A stretch of 64,000 nt of DNA from contig NZ_CP119809.1 in the NCBI RefSeq assembly GCF_029338395.1, positions 124,001 to 188,000 on the forward strand, written 5' to 3'. Below are positions 1 through 64,000 of this stretch, piece after piece. Both the position numbers and the translations under genes were made by a program. This DNA is from Halorussus caseinilyticus. GTDB lineage: Archaea > Halobacteriota > Halobacteria > Halobacteriales > Haladaptataceae. The notes under the pieces are model-generated. The model was not told the DNA's origin. It saw only the letters and a list, made by a program, of their open reading frames with translations, and did not search any database. Numbering within the stretch: the stretch's first letter is position 1; each line of letters begins with the position of its first letter.

Positions 1-163
1 AGTACGCCATTCACCCCGGTAGGACGGTCCGGCCGCACTTAACTACAAGCATTTACTCGGCGACGAGTATGACACTTCGTGGCGCTGTTCTGTCGGCGGC
101 TCACCACGACGGCAGTCGAGGGACCGCGATAGGGTTAACAAACGGTGGGTGGTAACGAGGTAC

Positions 164-598
164 ATGGGTTCAGACAGCGACGACGCGCCCGACGCCGACC
201 CCGCTGGTCCCGACTCCGCAGGGTCGGACCTCTCGGACGCGGAAGTCGAGGCGCTCCACGAAGTCGAACTCGGCGTAGAGTGGCTACACCGGGCGCACGG
301 CCACCTCGTCCAGTTCCACCACGCGACGGGCCACGCGATGGACCACCTCGCGGAGGCCGAAGACGCCCTGCGGGAGGCCGGATACGACGAACTCGCCGAC
401 GGCCTGCGCGACGACCTGCTCCCGCGCGGGGTGGTCGGCGACACGTGGTCCTACGGCGTGTTGGAGGCGTTTCAGGACGGGCCGCTGGCCCACGCCGAGC
501 AATTCGGTACCGACGCCCGCGAGTCGGTGGCCGACGGCCGCCGCCACGTCGCCGAGCGCCGACAGGAGCGCGAGTGGAAGGCCCGGTCTCGGGAGTAG
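164..598 (+). CDS. Conserved haloarchaeal His-rich helical protein
   Basis: I do not recognise a named family. The 144-residue product has an acidic, disordered N-terminus (about residues 1-25) followed by predicted helices. Residues 42-61 hold seven histidines (42, 45, 47, 52, 53, 57, 61) spaced so that many fall on one helix face, which suggests metal binding, but this is inference. The C-terminus is Arg/Glu-rich. I use the ATG at 164 rather than the GTG at 149 because an AT-rich box near 132-140 sits about 27 bases upstream of it, fitting a leaderless transcript. It stands alone in front of a repeat-filled non-coding region. Confidence 0.75.
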   Translation: MGSDSDDAPDADPAGPDSAGSDLSDAEVEALHEVELGVEWLHRAHGHLVQFHHATGHAMDHLAEAEDALREAGYDELADGLRDDLLPRGVVGDTWSYGVLEAFQDGPLAHAEQFGTDARESVADGRRHVAERRQEREWKARSRE

Positions 599-675
599 GA
601 CGCGCGAAACCCGGAGTTCGACGCCGCGACGCCCGGCCCGACCAACCACCGGCGAACGCTCGGTGCGACTTCCAC

Positions 676-800
676 CAGTAGCGCTCGGCCCACCAACCGC
701 CAGTAGCGCTCGGCCCACCAACCGCCAGTAGCGCTCGGCCCACCAACCGCCAGTAGCGCCCGGCCCACCAACCGCCAGTAGCGCCCGGCCCACCAACGGC
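676..800. repeat. 25-bp tandem repeat, five units
   Basis: The unit starts CAGTAGCGC and ends CCACCAACCGC. Units lie at 676-700, 701-725, 726-750, 751-775 and 776-800. The first three carry CGCTCGG and the last two CGCCCGG, with one further change in the final unit. The period of 25 is not a multiple of three and there is no unique spacer, so it is neither a coding repeat nor a CRISPR array. A degenerate partial unit (GCGCTCGG-like sequence) may precede it at about 655-675. Confidence 0.95.
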
Positions 801-944
801 CGGTTTGGGTGTCTGCGCGAGCGGTGCGCGGCGCTCCGCGCCGCGACTGCGAACGGTGCAACCGCGAGTAAGCGAGTGTGACCTCGGCGGACGCGGTTCG
901 TCCGCCGGTGGATGAAAGGGACGGTGGCTTCCGCTTCTCCGGTT

Positions 945-1130
945 CCGACGACAGAGACCGCAACCACAGCGACGACTCCGACGACAGCGACGACAGGAAC
1001 AGCAATTCTAACACCGACGACAGAGACGACGCCGACGACACAGACTGCAACCACAGAAACCGCGACTACAGAGACCACAACAACACCGACCACAGAACCA
1101 CCAGCGACGACTCCGATGACAGCGACTACA
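945..1130. repeat. T-depleted ACN/CGA simple-sequence tract
   Basis: About 185 bases on the plus strand are built from imperfect ACN, CGA and CAG triplets and contain almost no T. In one plus frame it would encode a Thr/Pro-rich mucin-like segment of the type that precedes cell-wall anchors in haloarchaeal surface proteins, but that frame runs on antisense into UspA and lacks a signal peptide or anchor. It could be a decayed fragment of such a gene or a replication-slippage tract. Confidence 0.6.
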
Positions 1131-1168
1131 GAACTCGCAGACGACACCCGAAAAAACGCCCCGGAAAG

Positions 1169-1618
1169 TCAGTCGCCGCGGACGAACGTGACGGGGCAGG
1201 GCGCGTTGAGCATCACCTCTTGGGCCGTGCTTCCGAAGACGGCCTTCCCGGTGGGCGAGCGCTTGCGTCCGCCGACGACCACGCGGTCCGCGCCGACTTC
1301 GTTCGCCAACTCCACGATGGTCTCGCCGTGGTCGCCGACTCTGCCCCGGACGTGGTACGAGACGCCCGCGTCGTCGAAGGCGTCGGTGAGGTGCCGAACC
1401 GTGGCGTGGCGCGTGGCCACCTCGTCGGGGTCGATGTCGCCCGCCGGGTCGTAGTCGAGTTGACTCACCACGCCGTCGAACTCCTCGTCGGTGAAGACGT
1501 GGGCCAACACGACGTTCGCGCCCGACGGTCCCGCTACGTCTACGACCGCTCGGGCCAGTTCCTCGGTGCGGTCGGCGTCTCCCGGTCCGACCGCGAGCAG
1601 TATGGTTTCTAATGCCAT
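1169..1618 (-). CDS. Universal stress protein, UspA family
   Basis: The 149-residue single-domain protein has the usual length for a UspA monomer. It starts with the buried strand ETILLAV and ends in the ATP-binding signature at residues 116-131 (GGRKRSPTGKAVFGST), which matches the G-x2-G-x9-G-S/T pattern of ATP-binding Usp proteins. It probably acts as a cytoplasmic nucleotide-binding dimer in stress adaptation; the particular role is unknown. A TATA-like CATTAATAT at about 1643-1653 lies 27-30 bases upstream of the ATG. It is monocistronic, convergent with nothing nearby. Confidence 0.93.
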   Translation of the reverse strand: MALETILLAVGPGDADRTEELARAVVDVAGPSGANVVLAHVFTDEEFDGVVSQLDYDPAGDIDPDEVATRHATVRHLTDAFDDAGVSYHVRGRVGDHGETIVELANEVGADRVVVGGRKRSPTGKAVFGSTAQEVMLNAPCPVTFVRGD

Positions 1619-1897
1619 ACTGAATGGTGTACCGTCTCGATATTAATGGTATGTGGCCGCGACGATTTTTGATGGGCCAGTCGCCGCGGTCCGTCCCCGT
1701 CCGCCGGTCGCGGCCCTCCGGTCGGCCGTCGCTTCGTTTCAGAAGCGACGGCCGACCGGAATCCTGAACACGGGCGAAAGAAATGGAAATACATTCTGAG
1801 CAACGAATTTTAATTCTAAAGAAACGGATAATGTTACTCCGCGGCTCTCCGCGCCGAAGCCTCAACGCAGAAATACGCCGACGCCAAACTCCAAGCC

Positions 1898-2638
1898 ATG
1901 ATACGACCTGACCTGACCGGACGGACAGCGCTCGTGACCGGAAGCGCGAAGGGCGTCGGCCGGGAGTTGTTGCTCGCGCTCGCCGAGCGAGGCGCGTCGG
2001 CGGCGGTCCACTACCGTTCCAGCGCCGACGCCGCCGCGGAAGTCGCGGACGCCGCCCGCGAACGCGGCGCACCCGCGGCGACGACCGTACAGGGCGACGT
2101 GGCCGACCCCGACGACGTGGACGCGATGTTCGACGCCGTGGAAGACGAACTTGACGGCGTGGACGTGCTGGTCAACAACGTCGGTCCCTTCGCGCCGCGC
2201 CACTGGGAGGACATCTCCTTCGAGCAGTGGAACACCGTCCTCCAAGCCAACGTCAACGGAACCTACCTCTGCTGTAAGCGCGCCCTGCCGGAGATGCGCG
2301 AGGAGGCGTGGGGTCGCATCGTCAACGTCGGGTACGCCAGCGCGGAGAAGGGTCTCGTGAGTCCGAAGAACGCGCCGTACTTCATCGCCAAGCAGGGCGT
2401 GCTGATGTTCACCCGGATGCTCGCCAACGACACCCAGTACGAGGGCATCACGGTCAACGCCGTCTCGCCCTACGTGGTCGAGAACTCCGACGAGTTCCCC
2501 GACGAACTCCCGCGGGGCAGACCCGCCGACTTCGAGGACGTGATTCAGGCGATGCTGTTCTTCGTGGACGAGGACAGCGGGTACGTCAGCGGCGAGAACG
2601 TCGAGGTGGACGGCGGGTGGTTGCCAGAGCGGGTGTGA
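1898..2638 (+). CDS. Short-chain dehydrogenase/reductase (FabG-like)
   Basis: A 246-residue classical SDR. The cofactor motif TGSAKGVGRE begins at residue 14, NNVG is at 93-96, and the catalytic set includes Asn120 region (ANVNG), Ser148 (GYAS), Tyr161 and Lys165 (YFIAK). The C-terminal GGWLPERV resembles the FabG/SDR dimer end. It should oxidise or reduce a carbonyl/hydroxyl with NAD(P)(H) in the cytoplasm; the substrate cannot be told. The glycine motif lacks an obvious Arg/Lys after the second strand, except HYRSS at 38-42, which favours NADPH. No operon partner is visible. Confidence 0.92.
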   Translation: MIRPDLTGRTALVTGSAKGVGRELLLALAERGASAAVHYRSSADAAAEVADAARERGAPAATTVQGDVADPDDVDAMFDAVEDELDGVDVLVNNVGPFAPRHWEDISFEQWNTVLQANVNGTYLCCKRALPEMREEAWGRIVNVGYASAEKGLVSPKNAPYFIAKQGVLMFTRMLANDTQYEGITVNAVSPYVVENSDEFPDELPRGRPADFEDVIQAMLFFVDEDSGYVSGENVEVDGGWLPERV

Positions 2639-2674
2639 CGACTCCCCGAGTTACCGACGAAAATCGAGCGGAGC

Positions 2675-2821
2675 CTATTCGTCTTCTACGTCTGCCGTCC
2701 CGAACATTCGGGCCCGGAGTTCTGCTACGTCTTCTTCCGACAGCGAGTACTCTTCGCGCCGTTCTTCCTCCGAGAGGTCCTCCGTGTACATTCTCGGCTT
2801 TATTTCCGTCACTCCACTCAT
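2675..2821 (-). CDS. Small acidic haloarchaeal protein, 48 aa
   Basis: Translated by hand. The frame begins MSGVTEIKPRMYTEDLSEEE and ends TADVEDE, with a charged helical middle (EERRE, SEEDVAELRARMF). The composition, high Glu/Asp and consistent GC-rich third positions look like a real haloarchaeal protein rather than a shadow frame. It is convergent with the SDR gene, ending 36 bases after it. I do not recognise a family; an adaptor or small regulator is possible but is only a guess. Confidence 0.65.
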   Translation of the reverse strand: MSGVTEIKPRMYTEDLSEEERREEYSLSEEDVAELRARMFGTADVEDE

Positions 2822-2941
2822 GCTATCTCTCTGCGATTTCTTTTAGTCTATTTAATGTAGACGGTCACAAAACAGTGTTAGTTCTGATATAGCGTGAGTA
2901 CACTACTCCGGTAAAAATAGTGAAAACACAGTTGGTCCACT

Positions 2942-3394
2942 TCAGTCGTCGTCCCCGCCCCACGACTTCCCCTCGCTCGTCCACCCCTGCCGTCGTTCCT
3001 CCAGTCGAACCGCCTCGTCTACGAGGTTCTCCTGTGCGCGCACCACGTCGGTCATCGTCAGCATCCCCACGATTTCCATCCCGTCCACCACCGGCAGCTT
3101 CTTCACGTCGTTCTCGCGCATCTGGCGGACCGCGCCGCGAATCGTCGTCCCCGGCGAGGTCGTCACCAGCGAGTCGGTCGCCGCCTTCGAGACCGGAATC
3201 TCGCCGAACGGCCGTTCCGCGTGATAGCCAGCCTTCAGCGCGTCGGTCTCGGTCAGAATCCCCGCCGGGTTCCCCTCGCGGGTGACGACGACGCTCCCGA
3301 CGCCCGCGCGGAGCATCCGGCCGACCGCCTCGCGGACCGAGGCGTCGGCCGCCGCCGTCACCACGTCGGTCGTCATGGCGTCTCGAACGAGCAT
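2942..3394 (-). CDS. Two-CBS-domain protein
   Basis: A 150-residue protein made of a tandem pair of CBS motifs (Bateman module). The first begins VRDAMTTDVVTA and includes VVTREGNPAGILTETDALK; the second includes MRENDVKKLPVVDGMEIVGML and TDVV. Such stand-alone modules bind adenosine nucleotides and usually regulate partner proteins; the partner is unknown. The last 25 residues are a charged tail rich in Glu, Arg and Gly. It is followed on the same strand by the flavoprotein gene after a gap of about 170 bases in the upstream direction, so linkage is weak. Confidence 0.92.
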   Translation of the reverse strand: MLVRDAMTTDVVTAAADASVREAVGRMLRAGVGSVVVTREGNPAGILTETDALKAGYHAERPFGEIPVSKAATDSLVTTSPGTTIRGAVRQMRENDVKKLPVVDGMEIVGMLTMTDVVRAQENLVDEAVRLEERRQGWTSEGKSWGGDDD

Positions 3395-3567
3395 ACCGGG
3401 AGGTGTCGCGGGCGGTACGTGTTTGTTGGGATTACCGTCGCGGCTTACGTGCCTACGGCGTGAAATTCCTCCAGAACTGTCTCTGGAACGGGATTGACGT
3501 ACTCGAAGTCCTCGTCCTCACAGAGTTGCTCGAAGTCGCGGTCCGTGGTATTTCGAATCGCCGTTTC

Positions 3568-4659
3568 TCATGCTCGCGACAACAACTTCTTCAGATGCTC
3601 CTTCGAGAAGAACGAGGTCGGCTTGTCCATGTGGACGCCGATTTCGCCCTCGAACACCGCCAGTCCGGCGTGCTGGACCGGTTCCGGCAACGAGTAGGCC
3701 TTCCGTATCCAGTGGCCCAGTTTGATTTCGGTACTCAAGTCGTCGCGCCACGCGTCCTCGTAGGCGGCCAGCGTCCCCGGACGCTCGGGGTCGATTTCGC
3801 GGGCGGCGTGGTCCGCGGCGGTCATGCCGTAGAGGATGCCGCCGCCGGTGAACGGCTTGGTCTGAGCGGCGGCGTCGCCAATCAGGAACCCGCGGCGACT
3901 CGTCACCTTCTCGGCGGGACCGACCGGAATCATCCCGGCGCAGAAGTGAGTGGTTTCCACGTCGTACTCCGAGGTAAACTCCGAGAACAACTCCTTCGCG
4001 GTCGGGTCCGACCCCGGCGGGGCCGCGAGTCCGTACTCGACGCCCGAGTCCCCGCGCGGGATGCGCCACGCGAAAAAGCGCGGCGCGGTGAGGTGAACGT
4101 CCACGTAGTCGCCGGGGTCGTCTTCCTCCGAGAACGCCAGCACGCCCTGTAGTTTCTCGCCGGGGTCGGGCAGGCCGAGTTCCGACCGGACCCGCGAGAC
4201 CGGACCGTCGCATCCGGCGACCATCCGGGCCTCGAACGTCTCGGTGCCGTCGGGCGCGTTGACCGTCACCTCCACGTGGTCGCGGTACTCCTCGACGCCC
4301 GAGACGCTGTGGTTCTCCCGGAGGTCCGCGCCCGCCTCCCGTGCGGTCTCGGCGAGTCGTCGGTCGAGTCCTACGCGGTCGATGACGTTCGAGACGACCT
4401 CGCGCTTGTAGAACTGGTAGTCGGCGCTCTCCGGTCCGCCGACGTGGAAGCGCGCGCCGTACACCTCGTTCTGGAGGAGGTCCTCGCGCGCACCCTCGGG
4501 TGTGAAATCCCAGATGTCGGTGCTGACGTGGCCCGAACAGGCAAGCGGCTTACCGACCTCGCCGCGTTCGAGTACCAGCACGTCGTACCCCCGTTCGGCC
4601 GCCCGTCGGGAGAACCGCGACCCGGCGGGACCCGCTCCGACGACTACGAAGTCGTACAT
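3568..4659 (-). CDS. Geranylgeranyl reductase family FAD-dependent oxidoreductase
   Basis: A 363-residue flavoprotein. The N-terminal FAD-binding motif is VVVGAGPAGS at residues 5-14 with the acidic end ER at 31-32, and the second FAD motif is GFLIGDAAAQTKPFTGGGI, characteristic of the geranylgeranyl reductase/PHBH-like family. CSGHV near residue 41 is the conserved cysteine region of GGR enzymes. Members saturate isoprenoid chains, for example those of archaeal lipids or menaquinone; the substrate here is not known. After the TGA stop the same frame stays open for 40 more codons of acidic, protein-like sequence (see findings). Confidence 0.88.
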   Translation of the reverse strand: MYDFVVVGAGPAGSRFSRRAAERGYDVLVLERGEVGKPLACSGHVSTDIWDFTPEGAREDLLQNEVYGARFHVGGPESADYQFYKREVVSNVIDRVGLDRRLAETAREAGADLRENHSVSGVEEYRDHVEVTVNAPDGTETFEARMVAGCDGPVSRVRSELGLPDPGEKLQGVLAFSEEDDPGDYVDVHLTAPRFFAWRIPRGDSGVEYGLAAPPGSDPTAKELFSEFTSEYDVETTHFCAGMIPVGPAEKVTSRRGFLIGDAAAQTKPFTGGGILYGMTAADHAAREIDPERPGTLAAYEDAWRDDLSTEIKLGHWIRKAYSLPEPVQHAGLAVFEGEIGVHMDKPTSFFSKEHLKKLLSRA

Positions 4660-4724
4660 CGCTCGGGCGTACTACCCTCCGGCCCAAGTATTCTCCGCTC
4701 TATGCTCCCTTCGACGTGTTAGGT

Positions 4725-5279
4725 CTACCCCTCGACGTTCGGGGGTGCCTCTTGCTGAGCGAGTTGTCGTCGTCGCAGGTAGTGAGTCGCCGCCGAAACC
4801 GCGAACGCGGCGACGATGAGAATGCCCCAAATCTCGTCCGGAATCGCGTCGAACGGCGGGACGCCGAGCAGGTCCCCGAGGACGAGAACCGCGCTCACGA
4901 CCGCGAGACCGAGGTAGTACCGAATCCACGGAAAGTCGTCCTGCGGCCGGAGATACCCTTCCAGTTGGGCCGCGTTCTCCGATAGCTCTACTACCCCTCG
5001 GTTCTGGTTGTAATCTACGATACCCGCGTCCGCCAGTTTCGGGAGATGCGTCTGATACAGGGAGGTGTAGACCGATTTACGCTCGTTGGCCGACAACCCC
5101 TCGACGGTCGTGTCGTTCTCCCACGCCGCGACCTGTTCGGCGAGTTCGCTCAGCTCGACCGGACGGTCCTGCTGTTTGAGGTAATGCAGCGTGTATCGCC
5201 GTCGCCGGTTCTTCAACACGTCGAAGATGAGGTCTTCGGACAGTGTTTCTTGCCCCGGTGATTTATCAGCCGAACTCAT
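4725..5279 (-). CDS. Membrane-anchored winged-helix protein (DUF7344-like)
   Basis: A 184-residue protein. Residues about 15-105 form a haloarchaeal winged-helix domain (ILFDVLKN-RRRRYTLHYL, LSELAEQVAAWEND, HLPKLADAGIVDYNQNR), and two hydrophobic segments at about 125-145 and 150-168 form a C-terminal membrane hairpin. This architecture is common in haloarchaea and suggests a membrane-tethered transcription regulator, but its target is unknown. I use the ATG (MSSADK) at 5279 rather than the TTG at 5297. The upstream 190 bases are free of genes. Confidence 0.85.
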   Translation of the reverse strand: MSSADKSPGQETLSEDLIFDVLKNRRRRYTLHYLKQQDRPVELSELAEQVAAWENDTTVEGLSANERKSVYTSLYQTHLPKLADAGIVDYNQNRGVVELSENAAQLEGYLRPQDDFPWIRYYLGLAVVSAVLVLGDLLGVPPFDAIPDEIWGILIVAAFAVSAATHYLRRRQLAQQEAPPNVEG

Positions 5280-5489
5280 ACTACCGAAGTCGCTCAATCC
5301 CTTGTTGCGTCGGTGCCACCGCCACCCATCCCATCACGGTACGCCAGTTTCATCCGGCCCACACTTTGTTATCCAGTACTTAGCCCGCCTTGACTATAAA
5401 CTAACTGTCATTTTTTGGTGGTAACAGACGAATTCCCGGAGTTAAGCCGACGATATTCGAGCTGAAACGGGCAAGTTAAGAACGAACCG

Positions 5490-8441
5490 TCAGTCGTCGG
5501 TGGCTGGCGCGGCCCGGCGGTCCGCCCGCGGTCCGTCCAGTTCCACGTCGGGGAGCATGTCCCGGAGGTATCGCCCGGTGTGCGAGTCCTCGTCGCGGGC
5601 GACTGCTTCGGGAGTTCCGGACGCGACGACTTCGCCGCCGTTCTCGCCGCCCTCGGGTCCGAGGTCGATTACGTGGTCGGCGTTCTTCACGAGGTCGAGT
5701 TCGTGTTCGATGACGACCACGGTGTTGCCCTTGTCGGCGAGTCGCTGGAGGACCTCGATGAGTTTTCGCTCGTCGGCCTTGTGGAGACCCGTGGTGGGTT
5801 CGTCCAACAGGTAGAGCGTGTCGCCGGTGTCCTTCTTCCCGAGTTCCTCGGCGAGTTTGACCCGCTGGGCCTCGCCGCCCGAGAGGGTCGTGGAGGGTTG
5901 GCCGAGGTTCATGTAGTCCAGCCCCACGTCCTTCAGCAGGCCGAGTCGTCGGGCGATGCGCTGGTCGTGTTCGAAGAAGTCGTAGGCCTCTTCGACGGAC
6001 ATGTCCAGCACGTCCGCGATGGTCGCGCCCTTGTAGGTCACGTCCAGCGTCTCGTCGTTGTACCGCGCCCCGTCGCACTCCTCGCAGGGGACGTACACGT
6101 CCGACAGGAAGTTCATCTCGATTTTGACGGTCCCCTGTCCGCCACACTCCTCACACCGGCCGCCCTTGACGTTGAACGAGAACCGACCCTTCTCGTAGCC
6201 GCGTTGTTTGGCGAGTTTCGTCTCGGCGAACAACTCGCGGATGTAGTCGAAGACGCCGGTGTACGTCGCGGGGTTCGACCGCGGGGTCCGGCCGATGGGC
6301 GACTGGTCGATGAGTCGGACTTTCTCGACGTTCTCGATTCCCTCGATGGCGTCGTGGTCGCCGGGGTCTACCGAGGTGTTGTCGTTCATCTCGCGGGCGA
6401 GTCCCTTGTAGAGGATGTCGTGCATCAGGGTGGACTTCCCGGACCCGGAGACCCCGGTAATCGCGGTGAACTGGCCGACGGGGAGGGCCACGTTCAGGTC
6501 CTTCAGGTTGTGCTGGCGCGCGCCGACGACCGTGAGACGCTCGTCGGTGTCCCGCCGGTCGTCTGGCACGGGAATCTCCTTTCGGCCCGTGAGGTAGTCG
6601 CCGGTCAGCGACTCCTCGCAGTCCATCACTTCGTCCACGTCGCCCTGCACGACGACTTCGCCGCCGCGCTTGCCCGGTCCCGGACCCATGTCGATTACGT
6701 TGTCGGCCCGGCGCATCGTCGCCTCGTCGTGTTCGACCACGAGCAGGGTGTTTCCGAGGTCCCGCAACTCTTCGAGCGTATTGAGAAGTCGGTCGTTGTC
6801 CCGCTGGTGAAGCCCGATAGATGGCTCGTCCAGTACGTAGAGGACGCCGACGAGACCCGACCCGATTTGGGTGGCGAGTCGGATGCGCTGGCTCTCGCCG
6901 CCCGAGAGGGTCGAAGCCTCGCGGTCCAGCGTCAGGTACTCCAGTCCGACCTCCTCCATGAAGCCGAGACGGGCGCGAATCTCCTTCAGAATCTCCTCGG
7001 CGATTTTGGTCTCGCGGTCGTCCAGCGTTTTCTCCAACCCCTCGAAGTGGTCCAAGGCGTCCCCGATGGACATCTCGTTGACCTCCGTAATCGAAGTGCC
7101 GTCCACGAGGACCGACCGGCTCTGGTCGTTGAGGCGGGTCCCCTCACACTCCGGACACTCCGTGACCGCCATGTACTCCTCTATGTGGTCGCGGGTGCTG
7201 TCCGAATCCGTCTCGACGTATCGACGTTCGAGGTTCGGGATGACCCCCTCGAATCGCTCGTCTTTCTCGCGGGTGCCGTTCTTGGTCGTCCACTCGAAGT
7301 GGACTTTCTCGTCGGTGCCCCAGACGAACGCCTCCCGCACGTCCTCGGGCAGGTTCTCGAAGGGAGTGTCCACGCTCACGCCGAAGTGGTCGGCCACGTT
7401 GTCGAGTTGCCTGCGGTAGTAAGTCCGGTTGTAGCTCCACGGCTCGAAGACGTGCTTGAGGGGTTTCGAGGGGTCTTGGACCACCAACTCCTCGTCCACC
7501 TCCTTGGTCTCGCCGATGCCCTCGCACTCCGGGCACGCGCCGTGGGGACTGTTGAACGAGAAGCTTCGGGTCTCTATCTCCCGGAAGTCGATGCCGCAGT
7601 GGGTGCAGGCCAACTCCTCGGAGAACTCCACGACGAGGCGGTCGTCGGACTCGCCAGCGAGGTCCCCCGTGGACCGAGCGGTCGCGCCGCCGAGTTCGGC
7701 CGCGGCCGAACTCGGCGGGTCGGGCAGGACGACCTTCAGCACGCCGTCGGCTTCCTCCAAGGCCGTCTCCACGCTGTCGGTGATTCGGCTTCGGGCCTCC
7801 GGAGAGACCTTCACCCGGTCCACGATTACGTCGATGTCGTGGTCGTAGTTCTTGTCGAGGTCGGGCCGGTCCATCGTGAGGTCGAACTCCTCGCCGTCCA
7901 CCTCGACGCGGGAGTAGCCCTCCGAGACTAACTCGTCGAAGAGGTCCTCGAACGCGCCCTTCTGGTCGCGGACGACCGGCGCGGCGATTTTGGCGCGGGT
8001 ACCCTCGGGGAGTTCGAGGACGCGCCGGACCATGTTCTGGGCGCTCTGCTCGCCGACTTCCCGACCGCACTCCGGGCAGTGGGGCGTCCCGATGCGGGCG
8101 TACAGCAGGCGGAAGTAGTCGTGGAGTTCCGTGACGGTGCCGACCGTCGAGCGGGGATTGTTGGCGGCGTTCTTCTGGTCGATGGAGATGGCGGGCGAGA
8201 GGCCCTCGACGTTCTCGACCTGCGGCTTGTCCATCTGGCCGAGGAAGTTGCGGGCGTAGGCCGACAGGCTCTCGATGTACCGGCGCTGGCCCTCGGCGTA
8301 GACGGTCTCGAACGCGAGCGACGACTTGCCCGACCCCGACAGTCCCGTCACCACGTTGAACTGCTCGCGCGGGATGGATACGTCGAGGTCCTTCAGGTTG
8401 TGTTCCTCCGCCCCCTTCACGTCGATGTAGTCTTTGCTCAT
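5490..8441 (-). CDS. uvrA: UvrABC excinuclease subunit A
   Basis: A 983-residue protein of standard UvrA length, the damage-recognition ATPase of nucleotide excision repair. It shows the two ABC ATPase modules: Walker A GLSGSGKSSLAFE near residue 33 and GVSGSGKSTLMHD in the second half, with signature motifs LSGGESQRIRLA and LSGGEAQRVKLAEELG. Zinc-binding cysteine pairs are visible (CTHC, CPEC, and CEECGGQG with CEEC 30 residues later). UvrB and UvrC are not in the window, so it is encoded apart from its partners. The C-terminus is a charged tail (RADRRAAPATDD). Confidence 0.98.
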   Translation of the reverse strand: MSKDYIDVKGAEEHNLKDLDVSIPREQFNVVTGLSGSGKSSLAFETVYAEGQRRYIESLSAYARNFLGQMDKPQVENVEGLSPAISIDQKNAANNPRSTVGTVTELHDYFRLLYARIGTPHCPECGREVGEQSAQNMVRRVLELPEGTRAKIAAPVVRDQKGAFEDLFDELVSEGYSRVEVDGEEFDLTMDRPDLDKNYDHDIDVIVDRVKVSPEARSRITDSVETALEEADGVLKVVLPDPPSSAAAELGGATARSTGDLAGESDDRLVVEFSEELACTHCGIDFREIETRSFSFNSPHGACPECEGIGETKEVDEELVVQDPSKPLKHVFEPWSYNRTYYRRQLDNVADHFGVSVDTPFENLPEDVREAFVWGTDEKVHFEWTTKNGTREKDERFEGVIPNLERRYVETDSDSTRDHIEEYMAVTECPECEGTRLNDQSRSVLVDGTSITEVNEMSIGDALDHFEGLEKTLDDRETKIAEEILKEIRARLGFMEEVGLEYLTLDREASTLSGGESQRIRLATQIGSGLVGVLYVLDEPSIGLHQRDNDRLLNTLEELRDLGNTLLVVEHDEATMRRADNVIDMGPGPGKRGGEVVVQGDVDEVMDCEESLTGDYLTGRKEIPVPDDRRDTDERLTVVGARQHNLKDLNVALPVGQFTAITGVSGSGKSTLMHDILYKGLAREMNDNTSVDPGDHDAIEGIENVEKVRLIDQSPIGRTPRSNPATYTGVFDYIRELFAETKLAKQRGYEKGRFSFNVKGGRCEECGGQGTVKIEMNFLSDVYVPCEECDGARYNDETLDVTYKGATIADVLDMSVEEAYDFFEHDQRIARRLGLLKDVGLDYMNLGQPSTTLSGGEAQRVKLAEELGKKDTGDTLYLLDEPTTGLHKADERKLIEVLQRLADKGNTVVVIEHELDLVKNADHVIDLGPEGGENGGEVVASGTPEAVARDEDSHTGRYLRDMLPDVELDGPRADRRAAPATDD

Positions 8442-8579
8442 CGTTTTCGTGTCCCCAGAGAATGCGTTTGCGTGCGCTGTGCCGTCTCGTTCATCAACAG
8501 GTAACAGGGATTGAGGGCACTTAACGGGAGTGTAATCGGAAAGACGGGTGACTACGCCGACCGACTCGCGGGGTCGCGC

Positions 8580-9263
8580 TCAGACGTTCGCGGCCGCTCG
8601 CTCCCCAGCGAACACCTCGATAATCGGGGCCGCGAATCCGCGCTTCGAGAAGACGGTCACGAGGTCCCCCGACCGGAGAACGGTGTCGCCCTTCGGCAGG
8701 ACGACCGACTGGTTGCGCTCGATAGCGACCACGAGAACGCCGTCGGGAAGCACGTCGGCGTCGGTCGCTTCGGCGAGGGTGCGACCGGCCAGCGGACTCT
8801 CCTTCCCGACCGTAATCTCGAAAATTTCCGCGCCGTCGGCCAGATGCATGAAGTCCTGCACCGAGGGTCGCTGGACCGCCCGGTAGAGATACTCCGCGAT
8901 GAGGTTCTGGGGGTTTTCGAGGACGTTGACACTCAGTTGCCGGAACAGGCTCTCGTGTTCGGGGTTGTGGACGACCGACACCTGCGAGGAAATCTCTAGC
9001 TCTTCGGCGAGCAACATCACCATGACGTTGGTGGCGTCGGACCCGGTGGTGCTGACGATGGCGTCGGCCTGTTCGCCGCCTGCCTCTCGGAGCGTCTCCA
9101 TCGTGGTCGCGTCGTCGTTCAACACGAGACAGTCGTAGTTCTCGGCCGCCCTGTTCGCCACCGTTTCGTCTTTCTCTACGACGACCACGTCGTGGCGTTC
9201 GCGCGTGAGCAGTCCGAGCAGTTGGGAGCCGATGTCACCGGCCCCGACGACGATGATGTACAT
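8580..9263 (-). CDS. TrkA-type potassium uptake regulatory protein (RCK N and C)
   Basis: A 227-residue protein with an N-terminal Rossmann RCK domain (IIVVGAGDIGSQLLG, then VVVVEKDE with the NAD-binding acidic residue) and a C-terminal RCK-C/TrkA-C domain from about residue 140 (FEITVGKESPLAGRTLAE, LPKGDTVLRSGDLVTVF). Such proteins gate Trk/Ktr potassium channels in response to nucleotides, which is central to salt-in osmoadaptation. No membrane subunit is adjacent. The start at 9263 (MYIIVVG) is preferred over 9284 because a TATA box lies 25-35 bases upstream of it. Confidence 0.93.
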   Translation of the reverse strand: MYIIVVGAGDIGSQLLGLLTRERHDVVVVEKDETVANRAAENYDCLVLNDDATTMETLREAGGEQADAIVSTTGSDATNVMVMLLAEELEISSQVSVVHNPEHESLFRQLSVNVLENPQNLIAEYLYRAVQRPSVQDFMHLADGAEIFEITVGKESPLAGRTLAEATDADVLPDGVLVVAIERNQSVVLPKGDTVLRSGDLVTVFSKRGFAAPIIEVFAGERAAANV

Positions 9264-9285
9264 GGATGGTATTCGGATACCCAAA

Positions 9286-9298
9286 TGGCTTAAAAATG
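9286..9298 (-). promoter_or_regulatory. TATA box of trkA-type gene
   Basis: On the minus strand the sequence reads CATTTTTAAGCC. Its centre is about 29 bases upstream of the ATG at 9263, so the transcript is probably leaderless; this decides the start codon. Confidence 0.7.
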
Positions 9299-9347
9299 TG
9301 GTTTTCGAATCGGTAACTGTAAGTGGATAAACTCGGCATAAGCGGGT

Positions 9348-9716
9348 ATGTCACGAGACGACGACAGCTCTGACGACGCTCGGCGCGACCCGCCTTCGGA
9401 CGTTCCGGCGGACCTCGCGTCCCGACTCGCCGCCCTCGACGGCCGCGAACTGCGGGCGGTCATCTCCTACGCACAGTCGCTCTCGACACCCGCCCCGTCG
9501 CCAGCGGCCCTCGTCGAGGAGCGTCCGGGCGAGCGGATTCTCGACGTGCGCGAACGCGACGGCCACACGGAAGTCCTCAAAGAACAACCCTGTCCGGAGG
9601 GGTGTGACGACTGCCCGCACGGTCCCTACCTCTATCGGATTCGGGTACGGCCACCGGTAGACGCCGACTCGGAACCGACGCTTCGGTGGGACTTCGTTGG
9701 TCCCGTCGACTCGTAA
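9348..9716 (+). CDS. Conserved haloarchaeal protein with Cys-rich motif
   Basis: An unrecognised 122-residue acidic protein. It has a helical middle (ASRLAALDGRELRAVISYAQSL) and a conserved-looking cysteine cluster near residue 84 (CPEGCDDCPHGPYLY), which may bind zinc. The N-terminal 20 residues are Asp/Ser-rich and likely disordered. It is convergent with the zinc-finger gene at 9724, ending eight bases before that gene's stop. Function unknown. Confidence 0.8.
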   Translation: MSRDDDSSDDARRDPPSDVPADLASRLAALDGRELRAVISYAQSLSTPAPSPAALVEERPGERILDVRERDGHTEVLKEQPCPEGCDDCPHGPYLYRIRVRPPVDADSEPTLRWDFVGPVDS

Positions 9717-9723
9717 CTGGCAG

Positions 9724-9933
9724 TCAGTCACGGTCGAGGTGATAGGTCCGTTTTCGGATTGCCCCGCAACTCGGACAGACGTGGGTGTACAGGACCTGTC
9801 CGCCCGTCGTCCGCGCCCGCCAACTGCCGTCTTCGTCGTCGTATCCGCACTCGGAGCAGACCAAATCCTCGTGTTCCATGTGCGACGCCATCCGGTCGAA
9901 CGGCGTCGAACCGATGTCCTCTAGTTCGGACAT
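9724..9933 (-). CDS. Small zinc-finger protein, HVO_0649 family
   Basis: A 69-residue protein with two CxxC knuckles: CSECGYDDEDGSW and, after TTGGQVLYTHV, CPSCGAIRKRT. This spacing and wording match the haloarchaeal HVO_0649-type zinc-finger proteins as I remember them. The start is placed at the ATG giving MSELEDIG. Function is unknown; small CPxCG-type proteins in haloarchaea are suspected regulators of gene expression or protein interactions. Confidence 0.85.
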   Translation of the reverse strand: MSELEDIGSTPFDRMASHMEHEDLVCSECGYDDEDGSWRARTTGGQVLYTHVCPSCGAIRKRTYHLDRD

Positions 9934-10084
9934 AGGGCAACACACGAACCGTTATCGGATAAATCTGCCGCCGTCTATTTTCGATACCCAAATTATGGCC
10001 TCCTATATTTTCCATACCTGATTCGTACTCGCTCCCCGTCAGTTCGCACGAGACCGTTCCTCGGAGTGTGGACCCCGAAAGGCG

Positions 10085-10097
10085 GGGCTTTTATCGA
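10085..10097 (+). promoter_or_regulatory. TATA box of Lrp/TrkA-C regulator
   Basis: GGGGCTTTTATCG lies 24-33 bases upstream of the ATG at 10118, matching the spacing for a leaderless transcript. Confidence 0.65.
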
Positions 10098-10117
10098 CTC
10101 CGGCAGTAGACGCGGAC

Positions 10118-10864
10118 ATGAGCTATCGCATAGACGAAATCGACAAACGCATCCTCTATCATCTGGCCGACGACGCGCGGAACACGACGGCCCCGACGAT
10201 TGCCGAGGAAGTGGACGTGACCCCGGCCACGATTCGCCACCGAATCCGCCAGATGGAGGAGGCGGGCATCATCCAAGGCTACCACGCCGACATCGACTAC
10301 GAGCGGACCGACAGCAGAATCGTCAACCAGTTCACCTGCACGGTGGCGGTCGCCGACCGCCACCGACTCGCACAGGAGGCCCTGCAAGTCTCGGGCGTCG
10401 TGAACGTCCGCAAACTGATGGCCGGACGCGAGAACCTCGTCGTCACCGCCGTCGGCACCGGAACCGACGACATCACTCGCATCGCGCGCGAACTGTCGAG
10501 TCTCGGTCTGGACCTCGAACGCGAGGACATCGTACAGGACGAGTTGTTCCACCCCTACCACCCCTTCGGGTCGGACGACGACGCCTCGCGCCAGTCGTTC
10601 GCCGACGTGCAGAGTCTGACCGGCGGTGCCGAAGTCATCGAGTTCACCGTCCCCGAAGACGCCGCCGTCACCGGAACGACGCTGGAAGCGGCCAACGACT
10701 CGGGTATCCTCGACGACGACTCGCTGGTCATCAGCATCGAACGCGGTGACGCGGTACTCACGCCGAAGGGCGATACCGTCATCGAAGCGGGCGATGTCGT
10801 CACCCTGTTCGCTCCCGAGACGGTCTCCTCGGAGACCGTCGAGGCCTTCGAGACCACCGAGTGA
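10118..10864 (+). CDS. Lrp/AsnC-type regulator fused to a TrkA-C domain
   Basis: A 248-residue regulator. Residues 1-60 are an AsnC-type helix-turn-helix (DEIDKRILYHLADDARNTT, ATIRHRIRQMEEAGII), followed by an RAM-like ligand-sensing region (about 70-140) and a C-terminal RCK-C/TrkA-C domain (from about 170: VIEFTVPEDAAVTGTTLEAA, LTPKGDTVIEAGDVVTLF). The fusion couples DNA binding to a domain that usually senses nucleotides or cyclic dinucleotides. It sits 42 bases upstream of the AI-2E family transporter gene, which it may control. Confidence 0.9.
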   Translation: MSYRIDEIDKRILYHLADDARNTTAPTIAEEVDVTPATIRHRIRQMEEAGIIQGYHADIDYERTDSRIVNQFTCTVAVADRHRLAQEALQVSGVVNVRKLMAGRENLVVTAVGTGTDDITRIARELSSLGLDLEREDIVQDELFHPYHPFGSDDDASRQSFADVQSLTGGAEVIEFTVPEDAAVTGTTLEAANDSGILDDDSLVISIERGDAVLTPKGDTVIEAGDVVTLFAPETVSSETVEAFETTE

Positions 10865-10906
10865 CCGCCGGGGAACTTTTCTCGCCGGTCGTCGTACTCG
10901 TCGGGC

Positions 10907-11881
10907 ATGGACGCCCAGAAAGCGTTCGCTCTCTTCTTGCTCACACTCTCCGTCTACCTCTCGCTCCTCGTCGTGCGACCGTTCTTCACCTACGTCGCGC
11001 TGGCGATTCTGCTGACCTACGCGCTCTATCCCCTCCAGCGCCGCCTCGCGCCGCGAATCGGTCCCCGGAAGTCGGCGGTGGTCCTCATGGTCGGGTCCAC
11101 CGTGCTGTTCGTCCTGCCGTTCGTCCTGATGCTCCAAGTCGTCCTCCAACAGGCGCTGGCGGTGGTCGAGGCCGTCCAGTCGGGTGACATCGACGTGGGA
11201 TTTCTACAGGAACTGCTCGCCAGCGACCTCGGTCAGGACCTCGTGGGTGCGGTCCGGTCGGGCGCGGGCCGGATTCTGGAGCAGTCGGTCGCCGTCGTCG
11301 GCGGGGCCTCTACCGCCGCGGTGGGCGTCACGATTCTGGGGTTCCTGCTCTACTATCTGCTGGTCGGAGGCGACTCGGCCGTGGCGTGGTTCCGCGAGGT
11401 GACGCCGCTTCCCGCCGACGTGCAGGACCGCCTACTCGCGGACTTGGACCGCCTGACCTACGCGGTCCTCATCACGCAGGGCGTCATCGCGGTCGTACAG
11501 GCGGTCCTCACTGGTCTCGCGCTACTCGTCCTCGGGTTCTCGAACGTCCTCTTCTGGACGGTGTTCGCCGTCGTCCTCGGTCTGCTCCCGTTCGTCGGGT
11601 CGATGTTCATCTGGATTCCCGCCGGGGTGTTTCTGCTCGCCACCGGCGACTTGCTCGGCGGGGTCGGACTGCTGGTCTACGGGTTCGGCGTCGTCAACCT
11701 CACCGACAACTACCTCCGCCCGGTCCTCGGCGGGCGAAGCGCGAACCTCAATCCCGCTATCCTCGTCGTGGGCATCTTCGGCGGACTGGTGGTGTTCGGA
11801 TTCACGGGCATCTTCGTCGGTCCCATCGTCCTCGGGTTCACGAAGACAATCGTCGGCGTGGTCGCTCGGGAGTACGGTTGA
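10907..11881 (+). CDS. AI-2E family transporter (UPF0118)
   Basis: A 324-residue polytopic membrane protein with about seven to eight hydrophobic segments and the family hallmarks: an N-terminal pair of helices (FTYVALAILLTYALYPLQ), a central soluble helical stretch, GLLPFVGSMFIWIPAG, and the C-terminal NLTDNYLRPVLGGRSANLNP motif. The family exports signalling molecules or small ions; some members act as Na+/H+ antiporters, which would make sense in a halophile. A possible own TATA box (GAACTTTTC at about 10873) precedes it, so it may be transcribed apart from the upstream regulator. Confidence 0.92.
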   Translation: MDAQKAFALFLLTLSVYLSLLVVRPFFTYVALAILLTYALYPLQRRLAPRIGPRKSAVVLMVGSTVLFVLPFVLMLQVVLQQALAVVEAVQSGDIDVGFLQELLASDLGQDLVGAVRSGAGRILEQSVAVVGGASTAAVGVTILGFLLYYLLVGGDSAVAWFREVTPLPADVQDRLLADLDRLTYAVLITQGVIAVVQAVLTGLALLVLGFSNVLFWTVFAVVLGLLPFVGSMFIWIPAGVFLLATGDLLGGVGLLVYGFGVVNLTDNYLRPVLGGRSANLNPAILVVGIFGGLVVFGFTGIFVGPIVLGFTKTIVGVVAREYG

Positions 11882-12004
11882 GGTTTCTTTTAGACTGATA
11901 GTTCGTTCCTTAGGACGTATTTTTATTTCTTTAACGATGGCAAAGTCACTCACGACTGGACTGACGGACCGACGAACGGAGACGAAGAGACGGAGCAGGT
12001 CAAG

Positions 12005-12289
12005 TTACGGGTTCGCTCGAACCCGCGACGGATTTCGCTCGTCCTCGGCGAGACGTACTTCCTCGAACTTCCAGTCCGGTCTCGTTTCGTCTTCGCTCAC
12101 GAGGACGGCTTCCACGATTTGCCCTTCGTCGAGACGTTTGACTTCCTCTCGAACGTCGTTGTCGTAAGTTTCGTCGCTGATTGGCACCGAGACCCGGATG
12201 CCTTGGTCGCCTCCCTCCAGCACTTCGAGCCAGAAGTAGTCGTTCTGCCGACGTGTAATCTCGTACGTGGCTCTCTCCGTCTCCAACAT
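12005..12289 (-). CDS. Conserved haloarchaeal protein, 94 aa
   Basis: A small acidic alpha/beta protein (YEITRRQNDYFWLEVLEGG, then VEAVLVSEDETRPDWKFEEVRL). I do not recognise a family. The composition looks real for a haloarchaeon, and the start codon has a TATA-like box 28-37 bases upstream. Its gene diverges from the LURP-one gene at 12411. Confidence 0.8.
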   Translation of the reverse strand: MLETERATYEITRRQNDYFWLEVLEGGDQGIRVSVPISDETYDNDVREEVKRLDEGQIVEAVLVSEDETRPDWKFEEVRLAEDERNPSRVRANP

Positions 12290-12316
12290 AGCGTATTCTG
12301 CGTGGCGTTTAGCGAA

Positions 12317-12327
12317 TCAATAAATCT
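12317..12327 (-). promoter_or_regulatory. TATA box for the 94-aa protein
   Basis: Minus-strand GATTTATTGAT, centred about 32 bases upstream of the ATG at 12289, fits a leaderless or very short leader transcript. Confidence 0.6.
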
Positions 12328-12378
12328 TACCCAATCGGGGTGGGAAGTAGCACGCCCGAACCGACGCCTCCCCAAGAA

Positions 12379-12390
12379 AGTATTTACCGC
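12379..12390 (+). promoter_or_regulatory. TATA box of LURP-one gene
   Basis: AGTATTTACCGC lies about 27 bases upstream of the ATG at 12411. Confidence 0.6.
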
Positions 12391-12410
12391 GAAACGCACA
12401 ACTCCCGCGC

Positions 12411-12980
12411 ATGGCCGCCGACATCGCCGCCCTCGACCTGACCGACGACGAGTACCGCGTCGTTCAATCGCTGATTCGCAACAAGTACGAGGCGTCCAAC
12501 AGCGACGGCGAACTCGTCCTGAAGGGCAAACAGAAGATGTTCAAACTCAAAGAGGAGTTCCCCTTCGTGGACGCCGACGGGAATCCCGCGTTCACCGTCA
12601 AGGCTGGCGGCGTCCTCGACTTCAGCGGCGACTACGCGCTGATAGACGACGAAACCGACGAGACCGTCGTCGTGTTGGAACACCAGTTCACCCTGTTCGT
12701 GGACAAGTGGGCGCTTCGGGACCCCGACACCGGGAATCGAATCGCCGAAATCGCCTCCAAGAGCAAGGTGGTGTCGCTCCTGCGCGCCGTCCACGACCTG
12801 TTCAGTCTGATTCCCCACGAGTACGAGATTACCGACGACGACGGCCGCCACGTCGGGGCCATCGAGGGCCAGTTCTCGCTCAAGGACAAGTACGACGTGA
12901 CCATCGACGACGCCGCCACCGTGCCGAAGGAGGCCGTCGTCGCCGCCGCGATGGTCGTGGACGCCATCGAGGGGAACTAG
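12411..12980 (+). CDS. LURP-one-related (tubby-like) protein
   Basis: A 189-residue cytoplasmic protein with the beta-barrel pattern of LURP-one-related proteins: SDGELVLKGKQKMFKLKEEF, AFTVKAGG, ALIDDETDETVVVLEHQF, EYEITDDDGRHVGAIEGQF. In other organisms the family relates to tubby and phospholipid scramblases and may bind membranes or lipids; the role in archaea is unknown. It overlaps the 3' end of the convergent YgfZ-like gene by four bases (stop codons interlock at 12977-12980). Confidence 0.88.
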   Translation: MAADIAALDLTDDEYRVVQSLIRNKYEASNSDGELVLKGKQKMFKLKEEFPFVDADGNPAFTVKAGGVLDFSGDYALIDDETDETVVVLEHQFTLFVDKWALRDPDTGNRIAEIASKSKVVSLLRAVHDLFSLIPHEYEITDDDGRHVGAIEGQFSLKDKYDVTIDDAATVPKEAVVAAAMVVDAIEGN

Positions 12981-14107
12981 TACTCCGGAATCCGGGCCGA
13001 CCGGTCGCTCCCCTCCACGAACGGGAGGGCCGCGAGTTCGGCGGCCACTTCCTCGCCGCCGACGCGGACCGAGAGCGCAGGGTCACTCTCACCGGTCTCG
13101 CCCACCTCGAAGTCCACGACGGCGAACGCGACGGGTCCGCCGTCGGTGGGACTCTCGACTGCCCGCGTCACCTCGCCGACCGCCTCGTCGCCGCGGAAGA
13201 CGGCCGCGCCCGACTCGGGCACCGCCTCGGGACGCAGGCCCACGAGTCGCTGACTCGGTTGGCCGCGGTTCTCCACGCGCGAGACGACCTCTTGGCCGAC
13301 GAAACATCCTTTCTCGAAATCCACCGCGTTCCGGAGACCGACGACGTTCGGAATCCGGCCCCGCAACTCGGTCTCGAACAGCGGCGTCCCCGCTTCCAGC
13401 GTCAGCGACTCCCACGTCCGCCTGCCGAACGGCGCGGCGTTCAATCCTTGGGTCAGGAGCGCGTCGAAGACGAGTTCGGCGTTCGCGCGCTCTTCGCCGG
13501 TTTCGTTGACCGTCGTGCCGGTGGCACACACCACCTCGAACCCCTCTTCGCCGGTCGGCGCGTCGGTCCGAATCACCGTGACGCCCACCTCCGACATCCG
13601 CCCGCGGACGAACGAGAGGTGTCGCTCCGGTGCGCTCGCGCCGTTGAGGACGCTGGCTATCTTCTCGGTCGCCTTCGGGCCGTGGACGCCGAACACGGCG
13701 AAGTCGTCGCTCGCAACGTCTATCTCCACGTCTTGGATGAACACCTTCTCGCGCCACTCCTCGGCGAGGTCGGTGGCCTCGCCCGGCGGGACGAACAACA
13801 GGAGTTGCTCGCCAGCGTCGTAGACGTACATGTCCAACTCCACGCCGCCTTGGGGGTCCAACAGGAGGGCGTAGGCACCCTCGCCGTCCTCGGTCGGCAC
13901 GTCGTTGGACACCACGTTGTCCACGTACTCCACCCGGTCGTCGCCGCGGACGGCGACCACGCCGTAGGGCATCTCGGTGACGCCGACGACCCGCCGGACC
14001 GCGCCGTGGGCGCGGTCCGGTCGGCCGTAGTCGGCGGGGATTCGCCGGTCGCCGACTTCGGTCCACTCGGCCCCGAGGTCGGTCTGCTCGTCCTCGATGA
14101 CAGTCAT
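12977..14107 (-). CDS. Folate-binding YgfZ/GcvT-like protein
   Basis: A 376-residue protein of the aminomethyltransferase (GcvT) fold. The decisive feature is KGCFVGQE at residues 266-273, the signature of the YgfZ/IBA57 branch, which works with tetrahydrofolate in the repair or assembly of [4Fe-4S] proteins rather than glycine cleavage. GcvT-like folate-pocket features such as LQG-type strand (VSNDVPTEDGEGAYALLLDPQGG) are present. The frame remains open to 14470, but the ATG at 14107 (MTVIEDEQ) has a TATA box 30-37 bases upstream, and upstream of that lies an intergenic repeat element. Confidence 0.9.
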   Translation of the reverse strand: MTVIEDEQTDLGAEWTEVGDRRIPADYGRPDRAHGAVRRVVGVTEMPYGVVAVRGDDRVEYVDNVVSNDVPTEDGEGAYALLLDPQGGVELDMYVYDAGEQLLLFVPPGEATDLAEEWREKVFIQDVEIDVASDDFAVFGVHGPKATEKIASVLNGASAPERHLSFVRGRMSEVGVTVIRTDAPTGEEGFEVVCATGTTVNETGEERANAELVFDALLTQGLNAAPFGRRTWESLTLEAGTPLFETELRGRIPNVVGLRNAVDFEKGCFVGQEVVSRVENRGQPSQRLVGLRPEAVPESGAAVFRGDEAVGEVTRAVESPTDGGPVAFAVVDFEVGETGESDPALSVRVGGEEVAAELAALPFVEGSDRSARIPEY

Positions 14108-14135
14108 CTCTACGTCGGTTTCGGGCCGGGACGGG

Positions 14136-14145
14136 ATTAAAAGGT
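14136..14145 (-). promoter_or_regulatory. TATA box of YgfZ-like gene
   Basis: Minus-strand CCTTTTAATC about 30-37 bases upstream of 14107; it argues against the much longer open frame being used. Confidence 0.65.
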
Positions 14146-14228
14146 CGGAATCCGGGAGCGCGGAGCATCCGTTCTCCGGCGCATTTCGAGGTCCGTTCCG
14201 TCGGCGAGCGCCCGGCGGATTTTCTGTT

Positions 14229-14390
14229 CGGCGCGTGCTGGCGCGGCGGCTCGTCGCCGCGCCAACCGCGCGAGGGGTGAGGACCGCAGGCCCGTGGCCG
14301 AGGACCGCAAGCGGCTGGGGAGGTGTGAGGCCCTCGCGGTGCGGAGCGGTTGCGGTAACTCCTTGGCTCAAGTCTGAAGCTAGCTTCTGG
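14229..14390 (-). repeat. Dispersed structured intergenic element, copy A
   Basis: Read on the minus strand this copy runs from GCTAGCTTCAGACTTGAGCC through CCGCAACCGC, CTCACACCTCCCCAG and CCCCTCGCGCGG to a GCGCGCC-rich end. It contains a 10-bp hairpin, TGGCGCGGCG (14239-14248) with CGCCGCGCCA (14255-14264) and a 6-base loop. It lies between the YgfZ-like gene and the winged-helix gene, both minus strand. Three other copies are at 23550, 24290 and 39803. Confidence 0.85.
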
Positions 14391-14469
14391 CCGACCGTTC
14401 TACTGTCGCCAGCAACTCGCCAAACGTCACCCTCCCGAGAATAGTCCTTCCTCTTCCGAAGAAATTTCA

Positions 14470-14766
14470 CTAAAGCGGTAGTCGCTCGATAATCTTGTCC
14501 ACGAACGACGGTTCCTCGACTTCCTCGTCGGGGTCCGGAATCACGCGCTCGTCGGGTTTGATGAGCGTCCGGTGGTCGCCGTCGTTGGCGGTGATGAGGT
14601 CGTCTTCTTTGAGATTGGCCAGCGCGGTCTCCAGTTCGTCGATGTCGGACTCGACGTGCGAGCGAATCTCGAACACCGTCATCCCCTCCTCGTTCCGGTC
14701 GACGAGGGCGTCGAGTACCGCGACTTCGACCTCCTCGCGGTCCCGGTACTCGCGCTTTGCCTTCAT
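14470..14766 (-). CDS. Small winged-helix protein (DUF6432-like)
   Basis: A 98-residue protein (MKAKREYRDREEVEVAVLDA) with a clear winged-helix layout: EVAVLDALVDRNEEGMTVFE, then a recognition-like helix DELETALANLKEDDLI and a wing ITANDGDHRTLI. The acidic C-terminal tail ends FVDKIIERLPL. It resembles the haloarchaeal DUF6432 family as I recall it; probably a transcription regulator. It diverges from the PUA-protein gene. Confidence 0.82.
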   Translation of the reverse strand: MKAKREYRDREEVEVAVLDALVDRNEEGMTVFEIRSHVESDIDELETALANLKEDDLITANDGDHRTLIKPDERVIPDPDEEVEEPSFVDKIIERLPL

Positions 14767-14830
14767 AGGTGGGAGTATGACCGGCGGGTTTTTACCTTTA
14801 TCTGAAATCCGGGTTCGTACGAAAGGCGAG

Positions 14831-14841
14831 AGTATTAAGCC
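14831..14841 (+). promoter_or_regulatory. TATA box of PUA-protein gene
   Basis: AGTATTAAGCC is centred 26 bases upstream of the ATG at 14862, indicating a leaderless transcript. Confidence 0.7.
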
Positions 14842-14861
14842 TTGAAGCGATACGTTGGAGT

Positions 14862-15341
14862 ATGGAAGTCAAATCTCGTCACCACCTTCGGAGCGACGAG
14901 GTGGGCGACATCGAACAGCGACTCGCCGACCGACTCGGCGTCGAGTTGGACGCCGACACCTACGAACTCGTGGAGTTGGAGGACTCCGAGTTCGACCTCG
15001 TGTTGGTGGACGGCAACCCCGCGGTTCTCTACTACGAGGACGAACCCTTCCTGACGGTCCGGGGCGCGAACCAGTACCCGCCCGAGACCCACGTCGTCAC
15101 CGTGGACGCGGGGGCGGTATCGTTCGTCAGCGACGGCGCGGACGTGATGCGCCCCGGCATCGTGGAGGCCGACGACGACATCTCGTCGGGCGACCTCGTG
15201 GTCATCGCCGAGGAGTCCCACGGCAAGGTGCTGGCCGTCGGCCGCGCCCAGACCGAAGGGTCGGACATGGTGGGTAGCGAGGGGAAAGTCGTCTCGTCGG
15301 TTCACTATGTCGGCGACGAACTGTACGAGTTCAACGTCTGA
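14862..15341 (+). CDS. PUA-domain RNA-binding protein (MCT-1-like)
   Basis: A 159-residue protein with an N-terminal DUF1947-like domain (KSRHHLRSDEVGDIEQRLAD; YELVELEDSEFDLVLVDG) and a C-terminal PUA domain (VTVDAGAVSFVSDGADVMRPGI, GDLVVIAEESHGKVLAVGRA). The layout matches archaeal homologues of MCT-1/Tma20, which act in translation initiation or ribosome recycling by binding structured RNA. The gene is monocistronic. Confidence 0.93.
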   Translation: MEVKSRHHLRSDEVGDIEQRLADRLGVELDADTYELVELEDSEFDLVLVDGNPAVLYYEDEPFLTVRGANQYPPETHVVTVDAGAVSFVSDGADVMRPGIVEADDDISSGDLVVIAEESHGKVLAVGRAQTEGSDMVGSEGKVVSSVHYVGDELYEFNV

Positions 15342-15427
15342 AACGTCGCCACCGTTCTATTGCGCTAGAAGTCGAGTTCGCCGATTGGTGACGGACTGAC
15401 AATCCCGCGTCGCAATCGACGGCGCGG

Positions 15428-15458
15428 CAAAAAATGAGTCGTCCCGGCAGTCGGGACG
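15428..15458 (-). terminator. Hairpin plus T-run terminator of first subtilase
   Basis: Read on the minus strand, 49 bases after the stop, CGTCCCG-loop-CGGGACG (15440-15458) is followed by ACTCATTTTTTG. This looks like a bacterial-style intrinsic terminator. Confidence 0.6.
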
Positions 15459-15506
15459 GGTCGGAACCTGACTCCTCGCTCGTCGCGTTACGTCGGTGTC
15501 GTCGCT

Positions 15507-17087
15507 CTACTGGACTTCGACGGTGAAGTCGTTGACTTCGCCGTACTCGCCCGTTGCGGACGGGCCGTCGAAGGCGTTCCAACTGAGGCGGACGCGGACG
15601 AGCGTCTCGCCCGTCGGGGCGTCGCTGGGCACGTCGACCGTCGCGGTGTACGTGCTGGTGTCGTCGCTCACGTCCTGCATGACGACCGTCTCGGTCGCGG
15701 TGGACCAGTCTTTGTTCTGGTCCCAGTCCACGTAGACGTTCGCGTAGTGGCTGTCGAATCCGCCGTCGGAGTAGTCGAGCGAGATGTCGAACGACCCGCC
15801 GGGGCTGACCGTGACCGGACCCGCGCAGGTGAAGTCCTCGTAGGCGTTGTCCGCCGAACTCTTCGAGACATCTCCGCCGAGGGCAACGGTGTCGATGTTC
15901 TCGGCACCGCTGGAACCGGTTCCCGACGGCCACTGGGTGGCGTCGAGACAGTCGCCGCCGCCACCGCCGGTGTCGCCGTTGAGTGCGGCCTCAACGTCGA
16001 GGAGACCGTAGCCCTGCTCGTTACTGCCGAGACCGATGTCCTCGGCCGTACTCTGGAGCGTACTCCGGGCCTCGGTGTTCGTCTGCCCCTTGGCCATGAG
16101 CTGGGCACCCGCGCCCGAGACGTGCGGACAGGACATCGACGTGCCCGAGAGGGTGTCGTAGCCGCCACCCTGATACGTCGAGTAGATGCTTCCGCCGGGT
16201 GCGGCGAGTTCGACCTCGGAACCGGTCGAGGAGAAACTCGACAGGGTGTCGTCGCTGTCGGTCGAAGACACTGCGATGGCGTTGCTGTAGGCGGCCGGAT
16301 AGCCCACACAGTCGCTACACGGTCCGGAGTTACCGGCCGAGGAGACGACGAGGACGCCGTTGTTGTAGGCGTAGTCCACGGCGTCTTTGACGGTGGACGA
16401 CCCGGAACTCGCGCCGAGGCTCAGGCTGGCTACGTCGTAGCCTTGGTCGGCGGCCCATTCGAGACCGGCGGCAACGTCGGAGAACGACCCGCTTCCGTCG
16501 TCGCCAAGCACCTTGCCAGCGTGGAGAGTGGCCTCGGTCGAGACGCCGACGACGCCCTCGCTGTTGTTGACGGCGTTCGCAATCCCGGCGCAGTGGGTGC
16601 CGTGGCCGTCGCCGTCCTCCCACGTCCCTTTGCCCGAGAAGTCTTTCCCGGTGCCGAGGTTGGCCTGCAGGTCGGGGTGGTCGGAGTCGATACCGGTGTC
16701 GAGGATGGCGATGTCCGCGCCGCTACCGGTGTCGCCGTTGCTGTGTGCCACGTCCGCGTCCACGCGGTCGATGCCCCACGGCAGGGTCTGGGCCAGCGCT
16801 TCCACCGTGCCGTTCTTCTCGACGTAGCGCACGTTCTTGCGCTTTGCGAGACCCTTCACGGCCTTCGCCGACGCGCGGATAGTCATCACGTCGAGGGAGT
16901 CGAAGTCACGAACCACGTGGTCGGCCGCGTTCTCTGCGGCACGGCGGGCACGCTTGCCTCGGACCCCGACGTTGACTTCGACTTTGCCTTTCGCGCCAGC
17001 GAGACCGGCCACGCCCGTCGCGGCCATGGCTCCGCCAGCGACTTTCAGTACGTTACGCCTCGAAACACCCTTGTTTTTCTCTGACAT
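15507..17087 (-). CDS. Tat-exported subtilisin-like serine protease with GEVED domain
   Basis: A 526-residue halolysin-type protease. The N-terminus has a twin-arginine signal (VSRRNVLKVAGG at residues 8-19), then an I9-like propeptide to about residue 104, then a peptidase S8 domain with catalytic Asp130 (ILDTGIDSD), His162 (GHGTHCAG), oxyanion Asn253 (SSAGNSG) and Ser317 (GTSMSCPH). After a Gly linker the C-terminal 145 residues (CLDATQWPSG to GEVNDFTVEV) match the GEVED beta-sandwich domain of secreted proteins. It degrades proteins outside the cell. Its catalytic core is nearly identical to that of the tandem gene at 17455. The ATG at 17087 is supported by a TATA box at 17112-17122. Confidence 0.95.
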   Translation of the reverse strand: MSEKNKGVSRRNVLKVAGGAMAATGVAGLAGAKGKVEVNVGVRGKRARRAAENAADHVVRDFDSLDVMTIRASAKAVKGLAKRKNVRYVEKNGTVEALAQTLPWGIDRVDADVAHSNGDTGSGADIAILDTGIDSDHPDLQANLGTGKDFSGKGTWEDGDGHGTHCAGIANAVNNSEGVVGVSTEATLHAGKVLGDDGSGSFSDVAAGLEWAADQGYDVASLSLGASSGSSTVKDAVDYAYNNGVLVVSSAGNSGPCSDCVGYPAAYSNAIAVSSTDSDDTLSSFSSTGSEVELAAPGGSIYSTYQGGGYDTLSGTSMSCPHVSGAGAQLMAKGQTNTEARSTLQSTAEDIGLGSNEQGYGLLDVEAALNGDTGGGGGDCLDATQWPSGTGSSGAENIDTVALGGDVSKSSADNAYEDFTCAGPVTVSPGGSFDISLDYSDGGFDSHYANVYVDWDQNKDWSTATETVVMQDVSDDTSTYTATVDVPSDAPTGETLVRVRLSWNAFDGPSATGEYGEVNDFTVEVQ

Positions 17088-17111
17088 CGATAATTTCATT
17101 ATATCTCCATA

Positions 17112-17122
17112 CACTTAATAAT
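17112..17122 (-). promoter_or_regulatory. TATA box of first subtilase
   Basis: Minus-strand ATTATTAAGTG is centred 30 bases upstream of the ATG at 17087. Confidence 0.65.
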
Positions 17123-17270
17123 TTCTGTAATAGAATGAAATTAAGTCGTTCTATAGGGCTTGACGGCGAATTACGCCTCTTTTGATGTATCAGTACTCGT
17201 AGGAATCGGCGGCGCTCTCCTCCTCCTCCTCAACGTCGATGGACGCTCCGGCCTTCCTCGCGCGCAGGTC

Positions 17271-17301
17271 GGGAGCGCGCGACCGAGAGTCGCGCGCTCC
17301 C
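17271..17301. other. Perfect 13-bp inverted repeat, 5-base loop
   Basis: GGGAGCGCGCGAC (17271-17283) and GTCGCGCGCTCCC (17289-17301) form a perfect GC-rich stem. It lies 170 bases upstream of the first subtilase and 150 bases downstream of the second, with no T-run, so a regulatory or DNA-structure role is as likely as termination. Confidence 0.85.
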
Positions 17302-17410
17302 GAGACACATAATTCTGCGTTTTCACTACATAACTATATATTGCTAAAGAATGGGCAAATATGTCTGAATCCTCATCCTCGGCCGTCGGACTGATGCCGA
17401 TAGCGTTCCG

Positions 17411-17437
17411 CAAAAAAGAACGACGCCGCGGCGTCGT
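17411..17437 (-). terminator. Hairpin plus T-run terminator of second subtilase
   Basis: On the minus strand the 18-base perfect palindrome ACGACGCCGCGGCGTCGT (17420-17437) starts 17 bases after the stop codon and is followed at once by TCTTTTTT. Confidence 0.65.
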
Positions 17438-17454
17438 GACGGTCCGGCGCTCGA

Positions 17455-18885
17455 TTAGGCCGTGACGGTCGTCGTCTGGGTGGCGGTGTTGCCCTTCGAG
17501 TCCGTGACGGTGAGCGTCACGTCGTAGGTGCCACTGCCCTTCTTCTCCTGCAGTTTGTCCGACCCGGACGCGCTGGACCCGCTGACCGAGGTGGTCGCGG
17601 AATCGACCGTAGTGGACTGGGTGAGCGCGAGGTCCACCGACGCGAGGTCCCCGTCGGCGTCCGAGACGCTCCAACTGACCTCGAAGCGCGCCCAACCGCC
17701 GTTGCTCCGGTTGTTGACGCTGAGCGAATCGACCGACGGTGCGGTGTCGCCCGTGCCGCCACCGCCGCTGTCGCCGTTGAGCGCGGCCTCAACGTCGAGG
17801 AGACCGTAGCCCTGTTCGTTGCTCGACAGGCCGAGGTCCTCGGCGGTGTTCTGGAGCGTACTCCGGGCCTCGGTGTTGCTCGCGCCGTTGGCCATGAGTT
17901 GGGCACCCGCGCCCGAGACGTGCGGGCAGGACATCGACGTGCCCGAGAGGGTGTCGTAGCCGCCGCCCGCGTACGTCGAGTAGATGCTCCCGCCCGGTGC
18001 GGCGAGTTCGACCTCGGAACCGGTCGAGGAGAAACTCGACAGGGTGTCGTCGCTGTCGGTCGAAGACACTGCGACGGCGTTACTGTAGGCGGCCGGATAG
18101 CCGACGCACTCGTTACACGGACCGGAGTTGCCAGCGGAAGAGACCACCAGCACGCCGTTGTTGTAGGCGTAGTCCACGGCGTCTTTGACGGTGGTCGACC
18201 CGGAACTCGCGCCGAGGCTCAGGCTGGCTACGTCGTAGCCCTGATTGGCGGCCCATTCGAGACCGGCGGCAACGTCGGAGAACGACCCGCTTCCGTCGTC
18301 GCCAAGCACCTTGCCAGCGTGGAGAGTGGCCTCGGTCGAGACGCCGACGACGCCCTCGCTGTTGTTGACGGCGTTCGCAATCCCGGCGCAGTGGGTGCCG
18401 TGGCCGTCGCCGTCCTCCCACGTCCCTTTGCCCGAGAAGTCTTTCCCGGTGCCGAGGTTGGCCTGCAGGTCGGGGTGGTCGGAGTCGATACCGGTGTCGA
18501 GGATGGCGATGTCCGCGCCGCTACCGGTGTTACCGTTGCTGTGTGCCACGTCCGCGTCCACGCGGTCGATGCCCCACGGCAGGGTCTGGGCCAGCGCTTC
18601 CACCGTGCCGTTCTCTTCGACGTAGCGCACGTTGGGGTTGTTCTGGAGGCCCTTGGCCGCCACTGCGGGCATCTTGGCGGTCACGACATCGATGGAGTCG
18701 AACTCCCGGACCGTCTCGTTCGCCTTGTCGAGGGTCTCCTGTCGGCCGCGCTCGGACGAGAATCCGACGTTGACTTCGACTTCGCCGCTCGCACTCCCGA
18801 GTCCGGCGAGTCCGGCCGCCGCTATCGACCCGCCAGCGATTTTCAGCACGTTACGTCTCGAAACGCCGTTTCTATTATCAGCCAT
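17455..18885 (-). CDS. Tat-exported subtilisin-like serine protease with Ig/PKD-like tail
   Basis: A 476-residue protease paralogous to the gene at 15507. Twin-arginine signal VSRRNVLKIAGG, propeptide to about residue 104, peptidase S8 domain with Asp130, His162, Asn253 and Ser317, and a different C-terminal domain (about residues 378-476) that looks like an Ig/PKD-type beta-sandwich (VSWSVSDADGDL, YDVTLTVTDSKGNT). The catalytic domain is almost identical to the neighbour at DNA level, while signal, propeptide and tail differ, which points to gene conversion after duplication. The ATG at 18885 is chosen over the longer frame because of the Tat signal and the TATA box 29 bases upstream. Confidence 0.95.
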   Translation of the reverse strand: MADNRNGVSRRNVLKIAGGSIAAAGLAGLGSASGEVEVNVGFSSERGRQETLDKANETVREFDSIDVVTAKMPAVAAKGLQNNPNVRYVEENGTVEALAQTLPWGIDRVDADVAHSNGNTGSGADIAILDTGIDSDHPDLQANLGTGKDFSGKGTWEDGDGHGTHCAGIANAVNNSEGVVGVSTEATLHAGKVLGDDGSGSFSDVAAGLEWAANQGYDVASLSLGASSGSTTVKDAVDYAYNNGVLVVSSAGNSGPCNECVGYPAAYSNAVAVSSTDSDDTLSSFSSTGSEVELAAPGGSIYSTYAGGGYDTLSGTSMSCPHVSGAGAQLMANGASNTEARSTLQNTAEDLGLSSNEQGYGLLDVEAALNGDSGGGGTGDTAPSVDSLSVNNRSNGGWARFEVSWSVSDADGDLASVDLALTQSTTVDSATTSVSGSSASGSDKLQEKKGSGTYDVTLTVTDSKGNTATQTTTVTA

Positions 18886-18907
18886 CTGGTAGTAAACTAC
18901 GCCGAAC

Positions 18908-18918
18908 CATGTTAAGTG
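18908..18918 (-). promoter_or_regulatory. TATA box of second subtilase
   Basis: Minus-strand AACACTTAACA is centred 29 bases upstream of the ATG at 18885. Confidence 0.6.
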
Positions 18919-19004
18919 TTTCCATAAGACGCATAATATAATTGATTCAGTGACGAATTTTACGGGTTCGGGCGTGACGACGACGGACTTCCGTCTGACG
19001 TAAG

Positions 19005-19013
19005 AACTATACC
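19005..19013 (+). promoter_or_regulatory. TATA box of sepF
   Basis: AACTATACC is centred 27 bases upstream of the ATG at 19036. Confidence 0.6.
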
Positions 19014-19035
19014 GCTTCGCTCGGCCCATATCCCT

Positions 19036-19392
19036 ATGGGCTTCATGAACAAAATCCTCGGCGACCGGGACGCACACACTGCCGAGGACTACGTGGAACT
19101 CAATCTCGACGACTTCGACACGGCGTCTGGTGACGCCGCGATGCAGGTCCACATCGCCGAGATACAGGGCCAGCAGGACGTAATCGCCATCAAGGACGCT
19201 ATCTACGACGGCGACCTCGTGGTCGCCGACATCACCCGCCTACGGACCGAAGACACGACCGTAGAGCGAATCACCAACGAACTCCAGCAGGTCGCCCGCG
19301 AGGTAGACGGCGACATCGTACAGAAAGGCGACGACCAGATTCTCGTCACCCCGACCGGCGTGAAGGTCAGTCGAGAGAAACTCACTCGCTGA
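19036..19392 (+). CDS. sepF: Cell-division protein SepF
   Basis: A 118-residue protein with the archaeal SepF layout: a short amphipathic N-terminal membrane-targeting segment (MGFMNKILGD), an acidic linker, and the SepF core (IKDAIYDGDLVVADITRLRTED, then VDGDIVQKGDDQILVTPTGVKV). In haloarchaea SepF anchors FtsZ rings to the membrane. The gene is alone, convergent with the FAU-1 gene 11 bases away, and has its own TATA box. Confidence 0.93.
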   Translation: MGFMNKILGDRDAHTAEDYVELNLDDFDTASGDAAMQVHIAEIQGQQDVIAIKDAIYDGDLVVADITRLRTEDTTVERITNELQQVAREVDGDIVQKGDDQILVTPTGVKVSREKLTR

Positions 19393-19403
19393 CGCTCCGA
19401 CTT

Positions 19404-20846
19404 CTACTTCAGGGCGCGCTCGACCCTACCCGCCACGCTTCGGGCTTTCTCGGCCAACTCCGGAGCGACGTAACCGTCTTCGACCGCCTCGTCTAACTCG
19501 TCGTCGTCCACGCGTTCGACTTCGCCGTCGGGGAACTTCACTACGTCCACGTGGAGGTCCACGTAGCGCGCCGCGTCGGGGAACAGTTCGACGGGCGTGC
19601 AGACGTTGACGTAGGTTCCCTTCTTCGCGCCGTCCTCGCTCCGGTAGACCGTCGGATACCACCACCGGCCCTCGCGGAACTTCGTGACCGCCACGTCGCC
19701 GGACTCGCGCGTCGTGCCGAGTGCGTCGTAGGTCCCTCGGCCCGACATCTGTCTGCGGACCGTGACCTTCCCCTCGCCGGGGGAACACTGCGTGACCTCG
19801 CCGCGGCCGAGCGAGAAACACCGGCCGTCGGGCTTGCCGTGGCGGATTTCGAGGCGGTCGCCCTCGCTCGGCCCGAACTGCCGGAGGGCCGCGCCCGTCG
19901 GAAAGTCGTCGCCGTCGGCCGGACCCTCGGTCTCGGCCCAGAGGTCTTCCACGAAGTCCACCGCGGCGCTGGCCGAGGCGCGGGCGGCCTTCACCCGGTG
20001 GTGGCCCGGCATCGTGGTCGTGACCTCGCGGCGGGCCTCGTCCAAGCCGAATCTGGACTCGCGGCCGAACCAGCACCACGTCGTCGTCTCGGGCGCGGCG
20101 AGTCTCCGGGGCACGTCGCCGCCCTCGGCGTCCTCGGGCGAGTCGGGCGCGTCCGCGAGCGCGGCGTCGATGGTCTCGGCCTGCGCGACTGCCCGGCCGA
20201 GGGCGTCGTCCATCGCGTCCATGCCCGCGTCCTCGGCGGCGTACTCCCACCGGACGCCCCAGTCGTCGGGTACCTCGGTCGGGAGCATCTGGGTCGTCCG
20301 GGCGAGTTCGGTCCGGGTCGCCTCGTCGCCGGAGGCCACCACCTTGTCGATGCCCTTCGAGAGGCTGGCGACTCCGCCGAACGCCTGTATCTCGGTGCCG
20401 AGGTCGGGCCGGTGGTCGGCCCACGGCGGCGCGGCGTCGTGGACCTGCACCCGAACTCGGTCGCCCTCGTGGATTCGCCGGTCGATTCTGCCGAACGAGA
20501 GGTAGCCCTCTCGGTCGCCGAGGTCCACGACTGCGCCGCCACCGAGGGTGTCGCTCACCGCGGCGTCGAAGACCGCCCCGCGCGGGGCCGGGTCCGACCA
20601 TCGGAAGGCGTCCACGCCGACTTCGGCGAGGTTCTCGGCGACCGCTTCGACCGCCTCGGGGTCGCCGGTCACGCCCGCGCCCTGCCGGTCGTCCGTGGTC
20701 CCGACGCTGGCGTCGTACTCCTTACTCGGGAAGTTCGCGTCGAAGCGCCGCCGGATGGGTGGCGAGGCCTGCACCACCTCGAACGACTCGCGGAGACGCT
20801 GGGTCAGCGCGGTGGTGTAGATACCGCGGATGCGGACGCCGGTCAT
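19404..20846 (-). CDS. Probable ribonuclease FAU-1 (DUF402 protein)
   Basis: A 480-residue protein. It begins MTGVRIRGIYTTALTQRLRE, carries an N-terminal S1-like RNA-binding region (ADHRPDLGTEIQAFGGVASL area) and ends in a DUF402 domain (YVNVCTPVELFPDAARYVDLHVDVVKFPDGEVERVDDDELDEAVE). This combination is that of the archaeal FAU-1 family, AU-rich RNA-binding/ribonuclease E-like proteins. The ATG at 20846 overlaps the TGA of the upstream gene by four bases (ATGA), so both are one operon. Confidence 0.9.
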   Translation of the reverse strand: MTGVRIRGIYTTALTQRLRESFEVVQASPPIRRRFDANFPSKEYDASVGTTDDRQGAGVTGDPEAVEAVAENLAEVGVDAFRWSDPAPRGAVFDAAVSDTLGGGAVVDLGDREGYLSFGRIDRRIHEGDRVRVQVHDAAPPWADHRPDLGTEIQAFGGVASLSKGIDKVVASGDEATRTELARTTQMLPTEVPDDWGVRWEYAAEDAGMDAMDDALGRAVAQAETIDAALADAPDSPEDAEGGDVPRRLAAPETTTWCWFGRESRFGLDEARREVTTTMPGHHRVKAARASASAAVDFVEDLWAETEGPADGDDFPTGAALRQFGPSEGDRLEIRHGKPDGRCFSLGRGEVTQCSPGEGKVTVRRQMSGRGTYDALGTTRESGDVAVTKFREGRWWYPTVYRSEDGAKKGTYVNVCTPVELFPDAARYVDLHVDVVKFPDGEVERVDDDELDEAVEDGYVAPELAEKARSVAGRVERALK

Positions 20847-21217
20847 AGTTCCTCGCGGTCGGTTGCGAACCGGACTCGCTCGTGGACCGTCGGGCCGAGG
20901 GTCAACTCGACCACCTCGTCGCTCAGCACCCGGCCGCCCTCGACGTAGACGCCCCACGAGTCGAACCGAAGCCACCCGCGTACGTCGGCGCTGTGGGTGA
21001 ACAGGTCGGCGTACTCGACCGCGTGTTCGGGATACTCGGAAGTGCTGTGGGTCAGGTCCATGTCGGAGTAGACGACATCCCGGTCCTCGAAGAACGATTC
21101 AATCGTCCCGGCCGTTCGCTCGGCGTCGGACGCCGCGGCGTCCGACGCCTCTCGGAGAGCGTCTTCGGAGACGCCCGCCTCGCGTAGCGCGCGTCGCGTG
21201 CGGGGGTCGAAGCTCAT
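20843..21217 (-). CDS. Conserved haloarchaeal protein cotranscribed with FAU-1
   Basis: A 124-residue protein of unrecognised family, beginning MSFDPRTRRALREAGVSEDA. A helical N-terminus (residues 10-45) is followed by a mixed alpha/beta region (ESFFEDRDVVYSDMDLTHST, RGWLRFDSWGVYVEGGRVL). The 4-base overlap with the FAU-1 start codon implies translational coupling, so a role in RNA metabolism is a reasonable guess but no more. The frame extends upstream to 21379 with shadow-like sequence. Confidence 0.8.
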   Translation of the reverse strand: MSFDPRTRRALREAGVSEDALREASDAAASDAERTAGTIESFFEDRDVVYSDMDLTHSTSEYPEHAVEYADLFTHSADVRGWLRFDSWGVYVEGGRVLSDEVVELTLGPTVHERVRFATDREEL

Positions 21218-21269
21218 ATGAGAACGGTCGGGCGGCGGTGCCTTCGGTGTAGCGATTCGGGAGAGTCTC

Positions 21270-21458
21270 TCAGTCGTCGGCGGGGACGGTGCCGGTCCAG
21301 TTGGCGTCGGTGGTGGCGCTCGTCGTTCCGAGGTCGGGCATCTCGCGCTCTTCCTCGGCGGGTTCCTCTGCTTGCGCAATCTCGTCGTTCTCGTCGTTCT
21401 CGTCGCCGCTCGGCGGTGCTGTGTACAGGAGTCCTCGACTTTCGCTTCGGTACGTCAT
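21270..21458 (-). CDS. Small acidic hypothetical protein, 62 aa
   Basis: Predicted product MTYRSESRGLLYTAPPSGDE and onward is Glu/Asp-rich in the middle (DENDENDE, EEPAEEEREMPDLG) and looks disordered. Acidic composition and strong third-position GC bias support coding, and a TTAAC box about 30 bases upstream of the ATG is present. Function unknown. Confidence 0.6.
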   Translation of the reverse strand: MTYRSESRGLLYTAPPSGDENDENDEIAQAEEPAEEEREMPDLGTTSATTDANWTGTVPADD

Positions 21459-21591
21459 CTTGTCAAAATATCTGGCCGATTCTGGTTGTTAAGCGTTCCC
21501 CTGAGAGTCTTAATGGTGTATTATCACAATTAAGGAATCAAAGGTCCTTCGGGAGCCAGATAATTGGTTCTGGGATTCGTAACGTCGAGCG

Positions 21592-22725
21592 ATGGAACGC
21601 GACCCGATAGAAGAAGGTGCGACCGACTCGGCGGACCTCTACGACATCGCCACGTGGGAGTCCCGGAGTTGGCTCGACAAGTTGTCAGGCGGGGTGTATC
21701 GCAGTTTACGTCGGTTGGGCCACGTAATCGTCGTCCTACTCGCGCTCGTCATCCTCGTCGCCCAGTTCGCGCTGACCGGACTGGCGGCCATCAGCGACCC
21801 GATAATCGGCGCGTTCGTCCTCATGTCGGTCGTCCCGGCGTTCGGTCTCGCCGCCTACATCTGGTACGCCGACGTGACGACTTCCGAACCGCTCTCGCTT
21901 CTGGTGGCGACGTTCCTGCTCGGCGTGCTGTTCGCGGGATTCGCCGCCATCATCAACACGCTGGCGGGCGCGATTACGCTCGTTCCGGTCGTCGGGATGG
22001 TGCTGTTCTTCTATCTAGTCGTCGCGCCGGTCGAAGAGGTGGTGAAGTGGCTGGCGATTCGGCTCTACGCCTTCCGGAGCGACCGATTCGACGCGGTTAT
22101 CGACGGCGCGGTGTACGGCGCGATGGCTGGACTGGGCTTCGCCACCATCGAAAACGCCATCTACATCACCCAGAGCATCGCCGACGTGGGCACTATCGGC
22201 TCTCAGCAAATCGCGTCGGCGGGCCAGACCGCCGCGGTCCGCCTGCTGGCCGGTCCGGGTCACGTCATCTACTCGGCGTTCGCTGGCTACTATCTCGGTC
22301 TCGCCAAGTTCAACCGGGAGAACGCCGGTCCCATCGTGGTCAAGGGCCTGCTCATCGCGGCGTTCATCCACGGAACCTACAACTCGCTGGTGACGTACCT
22401 GAACCCGCTCCTCGACGCGTTGGGACTCGCTGTCGCACCGGGCGTGGCGTTCCTCGGGTTCGTCGTCGTCTACGACGGCGTGTTCGGCTACCTGCTCTAC
22501 CGGAAACTCTCGCACTACCGGAACGCCTACCGGCAGGTGGACATGGGTACGAGCGTCAGTTTCGCGGACGAAAGCGTCGGACGCGACCGGGCCGACTTCG
22601 AGGAATCGACCGACGGCGCAGGGGACTACGAGACCTCCGAGGGGTACTCGGAGAGTCGGCGCGCCGCGGACGCCTCGGAGGGACGACGTACCGAAAGTCA
22701 GTATCCCGAAGGCGACTCCGAGTAG
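21592..22725 (+). CDS. PrsW-family intramembrane metalloprotease
   Basis: A 377-residue polytopic membrane protein with about eight hydrophobic segments. It carries all PrsW catalytic motifs: EEVVK (Glu148, Glu149, Lys152), ENAIY (Glu187, Asn188, Tyr191), and zinc-ligand histidines in GPGHVIYS (His224) and FIHGTYNS (His260). PrsW in bacteria cleaves anti-sigma factors within the membrane; archaeal substrates are unknown. The last 70 residues are a hydrophilic acidic tail. Confidence 0.93.
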   Translation: MERDPIEEGATDSADLYDIATWESRSWLDKLSGGVYRSLRRLGHVIVVLLALVILVAQFALTGLAAISDPIIGAFVLMSVVPAFGLAAYIWYADVTTSEPLSLLVATFLLGVLFAGFAAIINTLAGAITLVPVVGMVLFFYLVVAPVEEVVKWLAIRLYAFRSDRFDAVIDGAVYGAMAGLGFATIENAIYITQSIADVGTIGSQQIASAGQTAAVRLLAGPGHVIYSAFAGYYLGLAKFNRENAGPIVVKGLLIAAFIHGTYNSLVTYLNPLLDALGLAVAPGVAFLGFVVVYDGVFGYLLYRKLSHYRNAYRQVDMGTSVSFADESVGRDRADFEESTDGAGDYETSEGYSESRRAADASEGRRTESQYPEGDSE

Positions 22726-22744
22726 CCCCCTCTATCCCGATTCG

Positions 22745-23380
22745 TCACCGCTCGGGCGTCCCGAGGACTTCTGCGCCGCCGACTTCGAAGCCAGCGTCGT
22801 CGAGCAGTCGTTCGGCGTACTTTGCGATTACGTCCACCTCCAGATGAACCGGGTCGCCGGGTTCCTTCTCCGAGAGGTTGGTCACGCGGCGGGTCTCGGG
22901 GATGATGGCGACCGAGAAGGCGTCGTCACCGCGGTCGGCCACCGTGAGACTGATGCCGTCCACCGTCACCGACCCCTTGTCCACGACGTATCTGCCGAAC
23001 CCCTCGGGGACGGCGAACTCGTACTCCCAGTCCTCGCCGACCTCGCGCACGGCCACGACCTCGGCGGTCGTATCGACGTGACCCTGCACTACGTGGCCGT
23101 CGAAGCGCCCGTCGGCGGGCATCGCGCGTTCGAGGTTCACCGGGTCGCCAGCCTCGACTTCGCCGAGGTAGGTCTTTGCGACGGTTTCGCTGGCGAGGAA
23201 CACCTCGAACCAGTCGTCGCCGAACTCCTCGACGGTCAGGCAGACGCCGCTGACGCTGATGCTCTGGCCGCGTTCGAGGTCCCCGGTGACTTCCTCGCCC
23301 TCGATGCGGAGGCGACGGCCCTCGTCGGTCACGGTCACGTCCCGCACTGCGCCCGACTCCTCAACGATTCCGGTAAACAT
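22745..23380 (-). CDS. ribE: Riboflavin synthase alpha chain
   Basis: A 211-residue protein made of two homologous lumazine-binding repeats: MFTGIVEESGAV with SVSGVCLTVEEFGDDWF in the first, and GHVVQGHVDTTAEVV with TVDGISLTVADRGDDAF in the second. It dismutates 6,7-dimethyl-8-ribityllumazine into riboflavin. The bacterial-type trimeric enzyme in an archaeon is typical of haloarchaea. It is monocistronic, with a CCTTTTCACC box about 28 bases upstream of the ATG. Confidence 0.97.
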   Translation of the reverse strand: MFTGIVEESGAVRDVTVTDEGRRLRIEGEEVTGDLERGQSISVSGVCLTVEEFGDDWFEVFLASETVAKTYLGEVEAGDPVNLERAMPADGRFDGHVVQGHVDTTAEVVAVREVGEDWEYEFAVPEGFGRYVVDKGSVTVDGISLTVADRGDDAFSVAIIPETRRVTNLSEKEPGDPVHLEVDVIAKYAERLLDDAGFEVGGAEVLGTPER

Positions 23381-23937
23381 ACCAGATTTGTGGGTCTCGT
23401 CGGGTGAAAAGGATTGCGGAGTCGGCGAGGGGTCGCGCGAGCGTTCGACGCTGGACGACGACCACCGCCGACGCTACGGACTTTCTCGGCGTCTCGTGCG
23501 GCGTATCGGGCCGTGAACGGCGGCCGGGGCGTGCCCCAATCTTACTCCACCCGGCGCGCGCGGGCGCGCCTCCGTGGCGCGCCCATCCGCGCGAGGGAGT
23601 CGGCCGCCTCCGGCGGCCGACGAGGTTGGGGAGGCGTGAGGTCCGTGCGGTGCGGTCTGATTGGCTCACGGAGTAGCTAGCTTCCCAGATACTCCTGCGG
23701 TCGCAGTCGCGGTGCCGTCGCAATGCGGTCGCGGTCGGTGGTCACGCAGTCCCGAACGAGGTGTTGCGCTGTCGCGGTCTCTGAACATCTCGCGAACCTC
23801 CGAACGACTACCTTTTCAATGCTTAAGGAATTATGTAGAGTTATCAAACAAATACTACTATTGCTTAGGGAAACATGAAGCCGTCTCGCGACGTTCGCCC
23901 GCGGGGTTTTTGACCGCCCGCCCGGAACCGACAGGTG
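23381..23937. other. Divergent spacer holding repeat copy B
   Basis: The 557-base interval between ribE and the small membrane gene has no credible gene. It contains the dispersed element copy B at 23550-23684. The stretch 23790-23880 is AT-rich. Confidence 0.7.
23550..23684 (-). repeat. Dispersed structured intergenic element, copy B
   Basis: On the minus strand it runs GCTAGCTACTCCGTGAGCC, AATCAGACCGCACCGC, CTCACGCCTCCCCAACC, TCCCTCGCGCGGATGGG, ending CGCGCGCGCCGGG. It has two perfect hairpins: GGGCGCGCC/GGCGCGCCC (23562-23584, 5-base loop) and GTCGGCCGCC/GGCGGCCGAC (23599-23621, 3-base loop). It faces copy C in inverted orientation across the small membrane gene. Confidence 0.85.
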
Positions 23938-24183
23938 ATGAACAAACCGGGCATCATCGGTACGCTCCAACTCGCGGCGACGCTCGTCTTCGCGCTTCCG
24001 GTCGGTCTGCTCGGCGTCCAGTTCCTCCTTGATGGCGAGACCATCCTCGGCGGCGGATTCCTTGTCGTCGCGGTCATGATGGTCGTGTTAGAGGAGTACC
24101 TGACGACGCCGACCGACGTTCCCGGCGCGGTGGCGCGCAAGACGGTCGGGAAAGTGGCGAAGACGCCGGACGACGAGGAGTGA
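23938..24183 (+). CDS. Small two-helix membrane protein, 81 aa
   Basis: A haloarchaeal conserved-type protein with two hydrophobic segments at about residues 7-28 and 37-53 (LQLAATLVFALPVGLLGVQ; GGGFLVVAVMMVVLEEYL) and a short charged C-terminus (KTVGKVAKTPDDEE). Function unknown. It is the only gene between two inverted copies of the dispersed element. I use the ATG at 23938 instead of the GTG three bases earlier. Confidence 0.8.
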   Translation: MNKPGIIGTLQLAATLVFALPVGLLGVQFLLDGETILGGGFLVVAVMMVVLEEYLTTPTDVPGAVARKTVGKVAKTPDDEE

Positions 24184-24520
24184 GTCACGCCGTTTCGGCG
24201 ATTTTGTCGGTGGCTTCGACTGCTTGCGTCGGGATGGCTAGCGTTTCTCGAAGGGAAGCGACGGCAACGACAGAGGCGATTTAAAGAGAGCTAGCTACAG
24301 GCTTGAACCAATCAGACCGCACGGCACCGCAACCGCGAACCTCACACCTCCCCAACCGCCTGCGTTGCTCGGCCTACGGCCTGCGCTACTCGTCCCTCGC
24401 GCGGATGGGCGCGACCACTCGCGGGTCGCGCTCGCGCGCGCCGGGTGGTCGGTCGAAGTAGTTCGTGCGTCCGGTCGAAATCGAGAGAAAGGGGTCGCAG
24501 TGCGCTACGCTACCCGCGTC
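24184..24520. other. Convergent spacer holding repeat copy C
   Basis: The 337 bases between the small membrane gene and the helicase stop hold copy C of the dispersed element (24290-24446) and nothing else I can identify. Confidence 0.7.
24290..24446 (+). repeat. Dispersed structured intergenic element, copy C
   Basis: Plus-strand order: GCTAGCTACAGGCTTGAACC, AATCAGACCGCACGGC, CTCACACCTCCCCAACCGCC, CGTCCCTCGCGCGGATGGG, ending CGCGCGCGCCGGG. Hairpin arms GCGCGACC (24409-24416) and GGTCGCGC (24424-24431) pair perfectly, and a smaller hairpin GGCC-TAC-GGCC lies at 24371-24381. Confidence 0.85.
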
Positions 24521-26347
24521 TCACTGCGGCGTCGCTTCCGAGACTTCCGCCAGCGCGTCTTCGAGGTCCTTCTCGTTTCGCTCGTTGTAGAGCAACACGT
24601 CGATTGGCAGGGTCGGCGCGCCGCCGACCAGATTCTCCATGATGACGAGACGTTCGCGCGCGCGAGACATCCCGACGTAGAACACCCGTCGCTCGTTGTC
24701 GGTCAGCACCGGCACCGGGTCGGTCGTGGAGGTGAACTCCTCGCCGTCCACTTCGCCGTCCACCGTGGCGGCCATCTGTTCTACCACCTTCTCGGTCAGG
24801 TCCGTAGCGACGAACACGTGGTCGGCCTCGCGGCCCTTCGCGGAGTGGATGGTGCCGAGGCGCACCCGGTCGGCGGCCATGCCCTGATAGTCGCTCTGGA
24901 AGTAGGCCCGCATCGAGTTCTTCTGGAAACTCGTGACCTTCCGCACCATGTCGGCGGCCGAGGCCGGACCCGGCATGAACGGCGCGAAGTCGGTCACGAA
25001 GTCGGGTTCGACCTCGATTTCCGCGAGGTCGTCCGTCTCCGCTTCCTCCTTTCGGTCGTCTATCGCGTCGAACAACTCGTCGCGTTCGTTGGTGCCGAAC
25101 GCAGAGTCCTGAAGCATGTCGGCGAGGCGTCGGGCCTGAAGCGCCGTGATGGGGTCGTCGTTCTCGACCTTCTCGACGGCGTCCACGTACTGCTGGAGTC
25201 GGTCGGTCCACATCCGCTGGTCGGTCAGACACTTGAACGGGATGCCCTCGTCGATGAACTCGTCGATGAACCGGAACATCTGGTAGCGCGCCCGGAACAG
25301 AATCATCAGGGTGCCGTCGTGTTCCTCGATGGTGTACCTGACGTTCCGGACGAGCTCGAGCATCGACGGGCTATCGACCTGTTCGACCGTCCCGCCCTCC
25401 TTGCGCGGCGAGAGGTTCTTCTCTTGGCGCTCGTCTATGTGACGCACTTCCTGTTGGACGACTTGCAGAATCTCGGAGGGGAGGCGGTGGGACGTGTCGA
25501 GAATCACGTCGTTGCCTTCCTCTTCGAGCAGGAGTTTGGGGTCCGCGCCCTGCCACGCGTAGACCACTTGGTCGTCGTCGCCCGCGATGAGGACTTCCTC
25601 CATGTGGGGTTTCCACTCCTCGTACACGTCGTACTGGAGGCTGGTGATGTCCTGAAACTCGTCGATGACGAGGTAATCGACGTTCGGGAGGAGCGACCGC
25701 TGGCGGACCCGTTCGAGCATGTCTGCGAAGCCAACGAGGTCGTTCTCGCCCTTGTAGTTGCGCCACCCGCGGATGGCCTCGGGCACGTCGAGTCGGTCGT
25801 CGTCGCTGGGCCACGTCGGAGTGTACTTGTTGCCCTCTTGAGCGTTGGGGTCGATGTCCGGCGGCAGGCGAACCTCCTCGTCGTTCCACTGGAAGGGCAC
25901 GTCGTACCAGTCGGACACGTCCCGGCGGGTCCGCTGAAGCCACTGGCTGGTGGCGATTATCTTGTTGCCGAGCGTGGTAGAGCGTGCGGTCCGACGACCT
26001 GCGCCACTGTACTCGTCTTCGAACTCGATGCCGAAGTCCTCGCAGAACTCCTTCTTGTCGGACTCGCCCACCACGTCGCTCCGCGAGAGGTCGAGCAGTT
26101 CGTAGGCTTTCGCGTGCATCGTGCAGACCGACCCCTGAAGCGAACGCGGGTTGAGGTCCCGGCGTTCGGCGAGACGCTCGCGGACCTCGTTAGCGGCCGC
26201 TCGGGTGTACGAGACCAGCAGAATGTCGTTGACGCCGACGCCGTCCTTGTCGAGTAGAGCTTCGACCCGGTCGAGCAGTTCGGTGGTTTTCCCGCTTCCG
26301 GGACCACCGAACAGTCGGGTCACACGTTCGTCCGTGTCCTGACTCAT
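24521..26347 (-). CDS. UvrD/Rep-type superfamily 1 DNA helicase
   Basis: A 608-residue ATP-dependent helicase. Motif I is GGPGSGKTT (residues 14-22), motif Ia LLVSYTRAAANEV, motif II DEFQD, motif III GDDDQVVYAWQGADP, motif V LGTIHSAKGREADHVFV, motif VI YVGMSRARERLVIM. Compared with UvrD (about 720 residues) it is shorter in the 2B region. It probably unwinds DNA in repair or replication restart. The ATG at 26347 has a TATA box 26-33 bases upstream, which excludes the GTG/ATG further upstream. Confidence 0.92.
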   Translation of the reverse strand: MSQDTDERVTRLFGGPGSGKTTELLDRVEALLDKDGVGVNDILLVSYTRAAANEVRERLAERRDLNPRSLQGSVCTMHAKAYELLDLSRSDVVGESDKKEFCEDFGIEFEDEYSGAGRRTARSTTLGNKIIATSQWLQRTRRDVSDWYDVPFQWNDEEVRLPPDIDPNAQEGNKYTPTWPSDDDRLDVPEAIRGWRNYKGENDLVGFADMLERVRQRSLLPNVDYLVIDEFQDITSLQYDVYEEWKPHMEEVLIAGDDDQVVYAWQGADPKLLLEEEGNDVILDTSHRLPSEILQVVQQEVRHIDERQEKNLSPRKEGGTVEQVDSPSMLELVRNVRYTIEEHDGTLMILFRARYQMFRFIDEFIDEGIPFKCLTDQRMWTDRLQQYVDAVEKVENDDPITALQARRLADMLQDSAFGTNERDELFDAIDDRKEEAETDDLAEIEVEPDFVTDFAPFMPGPASAADMVRKVTSFQKNSMRAYFQSDYQGMAADRVRLGTIHSAKGREADHVFVATDLTEKVVEQMAATVDGEVDGEEFTSTTDPVPVLTDNERRVFYVGMSRARERLVIMENLVGGAPTLPIDVLLYNERNEKDLEDALAEVSEATPQ

Positions 26348-26369
26348 TACACCACCCCATGGTCCCCGC

Positions 26370-26381
26370 ACTCATAAAACG
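26370..26381 (-). promoter_or_regulatory. TATA box of helicase gene
   Basis: Minus-strand CGTTTTATGAG is centred about 29 bases upstream of the ATG at 26347; it overlaps an alternative start at 26371, which is therefore unlikely. Confidence 0.65.
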
Positions 26382-26468
26382 ATGTGAATCGGAGCGACCG
26401 TTCGACGGGAGGGTCGCGGGGCTACGCGGGGACTGCCGTTTCGGAAGGAGAACGGTGTCTACAGGGCG

Positions 26469-26630
26469 TTACGAAGTGTTTCTGGGCGACCGCGCCTCGC
26501 GCACTTCGCTTCCGTCTCGAATCTTGTCTTCGCATTCGGGGCACACTCGCGGGTTGTCTACCTCGCGCGGGGTGAATACTCGCGCGTAGGCGTCCGTCAC
26601 GAACGACCCACAGTTCTGGCACTCAGGCAT
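26469..26630 (-). CDS. Small zinc-finger protein, 53 aa (DUF7563-like)
   Basis: Translated by hand. The product starts MPECQNCGSFVTDAYARVF and contains VCPECEDKIRDGSEVREARS, giving two CxxC zinc knuckles 28 residues apart. This closely resembles the small haloarchaeal zinc-finger proteins I know as DUF7563. Function unknown. It lies alone between the helicase and another small gene. Confidence 0.8.
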   Translation of the reverse strand: MPECQNCGSFVTDAYARVFTPREVDNPRVCPECEDKIRDGSEVREARSPRNTS

Positions 26631-26871
26631 TTCTCTTGTGCCACTACGGAAATCTTACACTATATTTCTATCGACACTGACTCGAACGTCTCGAACGGCC
26701 GATTCTACCGGATACAACGCCTGAATACGGTTCCTGACTGTAAAAACAAATATTTTATAATTATGTCTTACTGATTACTTCGAGACCTTCCCCGCCGGGT
26801 GCATGAAGTCCGGAACCCCCCGATGGGGACGATGGCACCTGCTCTCGACGTGGGCGTTCGCCGAGCGAGCG

Positions 26872-27000
26872 TCACCCGAGCCATCGCATCAGGACGCCGA
26901 CCGCAATCGTGACGATTCCGAGGATGGTCGCAATCGGCGGAATCGGCACGAACAACAGGACGACTCCGGCGAGGATGACGAGCGTCGAGAATCGGACCAT
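26872..27000 (-). CDS. Tiny two-segment membrane protein, 42 aa
   Basis: Translated by hand. It starts MVRFSTLVILAGVVLLFVPI and continues PPIATILGIVTIAVGVLM, ending RWLG. It is almost entirely hydrophobic, forming one long or two short membrane segments, with codon usage like its neighbours. Similar 40-residue membrane proteins recur in haloarchaeal genomes. Function unknown. Confidence 0.7.
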   Translation of the reverse strand: MVRFSTLVILAGVVLLFVPIPPIATILGIVTIAVGVLMRWLG

Positions 27001-27124
27001 ACGTGCTGTAGGGTCCGTAGTCGGAAACCGATTGTCGCCGCTTGCGCCGCATCGAACGTCGAAAAAACGTGTTGCAGGTCAGATACTCGCGCGCTGTACG
27101 ACAGCGAGAGTGACGCGACCGAAA

Positions 27125-27298
27125 CTACGGTCGCCAACCGCATACCGAACATTCGCTCGCGGACGTATCGTGGAGTCCGCCGCACTCCGGACACTGTTTC
27201 TTGTTGTAGTCCTCCTGCCAGCCGACAGTCTCAGTTTCGTGGCCACGCTCGGACAGGAATTCGTCGAAAACGTCGTCGCCGGTCGGTGCGGTCGCCAT
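27125..27298 (-). CDS. Small zinc-finger protein, HVO_0416 family
   Basis: A 57-residue protein, MATAPTGDDVFDEFLSERGH at the start and two CxxC knuckles at the end (CPECGGLHDTSASECSVCGW). The wording fits the haloarchaeal HVO_0416 zinc-finger family. Role unknown. A strong TATA box lies 30 bases upstream of the ATG at 27298, so the longer frame beginning at 27322 is rejected. Confidence 0.87.
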   Translation of the reverse strand: MATAPTGDDVFDEFLSERGHETETVGWQEDYNKKQCPECGGLHDTSASECSVCGWRP

Positions 27299-27322
27299 AC
27301 ATGGTATGCTAATGCACACCAC

Positions 27323-27332
27323 CCATATAACC
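27323..27332 (-). promoter_or_regulatory. TATA box of HVO_0416-type gene
   Basis: Minus-strand GGTTATATGG is centred 30 bases upstream of 27298. Confidence 0.7.
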
Positions 27333-27445
27333 GTGTCGGTGTAACAGGGTGCGTATCGAGGCGTCTCAACGCTTGATTTCTCGTGTGCGGGTTCCTATCG
27401 ACCGGAGTAAGACCGGCTTAACCGCCGGTAGAGGCGGAGTGAGTT

Positions 27446-27475
27446 CAAAAAAGTCGGCCGCGCCGGTTCCGGCGC
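27446..27475 (-). terminator. Hairpin plus T-run terminator of F420 reductase gene
   Basis: Immediately after the stop at 27477, the minus strand reads GCGCCGGAACCGGCGC (27460-27475) and then GCCGACTTTTTTG. Confidence 0.6.
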
Positions 27476-27476
27476 G

Positions 27477-28145
27477 CTACTCGAACGTCACGCCCACGTC
27501 GTGCATACCCTCGTTCTCTACCGCGATATTGATGAGAAGAGGAGTCATGCTCTCGACTTCCGCGGCGTTGGCCGTGCTACCCGCCCGAAGCGCCCGGAGG
27601 CCGTCGATTTGGTCGGCCAACTGGCGCACGGTCTCCACCGCGTCCTCGTCGTCGCCGACGACCAGCGTGTCGAGGTCGAGTTCCACGTCGAGGTTGGCGA
27701 GCCGGTCGGCCGAGAGGTTGTGGAAGGCACCGACGACCGGAACGCCCTCGGGCGCAACGTCGGCGACCAGTTCGGTGACGCTCCCGGCCTTCGGGGGCTT
27801 GTAGTGGAAGCCGTCCTCGTCGCGGTTCATCCCGACGGCAGGCGAGACCAGCACGTCGGCGTCCTCGATGCGGTCGGCGACGGCCTCTACGGTGTCTTTG
27901 ACGTGGAACGCGGGCACCGCCAGCACCACCACGTCCGCCCGGTCGGCCGCCATCTCGTTGGCGAACCCCTTGATTTCGCGCTCGACGCCCAGACTGTCGA
28001 GTTCGGTCTCGTACTCGTCGGCCTTCCCGCGGGCCTTCTCGGGGTCTCGGGACCCGACGAGAATCTCGTGGTCGGTGTCTCGCGCCCACCGGAGCGCGAG
28101 GGCCTGTCCGATGTCGCCGGTCCCGCCGAGCAGTGCGATTCGCAT
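27477..28145 (-). CDS. npdG: F420-dependent NADP+ reductase
   Basis: A 222-residue protein with the N-terminal NADP-binding fold MRIALLGGTGDIGQALALRW, the NADPH-binding GSRDPEKA, and the family stretch VSPAVGMNRDEDGF and GAFHNLSADRLAN. It shuttles hydride between coenzyme F420 and NADP+, a standard haloarchaeal activity. The longer frame upstream is shadow sequence. A hairpin terminator follows the stop directly. Confidence 0.92.
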   Translation of the reverse strand: MRIALLGGTGDIGQALALRWARDTDHEILVGSRDPEKARGKADEYETELDSLGVEREIKGFANEMAADRADVVVLAVPAFHVKDTVEAVADRIEDADVLVSPAVGMNRDEDGFHYKPPKAGSVTELVADVAPEGVPVVGAFHNLSADRLANLDVELDLDTLVVGDDEDAVETVRQLADQIDGLRALRAGSTANAAEVESMTPLLINIAVENEGMHDVGVTFE

Positions 28146-28317
28146 ACCCGCTACTCCGGGCGGACGGAAAGTAAGGTTTCCTGACTCCGGCAACGTGCGA
28201 GGTCACGGCGGGAAATTCTATAGAACTTTCTAAGACAACTATTTATTGCTTTTAGCAACGTACAGATATTCCGGCGCGCGTCGGGAACGACCGTCGGGCG
28301 CGAGCGGTCGTGGGCCT

Positions 28318-28345
28318 GCGTCCGCGGCCGTGCGGCCGCGGACGC
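28318..28345. other. Perfect 12-bp inverted repeat
   Basis: GCGTCCGCGGCC (28318-28329) and GGCCGCGGACGC (28334-28345) with a 4-base loop directly follow the stop of the membrane-protein gene at 28345. There is no T-run, so it may be an RNA 3'-end stabiliser or terminator. Confidence 0.8.
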
Positions 28346-28707
28346 TACGGGTCTCGACTCGTCAGCGCGGCCCATCCGCCGAAGTACGCCAGCCACGCGC
28401 CGAACCCGACCCCGGCCAGCGTGAACGCCGCGCGGACGCCCGAGGCGTCCGCGCGGCCGACCGCGAGCGCTAGCGCGCCCCCGGCGATTGCAACCACGAC
28501 GGTACCGCCCACGAAGACGAGGTACCGACGCCACCACGGACCGACGGACCGCTGGCCGTACCGGGAGAGAGCCAGCAGTGCGACGACGAACGTCGGGCCG
28601 ACGTACAGCAACTGGGTGAACGGGTCGGGCGGCGAGAGAATCGCACCGAGGACGAACGAAATCACGAGGGCGTCGGGAACCGCGCCCCCGAGTCGGGACC
28701 AATCCAT
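28345..28707 (-). CDS. Hypothetical membrane protein, 120 aa
   Basis: Four hydrophobic segments (about 14-26, 33-48, 62-84, 93-112) with few charged residues between them. MDWSRLGGAVPDALVISFV forms the N-terminus. It resembles haloarchaeal small conserved membrane proteins but I cannot name a family. A GGGTTTTATCC box centred 30 bases upstream of the ATG overlaps the stop region of the HAD gene, so it has its own promoter although it follows on the same strand. Confidence 0.8.
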   Translation of the reverse strand: MDWSRLGGAVPDALVISFVLGAILSPPDPFTQLLYVGPTFVVALLALSRYGQRSVGPWWRRYLVFVGGTVVVAIAGGALALAVGRADASGVRAAFTLAGVGFGAWLAYFGGWAALTSRDP

Positions 28708-28741
28708 GTCCGAAGTCAGCGTACGGCGGCCGGATAAAACC

Positions 28742-29653
28742 CTACTCCAGCAGGTCCGGGAGGTCGTTCACCGAGTCGAGTACGGCGTCCGCGCCCGCCT
28801 CGTCGTACTTCCGGCGGCCCTCCTCGCCGGTCAGTCCGCCGGTCAGCACCCCGACGCCGACGTACTCGCGGCCGGGGTCCTCGTCGTCGGCGTTTCGGGC
28901 GGTCTTCACGTCGTCTAAGGTGTCGCCGACGAAGACCACCGCGTCCGCGTCGAATCGCCCGGCTAGCGTGACCAGCGCGTGGGGATGGGGCTTGCCCTGC
29001 TCCCAGTCGTCCATCGTGAACCGCCGGTCGTCGGGCACGTCGAGATTCGCCCGTCGCTGGGCGATGTCGGCCTCGTCCGCGGGCCGTCCGGTGACGATGC
29101 CGAGCGGTCGGTCGCCGAGGGCGTCGAGCGTCTCGGATTCGAGCAGGACGGGTTCGTCGTGGATGAATCCCGGTGCGTCGAGTTCCGAGTCCGCGCCGCC
29201 GGGGTCGGAGTCCGCGCCCTCGATGTCGGCGTAGAGGTCCGCGCCGAGGTAGAGTCGCTGGAAGACATCGCGGAGTCGCTCGGGGTCCCAGTCGGCCCGT
29301 GCGCGCTCGCTTGCCTCCGGCGACAGCGCGTCGTCCACGACCGCTTCGGCGGCGTCGAGTCCGTCAGCGGATTCGGCGTCGTCGCTGGCGGCCCGGCGCG
29401 CCGCGATTCGGTCGGTGAACGTTTCGAGGTCCGTCTCCAGTCCCTCGCGGCGCGCGAGGACGAACAGCGCCGCGGCGTAGGTGAGTTCCCAGTCGTTGTT
29501 GAACCCGCCAGCGTCTTTGAACGACTGGATGGCCTCCTTCTCGATGGTGTCGCCGTAGACGTGCGCGATGGACTCCACGATTGCCCGCCGGTAGGAGTCG
29601 GCCACGTCCACGACTACTCCGTCGATGTCCAGCACGACCGCGTCTGCTTGCAT
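28742..29653 (-). CDS. HAD-superfamily hydrolase (TIGR01548-type)
   Basis: A 303-residue HAD phosphatase. Motif I is [11 protein letters not shown] (nucleophile Asp8, acid Asp10), motif II GIVTGRP, motif III lysine in [11 protein letters not shown], motif [18 protein letters not shown]. The long helical cap between motifs I and II carries an acidic insert ([19 protein letters not shown]). The family (TIGR01548) occurs in haloarchaea and cyanobacteria; its substrate is unknown. The ATG at 29653 is chosen because the frame further upstream overlaps the divergent methyltransferase. Confidence 0.88.
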
Positions 29654-29734
29654 GCGAGGTGGTAGTGAATCGGCGCTCAAGGGTCTTCCGACGGAAACCG
29701 CAACACTTCTAGCTCGGTCGGTCGGAGTCGTCGC

Positions 29735-30343
29735 ATGGACCACGACAGACTCGGCGAGTTGTACGGCCGAGACGACTACTACTGGGGGACGGAACCCAAC
29801 GACCTCGCGGAGACGGCGCTCGGCCACCTCGCCGACCCCGAGGAAGCAGTCGTCGCGGACGTGGGCGCGGGCGAGGGGAGAGACGCGGTGTTCTTCGCCG
29901 AGCGAGGCGCGACGGTCTACGCCATCGACCCAATCGCGGAAGGACTGGAGAAGGCCGAGCGACTCGCCGCCGACCGGGATGTCGAGGTCCGGACCCGAGT
30001 CGGCGACGTGAACGACCTCGAACTCCCCGAGACGGTGGACCTGTTCTACTCCATCGGGACCGTCCAGTATCTCCAGCCCGAGAACCGCGCCGCGCAGTTC
30101 GACCACTTCCACGAGGCGACCCGACCGGGGGGCGTCCACGCCGTCTTCGCGTTCGTGGACCATCCCGAGGTTCCGACGCCGCCGGACTGGGGCGACAACG
30201 AACACTTCTACGAGCAGGGCGAACTCCGGGGCTACTACGACGACTGGGACGTGTTGGACGAGTCGGCGCTCGTCTTCGACGACGACTCCGGCGGCGAACC
30301 CCACCGGCACGCCGCCGAAATCGTGACCGCTCGAAAATCCTGA
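29735..30343 (+). CDS. Class I SAM-dependent methyltransferase
   Basis: A 202-residue protein with motif [18 protein letters not shown], motif [17 protein letters not shown] and post-I region [11 protein letters not shown], then YSIGTVQYL. The layout resembles TehB/UbiE-type small-molecule methyltransferases. The [10 protein letters not shown] opening near residue 14 is typical of this subgroup. The acceptor is unknown. It diverges from the HAD gene and is convergent with the AN1 zinc-finger gene. Confidence 0.9.
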
Positions 30344-30374
30344 GTCGTCCGTCGCGGCGGGTCGCGGTGGGAAG

Positions 30375-30551
30375 CTAGTCGTCGGACTTGCCGAATCCGC
30401 TGTCGAAGCGCTCGCCCTCGGTGTCCCAGTTTTTGACGCCCGAACAGTCGTGTTTCTCGGGCAGTTGATGTTCCGGGCAGTAGGTGTTGCCGCAGTACGA
30501 GCAACTTCGGTCGCCCGTCATTCTCTCGCCACATCGCTTGCAGGTGCCCAT
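30375..30551 (-). CDS. AN1-type zinc-finger protein, 58 aa
   Basis: Translated by hand. [20 protein letters not shown] is followed by [12 protein letters not shown], giving the C-x2-C ... C-x2-C-x4-C-x2-H-x5-H-x-C arrangement of AN1 fingers, then an acidic tail ([17 protein letters not shown]). Haloarchaeal AN1 proteins are short, and a link to ubiquitin-like or stress pathways is inferred from eukaryotes only. A TATA box (CTTATACT) lies 27 bases upstream of the ATG. Confidence 0.85.
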
Positions 30552-30571
30552 GAGATGACTACACGGTTCGA

Positions 30572-30581
30572 GAGTATAAGG
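30572..30581 (-). promoter_or_regulatory. TATA box of AN1 gene
   Basis: Minus-strand CCTTATACT, about 26 bases upstream of 30551. Confidence 0.65.
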
Positions 30582-30653
30582 TTAGGGTCGTGTTGACGTA
30601 TCACTTACCCGGCGATGTCGCGCGGTACCGGACGACGCCGGTTCGCTCGGTCG

Positions 30654-31445
30654 TCACCCGTCGGACTCGCGGGCACCCTTCCACTGGGCGACGTGCGTGA
30701 GCGTCACCAACCCGAGACCCCCGACGAGGTTTCCGGCCGTGACGACGGCCGTCGTCACGGCCAACTCGCCGAGACCGATGCTCGCGCCGAGGAACATGCC
30801 GAAGACGACGTGGAGCATCGTGACGATAACGTGGTCGAAGACGCCGAGCGTCAGGAGAACGCCGACGACGTAGGCCAAGGCGATTCGACTCCCCACGCTG
30901 TCGACCGCTTCGAGGAGGTACGACAGCAGAGTGACCAGCGTCCCGCCGACGATGCCCTTCACGAACTCGGCCTGCGTCCGGCGGTGGACGAACTCGTGGG
31001 CGAAACCGACGAGGGCGTCCGGCGTCCCGGTCGGAAGCGCGCCCTCGACGGACAGGACGGCGACGAAGAGACTACCGCCGACGAAGTTGAGCGCGAACGT
31101 GACGGTCCACAGGCGGACGAGCGGGCCGACCAGCCACGAGTCGTCGGCCGCGACTGCCTTCGCAACCGGGTCGAAGAAGTTCTCGTTGAAGAGTTCGGTC
31201 CGGCCGACGACGAGGAAGACCAGCGCGACACCGAACGCGAGCGACCCCGCGAGTTTGGCGGCACCGTGGCCGTAGCGCGGTTCGACGAGCGCCTCCACGA
31301 TGCCGAGCGCCACGACGCCGAAGACGACGGTGAACCCGGCGATGAAACTGGTCGCGACGAGTTCGAGTAGCGACTGGTCGAGGCGGCGCTCGCCCTCCTC
31401 GACCGCCCGGTCGAAAATCTCTGCGGGGTCGGGAGCGACGGTCAC
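30654..31445 (-). CDS. Formate/nitrite transporter (FNT) family channel
   Basis: A 263-residue polytopic protein of the FNT fold with six hydrophobic segments. Visible family features include LVATSFIAGFTVVFGVVALG, VGRTELFNENFFDPV (the conserved FNT asparagine-rich loop) and GNLVGGLGLVTLTH near the C-terminus. It should be a pentameric channel for formate, nitrite or acetate-like anions. The start is the GTG at 31445, because a TATA box lies 24-32 bases upstream of it and the earlier frame is Arg-rich. Confidence 0.9.
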   Translation of the reverse strand: MTVAPDPAEIFDRAVEEGERRLDQSLLELVATSFIAGFTVVFGVVALGIVEALVEPRYGHGAAKLAGSLAFGVALVFLVVGRTELFNENFFDPVAKAVAADDSWLVGPLVRLWTVTFALNFVGGSLFVAVLSVEGALPTGTPDALVGFAHEFVHRRTQAEFVKGIVGGTLVTLLSYLLEAVDSVGSRIALAYVVGVLLTLGVFDHVIVTMLHVVFGMFLGASIGLGELAVTTAVVTAGNLVGGLGLVTLTHVAQWKGARESDG

Positions 31446-31467
31446 GCCCCGATTTGAACTGGTTCGG

Positions 31468-31478
31468 CAATAAGCGGT
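31468..31478 (-). promoter_or_regulatory. TATA box of FNT gene
   Basis: Minus-strand ACCGCTTATTG is centred 28 bases upstream of the GTG at 31445; it fixes the otherwise uncertain start. Confidence 0.65.
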
Positions 31479-31548
31479 GTGGCGGGTGAATGGTCCCGCC
31501 GGTCGTTTTCGAGTCTTGAGTACGAATGTCAACCTATTTCACTCTATA

Positions 31549-31554
31549 GGAGGT
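31549..31554 (+). promoter_or_regulatory. Shine-Dalgarno-like GGAGGT
   Basis: A full GGAGGT stands 14 bases before the ATG of the 35-residue frame at 31569 and four bases before a GTG in another frame. Strong Shine-Dalgarno sequences are rare in this mostly leaderless window. Confidence 0.5.
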
Positions 31555-31568
31555 ATTCGTGAACACGA

Positions 31569-31676
31569 ATGAGCGAAATCGAAAGCGAAGACGACAGACG
31601 GAAACGGGTCTCACGCATCGTCTTCGACGGCCAAGTCGTCTCGAAGGGCCGCCGTCCGGGCGACGAAGACGAGTAA
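31569..31676 (+). CDS. Tiny acidic protein, 35 aa
   Basis: Translated by hand: MSEIESEDDRRKRVSRIVFD at the start, ending GRRPGDEDE. It is acidic at both ends with a basic middle. A GGAGGT upstream supports translation. It is short enough that chance cannot be excluded. Function unknown. Confidence 0.5.
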   Translation: MSEIESEDDRRKRVSRIVFDGQVVSKGRRPGDEDE

Positions 31677-31727
31677 CCCTCGTCCCGGTTACGTTCTGTT
31701 TTGCCGTTCCAGACAGTTCTCACTCCG

Positions 31728-32117
31728 TTACTCCCGCGCGATGAAAACCGTCTCGCCCGGAATCGTCTCGCGGGAGACCGGAATCGCGGGTTGGTCGCCG
31801 CCGAGCGTCGTGAACAGGAAGGCGGCGTCCGTGCGTCGGGCGACTTCCAGCGTCGGCCGGTGGAGTTCCGGCGGGAGGTTCAGCGCGTAGACCGCCTCGG
31901 CGTCCCGGTAGACCGCCGGGTCGGGGTCGAACACGTCGTCACGCTCGAAGCGGACGCCATCGGGCACTTCGCGGGGGTGTACGTCGGTCGCAACGACTCG
32001 TTTCCCGGCGTCTGCGAGTCCGGCCGCCACGTCGGTCCGGTTTCCGACGCCCACCTCCACGAGGCGTTCGAACTCCGAGAGACGACCGATGAGCGCCCGA
32101 TTGGTCCGGTGTCGCAT
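31728..32117 (-). CDS. UPF0146 family protein
   Basis: A 129-residue protein with a truncated Rossmann methyltransferase-like fold: LVEVGVGNRTDVAAGLADAG, VVATDVHPREVP, AVYALNLPPELHRP. This is the UPF0146 family, found across archaea, function unknown. The chosen ATG gives MRHRTNRAL; the frame further upstream is antisense to archaemetzincin. It diverges from the archaemetzincin gene 39 bases away. Confidence 0.9.
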   Translation of the reverse strand: MRHRTNRALIGRLSEFERLVEVGVGNRTDVAAGLADAGKRVVATDVHPREVPDGVRFERDDVFDPDPAVYRDAEAVYALNLPPELHRPTLEVARRTDAAFLFTTLGGDQPAIPVSRETIPGETVFIARE

Positions 32118-32122
32118 GGCGG

Positions 32123-32135
32123 GAAGTTTATGGGC
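32123..32135 (+). promoter_or_regulatory. TATA box of archaemetzincin gene
   Basis: GAAGTTTATGGGC is centred about 28 bases upstream of the ATG at 32157, within the 39-base divergent spacer. Confidence 0.65.
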
Positions 32136-32156
32136 CGCTCCCGCATAGTGTTTCCC

Positions 32157-32678
32157 ATGCTCGTTGATGTCGTCCCGGTCGGGGACGTGTCCGCGCAGGT
32201 CAAGCGGCAAGCCTCGACTGCTCTGCGTTCCGTCTACGATTGCGAAGTCACGATTCACGACTCCCAGTCGGTCCCCACCGGGGCACACGACGAGAAACGC
32301 GACCAGTACCGCGCCGAGGAGTTCATCGAACTCGCGGGCCGCATCGGTTCCGGCGAGAAGAACATCGCTATCACGCCGAAAGACCTCTTCTACCGCCGCC
32401 GAAACTACGTCTTCGGTCTGGCGTACCTCGACGGCAACGGAAGTGTCATCTCGACCTACCGACTCCAGACTTCGAGCGACGGCGGATTCTCGAACCAGAG
32501 CGCCACCGAAATCTTCTCCGACCGGGTTCGCAAGGAGGTCGTCCACGAAATAGGTCACACGCTCGGTCTCGAACACTGCGACAACAAGCGGTGCGTGATG
32601 AACTTCTCGCCGACCGTCCGCGAAGTGGACGTGAAAGAAGAGAACCTCTGTGGCACCTGTCAGAGACAAGTTTTGTAG
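32157..32678 (+). CDS. amzA: Archaemetzincin zinc metalloprotease
   Basis: A 173-residue protein with the diagnostic archaemetzincin motif HEIGHTLGLEHC (HExxHxxGxxH), followed by CDNKRCVMNF and CGTC, which supply a structural zinc site and the Met-turn. These aminopeptidase-like metzincins are cytoplasmic; biological substrates are unknown. The family length is about 175-180 residues, so the protein is complete. Confidence 0.96.
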   Translation: MLVDVVPVGDVSAQVKRQASTALRSVYDCEVTIHDSQSVPTGAHDEKRDQYRAEEFIELAGRIGSGEKNIAITPKDLFYRRRNYVFGLAYLDGNGSVISTYRLQTSSDGGFSNQSATEIFSDRVRKEVVHEIGHTLGLEHCDNKRCVMNFSPTVREVDVKEENLCGTCQRQVL

Positions 32679-32828
32679 TCTTAGACGTGGGTAGTCATTT
32701 CTCTTAGCAGTATATCTCTATCTCAAACGTTTAGAAAACAGTCTCCAGCGCCGAGCGTGCGAGCGTCGTTCCGAGCAGTGGCCCCAGAGCCACCGGTGAG
32801 CGCTCGGCCGAACGACCGCCGTGGGTGG

Positions 32829-32865
32829 AAAAAGCCCGCCCGCTCGCGGAACCGCGAGCGGGCGG
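32829..32865 (-). terminator. Hairpin plus T-run terminator of ASST-like gene
   Basis: A 14-bp perfect stem with a 2-base loop (32836-32849 and 32852-32865) lies about 90 bases after the stop of the minus-strand gene. Reading on the minus strand it is followed by GGCTTTTTCC. Confidence 0.65.
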
Positions 32866-32956
32866 CCCTTTCGAGACCGAACCCGTGGCACCGACGACCA
32901 GATGCTCTTGCTGTACCACGGCCCCGCAAGCGAGCCGAAAAATTTCGTCCCCTGCC

Positions 32957-34255
32957 CTACCCCCGAATTCCGCGCCACCGGACGCCCTCAATCGCCGCGC
33001 CGAGAAGCGAGACGACCGCCAACACGAGGGGGACGACCTGTCCGCCCATCCCGGTCGGGAGGACGTACTTCGAGATGGCGACGGCGTAGCCGAGGTAGCG
33101 TTCCACGACGGACTCCCGGCCGCCGTCGGCGAGGTCCGCGTCGGTGGCCGTCGGTCGGTCGCTACTCCCCTCGCCGGGGAGTCGGTCGGCCTCGTAGGGG
33201 AGTCCGCCGGTCTCGACGGCCCACACGATGTCGCCGTTCTCGTCCACTTCGACCACCCGGTCGTTGTAGGAGTCGGTGACGAGCGTGTGGCCGTTCGAGA
33301 AGCGGTCGGCGTCCCGCGGCCAGTTCAGGGTGGCGCTCCCGCCGAACTCCCAGACGATTTCGCCCGACCGGTTCAGTTCGACCACTCGGTCGTGTTCGCT
33401 GTCGGCGACCAGCAAGTGACCGTCGGCGAGTCGGTCGGGGTTGTGCTGTTCGTAGAGTACGTCGCCCTTCCCGGCGAACTGGTTCGGGCCGACGACCGGT
33501 TTCACCGTCACGTCGCGTTCGTCCGGACTCGACCCGTTCTCGACGTGGAGTTCGATGACGGTATCGAAGTTCCGGAGGCTGACCTGAAAGACGCCCGGAC
33601 GGAGGCGGTCAACGTCGTTCATGTGGGTCCAGTCGCTCTCCGGACCCATCCTGTCGGGCATCTCGTAGGTGTCGGTGGCGTTCCACTCCCAGAGGATTTC
33701 GTGTTGGCGGTTCACCGCGAACACGCGGTCGTTGCCCATGTCCACCAAGACCCACCGGTCCGTGCCGTTCGCCACGGTGTAGTGGTCGGCGTCGTGGAGT
33801 TCGTGTTCGTGGAGTTCCGCGTCGTACCACGAGTAGTTCCAGACGACTTCGTTGTTCGACTGCTCTACGACCCGGAGACTGTTCAGGACGCAGTTCTCGA
33901 ACCCGTCGTTGCGGTAGCGCGCCGGACACTCGGCGTCCGGTCGCTCGTCGGCGGTCGAGACCTGCACTCGGTCGGGACCGAGCGCTTCCACGTCGAACAC
34001 GTCGTCGGGGTCGTCGTACTCCCAGACGACTGCCCCCTCGGGCGAGAGTTCGACCGCTCTCCCCTCGTTTTTGTACCCCTGCAACGCGACGAGAGTGTTG
34101 TTCTCGGGCGATTCGTCGGCGACGGTTACGCGCGGTTGGTCCGGGGCCGCGAGAACGCCGACGGTCGCAACTGCGAGACTGACGACCGCGAAGCACGCGA
34201 ACAGTTTAGCGCGGCGCTCGTGCCCGGTTCCGAGCCAGTCTGGGAGGCGTGTCAC
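32957..34255 (-). CDS. Arylsulfotransferase-like beta-propeller membrane protein
   Basis: A 432-residue protein with an N-terminal membrane segment (residues 17-36), a large beta-propeller-like domain with repeating VVWEYDDP, EILWEWNATD, EIVWEFGGS and DIVWAVETGG blades, and a C-terminal membrane segment (about 400-422). This matches the haloarchaeal arylsulfotransferase (ASST)-family proteins, thought to sit outside the membrane. HMN/DVD (WTHMNDVDRL) resembles the conserved ASST histidine region. A role in sulfating surface glycans is inferred from the adjacent glycosylation genes. Start is a GTG with an ATGATTTTC box 29 bases upstream. Confidence 0.83.
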   Translation of the reverse strand: MTRLPDWLGTGHERRAKLFACFAVVSLAVATVGVLAAPDQPRVTVADESPENNTLVALQGYKNEGRAVELSPEGAVVWEYDDPDDVFDVEALGPDRVQVSTADERPDAECPARYRNDGFENCVLNSLRVVEQSNNEVVWNYSWYDAELHEHELHDADHYTVANGTDRWVLVDMGNDRVFAVNRQHEILWEWNATDTYEMPDRMGPESDWTHMNDVDRLRPGVFQVSLRNFDTVIELHVENGSSPDERDVTVKPVVGPNQFAGKGDVLYEQHNPDRLADGHLLVADSEHDRVVELNRSGEIVWEFGGSATLNWPRDADRFSNGHTLVTDSYNDRVVEVDENGDIVWAVETGGLPYEADRLPGEGSSDRPTATDADLADGGRESVVERYLGYAVAISKYVLPTGMGGQVVPLVLAVVSLLGAAIEGVRWRGIRG

Positions 34256-34616
34256 TGATTGGGCCTATGAGTTCGCTGACGAAAATCATTCGGTTCCGAG
34301 ACGGAGACGACGGCTGTCACACTTTCCGGCCCGACGGTCCTCGCCAGCGGCGGCCGTTCCGCCATCGTTCCGAACAACTCTCGTCGCGGGGGACATCACG
34401 TGACGAAACAGGTAGAGTATGTAATATTTTATGGTTCCAGTAGATTTAAATATGCTAACGAGAGCATAGTCGGATAATTAGGGCCTGATAAACGTTGGAT
34501 GCCATTTGTAATAAAATCAATATTTTTCGGGCGGGCACGACCGGGGGTCTGCTCACGCCCGGAGCTAGTCGGGTCGGCGAGCAACCACCAGCAGGTGTCG
34601 AGATAGAGAACCGAAC
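34256..34616. other. AT-rich divergent promoter region
   Basis: The 361 bases between the ASST-like and GT2 genes contain no gene. From about 34420 to 34540 the sequence is markedly AT-rich (TATGTAATATTTTATGG, GATTTAAATATG, GTAATAAAATCAATATTTTT), with several possible TATA boxes for the GT2 gene, far upstream of its ATG. A leader of 70 bases or more is therefore likely. Confidence 0.6.
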
Positions 34617-35858
34617 ATGACCGACCAGATGCAAGCGAACCGCACCGCGAACCCGTCTACGACCGACACGGAACGCGACGCGCCGGGCACGGCCACGGCC
34701 GACGAACTTCTCGTGTCTTCGGAGAACGGACCGCGGCCGACTCTCAGCGTCGTCATGCCCACGCTGAACGAGGAGGCCGGGGTCCGAAAGTGTATCGAGC
34801 AGGTGAAGTCCGCGCTAGTCGAACTCGACGTTACGGGCGAGATAATAGTCAGCGACAGTTCGTCCGACCGAACGCCCGAAATCGCGGCCGAACTCGGCGC
34901 GCGAGTCGTCACGCCCGACGGGATGGGTTACGGCTACGCGTACAAGTACGCCTTCGAGCGCGCACGAGGCGATTACGTCGTCATCGGCGACGCCGACACG
35001 ACTTACGACTTCGAGGAACTCCCGAAACTGCTGGAACTCGTCCGGGAGGGAGACGCCGACATGGTTCTGGGAAGTCGTCTCGACGGCAAAATCAAGTCCG
35101 GCGCGATGCCCCCGCTCCACCAGTACGTCGGGAACCCGCTTCTCACCAAGTTCTTGAACGTCTTCTACGACGCGGGCGTCAGCGACGCTCACAGCGGTTT
35201 CCGCGTCATCGACCGCGAGGTACTGGACCGACTTGACCTCCGGAGCGACGGGATGGAGTTCGCCAGCGAGATGATTATGGAGGCCAGCGCCAAGGGCTTG
35301 CGAATCGAGGAGGTTCCGATAACCTACCACGAACGCGAGGGCGAGGCTACCCTCGACAGTTTCCGCGACGGGTGGCGACACGTCAAGTTCATGCTCATCA
35401 ACGCGCCGAGCTATCTCTTCTCGGTGCCGGGTCTCGCGTTCTTCCTGTTCGGCGTCCTCACGATGGCGCTCACGCTGGCCGACGCCCGACTCGGGAACGC
35501 CACGCTGGGCATCAACTCCATGATTGCCGGGAGCCTGCTGACCATCATCGGCTTCCAGATTGCGACGCTCGCGGTGTTCAGTTCCATCGCGGCCGACCCC
35601 ATCAAGCGCCCCCGCGACTTCATCACCAACTGGATTCGTGCCAAGTTCAAACTCGAACACGGGGCCAGCATGGGTCTCCTGCTGTACAGCATCGGCACCG
35701 TGTACGTGACCCTCGTCGTCGCGCAGTGGGCCACGAGTGGCTACGACACGGTTCCGTTCGCGGTCCGGAGCATGGTCGCGTTCACGGCCATCGTCCTCGG
35801 CACCCAGACCATCTTCAGTTCGTTCTTCTTCAGCATGCTCGCCCAAGCGCAGGACTGA
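34617..35858 (+). CDS. Membrane-anchored GT2 glycosyltransferase (dolichyl-phosphate sugar synthase-like)
   Basis: A 413-residue protein. After about 45 disordered residues comes a GT-A domain (LSVVMPTLNEEAGVRKCIEQ; DSSSDRTPEIAA; GDADTTYDFEE with the DxD-like GDADT; SGFRVIDREVL), then four membrane segments from about residue 270. The arrangement fits dolichol-phosphate glucose/mannose synthases such as AglJ/AglD that charge the lipid carrier for N-glycosylation. It begins the plus-strand side of the glycan region. Confidence 0.9.
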   Translation: MTDQMQANRTANPSTTDTERDAPGTATADELLVSSENGPRPTLSVVMPTLNEEAGVRKCIEQVKSALVELDVTGEIIVSDSSSDRTPEIAAELGARVVTPDGMGYGYAYKYAFERARGDYVVIGDADTTYDFEELPKLLELVREGDADMVLGSRLDGKIKSGAMPPLHQYVGNPLLTKFLNVFYDAGVSDAHSGFRVIDREVLDRLDLRSDGMEFASEMIMEASAKGLRIEEVPITYHEREGEATLDSFRDGWRHVKFMLINAPSYLFSVPGLAFFLFGVLTMALTLADARLGNATLGINSMIAGSLLTIIGFQIATLAVFSSIAADPIKRPRDFITNWIRAKFKLEHGASMGLLLYSIGTVYVTLVVAQWATSGYDTVPFAVRSMVAFTAIVLGTQTIFSSFFFSMLAQAQD

Positions 35859-35884
35859 CGGTCCTCGCCGGGCGCGCTTCGTTC

Positions 35885-36703
35885 TCACACGACCGGGAGT
35901 AGCGGACCGTACAGCGGCACGATTGCGAACAGAAAGACGTTCGAGGTCCCGTGGATGGCCGTCGTGACGAGCAGACTCTCCGTCGCCTCGTAGACGAGGC
36001 TGAACACCAGACCGAGACCCGCCGCGAACGCGATGGTCGAGGGAGAGGCGTACGCCGAGTGCATCGCGCCGAACAACAGGTTCGTCACCGCCAGTCCCGG
36101 CCACGTACCGATTCGGTGGACCAGCGTCGGTTGGACGAGACCCCTGAAGACGAGTTCCTCCACCAGCGCGACGAACCCGACCATGACGACGGCCACCGCG
36201 ACTGCGTTCGTCGGCGTCAGCGTAGCGACCAGCGGGGTGGGTTCCAGTAGCGCGTACTCGACGTGGCCGAGGACTCCGCCGAGGAAGACGCTCGGGAGGA
36301 GAAACGCGGCCGCGACCCGGACGTTCCACCCGAGCGTCGGCGTGTCCTCGGCGGTAGCGAGGACGTAGATACCGGGGTACAGCGACCCGTACACCAGCGG
36401 AAGCCAGTAGAGCGTGTCGGCGACGAATACCGGCATGCCGAGGTTCACGAGTCTGAACAGGGGGACGAGGACGAACGACCGAATCGCGGGGTCGTCGTCG
36501 TCCACGAGCAACGGCGCGAACAGGCAGGCGAAAAGCGCGAGGAAGTGGCCCCACAGCGCGTAGGTGATTCGGTCGGTGTACAGTAGCCACTCGCCCGCTC
36601 CGGCGGCGACGACCGCGAACGCGAGAGGGGACGACAGTAGATTTATTACCGACTGTTTCGACAACTTGGTACGAACGTCCCGGAGTATGTCGTCCCTTCG
36701 CAT
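35885..36703 (-). CDS. CPBP-family intramembrane metalloprotease
   Basis: A polytopic protein of about 272 residues with the CPBP (Abi/Rce1-like) motifs: EELVFRGLVQP (EExxxR), AVTNLLFGAMHSAYAS with the second-motif histidine, and TTAIHGTSNVFLF with the third. It is probably a membrane protease; haloarchaeal targets are unknown. I place the start at the ATG giving MRRDDILRDV; a 13-residue extension to 36742 has poor codon usage. It is convergent with the GT2 gene. Confidence 0.85.
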   Translation of the reverse strand: MRRDDILRDVRTKLSKQSVINLLSSPLAFAVVAAGAGEWLLYTDRITYALWGHFLALFACLFAPLLVDDDDPAIRSFVLVPLFRLVNLGMPVFVADTLYWLPLVYGSLYPGIYVLATAEDTPTLGWNVRVAAAFLLPSVFLGGVLGHVEYALLEPTPLVATLTPTNAVAVAVVMVGFVALVEELVFRGLVQPTLVHRIGTWPGLAVTNLLFGAMHSAYASPSTIAFAAGLGLVFSLVYEATESLLVTTAIHGTSNVFLFAIVPLYGPLLPVV

Positions 36704-36792
36704 TATCGACCGACGCAGAGGATGTCCGAAGACCGGTCGCATAGTAGTTTCTGTCTGGATTGAGACGTTCGGTCGAACTGGAGGGTGACGAC

Positions 36793-37239
36793 GTGGAAGG
36801 CCGCGGGTATCGCTTCGTCACGTGGTTACTCGCGCTGGCTCTCGTCGCGTCCGTTCTCGGCGCGATGGCCGTCGCCGTCTCGCCGCCGACCCCGACCGAA
36901 CCGTACACCGAGTTCTACGTCCTCGACGACGACGGTGACGCCGAGGGCTATCCCACGAACCTGACCGTCGGCCAGTCCGGAACGGTCATCGTGGGCATCT
37001 CCAACCACGAACACCGCGACCGGACCTACACCGTCGCGCTGGCTCTGGAAAACCGGACGCTGACTTCGCGGACCGTCCCGGTCGAATCCGAGCGAACCAA
37101 GGAACTGTCGGTCTCGTTCTCGCCGACCGACCCCGGTCGGAAGACGCTGTACTTCCGCCTCTACCGCGGCGACAACGCGTCGGGGCCTCCCTACCGACGG
37201 CTTCGACTCCTGTTGAACGTCACCGAAACGTCGCGGTAG
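36793..37239 (+). CDS. DUF1616-like secreted/membrane protein
   Basis: A 148-residue protein with one N-terminal membrane segment (YRFVTWLLALALVASVLGAM) followed by an extracytoplasmic beta-sandwich with YTEFYVLDDDGDAEGYPTNL and GQSGTVIVGISNHEHRD. This matches the C-terminal half of DUF1616 proteins common in haloarchaeal glycan clusters. Three N-glycosylation sequons are visible (NLT, NRT, NAS). The GTG start is preceded by GGAGGGTGA. Its last 49 bases overlap the 3' end of the convergent glycosyltransferase. Confidence 0.8.
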   Translation: MEGRGYRFVTWLLALALVASVLGAMAVAVSPPTPTEPYTEFYVLDDDGDAEGYPTNLTVGQSGTVIVGISNHEHRDRTYTVALALENRTLTSRTVPVESERTKELSVSFSPTDPGRKTLYFRLYRGDNASGPPYRRLRLLLNVTETSR

Positions 37240-38252
37240 ACCCCTTCGGTCTCGGCCGCGGCCGTCTCCCACGAGAACTCGCGGGCGCGTTCGGTCGCGG
37301 CGCGTCCGAGTTCCCGGCGCGCGTCGTCGTCGTCCAGCAGTCGGCGAATCTCGGCGAGGTGTTCGTCCACGTCGCGGGGGTCGGCGAGAACCGCGGCGTC
37401 GCCCGCGACTTCCGGGACCGCGTAGGCGTCGGACGTGACGACTCCGCACTCCGCGGCCATCGCTTCGAGGACCGGCAGGCCGAACCCCTCGTGGAACGTC
37501 GGGAAGTAGAACACCGCGGCGCGGTGGTACAACTCGACCAGTTCGGTCTCGGGGACGTACCCCCGGACCTCGACGTTCGCCTCGCGGAGTCGGTCGGGCA
37601 CCTTCTCCTCCCACCCGCCGCCCGCGAGGACGAAGCGAGCGTCGAGTCGGTCGGCAACTTCGAGGACCGCTTCCGGGTTCTTGCGCTTGGAGGCGAGACT
37701 CGCGTGGAACACGAACGGCTCGGCGTCGCCCGGTCCGCTGGCGGGCGATTCGGCGGACGCCGAATCGCCGCCGCGGGACTCCGCTCTCGCCGAATCGCCG
37801 TCCGGCGATTCGGCGAAATACTCGTCGGTGACGCCGTGGCGGATTACGTCGGTGTGAGGGACGGGGAGCGCACGCTCGACGCTCTCGGAGATGGCGACCA
37901 CGCGGTCGGCACGCTCGAACAACCACCGCTGAGTCCGGCGGTTGAGACCGTAGAGTCGCGGCCGGGCGGTCAGTTCCGGCCGGTCGATGAAGTAGAGGTC
38001 GTCGGTCGAGACCACGACCGGCGTGTCCGACCGGAGGATGCGCAGGAGGGTGGCGAGTTCCCCGCCGAGCAGGGCGTCGCGCGTGAAGAAGTTGACCTCG
38101 AAGAGGTGAACCACGTCGGCCTCGCGCCAGTCGTCTACCGCCACCACGTCGCGGTCTTCGAGCGCCCGCTTCAGGTTGCCCATGTAGATGTGTTCGGACG
38201 CCTGTGCGTCGGTCAGCGTGAAGAACCGGACGGCGAGGGTTTCGTCGGTCAC
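37191..38252 (-). CDS. GT4-family glycosyltransferase
   Basis: A 353-residue GT-B enzyme. The C-terminal donor domain shows FVFHASLASKRKNPEAVLEV, RGYVPETELVELYHRAAVF and FHEGFGLPVLEAMA, the EGFGLPxxE motif of GT4. A low-complexity acidic insert with ESPDGDSARAESRGGDSASA at about residue 150 probably forms a surface loop. Start is GTG at 38252, four bases overlapping the stop of the upstream phosphatase-like gene (GTGA), so the two are cotranscribed. Confidence 0.9.
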   Translation of the reverse strand: MTDETLAVRFFTLTDAQASEHIYMGNLKRALEDRDVVAVDDWREADVVHLFEVNFFTRDALLGGELATLLRILRSDTPVVVSTDDLYFIDRPELTARPRLYGLNRRTQRWLFERADRVVAISESVERALPVPHTDVIRHGVTDEYFAESPDGDSARAESRGGDSASAESPASGPGDAEPFVFHASLASKRKNPEAVLEVADRLDARFVLAGGGWEEKVPDRLREANVEVRGYVPETELVELYHRAAVFYFPTFHEGFGLPVLEAMAAECGVVTSDAYAVPEVAGDAAVLADPRDVDEHLAEIRRLLDDDDARRELGRAATERAREFSWETAAAETEGVYRDVSVTFNRSRSRR

Positions 38253-39598
38253 GCGTACCCCAAGTGTTCGAGTCGGTCGGCTATCTCGTCGGTGACCTCT
38301 CGGCCCGCCTCGCCCGCGTAGTCGCCGCGCGCCGCGCGCAGACGCTCGGCGCGCTCGCGGAGGTCGGTTTTCCGGTCGGGCAACTCGGCGTCGGTCTCCG
38401 GGTCGAACGCGCGTTCCCCGTCCTTGTCCACCCGGAAGGCGGCGTCGTCGGTCCGGAGCAGGTAGTGGGGTTCGTCCCACGAGGCGGGAATCTTGGCGGC
38501 GACTCCGGTCGCGTCGGGCGAGTAGTGACCGCATCCGGAACTCTCGGCGTACGCCGCGCGGTCGGTCAGGTCGTCCTCGAAGAGGTTGCGCCCGCGAACG
38601 TCGTCTGGCACGTCCACGCCCGCGGTTTCGAGCAGGGTCCGATGCACGTCGAGCAGACTGGTGACGGCGCTCGTCGTCCCCTCTGGCACGGCGTCGCCGA
38701 TTGCGATTGCGGGCACTCTGACCAACTCCTCGTAGACGCCGTACTCGTGGCCCCGAAGTCCGTGTTCGCCGAAGAGTTCGCCGTGGTCCGAGACGACGAA
38801 CAGCAGGTCCCAGTCCACCGCGTCGAGCAGTCGGGGGAGTTCGTCGTCGAGGTACCGTGCCGCGCCGCGGTAACACTCCCACTGGCGGGCGTGTTCCTCG
38901 TCGCTGACGGGTTCCTCGCGGAGCGCCAACTCGTGGGGCCGGACATGGAGCGGTTCGCAGTCGGCGTACCCCTCCGGCGGGTCGTAGGGGTAGTGACACG
39001 CCATCAGGTTGGCGAACAGGAACTGGTCGTCGGCGTCCTCGACCGCATCCATCGCGTCGAAGGCCCAACTCACGTCGTTGGTGGCCCGATTCACCGGCGG
39101 CGACCGGAACATCTCGACGCCGGTCCGGAGCGTCGGCAGGGTGGGCGCGTCGCTCCGCAGAATCTCCCACACCGCCCGCGCCGGTCGGAACCGACTCCCG
39201 TCGAGTCGCGAAAAGAGCCCCTCCCAGTCGAACTCGCTCCGGTCGTCCTCCGGTCGGTCCCGGAGCGCGGGACCGCGGTGGAGCGTCTCGAACCCCCGGT
39301 CGAAGTCGAAAAACGAGTCGATGTGGACGTTGTTGCTCAGCGCCGCGGTGTCGTACCCCGCCGAGGAGAGTCGTTCGGCCAGCGTCCGGCGCGGCGTGGT
39401 GAGGTGGCGACTCCGCGCGCCCACCCCGACCTCCGAGGGGTACAGGCCGGTGAACAGCGAGGCGTGGGCGGGCACCGTCCACCGCGACGTGGAGTACGTC
39501 CGCTCGAAGGTGTGGTCGGCCAGCGACGACAGGTCGCCCATCACGTCGTCGTACACGTCGTGCCGGAGGGTGTCCAACACGACCAGACCCAAGTTCAT
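38249..39598 (-). CDS. Alkaline-phosphatase-superfamily 'sulfatase', Thr nucleophile
   Basis: A 449-residue protein. Metal-binding VVLDTLRHD (Asp9), predicted nucleophile Thr41 in WTVPAHASLFTG, and the second metal site SDHGELFGEHG. The C-x-P-x-R formylglycine motif of true sulfatases is absent; Thr in this place is seen in phosphotransferase-type members of the superfamily. No signal peptide is visible, so it is probably cytoplasmic. C-terminus DRLEHLGYA. A TATA box (CTATAAGCG) is centred about 27 bases upstream of the ATG. It heads a two-gene operon with the GT4 gene. Confidence 0.88.
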   Translation of the reverse strand: MNLGLVVLDTLRHDVYDDVMGDLSSLADHTFERTYSTSRWTVPAHASLFTGLYPSEVGVGARSRHLTTPRRTLAERLSSAGYDTAALSNNVHIDSFFDFDRGFETLHRGPALRDRPEDDRSEFDWEGLFSRLDGSRFRPARAVWEILRSDAPTLPTLRTGVEMFRSPPVNRATNDVSWAFDAMDAVEDADDQFLFANLMACHYPYDPPEGYADCEPLHVRPHELALREEPVSDEEHARQWECYRGAARYLDDELPRLLDAVDWDLLFVVSDHGELFGEHGLRGHEYGVYEELVRVPAIAIGDAVPEGTTSAVTSLLDVHRTLLETAGVDVPDDVRGRNLFEDDLTDRAAYAESSGCGHYSPDATGVAAKIPASWDEPHYLLRTDDAAFRVDKDGERAFDPETDAELPDRKTDLRERAERLRAARGDYAGEAGREVTDEIADRLEHLGYA

Positions 39599-39618
39599 CG
39601 TGTCCGAGGTGTGGCGGT

Positions 39619-39631
39619 CCGCTTATAGATT
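39619..39631 (-). promoter_or_regulatory. TATA box of phosphatase-like gene
   Basis: Minus-strand AATCTATAAGCGG, centred 27 bases upstream of the ATG at 39598. Confidence 0.65.
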
Positions 39632-39802
39632 TTTAGATTTTGAGGGGTCGGGAGGTGGACGGTTTCGTCGTGAGTTGGTGTGGCGACTGCGGGTGAGTCG
39701 ATGCGGCGACTGCGCACTTGGGACGTGACGCTGGCGGTCCGTTTTAGGATTGAGGCGACGGGACCCCACAGCAACCGCGAACCGTTAGAACGCGACCGAG
39801 TG

Positions 39803-40033
39803 GCTAGCTTCAGGCTTGAACCGATGAAGACCGCACCGCAACCGCGACAGCAGACACCGGAGTAACGCCAGAGACTAGCTTCAGGCTTGAACCGATGAAG
39901 ACCGCACCGCACAGCACCGCGCCTCGTCCTCCCCAACCTCCTGCGCTTCTCGGTCGCTCCGCTCCCTGCGATGCTCGTCCCTCGCGCGACGATGGCGCGA
40001 CACGCTTCGCGGTCGCGCCAGCGCGCGCCGGGT
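39803..40033 (+). repeat. Dispersed structured intergenic element, copy D, with internal duplication
   Basis: Same order as copy C: GCTAGCTTCAGGCTTGAACC, GATGAAGACCGCACCGCA, CGTCCTCCCCAACCTCC, CGTCCCTCGCGCG, ending CGCGCGCCGGGT. The first 37 bases (39804-39840) are repeated exactly at 39875-39911. Hairpin arms TGGCGCGAC (39993-40001) and GTCGCGCCA (40012-40020) pair perfectly. Confidence 0.85.
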
Positions 40034-40246
40034 CTTTTGGACAACTTTAGCTATCTTTAAACATTGTATATAATCTCCAAACAACGATTTTCCTATTTCT
40101 AAAACAGAAATAAAATTCTGCCTTCGCGCACGTCGAACGGCCACGCGTCCGTCCCCGCCGCGAACCGAATCGGCAAACTACATAACAGTGGCCGGACCTG
40201 TCCCGGACGTGTTCGGACGAACGACTCGTCGCCTCGCCCGCCAGCC

Positions 40247-41830
40247 ATGAGCGACGGCGGAGGGAACGACGCCGGAGGGAACGACGGCGACGGCGTGGCC
40301 GACTCGCTGGCCACCGTCGTCTCCGGCGGCGTGCTGGTCTCGGCGAGCAAGTTCGTGGCGCTCGGGTTCGGCTTTCTCACCCAAGTCGCCATGGCTCGCC
40401 TGCTCACGGAGGCGGCCTACGGCGACGTGGTTCTGGCGCTGACCGTCGTGAACGTCGCCACCCTCGTCGCCAAGTTGGGGATGGACGACGGCGTGATGCG
40501 CGAGATTCCCCACCACGAGGACACCCCGGCGAAGGCCCGCGGCGTGGTCCGGGCCTCCGTCGGCGTCGGCACCGTCTCGGGTCTGCTCGCGGGCGCGGCG
40601 GTGTTCGCGCTCGCGCCGACGATTGCGACCCGCGCGTTCCACGACCCGTCGCTGGCGGTTCTGCTCCGCATCGCGGCGGTCGGCGTCCCCTTCTCGGTCC
40701 TCGGGAGCATCGCGGTGTCGCTGGCCCGCGGCGCGCGCGACGCCCGCGCTCACGCCTACGTGAACCAGTTGCTCCGTCCGGCGGCCCGGTTCGGACTAAT
40801 CGCGGCGCTGGTCGTCGCCGGGGCGGGCGCGGCCGGTGCGGTGGCCGGACAGACCGCCGCCATCGCGCTGGCGGGGGTCGCCGCGCTCTGGTTCGCCCGG
40901 CGCACGCTCCCCGACTTCGATGTCGCGCCGACCCCGATGTACCGGTCGGTGCTGGCGTTCTCGCTCCCGCTGGCGCTGTTCCAGAGCATGGGCTTTCTGG
41001 TCGCCAACGTGGACATCTACATGCTGGGCTACTTCGGGTCGAAGGCCGGTATCGGCGCGTACAACATCGCGTTCCAGTTGGCGAACCTCTTCAGTGCTGT
41101 CCTCGTCACCGTGGGCTTTCTGCTCCCGCCGGTCCTGACTCGACTCCAAGAGCAGGGCGAACGCGCCGAGATGCGCCGGACCTATCAGGCGATGACCAAG
41201 TGGATGGTGGTCGCGGGGGTCCCCCTGTTCGTCGTCCTGTTCGCGTTCCCCGAGTCGGTCATCGGTCTCGCGTTCGGTGATTCTTACCGCGACGGAGCGA
41301 CCGCGCTCCGGATACTCGTGGTCGGCAACTTCCTCGCGGTCCTGTTCGGTCTCAACGCCCGGTCGCTGGTGGGTCTCGGCGCGAACCGGGTGGTCAACTA
41401 CGTCCTCGTCGCCCAGACCGGGGTGAACGTCGCGCTCAACTACCTGCTCGTCCCGACCTACGGCATCGCGGGCGCGGCGATGGCTTCGACCGTCGCGGTC
41501 TTCGTCAGCGACGTTCTCGGCAGTGGGTTCCTCTACTCGCGGTTCGGTCTCCACCCGTTCACACGCGCGGTGTTCCGCCCCGCGACGTGGACGCTCGCGG
41601 TCGGATTCGGCGCGGCGGCCGCGACTGCCTCCACGGGACTCTCGGTCCCGGTCGGCGCAGTCGCCGCGGCGGTCACGTACCCGATTGCCGTCTTCGGCGC
41701 ACTCGAACGACAGGACGCGCTCCTCGTCGCGGAACTCGAAGACAGGACCGGTCTCGACCTCGGCCCGGTGGTCCGACTGGTCCGGGCGGCCGACGACGAC
41801 GTTTCGACCGTGATACAAAGATTGAAATAA
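40247..41830 (+). CDS. Oligosaccharide flippase (MATE/Wzx-like, AglR-type)
   Basis: A 527-residue protein with about fourteen hydrophobic segments; the N-terminal region ATVVSGGVLVSASKFVALGF and the VANVDIYMLGYFGS segment are typical of polysaccharide-biosynthesis flippases. It should move the lipid-linked glycan from the inner to the outer face of the membrane, the step AglR performs in Haloferax. The first 25 residues are a Gly/Asp-rich cytoplasmic tail. It starts a plus-strand run of four genes (40247-45284). Confidence 0.92.
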   Translation: MSDGGGNDAGGNDGDGVADSLATVVSGGVLVSASKFVALGFGFLTQVAMARLLTEAAYGDVVLALTVVNVATLVAKLGMDDGVMREIPHHEDTPAKARGVVRASVGVGTVSGLLAGAAVFALAPTIATRAFHDPSLAVLLRIAAVGVPFSVLGSIAVSLARGARDARAHAYVNQLLRPAARFGLIAALVVAGAGAAGAVAGQTAAIALAGVAALWFARRTLPDFDVAPTPMYRSVLAFSLPLALFQSMGFLVANVDIYMLGYFGSKAGIGAYNIAFQLANLFSAVLVTVGFLLPPVLTRLQEQGERAEMRRTYQAMTKWMVVAGVPLFVVLFAFPESVIGLAFGDSYRDGATALRILVVGNFLAVLFGLNARSLVGLGANRVVNYVLVAQTGVNVALNYLLVPTYGIAGAAMASTVAVFVSDVLGSGFLYSRFGLHPFTRAVFRPATWTLAVGFGAAAATASTGLSVPVGAVAAAVTYPIAVFGALERQDALLVAELEDRTGLDLGPVVRLVRAADDDVSTVIQRLK

Positions 41831-41850
41831 CGGAGTACGGAGATGATACC

Positions 41851-42984
41851 ATGAACCAGTCGCCTCGCGTCGGATGGGTGTACCCCGCGTTCGGACACCC
41901 GGCCCACGACGAGGACGACGCCGCCTACGGCCACCCCGCTCACCGGGGGTTTCAGGACGCCATCGGTGCCGACCCGCTTCTGTTCTCCCCGGTCTCGGTC
42001 GGCCCGCTCTCGGGCACGCTAGTCGAGGACGCGGTGGCCGCGGTCCGGTCGTCGTTCCCCGAACGGGACGTGTACGTCTTGGAGAACGCCGACGCGGTGT
42101 ACGCCGCGCCGGTCATCAAGTCGGCCCATCCCGACGCGGTGGTCGTGCTGTTGGCCGCCCACAACGTCTTCGGTCTCGAAAGCTACGACTTCGCCGCCGA
42201 CCCACTGCCGAAGGCCCTCGCGCGCCGGGCCGACCGCTACCTCGACGCGACGGTGGTCCGGGCGCTCGTCCGGCGGTACGTGGACGGCTCGCTGGCGGTC
42301 TCGTCGTTCGTCGCCGACCACGTTCGGTCGTTCGCGCCCGAGACGCCGGTCCGCCCCGTCCACCCCTACGTCCAACCCGACGTTGCCGACCGACTCGACG
42401 AGGCGACCCCCGACCTCGGCGCGAACCGGGCGATTACGGTGTGCGAGGCCCGCGACCACAAGGGCGTGGACCTGCTGGTCGAGGCGTGGCCCGCGGTCCG
42501 CGGGCGGGTCCCCGACGCCACGCTTCACGTCGTCGGGACCGGCCACCCCGACGAGTACGAATCGACGCCCGGCGTGACGGTCCACGGCTACGTCGAGGAC
42601 CTAACCGCGGAACTCGCGGCGTCGTCGCTGTACGTCCACCCGGCCCGCGTCGATGCCTTCGGCGTCAGCGTCACCGAAGCGATGCGGGCGGGCGTGGTTC
42701 CGCTCGTGACCGAGACCACGGGTTCGTTCCCGGTCGTCGGCGACATCGCCGACGACCTCGTGGTCGAACCGAACCCGGCGGCGCTGGCGGCCGGGATTTC
42801 GGGCTACTTCGAGCGAGAGGTGGTCGCGCGCGAGCGCCTGTCGGCGCGAGCGCGCGACCTCGCCGCACCCTTCGACGCCGAGACCCAACAGGACGAGTTC
42901 GTGGCGGCGTTCGAGGAACTGCTGGCCGCGATAGACGGTGCGAGCGACCGAAACGGAGCGCGAGACGGAGGTGGGTCGGCGTGA
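41851..42984 (+). CDS. GT4-family glycosyltransferase
   Basis: A 377-residue GT-B glycosyltransferase. The donor-binding half contains CEARDHKGVDLLVEAWPAV, GTGHPDEY, GYVEDLTAELAASSLYVHPA and DAFGVSVTEAMRAGVVP. It starts 20 bases after the flippase gene, and its TGA overlaps the GTG of the next gene (GTGA). It probably adds a sugar to the lipid-linked oligosaccharide. Confidence 0.9.
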   Translation: MNQSPRVGWVYPAFGHPAHDEDDAAYGHPAHRGFQDAIGADPLLFSPVSVGPLSGTLVEDAVAAVRSSFPERDVYVLENADAVYAAPVIKSAHPDAVVVLLAAHNVFGLESYDFAADPLPKALARRADRYLDATVVRALVRRYVDGSLAVSSFVADHVRSFAPETPVRPVHPYVQPDVADRLDEATPDLGANRAITVCEARDHKGVDLLVEAWPAVRGRVPDATLHVVGTGHPDEYESTPGVTVHGYVEDLTAELAASSLYVHPARVDAFGVSVTEAMRAGVVPLVTETTGSFPVVGDIADDLVVEPNPAALAAGISGYFEREVVARERLSARARDLAAPFDAETQQDEFVAAFEELLAAIDGASDRNGARDGGGSA

Positions 42985-43934
42985 ACCTCGACCCGACCGC
43001 GCACCTCTCGAACGTGCGCGAACACGTCGAACGCGCCGGAGTCGCGGGCTTCCGGGAGTTCTTCGCCAAACTCTACCTCCGGAAGTTCGGTTCCCACCCC
43101 GGCCGGTCGGTCTACGACGACGACTGGGACGTGTTGGTGGTGTTGGACGCCTGCCGGACCGACCTCATGCGGGAGGTCGCCGACGACTACCCCTTCCTCG
43201 GGGAAGTCGGGACCTTCGACTCGCCCGGAAGCCACAGCCAAGAGTGGATGGCGGCCAACTTCGGCGACGACCGCCGCGAGGAGATCAGAGACACCGCATA
43301 CGTCACCGCCAACCCCTTCTCGGAGAAGATGCTCGACGCCGATTCGTTCGCGGTCTTGGACGAGGTGTGGCGCTACGCGTGGGACGACGAACTCGGGACG
43401 GTGCCGCCCCGCCCCGTCACCGACCGGGCAATCTCGGTCGCCCGCGAGCGGAGTCCCGACCGCCTCGTCGTCCACTACATGCAACCGCACGTTCCGTTCG
43501 TCGCCGAGGGACAGTCGGGCGACCTCACGCCCTCGACGTTCGGCGGCGGCGAGCGCTTCGACTCGACGTGGACCGACCTCCAGACCGGCGAACTCGACCG
43601 CGGGGAGGTGTGGGAGAGCTATCGCGCCAACCTCGAACTCGCGCTGGACGACGTGGCGCTTCTGGCGGAGAACGTCGATGCGGACCGACTGGTTGTGACC
43701 GCCGACCACGGCAACGCCCTCGGCGAGTGGGGCGTCTACGAACACCCCCAAGGCGTGCCCCTGTCGTGTCTGCGCCGGGTGCCGTGGTGCGTCACCGACG
43801 CCGAGGACCGCGGGGAGTACGACCCCGACAGCTATCGGCAACGCGGCCGAGACGACCCGAACGGAGACCCCGACGAGGACCGGAACGACCTCACCGACCG
43901 ACTCGCGGCACTCGGCTACGCGGAGGGAGACTGA
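42981..43934 (+). CDS. Divergent alkaline-phosphatase-superfamily protein
   Basis: A 317-residue sulfatase-like protein. Metal sites VVLDACRTD (Asp56, Asp61) and TADHGNALGEWG are clear, but the usual nucleophile block is replaced by DSPGSHSQEWM (Ser84 or Ser86), so the enzyme may use Ser or be inactive. The start is the GTG within GTGA; the C-terminus DRLAALGYAEGD carries the shared LGY tail. It is translationally coupled to the preceding glycosyltransferase and directly followed by the next AlkP gene (TGA then ATG). Confidence 0.82.
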   Translation: MNLDPTAHLSNVREHVERAGVAGFREFFAKLYLRKFGSHPGRSVYDDDWDVLVVLDACRTDLMREVADDYPFLGEVGTFDSPGSHSQEWMAANFGDDRREEIRDTAYVTANPFSEKMLDADSFAVLDEVWRYAWDDELGTVPPRPVTDRAISVARERSPDRLVVHYMQPHVPFVAEGQSGDLTPSTFGGGERFDSTWTDLQTGELDRGEVWESYRANLELALDDVALLAENVDADRLVVTADHGNALGEWGVYEHPQGVPLSCLRRVPWCVTDAEDRGEYDPDSYRQRGRDDPNGDPDEDRNDLTDRLAALGYAEGD

Positions 43935-45284
43935 ATGTCGGGACCCAACGTCGCGGTGGTCGTCCTCGACACGCTCCGGGCCGACGCCTTCGAAGACGAG
44001 TTCGACTGGCTGTCGGGCGTGCGGTTCGCCGACGCCTACTCGACCTCCCACTGGACGGTGCCCGCCCACGCCTCGCTGTTCACCGGCCGGTACGCCAGCG
44101 AAGTCGGCGTCCACGCCAAGTCGCCCGCGCTCGACTGCGAGGACCGGACGCTCGCCGAGGCGTTCCGGTCGGCGGGCTACACCACCCGCCTCTGGACCGC
44201 CAACCCGCAACTGTTCGAGTGGGACGAGTGGGACCGGGGCTTCGACCAGTACGTCGGTCCCTACGAACTCCCGCCGACCGCCGACGGTGCCTTCGACTGG
44301 CAGTCGTACGTCCAGTCGAGCGACCGTGACGGCGTGGGCTTTTACCTCGACGGACTCCGGCGGTGTCTCCGGTCGGAACACCCGACGCTCCGGTCGCTCC
44401 GACACGGCTACCGGGAGTTCCGACGGTCGGTCGCCGACGGCGGGACGCGGGCGCTCCACGACCGACTCCGGGCGACCGACTTCGGCGACCGGGAGTTGCT
44501 CGTCGTCAACCTGATGGAGGCTCACTCGCCGTGGGAACCCCCGGAACCGTACCGCACCGTAGCGGAGACGATGGACGTGACCATCGGCGAGGCGTTCGCT
44601 GGCGAGGTGTCGGACCCCGACCGAATCCGGCGGGCCTACCGCGACTCGGTTCGGTACCTCGCGGACGCCTACGCCGACCTGTTCGCGGACCTCCGCGAGC
44701 GGTTCGACTACGTGGTGACGCTCTCGGACCACGGCGAACTCCTCGGGGAGAGGGGTCTCTGGAACCACGGCTACGGTCTCGCGCCGGAACTCACCCGCGT
44801 TCCGCTCGTGGTCTCGGGCGAGGGCCTGCCCGACGAGACCCGCGACGACCCGGCGAGTCTGTTGGACGTGCATCGGACCGTCGCGGCCCTCGCTGGCGTC
44901 GAAGTCGAGTCGCGGGGCCGGGACCTTCTGAGCGACGACGCGGCGCGCGACCGCCTCGTGGAGTTTCACGGCTTCCTGCCGTGGCACCGCGACCAGTTCC
45001 GGCGCGAGGGCGTCGAAGATGTCTTCGACGCCCGCGACTCGCCGCTCGACGGAATCGTCACCGCAGGAGGCGGGTACGCCCACGAGACGCACGACGCGGC
45101 GGACGAGACGCGCGCAACGGGACCCAACGACGGGGCGGTCCGGGTCGCCCGCGGCGACCCGGACCGCCCGACGGCCCGACTCGCGTCCCTCCGCGAGTCG
45201 GTGGCCCGCCGGGAGGTGTCGGACGCGCCGACCGAAGTTTCGGACGACGTGCGCGACCGACTCGAAGAACTCGGCTACGCCTGA
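43935..45284 (+). CDS. Alkaline-phosphatase-superfamily 'sulfatase', Thr nucleophile
   Basis: A 449-residue paralogue of the protein at 38249, with VVLDTLRAD (Asp12), Thr41 in WTVPAHASLFTG and the metal site SDHGELLGERG. The C-terminus is DRLEELGYA. No signal peptide or membrane segment is seen. It is the last gene of the plus-strand operon and convergent with the MinD-fusion gene 48 bases away. Whether it removes or transfers sulfate or phosphate on sugars is unresolved. Confidence 0.87.
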   Translation: MSGPNVAVVVLDTLRADAFEDEFDWLSGVRFADAYSTSHWTVPAHASLFTGRYASEVGVHAKSPALDCEDRTLAEAFRSAGYTTRLWTANPQLFEWDEWDRGFDQYVGPYELPPTADGAFDWQSYVQSSDRDGVGFYLDGLRRCLRSEHPTLRSLRHGYREFRRSVADGGTRALHDRLRATDFGDRELLVVNLMEAHSPWEPPEPYRTVAETMDVTIGEAFAGEVSDPDRIRRAYRDSVRYLADAYADLFADLRERFDYVVTLSDHGELLGERGLWNHGYGLAPELTRVPLVVSGEGLPDETRDDPASLLDVHRTVAALAGVEVESRGRDLLSDDAARDRLVEFHGFLPWHRDQFRREGVEDVFDARDSPLDGIVTAGGGYAHETHDAADETRATGPNDGAVRVARGDPDRPTARLASLRESVARREVSDAPTEVSDDVRDRLEELGYA

Positions 45285-45332
45285 GCGTCTTCTGGCCGTT
45301 TTCACACGCCTTTCAGCAAGCTATAGCATTCT

Positions 45333-48300
45333 CTAAGAAATAGAAACACGTCCTAGAGACGGGGCTGGATGGTCGGCTCGCGGCGTTCGTCGCGTCGGCG
45401 ACGCGACGAACGCCTCGGCGAAATCGGTGGCGGAGTCCTCGCGTGGGAGTCGGCGGTCGGAGTCCTCGCGTGGGAGTCGGCGGTCCGAGTCGGCGGAAGT
45501 GGTCGCGTCGGCCGTCGCTGTCGTGGTCTCGGTCGAGTTAATCGCCGTCGAGACGTTACCGTCCGTCCCGGACCCGTTCGCGTCGCCAGCGGTGACACCA
45601 GTCGCGTTGCCCGCGCCGGGTCCATCCGTGGCGTTGCCCGCGCCGACCTCGCCGGTCCGGTTTCCGTCGGTTCGGTTGTCGCTCCCGGCCGCGCCGTACC
45701 CGCCGGGACCACCGGCCGGGCCGTCGCCGCCGATTTCGTCGCTCGCGGGGCCGCCGAGTCCGGGGTCGCGGATGCGCTCGGACGCCTCGCCGATGTCGTC
45801 GAACGGGCCGTCGTCGCCGTCGAACTCCGACCCGGCCGCGAGGCGCTTGTACTCCGTGACGTTGGTGACGTTCGTCGGGACGGGCCGTTCGAAATCGAAC
45901 GCCCGCTTGGTGGCCCGACCGGTCGAGCGGTAGATGGCCGTCTCGCCCGTCGTGTACACCCTGTGGGACCGGTTCGTCACCGGTTCGATGTACGCCATGT
46001 CCTTCCAGTAGTACTTCGACTCGATGAGCATGACGCCCGTGTCGGTGTTGTGGTCGAGGACCAACAACAGCGACTTGGTGTCGGTCCCGTTGGTCGCCGC
46101 CCACATCGAGCGATACGTCACCTTCTTGGGGTAGTAACTCAACCGCCCCGCTATGCTCCCCCGGTAGAAGTCCACCTGCGCCCACGCCATGAAGTCGCCG
46201 TAGGCGTGACTGCTCCGGTTGCGGTGGGAGAACAACCAGACGTGCGACTCGATGTCGCAGTTGACGCACCCTCTGGCCTTGAGTTGGACCTGCACCTGCT
46301 CGCTCTTCTCCAAGGTGTCTTGGGTGACGATGTTGCTCGGCGCGTAGTCGTGAGTGAAAAACACCGTGACGAACCCGGCGTTGAGGAGCAAGAAGACGCA
46401 CAGCACCACCGACACCGCGGTCAACTCCGTCCGGAGTCCGCCGAACGCTCGTTCGAAGTCCACGCCGAGGAGGTCCCCGATTGCGCCCCGACCGTCTCGG
46501 GCGACGACTCGCCGGAGGACCCGGCGAGTCGTCAGCACCGCCTCCACGATACTGCCGAGACCGTACACCACGAAGACGGCGGTGAACGTGAACACTATCA
46601 TCATGATACGGGCGACGTTGAACCCGACCACGAAGAAGGAGGCCCCGAGCATCGACATGAACCCGACCGCGAGCGCCAGAAACTCGTCGTCTACGTCCAC
46701 GGTGTCTTTCCGGAACACCCGCGCGACCATCGTGGCGGCGAGTCCGATGCCCATCAGCGCGCCGATGAGGATGTAGAACTGCCGGGAGATGGCGACCGAA
46801 GTCGAACCGTACTCCTTGCTGACCGCGGACCCGGCGGTGCCCGACGCACTGGCCTCGAAGAACCGGTTCACGACGCTGAGAACTTTCCGGGGCAGGATGG
46901 CGAACTTGTCGCCGCCGGAGGTGTAGAAGTACCACTCCACGACGAACGCGACGTAGAACGTGACGAACCACGGCGAGAGCAACCGCGGCGTGAGTTCTCT
47001 GACGGTGGCCCTGACGTTCACGCTCCTGAGACGCTTCAGGGCCGTCCCCCGCGACAGCGGGATGCGGGCCTTGTCGATGACGCCCAACAGCAGGTAGGTG
47101 ACGAACGCCGTCCCGAACGCGACCATGGCGACGTAGGCGGTCCCGTAGTGGGACACCGCCAACCCCATCCCGAACAAGACGCCGAGAATCCGCTTGCGGA
47201 GCAGGTCGATGTGGCTGTCGCTCAGGACCAACCCCTCCAGCGCGAGGAAGAACACTGGGGTCGCGACCCGCCCCGCCGAGGGGTAGAGGACGTAGAAGGG
47301 GAACGAGAACATGAACAAGCACGCCGACGAGAACGCCGCCCGGTCGCCGACCTGTTCGCGGTAACCCTCGAACAGGATGACCGGCAGGAACGACACCAGA
47401 AGCGGATTCACCGTAGAGGAGGTGATTCCGAGGCGCAGCCCCGTCAGAATCGTGTAGGCCGGGAACAGCACGCCGTTGGGTAGCACCGACTCCTCGCTGG
47501 CCGACCAGACGCCGGTTTCGAGCGTCTGGGCCGCCCCGGACGGGCCGCCGATGCTCGACCCGAACAGACTGTTGTGGTACAGAAGCGCCACCGCAGTCAC
47601 CCACACCGCCAGCGAGAGCCACCGCGAGGGGATTCTGTCGGTCGCGTTCAACAACGGAAGCACCGACAGCAGGACCAGCATCGCGAGCAGTACCGAGTTG
47701 TTCCCCGTCGCGTTCTGGAACGTGATGCCGAAGATACTCAGAAACGGGACGAGCGCCAGCGCCAGCGGCGCGGGCGAGAACGCACCGTGAATCGGTATCC
47801 GTAGCTGTCGGTCCTCGTCGCGGGCCAGTATCGCCGCCGAGAGACCGAAGACGACGACGGTCAGCGTCCCGACGACCGTCCACTCCCTGTACGGCGCGTC
47901 GATTCCGACAGCGGGGTACGCGAGGCTGATGACCGCCCCGACAGCGAGTAACAGCACCGCACTTAGTCCGACCGAGTAGACGACTAACCGAGTGAACGTC
48001 CCCCGGTCGCGGTCCAACAGGACCGCAACCAGTAGGCCGGGGACGAACATCGCGTACACCGTGCCGAGAATCGGTCGAACCAGCGGTATCGGCGGGTCGG
48101 CACCCACCAGCGCGACGAGCAGAATCTGGACGGCGACGGCCACCGCGACGACCGCACGCCGCCCGACCGACAGGCCGCGCTGGGGGTCGTAGGACACCCG
48201 CGGCAACTCGATTGTCGCGTCCGGTCCGCCGAACGTGCGTTCCGAGAGCGCCGACAGCGACTCGTCTCGCCGTGCGCTCTCGGTGTCGGACGCTCGGTCG

Positions 48301-49103
48301 TCGGTTCCGGTTTCGGTCTCTACTGGCGCGTCCGTCGCCTCGACTCCGGGCATCGCCGCGGCCAACCGCCGGTAGGCCGCGGCGGACTCGCTGGCGGGAT
48401 TGGCGGCCACGGCCGGAAGGGTCCCGTCCCCACCCCCGGTCTCCCCGTCGGCGTCCGACTCCCCGCCGACCGACTCCGGGTCGTCGGGACCTCCTGCGCT
48501 CGGGACCGTGACGACCGTCTCGCAGTCGCGTTCGAGTTGCTCGACCGTTCGCCCGGCGTCGAACGGCGTGGTCTCGGTCTTGGTGACGACGCCCCCGACG
48601 ACCCGCCCGTCGAGTTGCTCGACGAACTCGCCGGTCCGTCGGGTGGACGCCACCGCCGTCGGGTCGGGGGTCGTCACCAGCACCGCGGCGTCGGCGGTTC
48701 GGAGGGCGGGTGCCGCGGTCCGGAGGTTCGAACTCGTGTCCAGCACCACGGCGTCGAACGCCGACCGGAGACCGTCGATGGCGTCCGCGAGCAACGACGG
48801 GTCGGTCTCGGCGAACCGGTCGAGTCGCGGGTCGCCCGTCACCGCCGCGACGCTCTCGGTCTCGACCACGGCGTCCTCGACGGCCGCGTCTCCGGCGAGA
48901 ACGTCGTGGAGCGTCGTCTCGGGCGTGACGCCGAGAAACGACCCGAGGTCGGGCATGTCGAGGTCGCAGTCCACTACGACCGCCTCCGTGCCGCGTTCGA
49001 CCAGCGCCGCCGCGAGTTCCACCGCCGCCGTCGTCTTCCCGACGCCACCTTTGCCACTGGCGACGGCGACGACGTTCCCGGAGGCGGATGGCTTGTCGGT
49101 CAT
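45333..49103 (-). CDS. MinD/ParA-type ATPase fused to a polytopic membrane protein
   Basis: A 1256-residue single frame with no visible frameshift. Residues 1-240: MinD-type deviant Walker A ASGKGGVGKTT (15-25), switch-like VVDCDLDMPDLGSFLG, Walker B-like AVVLDTSSNLR. Residues 240-320: acidic disordered linker. Residues about 320-960: roughly fifteen hydrophobic segments; the first part resembles the DUF1616 membrane region. Residues 960-1130: extracytoplasmic domain with the pair CVNC. Residues 1130-1256: Gly/Ser/Thr/Asn tail with at least seven N-glycosylation sequons and a duplicated SDRRLPRED. Position in the glycan cluster suggests ATP-driven control of surface polysaccharide assembly, analogous in layout only to bacterial Wzc-type kinases. 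Confidence 0.8.
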   Translation of the reverse strand: MTDKPSASGNVVAVASGKGGVGKTTAAVELAAALVERGTEAVVVDCDLDMPDLGSFLGVTPETTLHDVLAGDAAVEDAVVETESVAAVTGDPRLDRFAETDPSLLADAIDGLRSAFDAVVLDTSSNLRTAAPALRTADAAVLVTTPDPTAVASTRRTGEFVEQLDGRVVGGVVTKTETTPFDAGRTVEQLERDCETVVTVPSAGGPDDPESVGGESDADGETGGGDGTLPAVAANPASESAAAYRRLAAAMPGVEATDAPVETETGTDDRASDTESARRDESLSALSERTFGGPDATIELPRVSYDPQRGLSVGRRAVVAVAVAVQILLVALVGADPPIPLVRPILGTVYAMFVPGLLVAVLLDRDRGTFTRLVVYSVGLSAVLLLAVGAVISLAYPAVGIDAPYREWTVVGTLTVVVFGLSAAILARDEDRQLRIPIHGAFSPAPLALALVPFLSIFGITFQNATGNNSVLLAMLVLLSVLPLLNATDRIPSRWLSLAVWVTAVALLYHNSLFGSSIGGPSGAAQTLETGVWSASEESVLPNGVLFPAYTILTGLRLGITSSTVNPLLVSFLPVILFEGYREQVGDRAAFSSACLFMFSFPFYVLYPSAGRVATPVFFLALEGLVLSDSHIDLLRKRILGVLFGMGLAVSHYGTAYVAMVAFGTAFVTYLLLGVIDKARIPLSRGTALKRLRSVNVRATVRELTPRLLSPWFVTFYVAFVVEWYFYTSGGDKFAILPRKVLSVVNRFFEASASGTAGSAVSKEYGSTSVAISRQFYILIGALMGIGLAATMVARVFRKDTVDVDDEFLALAVGFMSMLGASFFVVGFNVARIMMIVFTFTAVFVVYGLGSIVEAVLTTRRVLRRVVARDGRGAIGDLLGVDFERAFGGLRTELTAVSVVLCVFLLLNAGFVTVFFTHDYAPSNIVTQDTLEKSEQVQVQLKARGCVNCDIESHVWLFSHRNRSSHAYGDFMAWAQVDFYRGSIAGRLSYYPKKVTYRSMWAATNGTDTKSLLLVLDHNTDTGVMLIESKYYWKDMAYIEPVTNRSHRVYTTGETAIYRSTGRATKRAFDFERPVPTNVTNVTEYKRLAAGSEFDGDDGPFDDIGEASERIRDPGLGGPASDEIGGDGPAGGPGGYGAAGSDNRTDGNRTGEVGAGNATDGPGAGNATGVTAGDANGSGTDGNVSTAINSTETTTATADATTSADSDRRLPREDSDRRLPREDSATDFAEAFVASPTRRTPRADHPAPSLGRVSIS
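45433..45486. repeat. 27-bp tandem duplication inside the MinD-fusion gene
   Basis: Two exact 27-base units (45433-45459 and 45460-45486), starting GAGTCCTCGCGTGGGAG, encode the repeated nine residues SDRRLPRED near the C-terminus. The length is a multiple of three, so the frame is kept. Confidence 0.85.
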
Positions 49104-49190
49104 GGCTATCGACTACTCGGTGCCCGCGGCGGTCCGGAAATCGACGCTTCGTCGGCGGAGTCGGCCCGACCGCAATCTACGTACTGTTCC

Positions 49191-50291
49191 TTACAACTCA
49201 AGGTATATATTTTCAAGCCGACCCGCGCGCGCAGTCCACTCGGTCCCCTCGGCGGCCTCGGCCGCGCGAGCGGCCATCTCCTCGCGCCGGTCGTCGTCGC
49301 GCAGGACCGCCGCCACTCGGTCGGCGAACGACTCGCCGGATTCGACGAGTTCGGCCCCGCCCGCCGCCGCGAACTGCTCGGCGGGGTCGGGACCCGCGGT
49401 CACGACCATCGGCACGCCGAGCGAGGCGTAGTAAAAGAGCTTGACGGGCGACGACGCGGCCTGAAGCGCCGACGGCTCTTGGGGGTTCACGACGACGGAC
49501 GCGCTGGCCACGAGGTCGAACGCCTCCGCGTCGGGAAGCCGTCCCGTGGTCCGAAGCGCGTCCAACTCGTCGGCCGCGGCGTCGAGTTCCTCCCGAAGCG
49601 CGCCGTCGCCGACCACGACGAGTTCGTCCACCTCGTCCAAGCGGGCGGTCTCGCGGAGCGCGTCCACGTCCACCTTCGGGTGGAGCGTCCCGAGGAAGAC
49701 GACCCGGCCGGGGACCGTCTCGGTGCCCGCGAACCGGTCGCGTCGCTCCTCGAAGAAGCCGTTTGGCAGGACCGACACCGACGAGTCGGGCACGCCCCAC
49801 TGCTCGGTGACGAACTCGGCCATGTACTCCGAGACCACCACGACGTGGCGGGCCTTCCGGACCCCGCGGCGTTCGAGCCACGAGACGCCGCGTTCGAGCA
49901 GCGGCGCGAGCGCCGAGTCGGTGTGGTCGAACCGGGCGAACGCGAGGTCGTGCATGTCCAGCACGTACCCCTCACACCCGACCAGCGTGGCGAACCCCGC
50001 GAGCGAGGAGTGGGCGAACTGGACGATAGCGTCGCGCTCGGCCGCGACCCGTTTCGCGCGCCACGCCACCGCGAGCGCCCGACCCACGCCGGTCCCGCGG
50101 CCGAACCCGTCGGTTGCGACCGCCTCGATTCGGACCGAATCGAGACGGTCGGGGAACTCGCCTTCGCCCTCGGGGACGACCAGCGTCACGTCGTGGCCAC
50201 GCTCGCTCAGGCCCGACGCCAGCGCAGTGATGCGGTCGGTCCCGCCGCTGGGTTCGGTCACGTCGCCGCCGTGGGCGACGCAGATTCTCAC
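49191..50291 (-). CDS. GT4-family glycosyltransferase
   Basis: A 366-residue GT-B enzyme: N-terminal ICVAHGGDVTEPSGGTDRIT glycine loop, GRVVFLGTLHPKVDVDAL, VVVGDGALREEL and SSPVKLFYYASLGVP with the GT4 donor-site acidic residue less clear than usual. The start is GTG inside GTGA shared with the upstream gene's stop. It is the last gene of a five- to six-gene minus-strand operon. Confidence 0.87.
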   Translation of the reverse strand: MRICVAHGGDVTEPSGGTDRITALASGLSERGHDVTLVVPEGEGEFPDRLDSVRIEAVATDGFGRGTGVGRALAVAWRAKRVAAERDAIVQFAHSSLAGFATLVGCEGYVLDMHDLAFARFDHTDSALAPLLERGVSWLERRGVRKARHVVVVSEYMAEFVTEQWGVPDSSVSVLPNGFFEERRDRFAGTETVPGRVVFLGTLHPKVDVDALRETARLDEVDELVVVGDGALREELDAAADELDALRTTGRLPDAEAFDLVASASVVVNPQEPSALQAASSPVKLFYYASLGVPMVVTAGPDPAEQFAAAGGAELVESGESFADRVAAVLRDDDRREEMAARAAEAAEGTEWTARAGRLENIYLEL

Positions 50292-51604
50292 AGTCTCCCT
50301 CCCGCGATGTCGGCCGCGGCGTCGGCGACTCGCTGGCGTTCGCGCCCGTCTCCGAGTCGGCGAGCGACCAGTCGCTCGCCGACCTCCCGCAGGTCGGGCG
50401 AGTCGGTCTCGCCGTCCTCGTCGCCGACGTAGAGTTCGTCGCCGTCGGCCGAGTCGCCCCGGCCGTGCCGGAGGTAGGTCCAGTCCTTCCCTCGGACCGC
50501 GGTCCGGTCGCCCTGTTCGGTCTCCGAGAAGACCCAGTTCTCGCCGAGTTCCGAGAGGTCGGCGTCGGTCGCCACGCCCTCCACGAGGTCGGGGAGCGCC
50601 GACAGCGACACCGGGCGCGAGACCGTCTCGCGCCCGGTGTCGCGTTCGCTCCCGGCTTCGCTCTCGTCTCGCCCGCCAGCGACCACCAGCGGGACGTGGA
50701 CGTTCTCGGCGTAGAGGTGTGGTTCGTGGCCGTAGGTGCCGTGTTCGCCGAACGCCTCGCCGTGGTCGCCCGTCACCACGAGGGTCGCGTCCAAGTCCTC
50801 GCGGAGTCGGGCGAGGCAGGCGTCTGCGTACCGAACCGAGTCGTCGTAGGCGGTCACGAGGCGGTCGTGGACCGCCGGGTCGAAGGGGGTGTCGTGGCTC
50901 TCGCGCCAGAACCGGTAGTTGGCGTGGAACGACTTCCACCGGGACTGACTCCGGTAGCCCTCGCCCGCCATGTAGGGGTTGTGAGCGTCCATCAGGAACA
51001 CCCAGAGGAAGTACGGTTCGTCGGCGGACTCGGCCCACGACACCGCCTCGTCGTAGTAGGTCTCCCACGGCTTGAACACCTCCTCGCCCTGCCAGAAGTT
51101 GAGCAGGACCCGTGCGAGCGACGACGCGCCGCTCCCCTTGACGAACCCCTCGAAGATGCGCTCGTAGAGACCGCCGGTCGCCCGCGAGTCGCCCATGAAG
51201 TCCTCGAAGTGTTCGAATCCCGCGTCGAAACCGAAGTGCCGCGAGGTGAAGGGATTGGGCGTGAACGCCGCGGTCCGGTAGCCCAACGCCGACATGCGCT
51301 CGGCCAGCGTCTCGCGGGCCTCCATGTGCGCCCGGATGCGCTCGCGCCGCGCGGCGAGTCCCGATTCCGATTCGCCGTCGGCCTCGCCACCGCCTCCGCG
51401 CTCGACCGGCCAGTCGCCGGTGAACATCACGGGCATCGACTCGGGGGTGGCCGGGCCGGGCGCGACGGCGTTCTCGAACGACAGGCCCTCGTCGACCAGC
51501 GAGTCGAGCGTCGGCGTGGTGTCGCGGTCGTAGCCCGCGAACCCGCAGTGGTCGGCCCGGAGGCTGTCGATGGTGACGAGGACGATACTCTCCCGGTCGG
51601 TCAT
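50288..51604 (-). CDS. Alkaline-phosphatase-superfamily 'sulfatase', second class
   Basis: A 438-residue protein. LVTIDSLRADHCGF gives the metal-binding Asp13 and downstream Asp18; the predicted nucleophile is Thr53 in ATPESMPVMFTG; the second metal site is GDHGEAFGEHGTYGH. It differs from the 38249/43935 type in lacking the LGY tail and ending AAADIAGGRL, like the next gene. No export signal. Start ATG overlaps the upstream TGA (ATGA). Confidence 0.87.
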   Translation of the reverse strand: MTDRESIVLVTIDSLRADHCGFAGYDRDTTPTLDSLVDEGLSFENAVAPGPATPESMPVMFTGDWPVERGGGGEADGESESGLAARRERIRAHMEARETLAERMSALGYRTAAFTPNPFTSRHFGFDAGFEHFEDFMGDSRATGGLYERIFEGFVKGSGASSLARVLLNFWQGEEVFKPWETYYDEAVSWAESADEPYFLWVFLMDAHNPYMAGEGYRSQSRWKSFHANYRFWRESHDTPFDPAVHDRLVTAYDDSVRYADACLARLREDLDATLVVTGDHGEAFGEHGTYGHEPHLYAENVHVPLVVAGGRDESEAGSERDTGRETVSRPVSLSALPDLVEGVATDADLSELGENWVFSETEQGDRTAVRGKDWTYLRHGRGDSADGDELYVGDEDGETDSPDLREVGERLVARRLGDGRERQRVADAAADIAGGRL

Positions 51605-52908
51605 AGCTTCCCTCCCGCGGCCACGTCGTCGGCCGCCGACCGGAGCGCTCGCTTCTCTCGCTCGCTCGACACGTGGTGGGCCACCGCCGCCTCGAACGCG
51701 TCGGCGGCGTCGGGAGCGCGCTCGGCGAGGTCGGTCTGCTCGTCGGGGTCCGAATCGAGGTCGTACAGTTCCCGGCGGCCGGGTTCGGCGACGAACTTCG
51801 ACCCGCGGGTCCGAATCGCGGTCCGGCGCTCGCCCTCGGCGAACACCTTCGAGGCGACCCACGGGCGCTTGGCGTCGGCGTCGTCCGCGAGGAGGCTGTC
51901 GGCCTCGAAACTGTGGGAGACTCCCGCGAGGTCCGCGATGGTCGGCGCGAGCGACCGGAGTTCGACCGGGCGCTCGACCCGACCCTCCGTGTCGGCGTTG
52001 CCGACGACGAGGGGGACGTGGGTCAGGTCCTCGGTCAGGTACGGCTGGTGGCCGTAGCGCTCGTGGGACCCGAACTCCTCGCCGTGGTCGGCGTGGACCA
52101 CGATGGCGGGGTCGTCGTCGGCGAAGTCCTCTCGGAGTCGGGCCAGAAACTCGTCGCCGTACCGGATGGAGTCGTCGTAGAGGTTCAGGAGTCTCCGATG
52201 TTCGCGCGCCGAGAAGTCGGGGGTCCACCCGCTGTTGAGCATCTCCCAGTAGTGGTGGAACGACCGGTAGGCGTCCCACCGGGAACTCCACCGGCGGTAC
52301 TCCTTGGGCGGGAGCCACGGGTGGTGAGGTTCGAGCAGGAGGACCCACAGGAAGTACGGCTCTTCGGCCTGCTCGCGCCACTGCCGGATGCGGTCGTAGT
52401 AGTCCTCCCACGGCCGCAGAACTTCTTCGCGCTGGACCACGTTCCGGAACAGTCGGAGGTAGGTCGCGGCCGCCCCGCCCTCGATGGACCGCTGGAAGAC
52501 GCGGTTCCACGCGCGTTCGAGGATACCCTTGTCCTCCGCGAGGAAGTCCTCGAACCAGTCGAATCCCGAGTCGAACCCGAAGTAACTCGACGCCGGCGGG
52601 TTCGGCGAGAGCGCGCCCGTGGCGTAGCCCTCGTCGGACAGCACTTCCGCAATCGTGGGCCGGGACGTGACCTGCTCGCGCTGTTCGGTGTTGAAGCCGA
52701 TTTCCGGACTCGCCAGCGAGTGTTCGCCGGTCATCACGCTCGTCATCGAGGCGATGGTCGGGACGCCCGACGCGGTGGCGTTCTCGAACACCAGTCCGTC
52801 GTCGGCGAGGGCGTCCAACGCTGGCGTGGTGTCGCGGTCGTAGCCCATGAATCCGCAGTGGTCGGCGCGCAAACTGTCGTACGTGACGAGTATGATGTTC
52901 TGACTCAC
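51601..52908 (-). CDS. Alkaline-phosphatase-superfamily 'sulfatase', second class
   Basis: A 435-residue paralogue of the gene at 50288. Metal site LVTYDSLRADHCGF (Asp11, Asp16), nucleophile position Thr51 in TIASMTSVMTG, second metal site HADHGEEFGSHERYGH. The tail DDVAAGGKL resembles its neighbour. The start is GTG at 52908, overlapping the stop of the glycosyltransferase upstream (GTGA). Tandem location implies duplication, but identity is only moderate. Confidence 0.87.
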   Translation of the reverse strand: MSQNIILVTYDSLRADHCGFMGYDRDTTPALDALADDGLVFENATASGVPTIASMTSVMTGEHSLASPEIGFNTEQREQVTSRPTIAEVLSDEGYATGALSPNPPASSYFGFDSGFDWFEDFLAEDKGILERAWNRVFQRSIEGGAAATYLRLFRNVVQREEVLRPWEDYYDRIRQWREQAEEPYFLWVLLLEPHHPWLPPKEYRRWSSRWDAYRSFHHYWEMLNSGWTPDFSAREHRRLLNLYDDSIRYGDEFLARLREDFADDDPAIVVHADHGEEFGSHERYGHQPYLTEDLTHVPLVVGNADTEGRVERPVELRSLAPTIADLAGVSHSFEADSLLADDADAKRPWVASKVFAEGERRTAIRTRGSKFVAEPGRRELYDLDSDPDEQTDLAERAPDAADAFEAAVAHHVSSEREKRALRSAADDVAAGGKL

Positions 52909-54200
52909 TCTGTTACCTCCTGATAAATCGAACGCACGTCCTCGGTGACCCCCTCCCACGACACGTCCCGAGCGCGCTCACGTGCGCGCTCGGCCATCCG
53001 GTCGCGCTCGGCCGGGTCGTCCAACAGCTCCGACACCGCCGACGCGAACGCGTCGGCGTCACCCGGTTCGACCACCCGACCGCACCGCTCGTCGTCCAGC
53101 AACCACGGGACTCGGCCGACTCGGGTGCCGACGACCGGCGTCCCCGCCGCCATCGCCTCGGCGACGGTCATTCCGAACCCCTCTTCGAGCGAGGGCGCGA
53201 CGAACACGTCGGCAAGCGCGTACAGCGCCGGGAGTTCCTCGCTCGGCACGAACCCGGTCAACTCGACGTGTTCTTCGAGACCCGCCTCCCGAATCAGCGA
53301 CCGAACCCGGTCGGTGTACGCCGGGTCGAGGTCGTTCTCGCCCGCGACGACGAGGCGGGGGTCGTGGCCCGACGCCGCGACCTGCTCGACCGCGCGAACG
53401 AGGTCCACGACCCCCTTCCGGGGCATCACGGTGCCGACGAACAGCAGGGTCGGTCGGTCGCCGAGGTCGTACTTCGCTTCGACTTCGGTGACCACCTCGT
53501 GGTCGGGGTCGCCGAACCGGTTCAGGTCCACCCCGTTGGGGACGACCGAGAGTTTCGAGTCGGGCACGCCGCGGTCGGCGAACACCTCGCGTATCTCGGG
53601 GTTGAGGACCGCGGTCTTCTCTGCCCGGTTTGCGAGGTACACGTCGGGCGAGAGGCGCTTGACGATTTCGGGCACGGCGAGTCCGCCGTCCGCGGACTCG
53701 CCGTCTCCCCCGTCGGCGTCTCCGCGCCCGCCGTCGCCGCCCTTCTGGTCGTCGCTGAGCGCGTCCAACCGGAGTTCGCCGAGGTGGGCGGTGTACACCA
53801 TCCGGTCGCGCAACCACGGGGCGACGGTGGCGAGGACGCTCGCCGCGAACGGGAGGTGGACGTGGAGCAGGTCGAAGTCCAGACTCCGGAGGTGCCGGAG
53901 GGCTTCGAGCGCGAAGTTGGTCCGGTCGCCCACGAGTCGCGCGAGTCCGACCGGCGACGTGACCATCTCGTAGGGCACCCGCGTCCACGGTTCGTCGGCC
54001 CCGGTAGCGAGGTCGAACCGGTGGAACGCGACCCCCTCGCGCTCCTCGGCCGCCGGGAGACCGGCCCACCGGCGTTCGAGGACCGTGACCTCGTGGCCCG
54101 CGGCGGCGGTCTCTCGCGCGAGGTGCCACACCACGTTCGGGACCGACCCCCGACCGTCGTAGACCTTCTCGTGGCCGTCGTAGAGGTGGACGACCCGCAT
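52905..54200 (-). CDS. GT4-family glycosyltransferase
   Basis: A 431-residue GT-B enzyme with N-terminal MRVVHLYDGHEKVYDGRGS, an acidic low-complexity insert around residues 155-170 (GGDGGRGDADGGDGES), and donor domain TLLFVGTVMPRKGVVDLVRA, LTGFVPSEELPALYALADVF and EEGFGMTVAEAMAAGTPV (the GT4 EGFGxxxxE motif). The ATG overlaps the upstream TGA by one base pattern ATGA/TCA, so it belongs to the same operon. Confidence 0.92.
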   Translation of the reverse strand: MRVVHLYDGHEKVYDGRGSVPNVVWHLARETAAAGHEVTVLERRWAGLPAAEEREGVAFHRFDLATGADEPWTRVPYEMVTSPVGLARLVGDRTNFALEALRHLRSLDFDLLHVHLPFAASVLATVAPWLRDRMVYTAHLGELRLDALSDDQKGGDGGRGDADGGDGESADGGLAVPEIVKRLSPDVYLANRAEKTAVLNPEIREVFADRGVPDSKLSVVPNGVDLNRFGDPDHEVVTEVEAKYDLGDRPTLLFVGTVMPRKGVVDLVRAVEQVAASGHDPRLVVAGENDLDPAYTDRVRSLIREAGLEEHVELTGFVPSEELPALYALADVFVAPSLEEGFGMTVAEAMAAGTPVVGTRVGRVPWLLDDERCGRVVEPGDADAFASAVSELLDDPAERDRMAERARERARDVSWEGVTEDVRSIYQEVTE

Positions 54201-55309
54201 CAGGCCACCTCCCGGTAGAGCGTCTCTGCGCGGTCGGCGAGGCGGTCCCAGTCGTACTCGCTGGCGGCGGCCACGCAGTCTTCGGGCGCACACGCTCGGG
54301 CCGCCAGAATCCCGTCGGCGACCGCTTCCGGCGTGGGGTCGCAGACCGCGCCGGTCTCGCCGTCGGCCACGAGTTCGGTCGCGGCGTTGCGCGGGTGGTC
54401 GATGGTCACGACCGGCGTCCCGCAGGCCATCGCCTCCAGTGCTGTGATGCCGAACCCCTCGCGCTCGGAGGGGAGCGCGAGGGCGTCGGCGGCCTTCATG
54501 AGGCCCAGCACGTCCTCGTACTCCTCGTAGAAGTCCCTGACCGTCACGGTGGCGTCGAGTCCCTCGTCGGCGACGAGGGACTCGATTCGGTCGCGCTCGG
54601 GTCCCTCGCCGACGACGGTACACTGCACGTCGGGGTTTCGCTCGCGGACCCGCGACATCGCCCGGACCAGCAGGTCGGCGTTCTTCTCGGGGATGAGTCG
54701 CCCGGCGAACAGCACGTCCACGTCGGCGTCGGCCTCGGGCGCGTCCTCGACTTCCGCCACCGAGATGCCGTTCGGCAGGTAGCGGGGGTCGGACGCGCCC
54801 AGACTCGCCACGTCCCGGCGGGTCCGGTCCGACACCGCGAGGTGGCAGTCCGGCACCGCGGCGGTCGCTCGCTCGACGAGTTTGCCACAGACGCCCTTCG
54901 CGCCGAGGTACTCGTACCAGTAGTCGCCCCACACCTCGTGCCACGTCAGGACGAGGGTCGCGCCGTGGCGAGCCGCGGACAACTTGCTCGTGAACGCCGG
55001 GAAGTACGGGAACTCCTGACAGTCGATTACGTCGAACGACTCCGAGAGGAGCGGTCGGGCGACCCGCGCGGCGAACGACAGCGCCTCGGGAATCGAGCGC
55101 CGCCCGTCCACGTAGAGGGTCTCGGGTTCGCCGACGCCGTGGAGCGTGACGCCCTCGCGTTCGATAACCGCCGGGCCGTCCCAGTAGTGGAGTCCGTACC
55201 AGTGAACGTCGTGGTCGTCAGCGAGTCTGCGCGCGAGTTCCCAGACGCGCTTCTGGACGCCGCCGGTCTCCCACGGGTACACCGCGTCGTAGACGTACGC
55301 GATTCTCAT
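54200..55309 (-). CDS. GT4-family glycosyltransferase
   Basis: A 369-residue GT-B enzyme. N-terminal RIAYVYDAVYPWETGGVQKR is the typical glycine-rich acceptor loop; the donor domain has LFAGRLIPEKNADLLVRAMS, VVGEGPERDRIE and REGFGITALEAMACGTPVV. It lies between the YdjM-like gene and the next glycosyltransferase with 4-base overlaps on both sides. Confidence 0.93.
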   Translation of the reverse strand: MRIAYVYDAVYPWETGGVQKRVWELARRLADDHDVHWYGLHYWDGPAVIEREGVTLHGVGEPETLYVDGRRSIPEALSFAARVARPLLSESFDVIDCQEFPYFPAFTSKLSAARHGATLVLTWHEVWGDYWYEYLGAKGVCGKLVERATAAVPDCHLAVSDRTRRDVASLGASDPRYLPNGISVAEVEDAPEADADVDVLFAGRLIPEKNADLLVRAMSRVRERNPDVQCTVVGEGPERDRIESLVADEGLDATVTVRDFYEEYEDVLGLMKAADALALPSEREGFGITALEAMACGTPVVTIDHPRNAATELVADGETGAVCDPTPEAVADGILAARACAPEDCVAAASEYDWDRLADRAETLYREVA

Positions 55310-55926
55310 CTGTCGCCCCCGTCGCCTCGACTATCTAGATCATTCTTTCGGCCATCTTTATCGTTTCTTTGCAATTCTACTCCGTTCTCTCGGCTCCCGG
55401 AATCGTTCTCCCGTGACGCGGACTCCGTTCCGAGGTACACCGCGGCGAACGTCAGCGCCGAGGCGATGCCGAACCCGTTGAGGAACCCGTAGGCGTTGAA
55501 CCCGGCCCGCGGCGCGGTGGTCCGAAGCGCGACCATCGGCCCGCGGACGGCGATGCCGAACGGGTCCGCGCCGAACACCACCCGCGCGGGGTAGGTGAGA
55601 CCGACGCCCGACTCGACCAACGGGAACAACACCGGAACCGGCCCGCCGTCTATCACGTCGAGAACGAGGTGACTCCACGCGAACGCGACCGCGAGTCTGC
55701 TCGCGCCGAGTTCGCCGGTGAGCGACTTGTCGGTCCCGACCAGCGCCAGCGACACCGGCAGGAGCGCCACCGCCGAGTGGAGCAGTCCCGGCACGCCGAG
55801 GAACTTGTCGAAGTCCGACAGCAGGCCGAACCCGGCCAGCGCGAACCACCACGGCGACTCGAAGTACTCCCGGCGAACCGCGTACGCCACAGTCAGCGGA
55901 AGGAACAGGTGGGTGAGTACGTCCAT
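55306..55926 (-). CDS. YdjM-like membrane-bound metal-dependent hydrolase (DUF457-like)
   Basis: A 206-residue membrane protein beginning MDVLTHLFLPLTVAYAVRRE. Conserved His/Asp of the family are visible: THLFLPL, SDFDKFLG, LLHSAVAL and WSHLVLDVIDGGPVPV. About four membrane segments are followed by a hydrophilic tail rich in Asn, Asp and Arg. Substrate unknown. It is the first gene of the minus-strand operon running down to 49191. Confidence 0.85.
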   Translation of the reverse strand: MDVLTHLFLPLTVAYAVRREYFESPWWFALAGFGLLSDFDKFLGVPGLLHSAVALLPVSLALVGTDKSLTGELGASRLAVAFAWSHLVLDVIDGGPVPVLFPLVESGVGLTYPARVVFGADPFGIAVRGPMVALRTTAPRAGFNAYGFLNGFGIASALTFAAVYLGTESASRENDSGSRENGVELQRNDKDGRKNDLDSRGDGGDR

Positions 55927-55959
55927 CAGTCGCCTCCACGGGGATTGTGACGGACCACG

Positions 55960-56184
55960 CTACTCGTCGAGATAGCCAAGCGACTTGAGTCTGTCCTCGA
56001 CCTCCGCCTCGTCCACGGCCCCCTCGTCCCCGTCGGTGTCGTCCTCGACGCGGTAGAGGACTTCCTCCATGGCGAACGCGACGTACTCCGACGCCGTGTC
56101 GAACTCCGTCCGGGGCAGGCGCTTTTCGACTCGGGACACGATTCGTTCCGGCAACTCGACCGTCTGGGTCTGGTCTTCGTCCAT
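55960..56184 (-). CDS. Small ribbon-helix-helix-like protein with LGY tail
   Basis: A 74-residue acidic protein: TVELPERIVSRVEKRL is a ribbon-helix-helix-like strand and helix, TASEYVAFAMEEVLYRV the second helix, and VEDRLKSLGYLDE the C-terminus. The end matches the RLxxLGY tail of the nearby AlkP-superfamily proteins (DRLEHLGYA, DRLEELGYA). It could regulate or bind components of the glycan system. A strong TATA box sits 27 bases upstream. Confidence 0.8.
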   Translation of the reverse strand: MDEDQTQTVELPERIVSRVEKRLPRTEFDTASEYVAFAMEEVLYRVEDDTDGDEGAVDEAEVEDRLKSLGYLDE

Positions 56185-56202
56185 GAATTAGTCCTTCCGA
56201 GC

Positions 56203-56215
56203 AGGTTTATAAGTT
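56203..56215 (-). promoter_or_regulatory. TATA box of RHH-like gene
   Basis: Minus-strand AACTTATAAACC, centred about 27 bases upstream of the ATG at 56184. Confidence 0.7.
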
Positions 56216-56312
56216 GAAAATTACTTTCGTTTTATATTCCTTTCTATTCTCGCCGGGTTCCGGTCCCACCGACAACGTAGATTTTTCACTCTGCGCCCGC
56301 AACTATCCTCCG

Positions 56313-56567
56313 ATGGGGCTCACTGCGGTCGTGGCGAGTACGGCGGAAGAGGTTTCCGCGGCGACCACGCCGTCCGTCCCGGTCGGACTGGCGAGCGGGG
56401 GCATCTTCGCGGCCGTCGCGCTCGTCATCGTCCTCGTCTACGTGGACCTCCTCGACGCGTCCGACATCGAACACGAGGGCCTGCGACGACTGCTGGTCGC
56501 CACTATCCTCCCGCTCTTGCTCACGTTCGGCGTCATCGTGCTCTACGAGTCGCTGAGCGTCGTGTAG
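56313..56567 (+). CDS. Small two-helix membrane protein, 84 aa
   Basis: Two hydrophobic segments at about residues 22-45 (SGGIFAAVALVIVLVYVDLL) and 59-82 (LLVATILPLLLTFGVIVLYE), separated by a charged loop (DASDIEHEGLRR). Function unknown. The ATG at 56313 has a GATTTTTC box about 30 bases upstream; the longer frame at 56214 is not supported. Its 3' end and stop are part of a 31-base tandem duplication. Confidence 0.8.
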   Translation: MGLTAVVASTAEEVSAATTPSVPVGLASGGIFAAVALVIVLVYVDLLDASDIEHEGLRRLLVATILPLLLTFGVIVLYESLSVV

Positions 56568-56605
56568 CGCCGGGTACGAGTCGCTGAGCGTCGTGTAGCG
56601 CCGGG
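56544..56605. repeat. 31-bp tandem duplication at gene end
   Basis: Units 56544-56574 and 56575-56605 are identical (start TACGAGTCGCTGAGCG), with a partial third copy to 56613. The first unit includes the last codons and the stop of the membrane-protein gene; the second unit would extend the frame only if the stop were lost. Confidence 0.9.
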
Positions 56606-56680
56606 TACGAGTCCCGCCCGCGACTCGTCGCGGACGGGACGACCGAAGGGTCCGAAAACAGGTTCTGAGCGACCGACCCG

Positions 56681-58495
56681 TCAGGGCGCGTAGTAGTACT
56701 CGCCTTCCTTCTTCTGCTCGCGGTCCAGTTGGCTCCCCGGCTTGTTGATGCGCGGGCGTCCAACGTTCTCGTCGCGCCGGAAGGTGATGTCGAGGTTGGC
56801 GAGGAAGTCGTTCATGCCCTCGCGCATCCCCTTGGGTTCGCTGGCGTGGCCGTGGACCGCGGGTTCGCCGTCGAACACCATCAAGCGGTCGGCCAGCAGG
56901 TCAATCATGTAGATGTCGTGGTCGATGACCATCACGGTGGCGTCCTGCTGTTCGGCGAATCGCCGGATGGCGTTGGTCGCGCGAACCCGCTGTTCCACGT
57001 CGAGGTACGCCGACGGTTCGTCGAGCAGGTAGAGGTCGGCCGTCTCCGACAGACAGGCCGCGATAGCGACTCGCTGGCGCTCGCCGCCCGAGAGGTCTGT
57101 GAGCTGTTGCTCCATGATGCGGTCGAGTTGGAGCGGTTGGGCGATTTCGGTGTTCCAGTACGACGACCCCACGCGGTCGGTGATAGAGCGCAGGAAACTG
57201 TCGGTCCGCATCGGTTGGTCGATTTCGATGTACTGGGGCTTGTACGCGATGTCGAGTTCGAAGTCGAGTTCGCCCTCGTCGGGTTCGAGTCGCCCGGCGA
57301 GCAGTTCGGCGAACGTCGATTTCCCGATACCGTTCGGGCCGACGATGCCAAGCACCTCGTTCTCGTGAATCGTGCCGCCCTCCACGTCGAGTCCGAACTC
57401 GCCCTCGCCGTAGGACTTCGTGAGGTCCGGGTAGTTCACCAGCGCGTCGGACCGACTCGCCACCCGCGGAGCGTGTTCCTCGAACTCGATGGCGTTGGGC
57501 CGGATGCGCATGTTCTCGTTCTGGAGATACCCCTTGAGGTACTCGTTGATGCCGTTCCGGACCGACTTCGGGGACGTGATGACACCGTACGCGCCGGGTT
57601 CACCGTACGCGACGTGGAGGTTGTCGGCCACCAAGTCGAGGATTGCGAGGTCGTGTTCCACGACGAGCATCGACTTGCCCTCCTCCTCGGCCATCTCCTG
57701 AATCAGGCGCGCGGCCTTGACTCGTTGGCTGATGTCGAGGTAGGGCGTAATCTCGTCCACGAAGTAGAAGTCCACGTCGCGGGCCAGACACGCCACCAGC
57801 GCGACTCGCTGGAGTTCGCCGCCCGAGAGACTGTCGATGTCTTGGTCGCGGACGTGTTCGATTTCGAGTCGTTCGAGCAAGTCGTCCAACACGCCGCGCT
57901 CGTCCACGTTCTCCAGCAGTTGCTCGGTAGAGCCGTCGAAGCGGTCGGGAATCTTGTCCACGTACTGGGGCTTGCGCGCGACGCTCACGTCGCCGTCCCG
58001 GACCGCGCCGAGGTAGTCCTGCAGTTCGGTGCCGCGGTAGGCTTCGAGTACGGCCTCCCACCCCGGCGGTTCGGCGTGTCGGCCGAGGTTCGGCGCGAGT
58101 TCGCCAGCCAGAATCCTGACCGCGGTGGTCTTCCCGATACCGTTCGGGCCGAGGATGCCCGTGACCTGCCCCTCCAGCGGGACCGGCAGGCCGTAGAGCG
58201 AGAAAGCGTTCTCGCCGTACCGGTGAACCGGGTCGTCTTCGAGTTCTTGCGGGAGGTTGATAATCTCGATAGCGTCGAACGGACACTTCTCGACGCAGAT
58301 ACCGCAGGTCTCGCCGAGGCAAATCTCTTCGCTGATGTGAACTTGGTCGGGGTCGCCCTCGTCGGCGTCGTCGCCGCGCAACGTGATGCACTCCTTGCCC
58401 GTCCGGTTGGGCGGACAGTAGTTCTTACACTCGTAGTTGCACCGGTCTGGTTGACATCGTTCGAGGTCCACGACTGCGATACTGTCGTCCGCCAT
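56681..58495 (-). CDS. ABCE1/Rli1 ribosome-recycling ATPase
   Basis: A 604-residue twin-ABC ATPase with N-terminal ferredoxin-like Fe-S domain (CQPDRCNYECKNYC and CLGETCGICVEKC), Walker A motifs GPNGIGKTTAVRIL and GPNGIGKSTFAELL, signatures LSGGELQRV and LSGGERQRV, and Walker B regions FYFVDEITPYLD and LYLLDEPSAYLD. It splits terminated ribosomes and is essential in archaea. It is directly downstream of an EMC6-like gene with a two-base gap. Confidence 0.98.
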   Translation of the reverse strand: MADDSIAVVDLERCQPDRCNYECKNYCPPNRTGKECITLRGDDADEGDPDQVHISEEICLGETCGICVEKCPFDAIEIINLPQELEDDPVHRYGENAFSLYGLPVPLEGQVTGILGPNGIGKTTAVRILAGELAPNLGRHAEPPGWEAVLEAYRGTELQDYLGAVRDGDVSVARKPQYVDKIPDRFDGSTEQLLENVDERGVLDDLLERLEIEHVRDQDIDSLSGGELQRVALVACLARDVDFYFVDEITPYLDISQRVKAARLIQEMAEEEGKSMLVVEHDLAILDLVADNLHVAYGEPGAYGVITSPKSVRNGINEYLKGYLQNENMRIRPNAIEFEEHAPRVASRSDALVNYPDLTKSYGEGEFGLDVEGGTIHENEVLGIVGPNGIGKSTFAELLAGRLEPDEGELDFELDIAYKPQYIEIDQPMRTDSFLRSITDRVGSSYWNTEIAQPLQLDRIMEQQLTDLSGGERQRVAIAACLSETADLYLLDEPSAYLDVEQRVRATNAIRRFAEQQDATVMVIDHDIYMIDLLADRLMVFDGEPAVHGHASEPKGMREGMNDFLANLDITFRRDENVGRPRINKPGSQLDREQKKEGEYYYAP

Positions 58496-58497
58496 GG

Positions 58498-58806
58498 TTA
58501 GAAGGTGACTCCGTTCGTCAGCAGGATAGTCCACGTGACGAACCACAGCGAGAAGGTCATGAACAGCACGTAGAGGTGGTCCTTCGTGGAGAAGTCTTCG
58601 ACATCGATACCGAGTACTTGCAGGACGGGCAGCTGCACGAAGACGAACGCGGCCACGACAGCAAGTCCTAACTGGTCTTTCGCCGCCGTTCCGAGGAACG
58701 CGGACGAGACGAGCGCCGCGGCGACGCCCGCTAACGTGGCGACGGACGTTACCGTAATACCCCTGACGTGGGATGACCGTCGCTCGGATACCTGTTCGGT
58801 CGCCAT
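58498..58806 (-). CDS. EMC6-like membrane protein
   Basis: A 102-residue protein with three hydrophobic segments (about 17-38, 47-66, 78-97) and the short polar N-terminus MATEQVSERRSSHVRG. Size and helix layout fit archaeal EMC6-like proteins, relatives of a subunit of the eukaryotic ER membrane-protein complex, and such genes are found beside ABCE1 in haloarchaea as I recall. It may help insert membrane proteins. GGGTTTTTGAG lies about 30 bases upstream of the ATG. Confidence 0.78.
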   Translation of the reverse strand: MATEQVSERRSSHVRGITVTSVATLAGVAAALVSSAFLGTAAKDQLGLAVVAAFVFVQLPVLQVLGIDVEDFSTKDHLYVLFMTFSLWFVTWTILLTNGVTF

Positions 58807-58952
58807 ACCTGTTCGTCGGGGCCGCTCCCTCAAAAACCCCAACCTTTCGTCGCGCGCCGAATCGCGGCGCAACCGGGATTCGCTCCCCGCGAGACGGCCG
58901 GTCCGGAACGTCGGACGGGAAATAGCTCCGGCCGGGTCGTGACCCAAAGGTT

Positions 58953-58964
58953 GTACTTTTATGC
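58953..58964 (+). promoter_or_regulatory. TATA box of winged-helix gene
   Basis: GTACTTTTATGC, centred about 30 bases upstream of the ATG at 58990. Confidence 0.7.
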
Positions 58965-58989
58965 CGATGGCGTGTTTCGATTCGTAGCG

Positions 58990-59271
58990 ATGGCAACTCA
59001 GTCCGAGTTAGAGGACATCGACGACCTGCCGCCGAGCGCGAAACTCGTTTTCAAGGTACTCGAATACAAAGGCTCGCTGACCCAGAAACAGATAGTCGAA
59101 GAGTCGATGCTCTCGGCGCGCACGGTCCGGTACGCCCTCGAACGACTGGAAGAACTGGACGTGGTGACCGAAGACGTGTACTTCGCGGACGCTCGCCAGA
59201 ACCTCTACGAGATAGACGTTGCCTGCGACACCTCGGCCGACTGCGCCGACGCGCAGAAGTGCGCCGAGTAA
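58990..59271 (+). CDS. MarR-like winged-helix protein with C-terminal cysteines
   Basis: A 93-residue protein: LPPSAKLVFKVLEYKGSLTQ, then KQIVEESMLSARTVRYALER as helix-turn-helix and VVTEDVYFADARQNLYEID as wing. The C-terminus CDTSADCADAQKCAE holds three cysteines that could bind metal or sense redox state. The ATG at 58990 is chosen because of the TATA box. It lies 86 bases before the MMPL exporter gene. Confidence 0.85.
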   Translation: MATQSELEDIDDLPPSAKLVFKVLEYKGSLTQKQIVEESMLSARTVRYALERLEELDVVTEDVYFADARQNLYEIDVACDTSADCADAQKCAE

Positions 59272-59320
59272 TCGCCTAAGCCCGTCTCGTTGGCGAGTCG
59301 TCGAAACGCGGATGTCTACA

Positions 59321-59330
59321 ACCCTTTATG
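59321..59330 (+). promoter_or_regulatory. TATA box of MMPL gene, containing a false start codon
   Basis: ACCCTTTATG is centred about 32 bases upstream of the ATG at 59358. The ATG at 59328 that would give a longer protein is part of this box. Confidence 0.7.
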
Positions 59331-59357
59331 CCGTGGCTCCGAAGGCTTCGAAAGAAC

Positions 59358-61949
59358 ATGGGCTTCGCCGACAGATACGCCGACGTACTCACGACGTACA
59401 GCAAGGTGGTGTTGGCGCTCCTGCTCGTTTCGACCGCGGTGGTCGGATACGGCGCGGGGAGCGTCGATTCCGGCCTGACAATCGCCAGTTTCGGCAGTGA
59501 CTCGACCGAAGCCCAGAAGTTAGACTACGTGGAGGCGAACTTCAGCGACGACGACGAGAACACCTCGGTGATGCAAATCGTCGTCCGCGGCGACGACGTA
59601 CTCTCGAAGGAGTCGCTTGTCGAGACGCTCCGACTCCAGCAACGGCTCCGTGAGAACCGGACCGTGAACGCGACTCTCAGCGAGGGCCAACCCACCGTCG
59701 GTCTCTCGAACCTCGTGGCGACTGCCGCGATGCGCGAGTCCCAGTCGCCGAACGGCACCCAACCTTCGAACGCCACCGCGGGCGGACCGCCACAGCGCCC
59801 GCCGTCGCTGGACGCCCAAATCGCTCAACTGGAGTCGATGTCCCAGTCGGAAATCGACCGGGTGGTTCTGCGAGTGCTGGACCCCGAGGAGTCTTCGGCC
59901 GGGCCGGTTGACCCCTTCACCCTGCTGGCGACCGACTACGAACCAGGGAGTACGACCGCCTCGGCCCGCGTGGTCCTCGTCTTCCAGCAGTCCGACACCG
60001 CGGGTGATTCGCTCCCCGACGACGTGGTGGCGGCCCAACTCGCCACCAGCGACATCGCCGACCGGACCGTCGAATCGACCGACGCGTTCGTCTTCGGCGC
60101 GGGCATCGTCAACGAGCGGTCCGGACAGGCAACCGGCGAGAGTTTCGCGGTCATCACGCCGTTCGCGCTCCTGCTAATCGTCGGCGTCCTGTTCGTCGCC
60201 TACCGGGACCTCTTCGACGTTGCGCTCGGACTGCTGGGCACGCTCTTGGTCCTCGTCTGGATGGGCGGGTTCATGGGGTGGGCCGGTATCGGCGTGACCC
60301 AAATCATCATCGCCGTGCCGTTCCTGTTGGTGGGTCTCTCCATCGACTACGCCCTCCACGTCGTCATGCGCTACCGCGAGGCCAGAGCCGACGACCCCGA
60401 CAGGTCGCCGCGCGAGGCGATGCGCGCGGGTCTCGCGGGCGTGACCGTCGCGCTCGCGGCGACCACGTTCACCACCGCGGTCGGGTTCACCTCGAACCTC
60501 GTCAGTTCCATCGCGTCCATCCGGCAGTTCGGTCTCGTCTCGGCGTTCGGCATCGTCTCGGCGTTCGTCGTGTTCGCGGGTCTCCTGCCCGCGCTCAAAC
60601 TCGAACTCGACGGCCTGCTCGAACGCCTCGGGTTCGACCGCCGGAAGCGAGCGTTCGGGACCGGCACGAGCGCGGTCAACCGACTGCTCGGGGTCGGCGC
60701 GACCGCGGCGCGTCGGGTTCCGGTCGCCATCGTCCTCGTCGCGTTGGTCGTGAGCGCGGGCGGTGGATACGCCGCCACCGACATCGACACCTCCATCAAT
60801 CAGGTGGACTTCCTGCCGCGGGACTCGCCCGACTGGATGGACTCGCTCCCCGGACCGCTCCGACCCGGCGACTACGAACTCCGGGAGAACGTCGTCTTCC
60901 TCAACGACAAGTTCGTCCAGTCGCGGGACCGCTCGGAGGTCCAGATACTCGTCGAAGGCCCGGTCACGTCGCCCGATACGTTGGACCGACTCGCGGCGGC
61001 TCGCGAGTCGGTCGGCGAGAGTTCGACCCCCATCACGCTCGCCAGCGGTCGGCCCTCGGTCGACGGCCCGCTGTCGGTGATTCGGCGGGTCTCGGCCCGA
61101 AACGAGACGGTCGCGCAGGTCGTCGCCGAACGAGACGCCGACGGCGACGGGATTCCGGACCGCGACCTCCGGGCGGTCTACGACGCGGTGTACGCCGCGG
61201 CACCCGACGAGGCGGCGGGCGTCGTCTACCGCGAGGGCGGCGAGTACCGCGCGGTCCGCCTCTCTGTCGCCATCCGCGGCGGGTCCGACACCGGCACCGT
61301 CACTAGCGAGATGCGCGCAGTCGCGGCGTCCATCGAGGACGGGAGCGACCTGACGGCGACGGCGACGGGCCAACCCGTCATCAACGAACTCGTCCAGCGG
61401 GAACTGCTCACGACGCTGGTCGAGACGTTCCTCGTCACGCTCGGGGTCATCGTCTCGTTCCTGACGGTCATCTTCTACCGGCGCTACGGCACCCTCTCGC
61501 TCGGCGCGGTGACGATGGTGCCGGTCGTGTTCGCGCTGAGTTGGATTCTCGGCGCGATGTACCTGCTCGGGATTCCGTTCAACACCGAGACGGCTATCAT
61601 CGCCAGCATCGCCATCGGCATCGGCGTGGACTACGCCATCCACATCAGCGAGCGCTTCGTGGAAGAACTGTCGGACGGCGGCGACCCGGTGGCGGCGCTG
61701 GAGACGACGCTGGCGGGAACCGGCGGCGCGTTGCTGGCGAGTGCGACCACGACGGCGGGCGGGTTCGGCGTCCTACTGTTCGCGTTGGTCCCGTCGCTCC
61801 AGCGGTTCGGACTCGTCACGGGGAGTGCCATCGTCTTCGCGTTCGCGTCGAGCGTGGTGGTCCTGCCGAGTCTGCTCGTCCTCTGGTGGCGGTACCTCGG
61901 TACCGACGCGGCGGTAGACGACTCGACGGCCGGAACGACCGGCGACTGA
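59358..61949 (+). CDS. MMPL/RND-family exporter
   Basis: An 863-residue membrane protein of the RND superfamily with twelve predicted segments in two halves, each with a large extracytoplasmic loop. The family motifs GLSIDYALHVVMRYREAR in the first half and GIGVDYAIHISERFVEEL in the second carry the GxxxDYxxH core. Such proteins export lipids or other hydrophobic compounds using the proton or sodium gradient. The N-terminus is MGFADRYADVLTTYS. The preceding winged-helix gene may regulate it. Confidence 0.93.
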   Translation: MGFADRYADVLTTYSKVVLALLLVSTAVVGYGAGSVDSGLTIASFGSDSTEAQKLDYVEANFSDDDENTSVMQIVVRGDDVLSKESLVETLRLQQRLRENRTVNATLSEGQPTVGLSNLVATAAMRESQSPNGTQPSNATAGGPPQRPPSLDAQIAQLESMSQSEIDRVVLRVLDPEESSAGPVDPFTLLATDYEPGSTTASARVVLVFQQSDTAGDSLPDDVVAAQLATSDIADRTVESTDAFVFGAGIVNERSGQATGESFAVITPFALLLIVGVLFVAYRDLFDVALGLLGTLLVLVWMGGFMGWAGIGVTQIIIAVPFLLVGLSIDYALHVVMRYREARADDPDRSPREAMRAGLAGVTVALAATTFTTAVGFTSNLVSSIASIRQFGLVSAFGIVSAFVVFAGLLPALKLELDGLLERLGFDRRKRAFGTGTSAVNRLLGVGATAARRVPVAIVLVALVVSAGGGYAATDIDTSINQVDFLPRDSPDWMDSLPGPLRPGDYELRENVVFLNDKFVQSRDRSEVQILVEGPVTSPDTLDRLAAARESVGESSTPITLASGRPSVDGPLSVIRRVSARNETVAQVVAERDADGDGIPDRDLRAVYDAVYAAAPDEAAGVVYREGGEYRAVRLSVAIRGGSDTGTVTSEMRAVAASIEDGSDLTATATGQPVINELVQRELLTTLVETFLVTLGVIVSFLTVIFYRRYGTLSLGAVTMVPVVFALSWILGAMYLLGIPFNTETAIIASIAIGIGVDYAIHISERFVEELSDGGDPVAALETTLAGTGGALLASATTTAGGFGVLLFALVPSLQRFGLVTGSAIVFAFASSVVVLPSLLVLWWRYLGTDAAVDDSTAGTTGD

Positions 61950-61953
61950 CTGG

Positions 61954-62433
61954 TCACAGCATCGACGTGCGACCCGTCACGTCGTCGGCGTCGAGTTTAT
62001 AAAAGGCGAGTTCGGAGGGGTCTTTCTCGGGCACCCACGGACACATCGGGAACCACGCGTTGTCGGCGAACGCGGCGTACGCCTCGGGAGTCTCGTCGTC
62101 CGGGACGCGGGTGACTGCCCCGCGAAGCATGACGCTGGTCCACTCGGGCGGTTGCACGTCGGCGACGAGGAACGTCGCCGTCGCGGTGGCGTCGAGGTAG
62201 CGCATCTTCTCCCCGTCGTCGTCGGTGTGGACGTGGAAGTAGACCGTCCCGTCGCCGTCGTACCCGAACGAGATGGGTATCGAGTAGGCCGACCCGCCGT
62301 CGGCCAGCGTCAGGCATCCCCACCCTTGCTGTTCGAGGAACGCGGCGACCGCGTCGGGATGCATCCGTAGGTCGGTTGGTTCCTCGACCGATGCGCCTCC
62401 GTCCGTCCCATCGCGTTGTACGTGCATCGACAT
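61954..62433 (-). CDS. Pyridoxamine 5'-phosphate oxidase-fold flavoprotein
   Basis: A 159-residue split-barrel protein: GWGCLTLADGGSAYSIPISF, GTVYFHVHTDDDGEKMRYL, ATFLVADVQPPEWTSVMLRG. It is of the pyridoxamine-5'-phosphate-oxidase-like class of small FMN or F420-binding proteins; the substrate is unknown. I choose MSMHVQRDG at 62433, with a CATTAAATG box about 35 bases upstream. Confidence 0.85.
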   Translation of the reverse strand: MSMHVQRDGTDGGASVEEPTDLRMHPDAVAAFLEQQGWGCLTLADGGSAYSIPISFGYDGDGTVYFHVHTDDDGEKMRYLDATATATFLVADVQPPEWTSVMLRGAVTRVPDDETPEAYAAFADNAWFPMCPWVPEKDPSELAFYKLDADDVTGRTSML

Positions 62434-62861
62434 CTTCGACAACGAGAACCTACCGACGCCGGACACATTTAATGGGCGTCTGATTCCAGCACACTGAAAA
62501 CAGAGCGAAGCCCCGTCCGGAGTTGTCCGATTTGCGGTAATTACGGGATGAGAGAAGAGATTTATGGATAGAGGCCGCCCTATAGTTGAACATCTTCGGA
62601 GGTTCGGGAACGTATGTCACAGCTATTCGCCGGGCGACGGCGACGACGCGTCGTCGCCGTCGCCCGTTCCGTCGCTCCGTCGTCACGGCGTCGGACGAAC
62701 GGGACAAAATAGATGATGGCTTTAGCCGTGTAAAAATTTCTTTAGCAATGAAAAACAAGTCTAAAGCAAATCTGTAGGATGAGAAAACGTAGATGGATTG
62801 GCGACCGGGCCTCTGTGGTCGAACCCCCATAGTTATGGTCGTAGGCTCACAACGTACACAC
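62434..62861. other. AT-rich spacer with a 36-bp palindrome
   Basis: No credible gene in 428 bases. The middle holds the perfect palindrome at 62631-62666; 62720-62800 is AT-rich for this genome. A CATAGTTATG box at 62828 is placed correctly for the antitoxin-like gene. Confidence 0.65.
62631..62666. repeat. 36-bp perfect palindrome
   Basis: CGGGCGACGGCGACGACG (62631-62648) is followed without a spacer by its exact reverse complement (62649-62666). It could extrude as a cruciform, bind a dimeric protein, or end a transcript. Neither flank carries a T-run. Confidence 0.9.
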
Positions 62862-63164
62862 ATGAGTGCCGACAAGAGGCGGGTCCAGTTCCGCGCTCCC
62901 TCACGGCTCATCGACCGCACGGACTCGCTCGCGGACGTGTTCGGGTCCGACCGGACCGACGTTCTCATCGACGCCCTTCGCCAGTTCCTCAGAGACGCCG
63001 CTCACGACGACGAAATCAAACAGGAAATCGCGGGCGCGTACTACGACGACGAAATCACGTTCGAGCAGTTGAAACTGCTCGTCGGGAAGGAGGAAGCCGC
63101 CAACTTCCGCGTGCTGAAACGACAGTTGGACGAGGACCTGACCGACGAACTCGCCGAACTATAG
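62862..63164 (+). CDS. VapB-like ribbon-helix-helix antitoxin candidate
   Basis: A 100-residue protein: VQFRAPSRLIDRTDSLADVF is a beta-strand plus helix typical of ribbon-helix-helix proteins, RTDVLIDALRQFLRDAAHDD the second helix. The C-terminal half (FEQLKLLVGKEEAANFRVLK) probably binds the partner. It ends directly before the ATG of the PIN gene (TAG then ATG), the usual layout of antitoxin-toxin pairs. Confidence 0.8.
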   Translation: MSADKRRVQFRAPSRLIDRTDSLADVFGSDRTDVLIDALRQFLRDAAHDDEIKQEIAGAYYDDEITFEQLKLLVGKEEAANFRVLKRQLDEDLTDELAEL

Positions 63165-63659
63165 ATGACGGTCGTCGCCGACACGTCGGCGCTGGTGAGT
63201 CTCGGATGTGCGACGGACCCTCCGCTTCTGGACCTCGTTCTCTCGGAGTACCACGTCGCCGTTCCCGAAGTAGTCGTCACCGAACTCCGAGAAGTCGCCG
63301 CCTACGACGACGCCCAAGCGCGAAGTGCGGGACGCCTGTTGGACCGAACCGACGAACTCTCGACTGCAGACGTTTCGCTCGACGCCGACTTCCCCTTGGA
63401 CGACGGGGAGAACGCCGCAGTCGAGTTGGCCAACGACCGAAACGCCGGGATGTTGCTCTGCGACGAGTTCAACCAACTCGGTCTGATTCACGCCTCGCTG
63501 GACGACGTGCAACTCGTCACGACGCCGAAGTTCCTGCTCGTCCTCGACGCGAAGAATCTGGTCTCGGCGTCGGACGTGGAGTCGCTACTGGACGACATCG
63601 GCGCGGTCCGAAGTTGGGACGGAAATAGCTACGTCGGGCGCGTCCGAAACCGGCTCTGA
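63165..63659 (+). CDS. PIN-domain VapC-like nuclease
   Basis: A 164-residue PIN-domain protein. VVADTSALVSLG carries the first catalytic Asp, VVVTELREV the conserved Glu, GENAAVELANDRN the central acidic residue, and LLCDEFNQLG the last Asp. It probably cleaves RNA (tRNA or rRNA in known VapC toxins). The immediate upstream RHH-like gene is the likely antitoxin. Confidence 0.83.
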   Translation: MTVVADTSALVSLGCATDPPLLDLVLSEYHVAVPEVVVTELREVAAYDDAQARSAGRLLDRTDELSTADVSLDADFPLDDGENAAVELANDRNAGMLLCDEFNQLGLIHASLDDVQLVTTPKFLLVLDAKNLVSASDVESLLDDIGAVRSWDGNSYVGRVRNRL

Positions 63660-63678
63660 GTCCGGACTGCGCGCCCCT

Positions 63679-64000
63679 CTACGCTCCGACGACCGTAATC
63701 GCCTGCTCGCGGTCTATCGCTCGCTCCAACTCCTCGGCGATGGCGCTCCCGCGCGAGACCTGAATGTCGCCGCCGCGACCCACCGTCGCGGTGAAGAGGT
63801 ACTCGCCGTCGGCCTGCACTTCGACCGTCTCGCCCGCGTGCCCGTCGGTCGGGAGGACGATGTGCCGGGAGGTGATGTCCGGCGTCACCGTCTCGCCGCG
63901 CGTGGCCGCGCCTGCGCCGCCCGCGCTCCCGCCACCGGACGCGCCCGAGACCGACTGTGGTTTCTCGCTGTGGGTCCGCACGTCGATGTCGATGCCCAAG
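63679..64000 (-). CDS. Hypothetical protein, 5' end beyond the window
   Basis: The frame is open to the right edge of the window. Visible are DIDVRTHSEKPQSVSG, a Gly/Ala-rich linker (GGGSAGGAGAATRGE) and a beta-rich end (HIVLPTDGHAGETVEVQADG, FTATVGRGGDIQVSRG, then DREQAITVVGA). I do not recognise a family. The TTG near 63999 is not a convincing start, so the gene is probably truncated by the window. Confidence 0.6.
   Translation of the reverse strand, partial: LGIDIDVRTHSEKPQSVSGASGGGSAGGAGAATRGETVTPDITSRHIVLPTDGHAGETVEVQADGEYLFTATVGRGGDIQVSRGSAIAEELERAIDREQAITVVGA

Follow-up and report, generated by a model that had tools for sequence, protein, structure and literature searches.

Four copies of an intergenic element lie in the window, by which we mean the whole 64,000-nucleotide stretch of Halorussus caseinilyticus DNA analyzed here, at the places given for them in a preliminary description of the sequence. 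They were matched by R1, a covariance model of the 3′ core of the element derived from 27 copies in the same genome (alignment A1), at 39928-40031 (+), 24347-24444 (+), 14228-14323 (-) and 23551-23634 (-), with E-values of 1e-16 to 2e-6, the next match having an E-value of 0.11. Since the window copies were among the sequences from which R1 was built, the independent evidence for the family comes from the rest of the genome. The region 39803-40033 had been taken as a single copy; a full copy (D) does lie there, at approximately 39874-40032, whereas positions 39803-39840 repeat the 5′ end of that copy in tandem, a duplicate that also appeared as the second 100% match of the 5′ part (C1:163804-163840). 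The features concerned are the following.

39874..40032, plus strand: full element copy D (DNA search with copy D, model R1)
39803..39840, plus strand: extra 5′-end copy (GCTAGCTTCAGGCTTGAACCGATGAAGACCGCACCGC), a local tandem duplicate ahead of full copy D
39928..39938, plus strand: invariant block CCTCCCCAACC of copy D
39939..39977, plus strand: hairpin 1 module of copy D, with direct-repeat-like arms CTGCGNTNCTCG
39978..39988, plus strand: invariant block TCCCTCGCGCG of copy D, whose CGCG supplies the 5′ strand of the outer hairpin 2 stem
39989..40020, plus strand: inner stem-loop of hairpin 2 of copy D, TGGCGCGAC...GTCGCGCCA
40021..40032, plus strand: 3′ terminal block GCGCGCGCCGGG of copy D, the 3′ side of the outer stem
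24290..24446, plus strand: full element copy C
23550..23684, minus strand: full element copy B, hairpin 1 of which is a perfect GGCCGCC palindrome
23685..23895, no strand: extra DNA 5′ of copy B, missing or much shorter in six relatives
14228..14390, minus strand: full element copy A
14391..14469, no strand: 5′ flank of copy A, missing from empty orthologous sites

Copy C is contained in the gap 24184-24520 between genes for a small membrane protein and a UvrD-like helicase, and ~3.6-4 kb of extra DNA, a variable island beside copy C, occupies the orthologous gap in the genomes G013, G009, G014, G003 and G016.

The Halorussus element is ~160-180 bp long, with copies ~72-89% alike, and has a fixed order of parts. 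Its 5′ boundary (GA|GCTAGCTW) is a purine-rich flank with a final A followed by GCTAGCT(T/A), after which comes one of two variants, CAGGCTTGAACCAATCAGACCGC or CTGCCGACTCC..., and then a variable run of ACCGC-type units. The block CCTCCCCAACC is separated by hairpin 1 (25-75 nt) from the block TCCCTCGCGCG, which leads into hairpin 2 and the terminal block GCGCGCGCCGGG, the last often trailed by GTGGAAA. Hairpin 2 is in two parts, a nearly invariant outer stem (GCGCG/CGCGC) and a variable inner stem (TGGCGCGAC/GTCGCGCCA in copy D). Hairpin 1 is a perfect palindrome in some copies (e.g., copy B and L021), and in others its arms carry CTGCG-N-T-N-CTCG twice, with the two N positions covarying. 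The original report of shared blocks and a covarying terminal hairpin holds, but there are two hairpins rather than one, and hairpin 1 covaries as well. The helix of hairpin 1 has an unusual pattern (e.g., at 39939-39977 and 24358-24392 of the window) in which a pyrimidine mismatch recurs at every third base and the other positions covary.

The covariation was examined in a cross-genus alignment of 70 sequences (A2) with 500 shuffles as the control. Paired cells made up 85.7% of A2 versus 74.1% in the shuffles, cells changed on both sides of a pair numbered 125 versus 41.6, and the covariation score of 0.294 (0.103 when shuffled) was reached by none of the 500 shuffles, so that a chance effect of GC-rich sequence does not explain the complementarity that had been noticed in the four window copies. 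Covariation was also lost when partners were slid by 1-3 columns, a control that would not suffice alone because the structure was picked on A2 itself. Pairs in hairpin 1 were apparent with no structure fitted: left3-right1 was observed 98 times versus 42 expected, left10-right7 78 versus 31.5, and left8-right5 66 versus 36. When arms were swapped between 76 cross-genus copies, own arms folded better than those of other copies in both hairpin 1 (-12.8 versus -8.1 kcal/mol) and hairpin 2 (-18.2 versus -11.3 kcal/mol). Within the Halorussus genome the corresponding values were -21.7 versus -16.9 kcal/mol for hairpin 2, with a small difference for hairpin 1 (-9.7 versus -7.8 kcal/mol), and hairpin 2 keeps at least seven uninterrupted pairs in all 49 own copies with recognizable blocks. 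Folding energies favor hairpin 2 whether the strand is RNA or DNA, though for sequence of such high GC content they are not extreme, and the RNA folding z-scores of the four window copies (0.0 to -3.6) show that energy alone is not decisive. Hairpins that are specific to each copy and yet remain complementary point to a mobile or structural element that acts as a folded single strand.

Four copies in 26 kb had been reported and are indeed present, but the family is far larger. A covariance-model search of the genome, as proposed in the preliminary description, gave at least 129 matches to R1 at E ≤ 0.01 (150 of 11,357 candidates scored), which correspond to ~125 distinct copies, four matches being counted twice where the ends of the circular contigs overlap. 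(The replicons C1 and C2 have untrimmed overlapping ends, and matches repeat at offsets of ~3,446,397 bp in C1 and ~383,291 bp in C2.) A plain DNA search with copy D found about forty strong matches in the genome. Density in Halorussus reaches ~1 copy per 30 kb.

With genes predicted by codon usage, 85 of the 86 copies fetched with their flanks were intergenic. As had been remarked for the window, placement relative to genes varies, and all four arrangements occur among 85 copies (in the frame of the element, 27 +/-, 21 -/-, 20 -/+ and 17 +/+), so the fixed position or orientation of an intrinsic terminator or promoter was not found. Gaps between convergent genes are enriched, making up 28 of the 85 gaps that hold an element and 22 of the 168 others, and the nearer gene tends to be on the 3′ side (median distance 114 bp versus 179 bp on the 5′ side). 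These features could be those of a chromosome-structure site kept by the host and working as double-stranded or extruded DNA, such as a cruciform, a replication or transcription boundary or a protein-binding site. Strictly intergenic placement, the excess between convergent genes and the retention of orthologous sites in Halorubrum (below) agree with such a role; we nevertheless judge it unlikely, given that no replication-strand bias was found along the replicon, that orientation to genes is not fixed and that one congener (G008) is wholly without the element.

This genome (G000) has seven distinct close pairs of copies, separated by 713-1046 bp, in every one of which the 5′ ends face each other; pairs arranged in this way also occur in G002, G007, G010, G050 and G176, with one opposite pair in G012 (L236). 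The pairs in G000 (window positions 23685-24289 and six other places) flank one or two small ordinary genes. A composite transposon bounded by two outward-facing copies was considered and rejected because the enclosed ordinary genes differ between pairs; the conservation of the gene between copies B and C in relatives without elements also counters it.

Comparison with ten relatives that are syntenic over parts of the window revealed gain or loss at individual sites. At site A the element is absent from G013, G009, G004 and G016, reduced to a relic in G006 and present in G007. At site B, six relatives have no element and a much shorter gap, versus the element plus ~200 bp of 5′ flank in the window. 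Site C lacks the element in G004 and G006, with a possible relic in G007. Between two convergent genes that nearly abut in the window, G007 has a full copy and G003, G014 and possibly G004 have fragments. Copy number within Halorussus ranges from none in G008, where neither R1 nor the broader model R2 found a copy, through four in G013 to over 100, and each of five congeners searched singly has at least 54. These relatives differ by 10-15%, their empty sites are unalignable base by base, and none of them revealed a recent insertion with exact ends or a target duplication. Because orthologous sites differ in presence or absence and copy number is patchy, a mobile reading is favored in Halorussus.

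The family extends well beyond Halorussus, and its core occurs in other haloarchaeal families, as a search of related genomes, likewise suggested at the outset, made clear. An exact pattern scan found at least 118 stretches in haloarchaea of many genera (on over 100 contigs of other haloarchaea), the genera among the matches listed including Halorubrum, Halorussus, Haladaptatus, Halosimplex, Haloterrigena, Halococcus and Haloparvum. The broader model R2 was built because R1, being tuned to Halorussus, missed Halorubrum; it recovers six of seven Halorubrum copies in an 80-kb stretch at E < 0.001. Both models matched many genera of one order, and the 29 genomes matched by R2 in a phylum sample of 296 all belong to one order. 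Plasmids searched with a Halorubrum-like query composed by hand yielded no match. Taken together, these results describe a real, widespread, structured and dispersed family of non-coding elements that is apparently undescribed: no earlier description was found in the openly readable literature or in Rfam, where nothing matched at the gathering score and the weak matches are attributable to chance.

At ~250-300 bp the Halorubrum form is longer, and it includes a third hairpin (CCAAAGCCCCAGCCG...CGGCTGCCCCTTTGAG) on the 5′ side. Halorubrum xinjiangense has seven copies in 80 kb, approximately one per 11 kb, and for most of those examined other Halorubrum species have a copy at the orthologous site. 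Because most sampled sites are common to the species, movement in Halorubrum is slow, and the copies are perhaps long-term residents with a host role. Between orthologous copies the blocks and the 5′ hairpin are preserved, but hairpin 1 has often been swapped whole for another perfect palindrome. In this Halorussus genome, similarity in hairpin 1 is unlinked to similarity in hairpin 2 (Mantel r = -0.03, p = 0.77), an independent assortment that could partly reflect saturation of distances. We infer that whole replacement of hairpin 1 and the unlinked similarities fit an exchange of modules between copies.

Upstream of 21 of 34 full Halorubrum copies is the motif TTATAA, which in 14 of those 21 stands exactly at -37 (37 nt before CCAAAG), where 0.0065 per 60 nt would be expected from the background. 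The motif may be a promoter, and because this TATA-like box has a fixed upstream distance, the reading of the elements as RNA keeps some probability. It need not be the element's own promoter, however, because a second TTATAA sits 13-14 nt past the 3′ end in 12 of 20 copies. The flanking TTATAA motifs were also considered as a target-site duplication and rejected, their similarity within a copy being no higher than between copies. A multicopy family of structured RNA genes, in which copies are transcribed and the two or three hairpins form a small RNA or a protein-binding RNA, would account for the covariation across genera, the position of the Halorubrum TTATAA (the right place for an archaeal promoter) and the tendency of the hairpin 2 loop towards ACGAG- or ATGAA-like sequences. 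It is nonetheless a rather doubtful account of the family as a whole: no AT-rich box was found upstream of the 5′ end of Halorussus copies, genomes of one genus hold anywhere from 0 to over 100 copies, Rfam holds no match, and the downstream TTATAA means that the box is not necessarily a promoter. Small intergenic RNAs of Haloferax resemble the element in location and comparable length, and the element is possibly transcribed in Halorubrum, but each of the RNAs listed there comes from a single gene, and most are restricted to one species (PMC3956466).

The 5′ side of the element is distinctive. Locus-specific tandem repeats, often of 24-34 bp, usually end within ~10 bp of GCTAGC, and at a score of at least 20 they occur on the 5′ side of 18 of 85 copies versus three of 85 on the 3′ side and four of 168 other gaps. 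The same bias holds in two other species (10 of 40 copies versus one of 40 on the 3′ side), and longer 5′ flanks account for little of the excess. Extra 5′ ends, like that ahead of copy D, mostly adjoin cores, in tandem or head to head, and are rare elsewhere. Many Halorubrum copies (L258 and L272 regions) are preceded by an extra partial 5′ unit, CCTCCAAAGCCCCAGCCG-TTATAAA-GGATCGGCGGCGAACA, which is a duplicated 5′ end. Transduction of 5′ DNA from a source locus was rejected, as the flanks share only other element fragments, bar one small flank family. Template switching between arms in replication could itself keep hairpins perfect in decaying repeats by quasi-palindrome correction, making the compensation unselected; it would also yield local tandem and inverted duplicates of 5′ ends such as those observed, as well as whole-hairpin replacement. 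We regard this explanation as very unlikely, since correction leaves unexplained why arms are kept across many genera alongside invariant unpaired blocks, and hairpin 2 has an outer stem that hardly varies.

No known engine for movement is at hand, because neither a Y1 transposase, in this and several other copy-rich genomes, nor a reverse transcriptase, in the genus, was found. Y1 transposase (PF01797) had no match in the copy-rich Halorussus genomes G000, G001, G002, G010 and G016, and reverse transcriptase (PF00078) had none in 19 genomes, none in the genus, although positive controls were detected. Dependence on RAYT/IS200 was rejected on the first count and SINE-like retroposition on the second. 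TnpB genes are present in the genome, as they are in the element-free G008; however, element-like ends were absent at 24 TnpB loci (R2, best E-value 0.52) and four Y1 loci, so that a link to TnpB and omega RNA was also rejected. A single tnpB (C1:3221416) adjoins an element (3221945), which by our estimate is as expected by chance.

Among the closest known systems are the palindrome-associated transposable elements (PATEs) of Haloquadratum walsbyi, of which there are 177-194 per strain and which are mobile though intact tnpA is nearly absent (PMC3119063). PATEs are likewise haloarchaeal, too short for a transposase gene, without terminal inverted repeats, numerous and provided with palindromes near their ends, beyond which their sequence is variable (PMC3119063); the element here has a near-end palindrome, no terminal inverted repeats and no coding capacity. 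It differs in that PATE palindromes resemble IS605-type ends, whereas no relation to IS605 was found here, in that homogeneous PATEs are over 90% identical (PMC3119063), above the range of the copies here, and in its covarying arms and its two or three hairpins embedded in invariant blocks. Descent as a non-autonomous IS200/IS605 derivative (a PATE), or as an omega-RNA-like sequence tied to TnpB, would suit the near-terminal palindromes, the lack of inverted ends, the haloarchaeal host and the TnpB genes in the genome, but we hold it to be highly improbable: a search of the genome for Y1 transposase came up empty, the 24 TnpB and four Y1 loci have no element-like ends, and G008 has TnpB with no element.

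REP, BIME and REPIN sequences share with the element an intergenic, dispersed, hairpin-forming and non-autonomous character and over 100 copies, but REPs are 20-40 bp long, carry a GTAG or CGTC tag and need a Y1-type RAYT (TnpA-REP) (PMC3733652, PMC3116915), whereas the element here is 160-300 bp long. The GTAG or CGTC tag was absent from the foot of the hairpin, the element feet being CCCTCGCGCG/GCGCGCGCC. MITEs are similarly short, non-coding, dispersed and intergenic, but the ends of the element are GA|GCTAGCTW and GCGCGCGCCGGG, which are not terminal inverted repeats, and no target-site duplication was found among the divergent relatives compared. Because the tested defining features fail (IS605-like ends, tag plus RAYT, inverted ends and reverse transcriptase, respectively), we do not assign the element to the PATEs, REPs, MITEs or retroposons. 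We know of no REP-like elements with covarying modular hairpins from archaea.

The preliminary description had proposed either a mobile non-autonomous element or a repeated family of structured RNAs, which is supported by the dispersal of the copies, the structure-preserving changes and the absence of a fixed orientation to genes; the checks it suggested on further copies, covariation and related genomes all came out in its favor. We lean, with slightly more belief than doubt, towards reading the family as short, non-autonomous, PATE- or REP-like dispersed elements found across haloarchaea that spread in trans by way of a folded strand and are reshuffled by gene conversion. The conserved unit would be a strand folded into two strong hairpins, or three in Halorubrum, with invariant single-stranded blocks between them, and an enzyme acting in trans would copy or move the element by reading the folded strand and those blocks, because of which hairpin shape rather than hairpin sequence would be selected. 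The invariant blocks would let resident copies trade hairpin modules by gene conversion, and repeated local duplication, by template switching or slippage, would readily occur at the 5′ end. It is possible, rather than probable, that the family is a new class of structured mobile element in archaea, one that spreads with neither Y1 nor reverse transcriptase, whose hairpin cassettes recombine between invariant blocks and whose tandem repeats are made by a process linked to the 5′ end. The missing engine, the exchange of hairpin cassettes and the one-sided tandem repeats each pose a testable question on how structured repeats move and evolve. At the densities found in Halorussus and Halorubrum, such a repeat shapes the intergenic DNA of haloarchaea, and studies of haloarchaeal small RNAs, promoters or terminators will encounter it.

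Two minor observations concern the flanks. The 5′ flanks of four G000 copies (C1:2299276, 2291265, 639883 and 2520734) share ~100-126 bp at ~74-83% identity, in either orientation, and the shared flank is either a further small repeat or an older fragment of the element. On the other side, several copies (e.g., L161, L198 and L191) have an AT-rich motif similar to AACAAAAATATTGCTCARAGAAACG at 15-60 bp beyond the 3′ end of the element.
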